This document shows positions 1 to 21,907 of a stretch of DNA of 21,907 nt, in pieces. The notes under the pieces are model-generated. The model had not been told where the DNA came from, ran no database searches, and saw only the letters and a program-made list of their open reading frames with translations. The DNA comes from a virus. Position numbers and translations under genes: made by a program. The stretch is taken from positions 1 to 21,907 of the IMG/VR virus record IMGVR_UViG_3300024273_000237; one strand, given 5' to 3'. Position 1 is the first letter of the stretch; every line of letters starts with the position of its first letter.

Positions 1-1601
1 TCCTGCTTGGAGAGCAGGACCCTCAGTTATTGGCAGCCCTGCACGAAGCGCACGAAGGACGTATACAAGCAGCAGAAGAAGACCCGATACGCTACGGCTT
101 TGACCTAGCAGGATGGGACCGCATACGTACAGGATTACGTACAAACAATGAAGTACTGGCACTAGGTGGTAACAGATCAGGCAAGACGACTGGCTGCGCC
201 AAGATGCTTATGGAGGCCGTCACGGAAAGTATGGACGGGCATATCGTATGCTTCTCCCAGAATGCAGATACCTCTATCAAGGTACAGCAGTCCGCTGTAT
301 GGGAGATGATGCCCAAGGAGTTCAAGCGCAAGACCAAGAGCGTAGACGGATACATCAACTACTCTATGCAGAATGGCTTCACGGCCTCTTCGTTTATCTT
401 CCCAGATACTAGGACCCGTGTAGACTTCAAGACCTACACGCAGTACAGTAATAACCAGACGATCCTGGAAGGCTTTGAGTTCGGGTTCAAGAAACCAGTA
501 GGGTTGAATATCGGCGCATGGCTTGACGAATACCTAGGTGACGCTGCTCTGGTCAACACCTTGCGTTTCCGTTTAGCTACCCGTGACTCCAAGATGCTTA
601 TCGGCTTTACGCCAATTGACGGGTATACACCTTTTATATCCGAGTACCTAAAGAACGCTGAAACCTTAAAGACTCGACCTGCTGCTTTACTCAAGAACAA
701 GGCAGTGCCTATTGAGCAGTACAGCCCTAGCAGAGATGCAAGAGTTGTATACCTGCACTCAGACGAGAATCCATTTGGTGGCTACGAACGTATAGCCAAG
801 GACCTAGTAAACCAGCCTGAGTCAGTCATAATGGTACGTGCCTACGGCGTACCAGTTAAATCAGCGAATGCACTGCTACCTTACTTCAACACAGAAGTAA
901 ATGTCCTAGACGATGAACCAAACAAGTACGGGTTTGAGTTCCCCGACATTTCGGATAAGTCGGAGTTCACCTGCTATCAGGTAGTTGACCCTGCTGGAGC
1001 AAGGAACTACACCTGCATCTGGGCTGGGGTAAATGCTGACGGGCAGGTATTCATCAGGAAAGAATGGCCAGACCGTGATACCTTCGGGGAATGGGCGATA
1101 TTCGGTGACCCTAAGTGGAGATATGGCTCTGCATCTAAGAAGGTAGGTCTCAACGTAGAAGGATACTGCGAGTTATTCAAAGAGATCGAGGAAGACCTAG
1201 GCATTGAGGTAACAGAAAGAATTGGTGACTCCCGTTTCTTCGCAAAGGAGAACGAGAACAACGATGACCTCTTTACTTCTTTCTATGACTTTGGTCTAAG
1301 CTTCATTCCTTCTAGTGGAGTAATGGAAGATCGGGGCATTACTGCCCTCGACGACTGGTTTAACTATAACCCAAATGTAGGCGTAGACTTATCGAATCGT
1401 CCACTGTGCTACGTGCACAGGGAATGCGGAAACTTAATCGATAGCCTAATCAACTACAATGCAAACGGTAAGTCCGACGAACCCCTGAAGGATTTCTTTG
1501 ACGTTATACGCTATTTGCGAATGTCGAACGGAGGGGAAGGGCCAGACTTTATGACCAATGCATCAATGCAAACAACTACAAATAAAAAAGGAGGATACTA
1601 A
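1..1601 (+). CDS. terL: Terminase large subunit (5' end outside window)
   Basis: DNA-packaging motor: an N-terminal ATPase drives translocation through the portal and a C-terminal RNase H-like nuclease cuts the concatemer. The frame is open from base 3 with no stop, so the gene begins upstream; a TTG at 30 is probably not the real start. Counting residues from that TTG, a Walker A GGNRSGKTT lies at 46-54, a Walker B-like strand IGAWLDE at 161-167, and MLIGFTP follows at 189-195. The nuclease half shows the expected spaced acidic residues: D320 in VVDPAG, D400 in RIGDSRFF, and D491 in DVIRYL near the C terminus. About 530 residues are visible, close to full length for the family. The gene stops one base before the next ATG. 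Function is secure; the subfamily is not assigned. Confidence 0.95.
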   Translation, partial: LLGEQDPQLLAALHEAHEGRIQAAEEDPIRYGFDLAGWDRIRTGLRTNNEVLALGGNRSGKTTGCAKMLMEAVTESMDGHIVCFSQNADTSIKVQQSAVWEMMPKEFKRKTKSVDGYINYSMQNGFTASSFIFPDTRTRVDFKTYTQYSNNQTILEGFEFGFKKPVGLNIGAWLDEYLGDAALVNTLRFRLATRDSKMLIGFTPIDGYTPFISEYLKNAETLKTRPAALLKNKAVPIEQYSPSRDARVVYLHSDENPFGGYERIAKDLVNQPESVIMVRAYGVPVKSANALLPYFNTEVNVLDDEPNKYGFEFPDISDKSEFTCYQVVDPAGARNYTCIWAGVNADGQVFIRKEWPDRDTFGEWAIFGDPKWRYGSASKKVGLNVEGYCELFKEIEEDLGIEVTERIGDSRFFAKENENNDDLFTSFYDFGLSFIPSSGVMEDRGITALDDWFNYNPNVGVDLSNRPLCYVHRECGNLIDSLINYNANGKSDEPLKDFFDVIRYLRMSNGGEGPDFMTNASMQTTTNKKGGY

Positions 1602-1602
1602 T

Positions 1603-1977
1603 ATGCCTAAGAAAAGAGTACAAGCAATTGCCAAGGAGCACAATGTCGAGCTGGATTTACTACTGGAACTAGTAAAAAGCAAACTACCAGAGCATACCGT
1701 CACGGGAACTGGCAAGGCCAGGTGGATCAACGAAGAGGGGCAGTCTATGCTAGAGGAAGCAGTAGATATTCCTGAGCTTACGCCCAAGCGTTACCGTGGA
1801 GCAGTGCACTCAAAAGCTCCAAACAAAAGTTATATCTACGTGTATATCAGGGAGATACAGAAGAAGGTCCCAGTAGTAATCCCTCGCAAGTTTGAGAATC
1901 ACTTCACGCCTGGGAAGAATGTCAACGTCGAGGCTATCACTGATGAAACAGGAACATCCTATCGCTATGTTAAGTGA
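1603..1977 (+). CDS. Small protein with IF2-N-like N-terminal helical motif
   Basis: A 124-residue basic protein of unknown role. The start at 1603 is chosen over an in-frame ATG at 1558 because AAAGGAGG sits at 1587-1594 with ideal spacing and 1603 avoids overlap with the terminase. Residues about 4-30 (RVQAIAKEHNVELDLLLEL) resemble the N-terminal helical domain of translation initiation factor IF-2, a small nucleic-acid-binding fold. The second half, about 65-124, is rich in beta-forming residues (SYIYVYIRE, KVPVVIP) and could be a small barrel. It is one of very few genes here with a strong Shine-Dalgarno sequence. A nucleic-acid-binding packaging accessory, or an unrecognised small terminase, is possible but inferred only from position and the motif. 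Confidence 0.75.
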   Translation: MPKKRVQAIAKEHNVELDLLLELVKSKLPEHTVTGTGKARWINEEGQSMLEEAVDIPELTPKRYRGAVHSKAPNKSYIYVYIREIQKKVPVVIPRKFENHFTPGKNVNVEAITDETGTSYRYVK

Positions 1978-2176
1978 AGATGACATTACTTTAGATCCAG
2001 AATGGATCAAGGAGCAGGTCAATAGACTTGCGGGATGGGAGTATCTAAATAGATATGTAAGGCACCAGCTTGAAACACCAATGCGTCCACAGGAATTATG
2101 TGATAAAATTGGGGTATACAAAGGCTACATTCACGACATTACTAAATCAGCAAAGAAAAAAATAGATGCAAAATAA
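1967..2176 (+). CDS. Small helix-turn-helix-like protein
   Basis: A 69-residue protein, function not recognised. Residues about 38-66 (MRPQELCDKIGVYKGYIHDI then TKSAKKKI) read as a helix-turn-helix of the sigma-region-4 or Cro type: a short helix, a Gly turn, a second helix and a basic tail. The start at 1967 overlaps the previous gene by 11 bases, and the portal start overlaps this gene by the same 11 bases, which supports the choice. An upstream ATG at 1943 has a GAGG nine bases before it and would add eight residues. Lying between terminase and portal, it could bind DNA during packaging or regulate late genes. This is inference. Confidence 0.7.
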   Translation: MLSEDDITLDPEWIKEQVNRLAGWEYLNRYVRHQLETPMRPQELCDKIGVYKGYIHDITKSAKKKIDAK

Positions 2177-4262
2177 ATCCACCTTTGAAGCCTTGACGTA
2201 CGTCGATGCCTCTCCAGACATTACTGCGTTACGCAACGCATACGACCAGACTGTAAACGAACTGGAAGCTTATTTTGATTTGTGCCGTACTAGTTACGAT
2301 GACCGCCGCAACTGGTGGCCAGGCAAAAGCCGTGATCACCGCAAGCACGGTGCAGATGCATTCCCTTGGGAGGGAGCATCAGACACAGAGAGTCACGTCA
2401 TTGACGAACGCATTACACGACTAGTGTCTTTGTTTATGTCTTCGCTGAATCGGTCTAACATCCGTGCCTACCCAGTGGAGTCCAGTGACATTGCTCGTGC
2501 AGAGATCGTATCGTCCTTCCTTAAGTGGATGGTAACAAGCGGATACATCCCTCGCTACAAGCGTGAAATGGAACTAGGTGCCAACTATCTGCTAGAACGT
2601 GGAATGCTTATTACTTATGTAGGCTGGCACACAGAGGACCGTCAGTTTCTACAGAAGCTTACTCTTGAGCAGATCGCAGAGATGGACCCAAATATTTTCG
2701 GTGCAGTTCAGTCAGGTGAAAATGACGATGAACTAGTGTTTATGCTTCAAAACATCTTTGATGGTGTAACAGATAAGCGAGCAAAGAAAGCACTTAAGGA
2801 CCTACGCAAGTTCGGGGAAGCGGAGCTTCCAACTGTACGCCGTCAGATTGACGCACCAGAGATTAAGACACTCGCCCCAGACGGAGATTTCTTCTTCCCA
2901 GCTTATGTCACTGATCCACAGCGTGCACCTTACTGCTTCTGGAAGACTTACTATACAGCACAAGAACTTGAGAACAAGGTAGCTACCGCAGGATGGGACG
3001 CTGATTTTGTTGATTATATTATCGAGCACTACAGAGGTGTTAATATAGATAGCGTTGAAAGAGAACAGGAAGGCCGCCGCAGTACTAGCTTGACCGATAA
3101 TGCCTACGAGGCACATGAACTAATAGAAATCGTGTATGCGTACCAGCGGTTGGTCGATCCTGAAGATGGTTCAGAGGGTATCTACTGCACAGTATTCCAC
3201 AAGGATTACGGCGGAGAGAACAATGAAGCACCTGCATACGCCAAGCGTGAGCTACTTAATGGCTACGAGGACTACCCAGTTGTAGTCACCAAGCTGTCAG
3301 AAGACAGCAAGCGTCTATACGACACAACTACGGTCCCAGATATCCTTCGTGGTATCCAGAACCAAGTTAAGGTAGAGCGTGACTCTCGCATTGATCGCAA
3401 CAGTTTATCTACGCTACCCCCTATCCTGCACCCAGTAGGTCAGGCACCAAGTGACTGGGGTCCTGGTCGTATGATTCCTTATCGCCGTAAAGGTGACCTG
3501 GACTTTGCACCTGTGCCTCCTGCACCTGTTGGCTCCATTGAGATTGAGCAGACCCTAGAAAGTTTAGCGGATCGCCTAGTAGGACTAGACGAAGACTCTC
3601 AGATCTCTAGTGTACGCAAGCAGTTCCTCGTGGACAAGTTCTTGCAGCACAATGCAGAGGTTATGCGTATGGCTTATCGTTGCTTCCAACGCTTTGGTCC
3701 AGACGAAGTGTTCTTCCGTGTAACTGGAATCCCTGACCCACAAGTCATGGACCGAGGTGACCCTGATTCAAACTTTGATATTACTATCAACTACGATGTA
3801 CTAAACACGGACCCTAAGTCCCAGGAAGTTAAGTTGGCTCAGATGACCCAACTAATCCAACTGGACCGCAATGGCCGCATCGACGTTGACAAAATGTTAT
3901 CAGTACTGGCAAGTAGCATTGACCCAATTCTAGCGGACGCTGTACTTACTCCTGTAGAGGACGCACAGCAGCAAGTAGTCAAGGACGTTACAGATGACCT
4001 GACTAAGATCTACGCTGGTATTGAAATGCCTGCTCGTGCAAGCGGCGGACAGATTGCAATGCAAGTACTAGAGCAGTACGGTCAGCAGCCTGATATCCAG
4101 CAAAAGCTACAAGAGGACGAAGCCTTTGCGGGTCGCCTGCAGAAGTACGCAGGTCAGTACCAATTCCAAATGCAACAAATGCAGAACGCTGAGATTGGCC
4201 GCATCGGTACAACTCCAGCACAGATGGGCGAAGTAGGAACCCAAGATATGGGACAATACTAA
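2166..4262 (+). CDS. Portal protein
   Basis: Forms the dodecameric ring at the capsid vertex through which DNA is packaged and ejected. At 698 residues it is in the size range of P22-type portals (about 725). The N-terminal region has the pattern NWWPGKSRDHRKHG then AFPWEGASDTESHVIDERI at 49-83, familiar from many marine podoviral portals. The middle has the wing/stem-type alternation, with AQMTQLIQLDRNGRI preceding the late region. The C-terminal 100 residues are Gln-rich and helical (GQQPDIQQKLQEDEAFAGRL), as expected of a barrel extension into the capsid. The gene lies just after the terminase and before the scaffold, the normal order. The leader is A-rich with no Shine-Dalgarno site, so translation is probably coupled to the overlapping upstream gene. 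Confidence 0.9.
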   Translation: MQNKSTFEALTYVDASPDITALRNAYDQTVNELEAYFDLCRTSYDDRRNWWPGKSRDHRKHGADAFPWEGASDTESHVIDERITRLVSLFMSSLNRSNIRAYPVESSDIARAEIVSSFLKWMVTSGYIPRYKREMELGANYLLERGMLITYVGWHTEDRQFLQKLTLEQIAEMDPNIFGAVQSGENDDELVFMLQNIFDGVTDKRAKKALKDLRKFGEAELPTVRRQIDAPEIKTLAPDGDFFFPAYVTDPQRAPYCFWKTYYTAQELENKVATAGWDADFVDYIIEHYRGVNIDSVEREQEGRRSTSLTDNAYEAHELIEIVYAYQRLVDPEDGSEGIYCTVFHKDYGGENNEAPAYAKRELLNGYEDYPVVVTKLSEDSKRLYDTTTVPDILRGIQNQVKVERDSRIDRNSLSTLPPILHPVGQAPSDWGPGRMIPYRRKGDLDFAPVPPAPVGSIEIEQTLESLADRLVGLDEDSQISSVRKQFLVDKFLQHNAEVMRMAYRCFQRFGPDEVFFRVTGIPDPQVMDRGDPDSNFDITINYDVLNTDPKSQEVKLAQMTQLIQLDRNGRIDVDKMLSVLASSIDPILADAVLTPVEDAQQQVVKDVTDDLTKIYAGIEMPARASGGQIAMQVLEQYGQQPDIQQKLQEDEAFAGRLQKYAGQYQFQMQQMQNAEIGRIGTTPAQMGEVGTQDMGQY

Positions 4263-4263
4263 T

Positions 4264-4680
4264 ATGACTCCACAAGAATACGCAAATAAACGGGCATCCG
4301 ATAAACTCTTTGGGTTTCCTATTCGTGAAAAGTTATATCCTGGAGAGGATCAATTTTTCTCAGATAGACCTGAAGTGGCTGGTATGGCGGCTGAGGATAA
4401 TACTATTATCCTTAATCCGTACAGCTCTTTATCCAAGAAACAATTAGGGGCAGTAGCAGAGAATGAAGCCATTCGCTTGAAGATGCGACAAGATGAATTT
4501 GCTCCAGAGTTTGAAGTTACACCAGATCAAGTTAAGTTCTTTGAAGGAACTGAGTACGCAGATAATCCAACAGCAATGAAACAAACTATTCTTGCTAGGG
4601 TTTACAGCGGTGATTCTAGTGCAAAGGCCACACCTGAGCAGAAACAAGCTTTAAAAGAATATCTTTCAAAAGATAAATAA
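4264..4680 (+). CDS. Conserved-type phage protein of unknown function (portal-adjacent)
   Basis: A 138-residue soluble protein, not identified. It has an N-terminal segment with NTIILNPYSSLS (about 46-57) followed by a helical stretch with AVAENEAIRLKMR, then a C-terminal part with KFFEGTEYADN, MKQTILARVYSGD and a charged tail. The C-terminal pattern is familiar from small genes beside portals in environmental phage genomes, but no activity can be assigned. It follows the portal by a single base (TAA-T-ATG) and is followed by the next gene in the same way, so the three are translationally linked. A head-assembly or minor virion role is inferred from position only. Confidence 0.75.
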   Translation: MTPQEYANKRASDKLFGFPIREKLYPGEDQFFSDRPEVAGMAAEDNTIILNPYSSLSKKQLGAVAENEAIRLKMRQDEFAPEFEVTPDQVKFFEGTEYADNPTAMKQTILARVYSGDSSAKATPEQKQALKEYLSKDK

Positions 4681-4681
4681 T

Positions 4682-4888
4682 ATGACTATTCAAGAAGACA
4701 TTGAACATCTAAAGCGGCACGATTCGTTTAACCGCTTTATTGATCTAATCAAGCAGATGCGTGAAGAGTGCATCGCAGAAATGCACGAGGTGCCAACTGA
4801 TAAGCTACAGCAGTTATCAGGTCGCATTTTAAGCTACGATCAGATTATGACAATGGCCAGCTGGGCAGAGACTTCATCCAGCGAATAA
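4682..4888 (+). CDS. Small helical protein of unknown function
   Basis: A 68-residue protein, mostly alpha-helical by inspection, with hydrophobic and charged residues alternating through DIEHLKRHDSFNRFIDLIKQ and REECIAEMHEVPTDKLQQ, then GRILSYDQIM. There is no signal peptide or membrane segment. The portal, this gene and the one before it are joined by stop-T-ATG junctions. A gene of this size and pattern is common between portal and scaffold genes in uncultured marine podoviruses. It may help portal or head assembly, but no function is known to me. Confidence 0.75.
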   Translation: MTIQEDIEHLKRHDSFNRFIDLIKQMREECIAEMHEVPTDKLQQLSGRILSYDQIMTMASWAETSSSE

Positions 4889-4889
4889 T

Positions 4890-4918
4890 TTAATAGCATA
4901 CATTTCGTGTGCTATAAT
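4890..4918 (+). promoter_or_regulatory. Extended -10 promoter for scaffold/capsid genes
   Basis: In the 70-base gap before the scaffold gene there is TGCTATAAT at 4910-4918, a consensus extended -10 element. The -35 position, 17 bases upstream (4890-4895), is TTAATA, a four-of-six match. Transcription would start near 4925, leaving a leader of about 34 bases before the ATG at 4959. The 11-mer TGTGCTATAAT recurs exactly at 8860-8870 in another gap. No start-site data are available. Confidence 0.65.
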
Positions 4919-4958
4919 GCAAACATAGCTATCGCTCAGCGTTGAAGAGTGGAAATAT

Positions 4959-6047
4959 ATGAACAACGAAGTCACAACGGGAATCGCTGAACCTGAAAAT
5001 ACTACAGTGGAAAAGACAAATATCACAGCAGAGGATTTTGCGATCCAACGCTTAGGGCAACCAACGCCTCAACCAGAAGAGCAAGAAGCTCCCGAGGTTG
5101 AAGAAGAGGTAGCCGACGAAATTGCTACTGAAGAAGTAGAAGGAGTAGAGGAATCAGACGAGAGTACTGAAGACGAAACTCCCGAAGCGGAAACAGACGA
5201 GCAAGTTCTTTCTCAGATTGATTTAGATGACATGTCCGAAGTGGAACTGCGTGAACTAGCCGATAAGCTAGGTAGCCGTGCAGTAGCTCGCTTTGGAGAA
5301 CTCACAGCTAAACGAAAGGCAGCAGAGGAAAGACTCCAACAACTGGAGTCCAAAATGCTTGCCCAGGAAAACAATCCGCTTACACCAAAGCAAAAAGTTA
5401 CAAACAATCCGTTTGATAACGTAGGGACTCTTGAGGACCTGCAATCAAAAGCTACGGATGCTAGTAATGTTATTGAATGGGCAGAGGACATTATGTTCAA
5501 TGCAGACGGATATGAAGCTGATGATGTTGTCACGGAAGTAGAAGGTAAGGAGATGACTAAGGCTGATGTCCGCAATGCATTATTGCAGGCACGTAAAGCT
5601 CGTGACAAATTCCTTCCTGCTCGCTTGGAAGAGATCCAGAAGGTAGAGCAAAGCAACCAGATGCAGGAGCACCTAAGTGCTCAGGCTGAAGCTGAGCTAC
5701 CCTGGATGAAAGGCGAAGACAACGATACACGGCGTGAGTACCAAGCCATTATGGGCGACCCTAGGGTCGAGACATTAATGACTAGCCTCCCGTCTGACGT
5801 TAAAGCACAGATGCCGTACCTGTTAGCGCACGCCGCTAATAGTATCTACGGTCGGAAAGAAGTAAAAAGCGTTAAGTCCAAAGTACGACTTAACCCATCA
5901 AATACTTCTACTCCTAGTGCAGCAGGCTCAGATAAGCCTTCTAGCCGTGCAAGTAAATCAATCAAGAACTTGAATACTCAGTTTAAGCAATCAGGTGATA
6001 AGAGTGACTTCATTACTCTCCGAACCCTTCAATTACAAAACAGATAA
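4959..6047 (+). CDS. Capsid scaffolding protein
   Basis: Guides capsid assembly and is later removed. At 362 residues it has a strongly acidic, low-complexity N-terminal third (many Glu/Asp between about 35 and 95) and a helical middle with coiled-coil character (RKAAEERLQQLESKMLAQE near 125-143). A basic Ser/Lys-rich C terminus (KEVKSVKSKVRLN and SSRASKSIKNLN) follows. An acidic front with a basic helical tail that binds the coat protein is the usual scaffold layout. Position between portal and major capsid gene agrees. It has its own upstream promoter. The start has only a weak GTGGA before it. I see no protease domain fused to it. Confidence 0.88.
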   Translation: MNNEVTTGIAEPENTTVEKTNITAEDFAIQRLGQPTPQPEEQEAPEVEEEVADEIATEEVEGVEESDESTEDETPEAETDEQVLSQIDLDDMSEVELRELADKLGSRAVARFGELTAKRKAAEERLQQLESKMLAQENNPLTPKQKVTNNPFDNVGTLEDLQSKATDASNVIEWAEDIMFNADGYEADDVVTEVEGKEMTKADVRNALLQARKARDKFLPARLEEIQKVEQSNQMQEHLSAQAEAELPWMKGEDNDTRREYQAIMGDPRVETLMTSLPSDVKAQMPYLLAHAANSIYGRKEVKSVKSKVRLNPSNTSTPSAAGSDKPSSRASKSIKNLNTQFKQSGDKSDFITLRTLQLQNR

Positions 6048-6070
6048 ATTAAATTCTAATATAAAATATT

Positions 6071-7096
6071 ATGGCATTCTCAAATACATTCGACACCACT
6101 AATCCTGGTTCCGCTGTTTCCAATCGTGAAGACCTCACAGATGTACTTACCATCTTGGCTCCCGAAGAAACTCCTGTCCTTTCATCCGCTTCTAAGAAAC
6201 GCTCCAGTGCTACATTCACTGAGTGGACCGTAGACGCTCTTTCTGCTCCTAGCGTTGCTGGTGTAGACGAAGGTGCAGATGTTACTACATTCACCGATCA
6301 GTTCGCTGGCCGTGCTCGTCTTGGTAACTACGTCCAAAAATTCCGCCGCAACTTCCAGGTCTCCGACTTGCAAGAAGCTGTTGAGTCCGTTGGTCCAGCT
6401 AAGATTGCACAAGCTGAAGCTAAAGCAATTCGTGAGCTTAAGCGTGACGTTGAAGCTACATTGATCGGTACACAAGATCGCAGCATCGAAGATGGTGCTG
6501 GTACACCTTACGGCCTTCGTGGTCTTGGTGACTGGATCGACTCTGCTGGTCCTACTGACGTTCCTGCGAACTTCCGTACCCCTGCTTCTTCGATCTATGA
6601 CATCAGCGCAGCTGGTAACCCATTCAGTGAAGAAACTCTTAACGACATGATCTCTTCGATCTATCGTGAAACTGGTAGCACCAACAAACTTATGCTTGTT
6701 GCTGACACTGGTCTTCGTCGTACTATCGCTGACTTCGCTCGTGTTTCTGCTGGCGCAACTGAAAGCATCCGTGCAGTAAACTACGATGGTAACAAAGCTG
6801 AGATTAAACTCTCTGTTGAGCTTTACCAAAGTGATCACGGCATCGTATCTATCGTCAACATGAACCCAGACACTGCTCCTGCTACACTACTGTACAATCA
6901 GTCTGGTGGCGTATCGGGCAATCTTGACTTCAATGACGGTTACCTCCTCAACCCTGACTACTACGGTGTACACGAACTGATCCCTATGGGTTCGACTCGT
7001 CTACCTAATCTTGGTGGCGGCGAACGTGGATTCTGCGATTGCACATTGACCCTCGGTGTTTATCACCCACAGGCTCACGGTAAGATTACTCAGTAA
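6071..7096 (+). CDS. Major capsid protein, SU10/DUF5309-like
   Basis: Main shell protein with the HK97 fold, expected in several hundred copies. The 341 residues match the SU10-type capsid family in length and pattern: an N-terminal arm (FSNTFDTTNPGSAVSNREDL), TPVLSSASKKRSSATFTEWT, then RNFQVSDLQEAV, a long helix with AQAEAKAIRELKRDVEATL, and a beta-rich C-terminal domain. Codon use is unlike its neighbours: all 18 Arg codons are CGT (14) or CGC (4), as expected for a very highly expressed gene. The 23-base gap before the ATG is almost entirely A and T with no Shine-Dalgarno site. A strong terminator follows the stop. Confidence 0.93.
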   Translation: MAFSNTFDTTNPGSAVSNREDLTDVLTILAPEETPVLSSASKKRSSATFTEWTVDALSAPSVAGVDEGADVTTFTDQFAGRARLGNYVQKFRRNFQVSDLQEAVESVGPAKIAQAEAKAIRELKRDVEATLIGTQDRSIEDGAGTPYGLRGLGDWIDSAGPTDVPANFRTPASSIYDISAAGNPFSEETLNDMISSIYRETGSTNKLMLVADTGLRRTIADFARVSAGATESIRAVNYDGNKAEIKLSVELYQSDHGIVSIVNMNPDTAPATLLYNQSGGVSGNLDFNDGYLLNPDYYGVHELIPMGSTRLPNLGGGERGFCDCTLTLGVYHPQAHGKITQ

Positions 7097-7113
7097 TCCT
7101 GCTTGATTTTTCA

Positions 7114-7151
7114 GGGAGGGGTTGGTATAATCCCAGCCTCTCCCTTTTTTT
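7114..7151 (+). terminator. Rho-independent terminator after the capsid gene
   Basis: Left arm GGGAGGGGTTGG (7114-7125) pairs along its full 12 bases with CCAGCCTCTCCC (7133-7144), using two G-T wobbles, around a 7-base loop TATAATC. Seven T residues follow directly (7145-7151), then more T-rich sequence. It lies 18 bases after the capsid stop codon, the same place as the main late terminator of T7-like phages behind their capsid gene. Confidence 0.93.
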
Positions 7152-7167
7152 ACTTTTAATTTTTAAT

Positions 7168-7473
7168 ATGAATATTACAAATAACGGCCCTACTTACTCT
7201 GATGCAGAACTTGATCAGGCTTTTATGGATGAAATCAAAAATGGATTTCAGCTTGAAAAGCGTACGGAAGCATCTCGTGTAGATCAAGCTCGCAAAGAAG
7301 CTACTCAAGAACGAGGCAAGGTGCACCCAGTACTGGGACGTTGCGTTGCAACAATTCCGCACCGTGAGTACTTTAGACTTATTAAAAAATACGGACAAGA
7401 CACAGTGCACTCCAAGGAGTTCCTGCAATATTTCCAAAAGAATTTCTCGGACCTTACACCCAACAAACTATAA
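7168..7473 (+). CDS. Conserved-type phage protein of unknown function (post-capsid)
   Basis: A 101-residue charged protein, not identified. The N-terminal half is helical and rich in Glu, Lys and Arg (QAFMDEIKNGFQLEKRTEAS, RVDQARKEATQERG). The C-terminal half has PVLGRCVATIPHREYFRLIK followed by HSKEFLQYFQKNF. It lies between the capsid terminator and the first adaptor gene. Its transcription must come from read-through or a promoter not clearly visible in the T-rich leader at 7145-7167. The leader has no Shine-Dalgarno site. Position suggests a minor head or head-completion protein; this is inference. Confidence 0.75.
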   Translation: MNITNNGPTYSDAELDQAFMDEIKNGFQLEKRTEASRVDQARKEATQERGKVHPVLGRCVATIPHREYFRLIKKYGQDTVHSKEFLQYFQKNFSDLTPNKL

Positions 7474-7474
7474 T
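7469..7474 (+). promoter_or_regulatory. Possible -10 box abutting the adaptor start codon
   Basis: TATAAT overlaps the stop codon of the upstream gene and ends five bases before the ATG at 7480. If used, transcription would begin at or next to the start codon and give a leaderless message. There is no convincing -35 or TGn extension, and the region is AT-rich, so this may be chance. Confidence 0.25.
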
Positions 7475-7479
7475 ATATT

Positions 7480-8235
7480 ATGGCCAATTATCCTACTATC
7501 ACGTATCAAAACCTAGAAGAACGCTTTAAGTCCATTGCTGGACTAGCTTCACTAGAAACAACTGACGCATCATTTCTGCGGCAAGCAGTTAATCGCCGTG
7601 TTCGCACAGCGTTTGAACGCTACCCTTGGCCTGACTTTACCGTAATTGGAGAATCCATTGCACTGGCAACAGGAGACGACAATACAATTCAAACATATGG
7701 AACTGGGAAAGACCTAGCTAATGATTCCAATGTAGTGTTTCGGATTCACAAAACCGATCCAACGGATACCCGTTACCCAGAAGAATACACATATGTTTCA
7801 ACTTTAAATGCTGGAGGTTATCCATCAGTAAAAATTATTAACCCAACAGTTCTTGACGGTATTAGCGTATACGCAACTTACCGTAAGGACCTTGAAGCGG
7901 TTATTGCTGACGGTGGCACTTATACATCAGGTAGCTACGGCGACGAAGCCAATGATAATCCAAACATCCCATATCAGTTTTTTGAGTACTGCGCTTTCGG
8001 TGCTTACGCAGATTTCCTACGTGGTGATGGACAGACTGACAAGGCTCAAGTAGAGGATCAAAACTCTGAAATCATTCTTGTTTCTGAAATTGATAAGGTA
8101 CGTAATCAAAGCCGTCAGTTCCGTCACGATGTCTTGCAGTATCGCCCACAGACTCAGTTCGCTCGTCACAACGTACAAGCGGGTGGAACAGCATTGAACA
8201 AGCCAGAAACACTACTGAACAATAACGTACAGTAA
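7480..8235 (+). CDS. Head-tail adaptor / tail tube A-like protein, copy 1
   Basis: Predicted to bind the portal and connect it to the tail nozzle. It is 251 residues. Its N-terminal helices contain ERFKSIAGLASLETTDASFL (15-34) and RAVNRR-like arginine-rich sequence. The centre has VVFRIHKTDP (85-94) and a beta-rich region with SVYATYRKDL (129-138). The C-terminal helical part has GDGQTDKA (182-189). All three markers recur in the next gene, so the two are paralogues. Placement after the capsid gene matches gp11-type tail tube A of T7-like phages and gp4-type adaptors of P22-like phages; I cannot choose between those families by eye. The stop overlaps the next ATG by one base (TAATG). Confidence 0.8.
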   Translation: MANYPTITYQNLEERFKSIAGLASLETTDASFLRQAVNRRVRTAFERYPWPDFTVIGESIALATGDDNTIQTYGTGKDLANDSNVVFRIHKTDPTDTRYPEEYTYVSTLNAGGYPSVKIINPTVLDGISVYATYRKDLEAVIADGGTYTSGSYGDEANDNPNIPYQFFEYCAFGAYADFLRGDGQTDKAQVEDQNSEIILVSEIDKVRNQSRQFRHDVLQYRPQTQFARHNVQAGGTALNKPETLLNNNVQ

Positions 8236-8855
8236 TGCCATCTGACGCTACATTCCTTGAGGTTAAAAATGCTTTTCAGTCCATTGCTGGGCTGGAAAGC
8301 TTAACCGCTGCTGACGAGTTCTTTTTAACAAGTTCTTTAAATCGTGCGGTGTACCGTGCTTACAATGAATCAGATAGCTGGCCACGTTACTTAGTTGTAG
8401 GTGAATCCAGATTGCTTCTAACAGACCCAGCAGCAACGGTTCCATACGTAGAAGCAGCCAAAGAAACTATCGGTGAGTTCTTACGTATTCATAGGACTCA
8501 GCCATTCCTAAGGAACTCTGTTGTAGAGTTTGAGTTTTATGTAGATTCCGCTGGAGCGCATATACTGAACTTAACTACATCGGATAGCACTTCGGTATTT
8601 GTAACCTATAAGAAAGAACTACAAACAAACTTTACTCCAGACAGTACAGATATTCCAGGGGAGTTTGTTGATTATATTATCTACACTGCCCTATCTGACT
8701 TTTATACTGGAGATGGTCAAACTGATAAAGCAGCTATGGCTGCTGCTCAAGCTAAATTAATGCTTGATATAGAACTACTTAGGCTAGATAAAAAAGCCAA
8801 CAACAATACAATTAACAAGAAGTTTTCAACTTACGTAAATCGTCAATCCAGATAA
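8235..8855 (+). CDS. Head-tail adaptor / tail tube A-like protein, copy 2
   Basis: A 206-residue paralogue of the preceding gene. Shared landmarks in the same order are QSIAGLESLTAADEFFL (15-31), LRIHRTQP (83-90), SVFVTYKKEL (120-129) and GDGQTDKA (159-166). It lacks the C-terminal Arg/Gln-rich tail of copy 1 and a central Gly/Asn-rich insertion. Start and stop are in TAATG overlap with copy 1, so the two are co-translated. Either they form different layers of the tail connector or copy 2 has taken a new role, such as sealing the neck. The paralogy is seen in the sequence; the functional split is inferred. Confidence 0.8.
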   Translation: MPSDATFLEVKNAFQSIAGLESLTAADEFFLTSSLNRAVYRAYNESDSWPRYLVVGESRLLLTDPAATVPYVEAAKETIGEFLRIHRTQPFLRNSVVEFEFYVDSAGAHILNLTTSDSTSVFVTYKKELQTNFTPDSTDIPGEFVDYIIYTALSDFYTGDGQTDKAAMAAAQAKLMLDIELLRLDKKANNNTINKKFSTYVNRQSR

Positions 8856-8859
8856 CATC

Positions 8860-8870
8860 TGTGCTATAAT
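8860..8870 (+). promoter_or_regulatory. Extended -10 promoter of the adhesion block (possibly leaderless)
   Basis: TGTGCTATAAT is identical to the 11-mer before the scaffold gene and contains the TGnTATAAT extended -10. There is no good -35. The last T of the box is six bases before the ATG at 8877, so a start site seven bases downstream would fall on the A of the start codon and yield a leaderless transcript. It sits in the 21-base gap between the adaptor and the next gene. Confidence 0.6.
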
Positions 8871-8876
8871 ACAATT

Positions 8877-9134
8877 ATGAGTTCATCAAGAAACAACACC
8901 TTAGAATTTTCCTCAGTTGGATCAGAAGCTTTTACTTCTGGTGGATCTACAACTGGTCAACGCTATGGAGCGTTGCAAATTATTAACGACACTGTTTTCT
9001 CAGCATTAGTTGCTAGCAATGTAGATGGTATTGCCAACCTGCAAACTATTACTATTGCAGCAGGAACCGTACTGTACGGTCAGTTCAGTGCCTTCACGAT
9101 TACAACTGGCGTTGTGGTAGCTCACAAGTACTAG
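8877..9134 (+). CDS. Small beta-rich protein of unknown function
   Basis: An 85-residue protein rich in Ser, Thr, Gly and Val with alternating hydrophobic residues (ALQIINDTVFSALVASNVDG, TITIAAGTVLYGQFSAFTIT), consistent with an all-beta fold. No signal peptide or catalytic motif is seen. It is the first gene behind the second promoter and lies at the entry to the fibre block, so a small virion decoration or fibre-associated protein is plausible. The next gene starts one base after its TAG (TAG-T-ATG). Confidence 0.72.
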   Translation: MSSSRNNTLEFSSVGSEAFTSGGSTTGQRYGALQIINDTVFSALVASNVDGIANLQTITIAAGTVLYGQFSAFTITTGVVVAHKY

Positions 9135-9135
9135 T

Positions 9136-9360
9136 ATGAACCTTAACCTTAGTAGCAGACTAGGGCGGGGTAGGGTAGTTGCGTCAGCTCCTCCTCCTGC
9201 AACATCGTCACTATATTTAAGGACTGGCGGTACTTTTTTATATCTACGACCTAGCTCAACATTTAAATACCTCAGACCTGCACTTAACGAGCTAGGAACA
9301 ATGACCTTCAACGGACAGCCTTTTTTTTTTAACGGAAATAATTTAACGTATAACGGATAA
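9136..9360 (+). CDS. Small repeat-containing protein of unknown function
   Basis: A 74-residue basic protein. The middle carries three copies of a short pattern with YLR (SLYLRTGGTF, FLYLRPSSTF, KYLRPALNE), and the end has NGQPFFFNGNNLTYNG. A run of exactly ten T bases (9321-9330) codes for the FFF and could cause polymerase slippage or a sequencing error, but neither shifted frame extends past about 15 bases. It lies directly between a small beta-rich gene and the long collagen-like fibre. I do not recognise the family; linkage to fibres is by position. Confidence 0.65.
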   Translation: MNLNLSSRLGRGRVVASAPPPATSSLYLRTGGTFLYLRPSSTFKYLRPALNELGTMTFNGQPFFFNGNNLTYNG

Positions 9361-9364
9361 CATT

Positions 9365-11410
9365 ATGAGTATTGATTTAGGAAATACACCAACAGGAACA
9401 CCACCTACCCAAGCCGAGAAAGAGCAAATTTGCGCAGCCATCGGGATGAGTGATGCGATTGTAGCAACCGCTGACGGCAAGTATCCAGCACTTGACGGTA
9501 GCTTGATTGCGAACGTTGTTGGTGAGCAGGGTCTACAGGGCATTCAAGGTCTTCAAGGTGAAGCGGGTGAAACTGGTGCTACTGGTGCTGATTCAACTAT
9601 TGCTGGTCCTCAAGGTGAAACTGGTCCTCAAGGTCCAACTGGTCCTCAAGGAGCGGAAGGGCTTATGCCAAATGTTGATAATGTTACAACTGGACCAGCA
9701 GGACCAGCAGGTGTTGTTGAGGGATTAGATGATATTTTAGCAAGAATTACATCATTAGAACAATATTCACCATTAACAAATGTTAGTAATGGCGCAGTTT
9801 CAGATATTACTTATAAGAATAAAGAAGAAATTACACTTGGAGAAAAATTACAAAATATAACAATAAATAGTGAAGGTGGATCAGTACCTTGGACTCCCGA
9901 TATGCTTCCTGGTATGCAATTATGGTTAGATGCTAGCGATTTAACAAGTATAGGAACATCTTGGACTGATAAATCAGGAAATGTAAACATAGTTGAAAAG
10001 AATGGTAATCCAACATTAGTAACAGACACTAACAGTGGATTGAAAATGATTCATTATTCAGTCGACACGTTAGATAACCACGAACTTACAAATACTATTA
10101 ATGGTATAAATACAGTCTTTTGGGTATTTAATGATACTGGTCCAAGGCCCCGAGCTAACAACGAATTCATCTCCATCCTAGGAGGACCTGCTGCGCCTGA
10201 ACCATTCTATCGGGATAACTATGGTGCATTATGGAAATGGAATCAAGGGCTTGGAACGCACGAGACTAATAAAGCATACATCAATGGTTTAAGAGGTACT
10301 GATGCTAATACTCAGTTTATTCCTACTACACTAAGTGTTTTATGTGTTAAATCAGAAGCCCTTGGTGCTGCTGGTTTTCCTGTTACAGGATTTGGGACAA
10401 AGTATGGTGCTGCTGCTGGTTTTGAAGGTAATTTAGGTGAATTGATATTATTTGACTCATATTTGTCAGAAGACGATATAACAAAAGTTGAAGGCTATCT
10501 ATCACATAAGTGGAATTTGAACAGTGATTTGTTATATGAGGCAGACACATCACACCCTCATTTAATATTACCACCAATGAACGATAGTGGCGTGATAGTA
10601 GAAGGTTGGTCTAAATCATCTGGAATGTGGGACCCTGCACAATTACAACAAGGAATATTACAAGGGAATGGAATGCCTGTGTCTATCAAGCAGTCAGTTG
10701 AAACATTACCTAATGAAATTTATGATGTTAATGTTGTAAGAGCAGATGAAAATGAGGCTTTAGTTATTAAATTATCAACAGATGTTAATGTAAAATGGTT
10801 ATCACACGCAGATGATATTACAGATACAGTTGATGTTCCTTTTAATACAGTTGCTAGATTTCAAGTTATAGGAAATGAGACACCAACTTACATAGAGGTT
10901 GATACAATTAATGATACAAATCAAATTACATCAATGTCTATGATACATAAAAAAATAGCAAATGGAGCTATTGAAGTATTAACAAATAACACTATTAAAA
11001 AAACTGCTGGTGTTGATGGTTGGAATGCAGGTACTTCTTCTACTGAATTTATCAGTGGTCAAGGAGAGGGCTATGTACAATTTCAAATGGGTCAATCTGG
11101 AAAGGCTATTAAAGTTGGTTTGATACATAACGATGTTGATTATGTAAACACTGCTCCATATGAAATGTTATTCTTTGAATCCTCTATACAGATTCAAGGG
11201 GTTGTTAGGGATACTTATGTTTCTGGTGATTGGTTTAGGATTAAACACGATTCAGTGAATAATCAAATAGTCTATCAAAAGAGAGATTCAAACTTAGACT
11301 ACCAAACAATCTATAGTGACACGCTTACAACAGACGGTCGCAATCTATATTTAGATACAAGTTTCTTTCACCTAGATGGAAGAATTAACGATGTAAGTCT
11401 TATTAATTAA
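9365..11410 (+). CDS. Collagen-like / LamG-like tail fibre or adhesin
   Basis: A 681-residue modular adhesin. Residues 1-50 form an N-terminal head domain. Gly-X-Y collagen triplets run from 53 to 99 with one break near 76-80, and a short GPAGPAG lies at 110-116. A short coiled-coil segment, LDDILARITSLEQ (121-133), probably sets the trimer. A concanavalin/LamG-like sandwich spans about 180-385, with MQLWLDASD at 184-192, WTDKSG at 200-205, LGELILFDSYLS at 358-369 and VEGYLSHKWNL at 375-385. A linker domain follows, then a second beta sandwich from about 545 to 681. Base composition falls sharply after about 9670. Arg codons are 6 AGA, 3 AGG and one each CGA, CGG and CGC, with no CGT. Receptor or polysaccharide binding is the likely job. 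Confidence 0.85.
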   Translation: MSIDLGNTPTGTPPTQAEKEQICAAIGMSDAIVATADGKYPALDGSLIANVVGEQGLQGIQGLQGEAGETGATGADSTIAGPQGETGPQGPTGPQGAEGLMPNVDNVTTGPAGPAGVVEGLDDILARITSLEQYSPLTNVSNGAVSDITYKNKEEITLGEKLQNITINSEGGSVPWTPDMLPGMQLWLDASDLTSIGTSWTDKSGNVNIVEKNGNPTLVTDTNSGLKMIHYSVDTLDNHELTNTINGINTVFWVFNDTGPRPRANNEFISILGGPAAPEPFYRDNYGALWKWNQGLGTHETNKAYINGLRGTDANTQFIPTTLSVLCVKSEALGAAGFPVTGFGTKYGAAAGFEGNLGELILFDSYLSEDDITKVEGYLSHKWNLNSDLLYEADTSHPHLILPPMNDSGVIVEGWSKSSGMWDPAQLQQGILQGNGMPVSIKQSVETLPNEIYDVNVVRADENEALVIKLSTDVNVKWLSHADDITDTVDVPFNTVARFQVIGNETPTYIEVDTINDTNQITSMSMIHKKIANGAIEVLTNNTIKKTAGVDGWNAGTSSTEFISGQGEGYVQFQMGQSGKAIKVGLIHNDVDYVNTAPYEMLFFESSIQIQGVVRDTYVSGDWFRIKHDSVNNQIVYQKRDSNLDYQTIYSDTLTTDGRNLYLDTSFFHLDGRINDVSLIN

Positions 11411-11463
11411 AACCCTAATAAAGTCATAGAGACACCATCAAAACAACTTAAACCAAAATAATT

Positions 11464-12132
11464 ATGGCAGACTTTACAGTATCAACAGACATAGACACTT
11501 TCCTACAGAGTGCAGATAACGCAGCAGCACGTGGCTCGCTGGGAGCAATCAACTACCCCTACACTACTGACTTTCAGTCAGGAGTAGAGCAGACTCGAAA
11601 CCTTACTACGATTACATCTTCAGATGGGTATCTTTACAGCAGCGTTACCAGCATTTACGTTGGCAGCAACGTTACCAGCATAGGGTCTAGGGCATTCTAT
11701 TTCAGCACCCTGTCGAGCGCAACCATCAGCAGCGGTGTCACCAGCTTAGGGTCTTACTGTTTCTCTTTCTGCCCCCTGACGAGCGTCATCATTCCCGATA
11801 GTGTCACCAGCATCGGGACTCGTGCATTCGAGCAATGCAGCAGCCTGACGAGCGCAACTATCGGCAACAGCGTCACCAGCTTAGGGTCTGAATGTTTCGC
11901 TTTCTGCAGCAACCTGACGAGCATCATCATCCCCGACAGCGTCACCAGCATCGGGTTTAGCGCATTCGGTTCCTGCACTAACCTAGCAACAATTAACTGC
12001 TTTGCATTAGCCGCTCCTCTTTTAGGGGCAACTCCATTCAGTGGAATTGCAGCTACAGATATTCACGTCCCAGTAGGAGCAACAGGATACGGAACTACAT
12101 ATGGAGGTTTGACAGTTGTCGCAGACTTATAA
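11464..12132 (+). CDS. BspA-type leucine-rich-repeat fibre protein
   Basis: A 222-residue protein. Residues 1-30 (ADFTVSTDIDTFLQSADNAA, ARGSLGA) are a head motif I recognise from other phage fibre proteins, suggesting it attaches to the virion. Residues about 61-180 are LRR_5/BspA-type repeats of 22-23 residues with the core TSIG..AF..C..LTS..I.DSV. The five units alternate between two kinds (ABABA). The C-terminal part, from NCFALAAPLL to the end, is the cap typical of BspA-like proteins, with PVGATGYG. BspA-type LRRs bind proteins or surfaces in bacterial adhesins. Here a receptor-binding or decoy role is inferred. The nucleotide repeats invite recombination and variation in repeat number. 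Confidence 0.82.
   Translation: MADFTVSTDIDTFLQSADNAAARGSLGAINYPYTTDFQSGVEQTRNLTTITSSDGYLYSSVTSIYVGSNVTSIGSRAFYFSTLSSATISSGVTSLGSYCFSFCPLTSVIIPDSVTSIGTRAFEQCSSLTSATIGNSVTSLGSECFAFCSNLTSIIIPDSVTSIGFSAFGSCTNLATINCFALAAPLLGATPFSGIAATDIHVPVGATGYGTTYGGLTVVADL
11671..11990 (+). repeat. 66/69-base tandem LRR-coding repeats (ABABA)
   Basis: The phrase GT(C/T)ACCAGC begins units at 11671, 11737, 11803, 11872 and 11941, giving spacings of 66, 66, 69 and 69. Units 2 and 4 (TSLG..CF.FC) match each other better than their neighbours, as do units 1, 3 and 5 (TSIG..AF). This points to past duplication of a two-unit block of about 135 bases. Confidence 0.85.
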
Positions 12133-12147
12133 TGATTGCAGACCTAT

Positions 12148-12948
12148 ATGAGTAAAAAATTACATTTCGTATCTGGTCTTCCCCGAGCTTGCTCCACGCT
12201 GCTCTGTAATCTACTTGCACAGAACCCACGGGTTCACGCTACCCCTACCAGTGCCTTGCACGAAATAGGATATATAGCTCGTCAAGTGTTTCAGACTGAA
12301 GAAGCAAAAGCTGTGGATATGAAGAATGTCCTTGAGCCTATGTATCTGGACTACGTCAAAGCTGGCTGTGAGAATGCTTTCAATAGCATCACGGACCGCC
12401 CTGTAGTTGTAGACAAATGCCGCTCTTGGGTTGGTCACCTCGACCAGCTCTTTAAAGTATGGCATAATGCTAAAGTTCTTGTCCCTGTCCGTGATATCCG
12501 TGGCATCCTCTCTAGTATGGAGAAGAAGCGCAGACAGCATCCCGAAGTATTTAATGGTGCAGAGCAACAGAACCCGCAGAATTGGACAACGATTGATAAG
12601 CGTGTCAACGGATGGCTGCAAAGCCCTCCAATTGGAATTGCTATTGAGAGACTCCACGAAGCCAAGGAACGCTTTGGCGACAAGCTTATGTTCGTTCACG
12701 CAGAGGACTTAACAGAGAACCCTCAGGACGTAATGAACAAAGTCTGGGAGTATCTAGGCGAAGAACCATTCATCCATAATACATCCAACGTAGAGCAGTA
12801 TACGCAAGAACACGATGTAGGCTTCCCTTATGGAGACCACGTCATTCGACAAGAAGTAAAACCTTTAAAGAAAGACTGGCACGAGACACTCGGTCGCCCG
12901 CTGTCAGAGCAACTTAACCAAAAATTTGATTGGATAAACAACTTATGA
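12148..12948 (+). CDS. Sulfotransferase
   Basis: Predicted cytosolic PAPS-dependent sulfotransferase of 266 residues, moving sulfate from 3'-phosphoadenosine 5'-phosphosulfate to an unknown acceptor. The 5'-phosphosulfate loop is at 8-19 (VSGLPRACSTLL; the usual form is PRSGSTLL). The 3'-phosphate site is VLVPVRDIRGILSSMEKKRR, with the conserved Arg and Ser present but Ile instead of Pro after Asp. VDKCRSWVGHL matches the segment before it, and MFVHAEDLTENPQDVMNKVW plus EYLGEEPF matches the usual C-terminal EDL..P...FLG pattern. The start at 12148 is taken over an in-frame TTG at 12136. It lies between the LRR fibre and a fibre chaperone and overlaps the chaperone start by four bases (ATGA). 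Substrate could be host or virion glycan, or protein tyrosine; this is not visible. Confidence 0.88.
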   Translation: MSKKLHFVSGLPRACSTLLCNLLAQNPRVHATPTSALHEIGYIARQVFQTEEAKAVDMKNVLEPMYLDYVKAGCENAFNSITDRPVVVDKCRSWVGHLDQLFKVWHNAKVLVPVRDIRGILSSMEKKRRQHPEVFNGAEQQNPQNWTTIDKRVNGWLQSPPIGIAIERLHEAKERFGDKLMFVHAEDLTENPQDVMNKVWEYLGEEPFIHNTSNVEQYTQEHDVGFPYGDHVIRQEVKPLKKDWHETLGRPLSEQLNQKFDWINNL

Positions 12949-13331
12949 AATACGCATTAATCAACCCAAGAGGACGCATCCTCCGAACATCAGAGGAAGC
13001 ATTTAAATTTACTCCAGAGGGACGTGAAGTTACTGAACTTACTGATGAGCAAGCTCTGGAAGTTGAGGCTTCAGTCAAGGGTTTGTTCCTAGTTGAAGGA
13101 GAGCTAATTTCCCTTAAAGCAAAACGTTGGATGGAACAGCCAGAGGCTGTAAAAGCATCACTACGTCCAGAGCGTAACCGTCTACTAGCTGCATCCGACT
13201 GGACACAGCTCAACGATACTACTCTCCCAGAGGACATACTTGCTGCTTGGTCTGTATATCGTCAAGACCTGCGTGACCTGACAGATGAGATTGATGAGAA
13301 CGGTGAAGTAGACTTCCCAGAAAAACCTTAA
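12945..13331 (+). CDS. Tail fibre assembly chaperone-like protein
   Basis: A 128-residue acidic protein. Residues 74-112 contain RPERNRLLAASDWTQL, then LPEDILAAWSVYRQDLRDL, a close match by eye to the phage tail assembly chaperone family (Phage_tail_APC type, pattern R..R..LL..SDWTQ...D......W..YRQ.LRD). Such proteins help fibres fold and trimerise and are normally beside the fibre gene they serve. Here the nearest fibres are the LRR and collagen-like proteins, with the sulfotransferase in between. The start at 12945 overlaps the sulfotransferase stop as ATGA, preferable to an in-frame TTG at 12930. Confidence 0.8.
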   Translation: MKYALINPRGRILRTSEEAFKFTPEGREVTELTDEQALEVEASVKGLFLVEGELISLKAKRWMEQPEAVKASLRPERNRLLAASDWTQLNDTTLPEDILAAWSVYRQDLRDLTDEIDENGEVDFPEKP

Positions 13332-13336
13332 TTTGA

Positions 13337-13504
13337 ATGCAAGACATTGTTTACAAATCTACCATAGGCACAGGGGGTTTTATCGCCACCATTGAACTAG
13401 GTCACATCAACGAACTTCTAGGACTAGTCGTGGGTTTTGCTACTCTAGTCTATATGTCTGCATCAGCAGTCAAGGTAATCAAGGAACTCCAGAAAAAGGA
13501 TTAA
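13337..13504 (+). CDS. Small single-span membrane protein (holin candidate)
   Basis: A 55-residue protein reading MQDIVYKSTIGTGGF and so on to a charged tail KVIKELQKKD. One hydrophobic segment spans roughly residues 27-47 (LLGLVVGFATLVYMSASAV), enough to cross the membrane once, with a basic end that should stay in the cytoplasm. It lies five bases after the chaperone stop, and the next membrane protein begins one base after its TAA. Size, single span and basic tail fit a holin or antiholin, but no lysozyme is visible in the window, so the lysis role is a guess. Confidence 0.7.
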   Translation: MQDIVYKSTIGTGGFIATIELGHINELLGLVVGFATLVYMSASAVKVIKELQKKD

Positions 13505-13505
13505 T

Positions 13506-13901
13506 ATGACACCAGAACTAATAGCAATGCTAGGCGGCGGCGTAAGCGGCTTCGTAATGAAGATGATCGCAGCGCAGTCCGAGAATCAGGCACGTCTCTT
13601 TGAGCGTATGCTCCAGAAGCAGGTAGCAGCAGATGACTCAGCGGATCGGGCATCGGCTCGTGGAGGCGTGTATATGCGCCGTCTTATTACAGCGGCTGTT
13701 ATCTTTGCTATTGTACTGGCTCCATTCGTCTTTGCATTCACTGACATAGGTGTTACCCTTCAATCGGAATCCAAAGGCTTCCTAGGGCTATTCAAGAGCC
13801 TTGAGTGGAGCACTGTACAGGGTTTTGTTATCCTGCCAGAGATCCGTCAAACAGCTTTAGCCATTGTAGGTTTTTACTTTGGTTCATCCCAAGTTAAATA
13901 A
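13506..13901 (+). CDS. Membrane protein with two predicted spans (holin or virion membrane protein candidate)
   Basis: A 131-residue protein. The N terminus has a Gly-rich amphipathic segment (MLGGGVSGFVMKMIAAQ), then a charged helix with RLFERMLQKQVAADDSADRA. A clear membrane span covers about 59-78 (RLITAAVIFAIVLAPFVFAF), and a second, weaker one lies about 103-126 (TVQGFVILPEIRQTALAIVG, FYFG). AAGGA lies five bases before the ATG, one of the few good Shine-Dalgarno sites here. With the preceding 55-residue protein it makes a membrane pair just upstream of the tail nozzle gene. Lysis timing or a membrane-associated step of DNA entry are both possible; I cannot decide. Confidence 0.75.
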   Translation: MTPELIAMLGGGVSGFVMKMIAAQSENQARLFERMLQKQVAADDSADRASARGGVYMRRLITAAVIFAIVLAPFVFAFTDIGVTLQSESKGFLGLFKSLEWSTVQGFVILPEIRQTALAIVGFYFGSSQVK

Positions 13902-13969
13902 TTAATAAACTATCAGCTAATTACTGCAGCCGTAAGGCTTGGGATTGCTAACAACCAGAGGAATAATAC

Positions 13970-16570
13970 TTGTCACGCTATCGCACATACGGAAGTCAAG
14001 ATGACCCCATCCAGGATGATATGGATGCAGGGTTCATTGGGTTTAATAACTATAGCCGACCTGATCAGCTTACCTCGGGTATGCTTGCCTCTAGTTCAAA
14101 TGGACGCATAGGCAAGAACGGAGAGTGGCAGGTACGAAAGGGTATCAATGTAATTAAAGCACCCTTTGCTTCTGGCGACGATGTACTGCGTCTACCTACT
14201 AATGCAGAGATCCTAGTAAATCCAACCGTAGTTGGCCTACTGCCTACTACGATTCGGTCAGCCAGCTTAGACAGTGCTAGCAGTGAGGTATCTATTGTTA
14301 TTGATGACCCAGCGGTAGAGCCAGACTTAGATCCAGGTCACGTTTTTATTGCAGGTGATGAAATCTACGTAGAGAACTTAGTAAGCACTACTACTGACCC
14401 TAATGGCCTGCATACGATCACGGACGTAACTGGCAATGGTACTACGATTACTATCAAGTACGCCTTGGCAGGAGCCAATGAAACCTACGGGACTGCACTT
14501 ACGCTACCGTTTAGCTTGAATGACGCAGGCGTACAGCCTGCACTGACAGTACTTACTGATTCCCCTGTAATTGGTTTTAATATGGTCTTCGATCAAGGGG
14601 CTGTTTCAGCCGTGTACTCAAGTACAACTTTTAGTGACCCTAATCAGGATAACAATCAGTTCATTGTCCTAGCATCTAATATTAGTGCAGTAGCTACTGA
14701 CTTAAATGATACTAGCGTATCCATTACAATGGGCTATCCATTGAATGAAAACGTACCACCTGCAAGCAGTATGCTTCAGGCATTTAACAAACTCTTTATT
14801 TTCCGTGACGGACAGACTGCACTAGAGAACGACAACTTCTTTAGTCCTATTGCCATTGCGGCAGCAAGTACTCCTGCTGCATCAAATGTAGTTACAGTAA
14901 GTAGTAACTTACCTCACGGCCTAGCTATAGGCGATGCAGTTACAATTTCTGGACTTACTGAGTCCCCTGTAATTGACGAGGACCCCAATGGAACTTGGGT
15001 TATTAATACAGTACCTGATTCTACTAGTTTTACGTATGACCTTCCAGCTGCTTTTCAAGCAGCAGCTACTTATACGGTCAGCGCACTGTCACTTATATCT
15101 CCAGGTTTTAAACTGGTAAAGAGTGGGCAATTTTCTCAGCCGTCAGAGTTAGCACCAAGCAAGGTCGTAATAACTAGTGGTCAAGCAATAGCTACGTTTA
15201 CTAGTACAATTGCAATGAACGGCACTAGGGTTGGAGATGCAATTGAAATTGAAGCAATTGGTAATTCTACATTTATTAAAGGATCGGATTATATAATCTC
15301 AGAAAGAACGGAAGGGACTACTACGGGTTCAAATACTTTGTCCTTTTATGCTCAGGAACCAGATACAAATGCTACTGGTTCTACTAATGTAACTTTTCAG
15401 CAGCACGTATCTCAGGGCCTTGGGTTCTCTCATATGCCTGCACCAGAGTACGCAGCATATCACCAGCGTAGGCTGGTAATGCCCTTTAAGTACAGCGTAG
15501 ACGATGCAGTTGATACCTTTACGTACCGCAAGATCCTAGACGAAGTAATTATTTCTGACATCTTGGACTCGGATACCTACGACCAGATCTACGGTCAGTA
15601 CAGGTTTAATGCAGGTACAGCGGACTTTAACGTAGCTCTGCATTCCTTCTCGGATGACAAGCTATTAGTATTTAACCGTAACAGCGTCCACCTAGTAGGT
15701 GGAGCAGGAGTTAATTCAACGGTGCAGTTAATTACGAACGAAGTAGGATGCGTAGCTAGACAGAGCATCGTGCAGGTAGGAAACAATATTTTGTTTCTGT
15801 CGGACAACGGTGTATACGGTGCTAACTTCCAGGACCTTTACAATCTGCGTGGCAACGAAGTGCCACTAAGCTCAAGCATTAATCCAACTATAGAGCGGAT
15901 CAACAGAGCCGTCTGGGACAAGAGCGTAGGAGTATACTTTGATAATAGATACTACTTAGCTGTCCCTCTGGATGGCAGCCAAGTCAACAACGCTATCTTG
16001 ATCTTTAACTTTATTAACAAGCAGTGGGAGAGCATTGACACTACTGCTGCGGCTAACTGGAACATTGCTAACTTAATTGTTGCTGGTAAGAAGTCTGATC
16101 GTGCAGTATATGCGGTCAACACACTTGGCGGTTTGCACAGGCTTGATGCCCGTGTAGATGCAGCGGACTTACTTTCTACTGAGATACCTGTACAGGATCA
16201 GGAGGCTAGCGTAGCGTATAATATACCAGCTGCTGTTACCACTAGGCAGTTTACGATGGGAACTATGAACCGTAAGCGTTGGAACAGCTTTGAGCTGCAC
16301 GTGCAGTCATCTGTGGATAATGAGTCCGACCTGAGCATTAGCGCAGAGCTAGAAAACATTGACGCAGTTGTAGAACTTGGTACACTGAATAAATTAAACT
16401 CAGGTACTAACCTAGCTATTGACGAGGATGTTTCCGTACGTGGTAGAATAGGTAACAATCGAGCATACGGAATGCAAATCACCCTCAATAATACAGTTGG
16501 CCGCCCTCGATTCAGAGGAATTAGAGTTAGTGCAGCTGAAGCATTTAGATCAATAAATAAAGCAATATAA
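13970..16570 (+). CDS. Tail nozzle / tail tube B-like beta-propeller protein
   Basis: An 866-residue protein expected to form the lower tail tube (T7 gp12, the nozzle, is about 790 residues). Near the N terminus, FNNYSRPDQLTSGMLASSSN then GEWQVRKGINVI (25-62) matches the family opening, in which a PDQ..PG..... stretch leads to RKG. Propeller-like strands appear in the second half: RRLVMPFKY, then EVIISDILDSDTYDQIYGQY, DKLLVFNRNSVHLVGG, and GCVARQSIVQVGNNILFLSD. The middle holds Ig-like inserted domains with repeated VTVSS and FTYDLP patterns. The start is TTG with AGAGGA eight bases upstream; an in-frame ATG lies 17 codons in. The adaptors it should contact are 5 kb upstream, separated by the adhesion block. 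Confidence 0.82.
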   Translation: MSRYRTYGSQDDPIQDDMDAGFIGFNNYSRPDQLTSGMLASSSNGRIGKNGEWQVRKGINVIKAPFASGDDVLRLPTNAEILVNPTVVGLLPTTIRSASLDSASSEVSIVIDDPAVEPDLDPGHVFIAGDEIYVENLVSTTTDPNGLHTITDVTGNGTTITIKYALAGANETYGTALTLPFSLNDAGVQPALTVLTDSPVIGFNMVFDQGAVSAVYSSTTFSDPNQDNNQFIVLASNISAVATDLNDTSVSITMGYPLNENVPPASSMLQAFNKLFIFRDGQTALENDNFFSPIAIAAASTPAASNVVTVSSNLPHGLAIGDAVTISGLTESPVIDEDPNGTWVINTVPDSTSFTYDLPAAFQAAATYTVSALSLISPGFKLVKSGQFSQPSELAPSKVVITSGQAIATFTSTIAMNGTRVGDAIEIEAIGNSTFIKGSDYIISERTEGTTTGSNTLSFYAQEPDTNATGSTNVTFQQHVSQGLGFSHMPAPEYAAYHQRRLVMPFKYSVDDAVDTFTYRKILDEVIISDILDSDTYDQIYGQYRFNAGTADFNVALHSFSDDKLLVFNRNSVHLVGGAGVNSTVQLITNEVGCVARQSIVQVGNNILFLSDNGVYGANFQDLYNLRGNEVPLSSSINPTIERINRAVWDKSVGVYFDNRYYLAVPLDGSQVNNAILIFNFINKQWESIDTTAAANWNIANLIVAGKKSDRAVYAVNTLGGLHRLDARVDAADLLSTEIPVQDQEASVAYNIPAAVTTRQFTMGTMNRKRWNSFELHVQSSVDNESDLSISAELENIDAVVELGTLNKLNSGTNLAIDEDVSVRGRIGNNRAYGMQITLNNTVGRPRFRGIRVSAAEAFRSINKAI

Positions 16571-16573
16571 GAT

Positions 16574-17272
16574 ATGGCTACAATTACAATTACCCCAGGA
16601 AACTCATTTACGGCTACTGAAGCTGTAACCTCTACTAAGCTCAATGACCTTGGCTCGCCTACGGCGGCCTTGACTGCTGCCTCGATAGGTACTGCGGACA
16701 TTGCTGATGATGCAATTACTACTGCGAAGATTCTTGATGCTAATGTTACCACTGCGAAGATTCTAAATGATAACGTGACCACTGCGAAGATTGCAGATTC
16801 TAGCGTAACCAAGGCTAAAATGGAAAACATTTCTGCTCCGTTGAGAGTCCTTGGCCGCACTACGGCCGGCGCAGGTGTAGCTGAAGAAGTGACTATCAAT
16901 AATGATAATACTATGTCTAATGCATCCGCCAGTACTCTAGCTACGGACGCAAGTATTAAGCAGTATGTAGATACAGCCGTAGGGAGTCCTGACGCATTTG
17001 ATCCTGCTACTTATATAGGCGGAGAAACTACTACGCTTCCCAACGGCTTGATTATGAAGTTTGGAGCTGTATTTATTGGCGGTAATTCTGGAAGTAAAAA
17101 TATTAGTTTTGCACCAGCATTCACTGATAGTTGCATTAGCGTTGTATATTCATCGGAAGTGGCTAGTCTGGGGACCTCGTACGTTTTCAATAAATCTAAA
17201 ACTGGCTTTTCCATCTTTTTTTTAAGTGGTAACAACAATCGTGCGATAAGCTGGCAAGCATTCGGATACTAA
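16574..17272 (+). CDS. Tail fibre with gp53-like C-terminal domain
   Basis: A 232-residue fibre protein. Residues 1-40 form a short attachment region (TITITPGNSFTATEAVTSTK). Residues 48-83 are ten-residue shaft repeats with consensus VTTAKI.D.N. A segment common in phage fibres, DNTMSNASASTLATDASIKQ YVDT, follows at 111-134. The end, about 155-232 (LPNGLIMKFG, SFAPAFTDSCISVVY, TGFSIFFLSG, finishing WQAFGY), matches the gp53-like C-terminal fibre domain, which forms the receptor-binding tip. The stop TAA overlaps an ATG that opens the broken copy of the gene at 17959. Fibre assignment is good; the receptor is unknown. Confidence 0.85.
   Translation: MATITITPGNSFTATEAVTSTKLNDLGSPTAALTAASIGTADIADDAITTAKILDANVTTAKILNDNVTTAKIADSSVTKAKMENISAPLRVLGRTTAGAGVAEEVTINNDNTMSNASASTLATDASIKQYVDTAVGSPDAFDPATYIGGETTTLPNGLIMKFGAVFIGGNSGSKNISFAPAFTDSCISVVYSSEVASLGTSYVFNKSKTGFSIFFLSGNNNRAISWQAFGY
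16721..16792 (+). repeat. 30-base fibre shaft repeats
   Basis: ACTGCGAAGATT occurs at 16721, 16751 and 16781 with exact 30-base spacing, encoding the ten-residue shaft units. A fourth, diverged unit follows. Confidence 0.85.
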
Positions 17273-17298
17273 TGAACCCCCTCCTTCAATCAGCTTAA
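17272..17298 (+). pseudogene. Remnant of the 5' end of the gene at 17959
   Basis: Bases 17272-17293 are identical to the first 22 bases of the gene at 17959-17980 (ATGAACCCCCTCC, continuing through CAATCAG). Here the frame ends after eight codons (MNPLLQSA, stop). It marks where that gene used to follow the first fibre before the second fibre gene arrived, or a copied junction. It is the left half of a direct-repeat pair around the 17310-17957 fibre gene. Confidence 0.85.
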
Positions 17299-17309
17299 CA
17301 ATTTAAATT

Positions 17310-17957
17310 ATGCCCATTATAAACAAAGGAACATCGTTCTCCAACGGAGAACAACTTACGGCTGACAAGATCAACAACCTGTTGGACCTAGCTACGTTTG
17401 ACCAGTCAGCTACTGACAGTGCCTCGACTACAGTTAATTCTGCCAGTCAGATTGTAGTACAGGACAGTGGTATTACTACCGCTAAGCTGGCTACGGATGC
17501 TGTAGAGACAGCTAAGATTAAAGATGCAAACGTTACCTTTGCAAAGCTTACCGATGTCATTGATGATGACACGATGACTGGAGCTACCGATACTACCTTG
17601 GCTACCTCAGAAAGTATTAAGTCCTACGTCGATACAACACTGAATAATCTCCCAGGTATTAAAGCTCACTGCGTGTGGGATGGAACCGCAACAGGAACAA
17701 ATGCCCCGATTAGCGGAAGTGGAGTCACAAGTGTAACTCGCAATGCTATTGGTCATTGGACTATTAATATGTCCGTTACTGCTCCATCTTCTTCTTTTAC
17801 AACCCTAACAGATTCGTCTTCTTTTAGTGGTACAACTACTAATTATGCAACTGGTTCGTATCAAACTAGCACTACAACTGTAGATGTATTCCGTGAGAAT
17901 GCCAGTGGTGCTGGTAACGATGGCAGTCAACCAATATCTTTCGCTGCTATTTGGTAA
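17310..17957 (+). CDS. Second tail fibre (shaft paralogue, different tip)
   Basis: A 215-residue fibre protein. Like its neighbour it begins with an attachment stretch (MPIINKGTSFSNGEQLTADK), then shaft repeats (DSGITTAKLATDAVETAKIK, DANVTFAKL) and the segment DDDTMTGATDTTLATSESIK SYVDTTL. After residue 115 it has a different Ser/Thr-rich tip (KAHCVWDGTATGTN, HWTINMSV, ending ISFAAIW). So the shaft is shared and the tip has been exchanged. It is bracketed by a 22-base direct repeat, suggesting arrival as a unit. Two fibre types could bind different receptors or form a mixed fibre. Confidence 0.85.
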   Translation: MPIINKGTSFSNGEQLTADKINNLLDLATFDQSATDSASTTVNSASQIVVQDSGITTAKLATDAVETAKIKDANVTFAKLTDVIDDDTMTGATDTTLATSESIKSYVDTTLNNLPGIKAHCVWDGTATGTNAPISGSGVTSVTRNAIGHWTINMSVTAPSSSFTTLTDSSSFSGTTTNYATGSYQTSTTTVDVFRENASGAGNDGSQPISFAAIW

Positions 17958-17958
17958 T

Positions 17959-17980
17959 ATGAACCCCCTCCTTCAATCAG
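17959..17980 (+). repeat. Right copy of the 22-base direct repeat flanking fibre 2
   Basis: Identical to 17272-17293. This copy is the intact start of the downstream gene. The two copies lie 687 bases apart and enclose the second fibre gene. Confidence 0.9.
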
Positions 17981-18441
17981 TACAACTAGCGTTGCAAAAC
18001 GCTACGCAAAAGGAAGCCCTTGTCTACATCGACAAGGTAGTGGACTTCTGTATTGAAAAGGAGAACGGCAAGGTACTGGACGGATGGCCTCGTGACTTAA
18101 TACAACTCCTTGTGGCCTACCATATGGCCAAGGATACCTTTATTGCAGAGCAGGACGCAGAGGGTAATATCCTAGGGGTCTTTATGTGGTATAATTGCGA
18201 CGAGGAAGACGACTGGTTCTTTGTTCAGAACTGGGAGTCGGACAAGGAAGACGGCAATGCAATCTTTATGGCCTTCCTATTTGCGGAGGATAATAAATCT
18301 TTTAAGAAACTTACACATAACTTCATTACTCAATGCCCTGAGGTTATGCAGAAAAAACTACTAGGCATACGATACAGACAAGGTGCTCCCACTAAAGTGG
18401 TATACAGCACTGCATTATTTAACAAAATCTTAGGAATATAA
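17959..18441 (+). CDS. Small acyltransferase-like protein linked to fibres (tentative)
   Basis: A 160-residue acidic protein. The order of elements recalls an N-acetyltransferase-like fold: an N-terminal helical region (QKEALVYIDKVVDFCIEK), a helix (WPRDLIQLLVAYHMAKDT), then strands FIAEQD, NILGVFMWYNC and DDWFFVQNWESD, then a helix with AIFMAFLFAED. The C terminus has KKLLGIRYRQGAPTKVVYS. No clear cofactor motif is visible, so the call is weak. The start at 17959 follows the fibre stop by one base (TAA-T-ATG) and its first 22 bases are duplicated at 17272. Repeated placement behind fibre genes suggests a role in fibre modification, assembly or injection. Confidence 0.75.
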   Translation: MNPLLQSVQLALQNATQKEALVYIDKVVDFCIEKENGKVLDGWPRDLIQLLVAYHMAKDTFIAEQDAEGNILGVFMWYNCDEEDDWFFVQNWESDKEDGNAIFMAFLFAEDNKSFKKLTHNFITQCPEVMQKKLLGIRYRQGAPTKVVYSTALFNKILGI

Positions 18442-18442
18442 T
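18437..18442 (+). promoter_or_regulatory. Possible -10 box abutting a start codon
   Basis: TATAAT spans the end of the upstream gene (stop at 18441) and ends three bases before the ATG at 18446. No -35 or TGn extension is visible and the spacing is short for transcription to include the start codon, so it may simply reflect the AT-rich leader style of these genes. Confidence 0.2.
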
Positions 18443-18445
18443 ATT

Positions 18446-19648
18446 ATGGGAGGCGGAAAAGGAGGATCAGCAAAAGCACCACCACCAATTGACCCTGGAA
18501 AGTCAATGGGTGAATACTTATTCGGTAAAGGCTTTAGTGGTCAATACCAAGGCATCACGGACCCTCGATTGCAGGATCGTCTGATTGCTTCGGAGGCTCA
18601 GTATCGTCCGCAGTACACTGCCCTAGAACTGGCTGACATTGGCGTAATGGCTCAAGGTATTGAGGCTGGTGCAGATAACCCTGCGTACGCAAGTCTACAG
18701 AATGAACTGACTGGACTCAAGGCAGGACAAGAGTACGAAACAATGAGCAGCTCTGAGCGCAAGGCTGCTATTGAAGCTTCTGCTAATAGTCTGTTCCCTA
18801 GTAAGAGAGCATCACGCAACCTGCGAGGTAATCGAGGTATGTCTGGTCGTGGCAATGCAGAACAAGCTAAAAAACGAGCGGAGTACATTAAGGCCGCTGG
18901 TGCTGGTGGTCAAGATCGTGCTGCACGTATTGCACAGATTGAGGCACAGATGCAAGGTATGTCTCCAACCCTTAAGGGTACTCCTGGCTTGTTTGACCTC
19001 CTTGAAGAGCAGTCAACCCGTGCAGGTGCATTACAGCGCAGTGAGTTAGATCTACAACGTGCCTCCGATGTAGGTGCACTAGAGGAGTACGCTCCTCAAG
19101 TAGTAGAGGCTTACCGTGAAGCTGACCCTTACAGCACAGGACTAGCCGAACAGCAGACTGCTATGGCAAATGACCTGTACCAACGTGCACAGGGACTTAA
19201 CCCAGAGCAGCAGCGTATAGCTGATCAACAAGCACTAGGAATGGCGCAACGTCAGGGACGTGTAACGGATCAAAGTGCAGTTGCTGGGCAACTAATGGGA
19301 CGTGAGCAGTACCTCTCTGGCCTTCGTGGTCAGGCAGCAGGTATGGGGCAACAAGCTTTTGGTATGAACCGTCAGCTTGCTGGTGACGTAGGTATGACTA
19401 TCTTAGGTCGTCCTTCTTCTTCCATTAACCTTGGCGGTCAAATGCTAGGACAGGCACAGGCTGGTGCAGCAGGACCTATGGGGCCTCAGTTGTTCGATCC
19501 TAATGTAGGGTTGAATATGGCTATGCAACAGCGTGGTCAGGACGTTACGTTCCAAGGTATGCAGGCTCAGGCTAAGGCAGCAGGGCAAGCAGGAGTAATG
19601 GGCGCAGTTGGTGCAATTGGTGGTGGATATTTAGGCGGCCTAGGTTAA
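18446..19648 (+). CDS. Internal virion (ejection) protein candidate
   Basis: A 400-residue protein, low in Cys and rich in Gln, Ala and Gly. It opens with MGGGKGGSAKAPPPIDPGKS. Long helical Gln-rich stretches follow (LQRASDVGALEEYAPQVVEA, GLNPEQQRIADQQALGMAQR). The end is Gly/Ala-rich and membrane-friendly (AGVMGAVGAIGGGYLGGLG). Proteins with this composition, a Gly-rich end and placement at the end of a podoviral late operon are usually ejected into the cell ahead of DNA to build a channel. No catalytic motif is visible. Position and composition support the call; the exact homologue is not recognised. Confidence 0.72.
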   Translation: MGGGKGGSAKAPPPIDPGKSMGEYLFGKGFSGQYQGITDPRLQDRLIASEAQYRPQYTALELADIGVMAQGIEAGADNPAYASLQNELTGLKAGQEYETMSSSERKAAIEASANSLFPSKRASRNLRGNRGMSGRGNAEQAKKRAEYIKAAGAGGQDRAARIAQIEAQMQGMSPTLKGTPGLFDLLEEQSTRAGALQRSELDLQRASDVGALEEYAPQVVEAYREADPYSTGLAEQQTAMANDLYQRAQGLNPEQQRIADQQALGMAQRQGRVTDQSAVAGQLMGREQYLSGLRGQAAGMGQQAFGMNRQLAGDVGMTILGRPSSSINLGGQMLGQAQAGAAGPMGPQLFDPNVGLNMAMQQRGQDVTFQGMQAQAKAAGQAGVMGAVGAIGGGYLGGLG

Positions 19649-19667
19649 AACTTAAAGAAAATATATT

Positions 19668-20357
19668 ATGGCATTTCAAACAGGTACAAAAGTAGATCCC
19701 CGTCTAATGCAGGCGGATTACAGCGGCTTTACAAACGCCGCTAGCATACAAGCGAACGCACTGTCTAAACTCGGTGAGCAGATTGGTGATGGTATAAAAG
19801 ATTACCAGAAAGCTAAACAAAAGAAAAAAGATGACGAAGATTTTAAAAGTGCAATCATGCCAACTTTGCTGCAAATGTCCGAGGGTAATGTAAAGGAAGC
19901 GCAGGATACAGCTAATATGATAATGAAGAATCCTAAGCTATATTCTGATGTAATGTCAGCAAAGAATATTTTAGCACAGGAGGAAAAAAACAATATAAAC
20001 TTGTCAATGATCAATGGAGTAGCTGGTGGTACTATCACCCCCCAGGATGCATTAGCAGCAGGAGTTTCACCTGCTCAAGTTAAAAGTGCTATGGAAATTG
20101 GTAACTATGATCCTTCGGTTACGGCATCTACTTTAAATAGCATTCAAGGTGCAATGACAGAATCAGGGGTTAAATTAAATCCAGAAACAGGACAATACTT
20201 TAAGCCAAATACAGGTATTCCCCTTTTTCCTTTTGATAACACTGAAGTACCTGTTGACTTTAATGTCAAAGGAGCAAAAGAATACAGCGAAATATACAGT
20301 GATCCTGGCGTAACTGCATTTGATCCAAATAAGTATAAACTTCTATCAACTCAGTAA
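19668..20357 (+). CDS. Probable internal virion protein
   Basis: A 229-residue protein, largely helical. It begins MAFQTGTKVDPRLMQADYSG, then a helix with SKLGEQIGDGIKDYQKAKQK and a Lys-rich run. A repeat-like helical region of about residues 60-150 follows (LLQMSEGNVKEAQDTANMIM, ITPQDALAAGVSPAQVKSAM), and a less ordered tail ends KYKLLSTQ. It sits between two larger ejection-type proteins with AT-rich leaders on both sides. A role as the middle member of a three-protein ejection set, as in T7 gp14-15-16, is inferred from order and size only. Confidence 0.65.
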   Translation: MAFQTGTKVDPRLMQADYSGFTNAASIQANALSKLGEQIGDGIKDYQKAKQKKKDDEDFKSAIMPTLLQMSEGNVKEAQDTANMIMKNPKLYSDVMSAKNILAQEEKNNINLSMINGVAGGTITPQDALAAGVSPAQVKSAMEIGNYDPSVTASTLNSIQGAMTESGVKLNPETGQYFKPNTGIPLFPFDNTEVPVDFNVKGAKEYSEIYSDPGVTAFDPNKYKLLSTQ

Positions 20358-20368
20358 AATAAAACAAT

Positions 20369-21907
20369 ATGGCTGTATCCTCCGTCCTTGCGCCTAATGG
20401 AAAAACTTATACCTTTGAGCATCCAGATGGTGCATCTCAAGAGGATCTATTTAAGTTTGTTCACCAATCTTCTCAGGTTAAACCTAAAGCTCAGGCTACA
20501 AAGCCTGGAGTTGTAGAGAATGTTGCTAGGAGTATACCTGCGGGTGCAGCTGCCGCTGGCTACGATGTCCTTGGTGCTATTGGCACAATGGCATTGGAGG
20601 GCCTAGGCAAGTACGCAAAGGCAGGATCAGATCCTGAGTACGCTGAAAAAATGGATCAAGCCGTTCGTGGTGCTCAGGAGAAAGTTTCTGAGTACACGTT
20701 TGACATTGGTGCTACAGCAAATGAATCCTTTGGGGTAGATCAAGGACGCTTCAGCGCAGATGTTGGCGGTGGACTTGGACAGCTTCCCGTAATGATTCTT
20801 ACGGGTGGTCTTGCATCTGTCCCTATGTCATTTGCAGAAGTTATTAAGGATGCAGAGCAATCCTTAGATGTTAAGTATTATGACATGACCGAAGACCAGA
20901 AGTCCAAGGTAGCCGCAACTGGCGGTGCCTATGCGGCTTTCTCTTTAGCTGCGGATCGAATCGGTCTGAAGTATATGGGACTCACTAAACTAAATAAATT
21001 CTTTGATGGTTCTGAAACTGTCAAGGGAAGTATAGTTAAAGATGTTTTGAAGGGTACACTGGGTGAAGGACTAACTGAAACATCGCAGGCAGTAGTAAAG
21101 GATCAACTGGCTAGGGTCTATGACGATGACCGAGAGTACAACATAGATAGTGTAAAGGGATATTTATATGAAGGTGCAGTGGGTGCCACAGTAGGTGGCA
21201 TTGCTAGCACAGGTACATCTGTAGTAAAAAATATTGGTAGTGAAACTTCGGTAACAAAGAAGTCAGACCTAAAGAAACCAGTAGAAGAAAGATCAGAGCT
21301 TACTATCCCTGATGCGGTTACAGTAACCTACAAGCCAATTGATGGTCCCGTAAGGACGGTATCATTAGCCATTGATCCTGGCCAAGATCCAAGGGCAGCA
21401 GTCGAAGCAGAACTAGCTGGTCGGTACGATACAACGCACCCAATGCAAATTGATACGGTCAGTGCACCTGCCCCTGTTGGTCCTGAGCAAGAGCTAGACC
21501 TACCTAACCAAGCACCTGATGCTACACAGGAGCAAGTACCTGTGCAGCCAGAGGCTGCTGTAGAGCCTCAAGTAGTAGAGGCTGAAGCACCTGTTGTAGA
21601 GCGAGCACCCGCAGAGCAAGTCCTCCCTGAAGTTGTGCCGCAGGTTGTACCTGCTACAGAGCAGGCACCCGTGGTCCAAGAGGAAGTACCTGCCGCAGAG
21701 CAGGAACCAGAGCCAGCACCAGAGCAAGAGCAAGCACCAGCAGTACGTGGCAACTTCCGTATTTCTCCAAGGATGGCTAAGTCTAAGCCAAGGTACAGAG
21801 GTCAGACCGTTGCGTATGATTCGGAACTTGAGCTTGCTGCTTACATGGCAACTGCCAAAGGAAAGAACGCCTCTAAAGTTCGGTCAGAGTTAATTGAAGC
21901 TGGGTAT
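20369..21907 (+). CDS. Large internal virion protein, N-terminal 513 residues (3' end outside window)
   Basis: The frame runs from ATG at 20369 to the window end without a stop, giving 513 codons. The first 35 residues contain NGKTYTFEHPDGASQEDLFK, a short motif I have seen at the start of other large phage proteins. Residues about 50-310 are Gly/Ala-rich with hydrophobic stretches (ARSIPAGAAAAGYDVLGAIG, GGLGQLPVMILTGGLASVP, YEGAVGATVGGIASTG) that could insert into membrane. GEGLTETSQAVV lies in between. Residues about 366-457 are a Pro/Glu/Gln/Val-rich linker of repeated short phrases. A new basic domain begins at about 457. This is probably the gp16-type ejection protein; any enzymatic domain lies outside. 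Confidence 0.8.
   Translation, partial: MAVSSVLAPNGKTYTFEHPDGASQEDLFKFVHQSSQVKPKAQATKPGVVENVARSIPAGAAAAGYDVLGAIGTMALEGLGKYAKAGSDPEYAEKMDQAVRGAQEKVSEYTFDIGATANESFGVDQGRFSADVGGGLGQLPVMILTGGLASVPMSFAEVIKDAEQSLDVKYYDMTEDQKSKVAATGGAYAAFSLAADRIGLKYMGLTKLNKFFDGSETVKGSIVKDVLKGTLGEGLTETSQAVVKDQLARVYDDDREYNIDSVKGYLYEGAVGATVGGIASTGTSVVKNIGSETSVTKKSDLKKPVEERSELTIPDAVTVTYKPIDGPVRTVSLAIDPGQDPRAAVEAELAGRYDTTHPMQIDTVSAPAPVGPEQELDLPNQAPDATQEQVPVQPEAAVEPQVVEAEAPVVERAPAEQVLPEVVPQVVPATEQAPVVQEEVPAAEQEPEPAPEQEQAPAVRGNFRISPRMAKSKPRYRGQTVAYDSELELAAYMATAKGKNASKVRSELIEAGY

Follow-up and report, generated by a model that had tools for sequence, protein, structure and literature searches.

The window analysed here is the whole stretch of a virus fragment of 21,907 bases, and the genes of its fibre locus lie on the plus strand. 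Directly upstream of the locus is a large tail or virion structural gene (13970..16570), an ORF with weak PHROG matches to virion structural proteins, which holds the same position in 91 relatives. Its product was used as the backbone marker for the tree. The ORF of fibre 1 (slot 1, 232 aa, 16574..17272) matches PHROG tail fiber. Its stem matches the cyanophage P-SCSP1u fibre 8i4m, and its C-terminus is a Gp53-like_C domain (Pfam PF21882, residues 155-232, E 3.1e-08). The slot-1 tip cassette extends from the SIKQYVD neck codons to the last codon (16952..17269), as placed from changepoints in relatives and from the coordinates. The ORF of fibre 2 (slot 2, 215 aa, 17310..17957) has the slot-2-type anchor MPIINKGTSFSNGEQLTADK, and the same anchor occurs in slot 2 of relatives. 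Its tip cassette (17613..17954, SIKSYVD to the last codon) belongs to a tip type that adjoins the downstream gene in the relatives L049, L059, L065, L071, and L095. In the AlphaFold2 model of fibre 2, whose overall pLDDT is only 66, the SIKxYVD region is in the helix of residues 100-112 and is followed by a beta-rich tip. Residues 141-215 form blocks mostly with pLDDT of 83-94 and one block with 67. A fold search with the fibre-2 tip gave no significant match, the best being a tailspike with an E of 0.043. The downstream gene (160 aa, 17959..18441), an ORF present in 74 relatives, is referred to as the 17959 gene. The model of its product (pLDDT 79) is predicted to have an acyltransferase or GNAT-like fold, with 4whn as the best PDB match (TM about 0.55, 14% identity). 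This nearest solved structure, at low identity, is a bacterial protein acyltransferase. Elsewhere in the window, we observed a sulfotransferase-like gene among the virion genes (12136-12948; PF13469, E 4.8e-14), a BspA-type leucine-rich-repeat protein (11464-12132; PF13306) with five DNA-level repeats spaced 66-69 bases, and a long fibre-like protein with collagen-like repeats (9365-11410).

An exact 22-base direct repeat, ATGAACCCCCTCCTTCAATCAG, is present at 17272-17293 and 17959-17980. The second copy is in its proper place as the opening 22 bases of the 160-codon 17959 gene, the start of which reads MNPLLQS in 99 of 107 cases. The first copy shares its first A with the TAA stop of fibre 1 (17270-17272), as the final base of that codon. 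Read from its own ATG, it encodes the eight codons MNPLLQSA and then meets TAA (17296-17298), which makes a dead-end minigene (17272..17298) whose coding sense decays in relatives. The two copies are spaced 687 bases apart with fibre 2 exactly in between. The flanking bases differ at both ends (17271 A vs 17958 T; 17294 C vs 17981 T), so the repeat length is exactly 22 in the window. The preliminary description had reported the perfect repeat and its spacing, the dead end across the fibre-1 stop, and the placement of fibre 2, and the window sequence bears these out. Further copies were absent from the window even at ≤3 mismatches, and 100 trials of dinucleotide shuffling gave 0 matches to ATGAACCCCCTCCTTCAATCAG at up to 3 mismatches. 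The pair is exact and shows no sign of adenine-directed variation of the kind a diversity-generating retroelement would leave. It is also direct, and no inverted repeat pair, such as would surround alternative tips in a Gin/Cin-type fibre inversion or a shufflon, brackets the fibre locus among the 25 longest listed. We refer to the first copy as the remnant, a putative leftover of the 17959-gene start and candidate 3' homology arm of the slot-1 tip; homologous remnants are found in 36 other distinct slot-1 junctions. It is followed by the slot-2 leader CTTAACAATTTAAATT (17294..17309), which is common to most remnant-bearing relatives.

Relatives were collected by an IMG/VR scan with the 17959 product, which gave 74 loci, and by added pattern scans. 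We compared 91 distinct loci that span the region between the tail gene and the 17959 gene in full, both genes included. Cultured phages gave no match in a near-identity search with window positions 13900-21907 or in a protein search with the 17959 product, and one scan of bacterial genomes found no slot-1/slot-2 junction. In the relatives, each slot has an anchor type of its own. Two fibre ORFs are present in 72 of the 91 loci, three in 4, and one in 15. The single-fibre loci require 4 changes on the tail-protein tree and fall mostly in one nested clade, and the two-fibre loci span the tree with its deepest branches included. It had been proposed that fibre 1 was ancestrally followed by the 17959 gene and that fibre 2 was inserted later. 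The occurrence of two-fibre loci in 76 of 91 cases, including the deepest branches, contradicts this order. The expected junction, a fibre-1-type anchor directly before the 17959-gene start, does exist in L068, but this locus sits within a group of two-fibre phages and appears to be derived. An insertion of fibre 2 as a unit, duplicating the junction, would account for a repeat that flanks fibre 2 exactly in one window. However, the two-fibre state is usual and occurs throughout the tree, the remnant is found with many different tips, and the best-supported exchanges described below replace tips and not whole fibre genes. We consider such an insertion to be extremely improbable. As a recent event in the window, it is refuted by the fibre counts and the tree of the 91 loci.

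A recognisable copy of the 17959 start, defined by at most 7 mismatches in 22, lies behind fibre 1 in 30 of 76 multi-fibre loci and is absent in 46; overall, there are 37 distinct junctions with a copy. Behind the copy, the slot-2 leader of the window usually recurs. The preliminary description had asked for other tips between the same repeats, and many relatives with quite different tips have the repeat present or partly preserved. The repeat is thus not private to the phage of the window. Five relatives have a longer copy of about 28-31 bases, which ends in ...CAGTACAAC or ...CAGTTCAAC in L002, L003, L087, and L036 and in ...CAGTTCAATTAGCTTAAC in L005. These longer copies indicate that the 22 bases of the window are probably the residue of a longer copy, and the short form of the window seems to have arisen from the long one by deletion of 9 bases.

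A remnant would also be left if a fibre gene had been duplicated in tandem once, long ago, together with roughly the opening 31 bases of the 17959 gene; it would then be merely inherited without a role in exchange. Most remnants have one right edge, between CAATCAG and CTTAACAATTTAAATT, and the others (L005; L002, L003, L087, and L036) resemble 9-base deletion variants of the longer form, which indicates one or few founding events. The slot-1 and slot-2 anchors also look like paralogues. However, the remnant is unclustered on the backbone tree, its presence requiring 25 changes vs 23.9 when shuffled, perfect and decayed copies are mixed among near relatives, and tip-specific spacers and variants accompany the remnant. 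Remnant variation is independent of backbone lineage, and the presence of the remnant appears unrelated to backbone phylogeny. The tip groups behave similarly on this tree, with 28 observed vs 30.7 shuffled changes in slot 1 and 29 vs 28.5 in slot 2. L017, the nearest relative by tail protein (96%), differs from the window in the tips of both slots and is without a full remnant. Duplication by itself is an unlikely explanation. The first remnant could have come from an old tandem duplication of a fibre and the gene start, which may account for how the remnant began but not for its present behaviour.

The moving part of the locus is the tip, roughly the last 100 codons, and not the whole fibre gene. 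Clustering of the last 75 residues gave 21 tip groups, 11 of which occur in both slots. Among 3,959 pairs of slot 1 and gene start, 8 had tips that were 93-98% identical, and the next best pair reached 77%. Since the tips of L023/L061, L088/L004, L046/L047, and L089/L066 are related, these 8 pairs amount to about four events that are independent of each other. The corresponding tip lineages (about four, 93-98% DNA identity) are located behind fibre-1 anchors or directly before the downstream gene, depending on the phage. Across the left changepoint, identity rises from about 0.5 to about 0.95. The changepoint is within 3 bases of the SIKxYVD codons in 5 of the 8 pairs: L023 and L061 vs L032 (changepoint -303, motif -303), L037/L046 (-315, motif -318), L039/L089 (-354, motif -354), and L039/L066 (-356, motif -354). 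In L088 and L004 vs L069, it is 81 bases inside the tip (-282, motif -363), and L037/L047 has no clean tip boundary (-537). On the right side, the match runs through the stop codon and the 22-mer and collapses at or just before the end of the 22-mer, a sharpness that is partly built in, as the sequence after the remnant necessarily differs between the slots. Near-identical tips are thus present in both slots of different phages, with mostly sharp left boundaries and a right boundary in the 22-mer. The homology available for exchange is the SIKxYVD codons on the left and the 22-mer or 17959-gene start on the right. Pairs of slot-2 fibres with alike tips and divergent downstream genes have high identity over the first 45 bases, and the drop occurs inside the 17959 gene anywhere from about base 41 to 276. 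This spread indicates a right crossover zone broader than 22 bases. The extra spacer TAAA is common to slot 1 of L088 and slot 2 of L069. The CTCTCTTGCA variant in slot 1 of L037 is that of L046/L047 but not that of L037's own gene start. Both agree with transfer as one piece. The earlier view of the repeat as the record of a recombined fibre cassette is correct in placing recombination at the fibre locus, but the unit is the tip and not the whole fibre gene. The suggestion that the repeat can be a crossover site without a dedicated recombinase is also upheld.

Fossils of displaced tips are also found. In L021 (5954-6003), 47 bases ending in codons for ...AGPVYFQAVGY and a stop lie behind the stop of the new tip and before the 17959 start; they are the stranded end of a Gp53-like tip behind a newer tip of another type. 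In L006, L009, L010, L011, and L025, an extra copy of the gene start is followed by leftovers of 32-37 bases that read as an older tip end (...TELR, stop). L060 and L067-L070 have a second kind of gene-start passenger (L060:5436-5516, L067:6001-6081, L068:3864-3944, L069:6001-6081, L070:3884-3964), in which the usual 17959 start contributes about 60 bases that end in a stop and lie immediately ahead of a divergent homologue beginning with ATGAAAGGAAACCCC. As a separate observation, the fibre ORF of L020 (4707-4769) stops early and leaves the tip remainder ...ISFAAIW beyond the stop, by a frameshift or a sequencing error, and the ORF of the very similar L019 reads through.

The remnant resembles the gene starts that adjoin related tips. 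In a haplotype permutation over the 32 pairs whose tip identity reached 0.6 or more, in which relatedness was not controlled, the mean mismatch was 2.06 vs 2.70 permuted, and 0 of 2000 permutations were as low. Homogenisation within a genome is at most weak, with 2.79 mismatches to the own gene start vs 3.22 to others. The TA[ATG] stop overlap is found in 31 of 37 remnants vs 65 of 107 real starts. In the aligned register, MNPLLQS is retained in 17 of 37 slot-1 remnants vs 99 of 107 real gene starts. ATG is missing from this register in 7 remnant rows; two of them (L004 and L005) are shifted by small insertions, and the true losses are five (L032, L056, L059, L067, and L101). L004 and L097 (3513-3540) have nine consecutive C in the remnant, in place of the five C followed by TCC seen in others. 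The decayed coding sense indicates that no peptide is being kept. We conclude that the remnant decays between transfers, and transfers likely renew it. At the 17959-gene start itself, the synonymous conservation measure is 0.27 vs 0.39 in the rest of the gene. As this is not the lowest stretch, there is no strong sign of DNA-level selection, and the amino acids there appear to be simply conserved.

The remnant might alternatively be a translated leader or RNA element behind fibre 1 that couples translation into fibre 2. Reinitiation would fit with its TAATG overlap and with a stop that precedes the fibre-2 ATG by 11 bases, and the spacer is constant at 37 bases in many loci. On the other hand, 20 of 37 remnants no longer encode MNPLLQS, at least 5 are without ATG, and 46 of 76 two-fibre loci have no recognisable copy. 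RNA folding of four junctions gave structures no better than shuffles, and no Rfam match was found. We regard a coupling role as very unlikely.

For the window, it is simplest to suppose that slot 1 received a slot-2-type tip together with at least 22 bases of the gene behind it. Many relatives have the Gp53-like_C tip type of fibre 1 immediately ahead of the 17959 gene, joined to it by the same ...GGATACTAATGAACCC junction. The C-terminus of fibre 2 is ...FAAIW, which is likewise a slot-2 tip in L049, L059, and L071. A donor of the fibre-1 tip was not found among the relatives compared. With this tip as query, one relative only was obtained; L101, the nearest, has 80% identity over the tip region, in slot 1 with a decayed remnant. 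Identity between the window and L101 is 95-100% over about 16680-16980, much above both flanks, which is another sign of recombination near the neck motif. The left homology between slot 1 and slot 2 of the window is short, consisting of AGTATTAAG plus scattered bases. A slot-2 copy of the fibre-1 tip (≥90% identical) would be expected to adjoin the gene start CCCCCTCCTTCAATCAG.

We propose that tips are exchanged among phages and between slots, and that the 22-mer came to slot 1 as a passenger from the 5' end of the 17959 gene and then acts as a right homology arm. From the sequence comparisons, we hold this to be quite probable. Two fibre genes lie in tandem at the locus, and each combines an N-terminal anchor and stem specific to its slot with a conserved neck motif (LATxxSIKxYVD in most) and a C-terminal tip that can be exchanged. 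The 17959 gene follows slot 2, usually by the stop/start overlap TAATG. Recombination would have its left end at or near the neck-motif DNA and its right end in the first bases of the 17959 gene. A slot-2-type tip moving into slot 1 would carry along a piece of the 5' end of the 17959 gene. The 22-mer at 17272 would be such a passenger, giving slot 1 the right-hand homology arm of slot 2, and more slot-2 tips could then enter. Ordinary homologous or annealing recombination of the phage or host likely drives the exchange. A more tentative idea, which we consider rather doubtful, is that the 17959-gene start is a portable, self-spreading homology arm. Each tip transfer would plant a copy and open the slot to the pool of slot-2 tips, and selection would keep this recombinase-free shuffling.

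In T-even phages, recombination and duplication of the adhesin at the distal fibre tip reportedly change host range, and the conserved motifs are said to sit in the adhesin itself. The fibre locus differs in that its arms would be a block of codons for the neck helix and, downstream, the 5' end of an unrelated gene, it has two fibre slots, and it is known from sequence alone. In bacterial rhs genes (Jackson et al. 2009, PMC2935791), a conserved core has exchangeable C-terminal tips, old tips are left downstream as fragments, and homologous recombination is the proposed driver. The leftover tips downstream in L021 and in L006/L009/L010/L011/L025 are similar. Unlike Rhs, which has silent-tip arrays and a proposed circular intermediate, the present locus has phage fibres, two tandem slots, and the start of the next gene as the right arm. 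It works like Rhs displacement but is not a member, as its proteins are fibres (Pfam Gp53-like_C, PHROG tail fiber). In Litunavirus (PMC9786124), the tail-fibre gene and a short downstream gene recombine as a region between genera, which likewise involves a fibre and its adjacent downstream gene; the available text of that report describes one fibre gene, however, and no repeated gene-start remnant. Work on metaviromic islands of marine phages (PMC3909814) shows under-recruitment of fibre C-termini in metaviromes, indicating that tips vary within populations; this is a population pattern, described in the text available without boundaries or a slot-to-slot mechanism. Tip exchange as such is already known from T-even adhesins (Tetart et al. 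1996, cited in PMC6957217 and PMC9603124), Litunavirus fibres, and marine hypervariable fibres, and Rhs displacement works alike. Provisionally, within a limited literature, we met with no account of a locus in which two tandem fibre slots have a common right arm derived from the next gene's start.

The odd dead-end gene start behind fibre 1 would be explained as a by-product of tip swapping. Phage host range is thought to change largely through the swapping of fibre tips, and the crossover points are rarely visible. The tips are the likely host-gripping parts and may determine host choice. In the present comparison, both ends of the swapped piece can be seen in about a hundred uncultured sequences. 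The passenger from the neighbouring gene would be a tag that marks tips that have changed slot, by which the flow of tips in natural phage populations may be traced from sequence alone.
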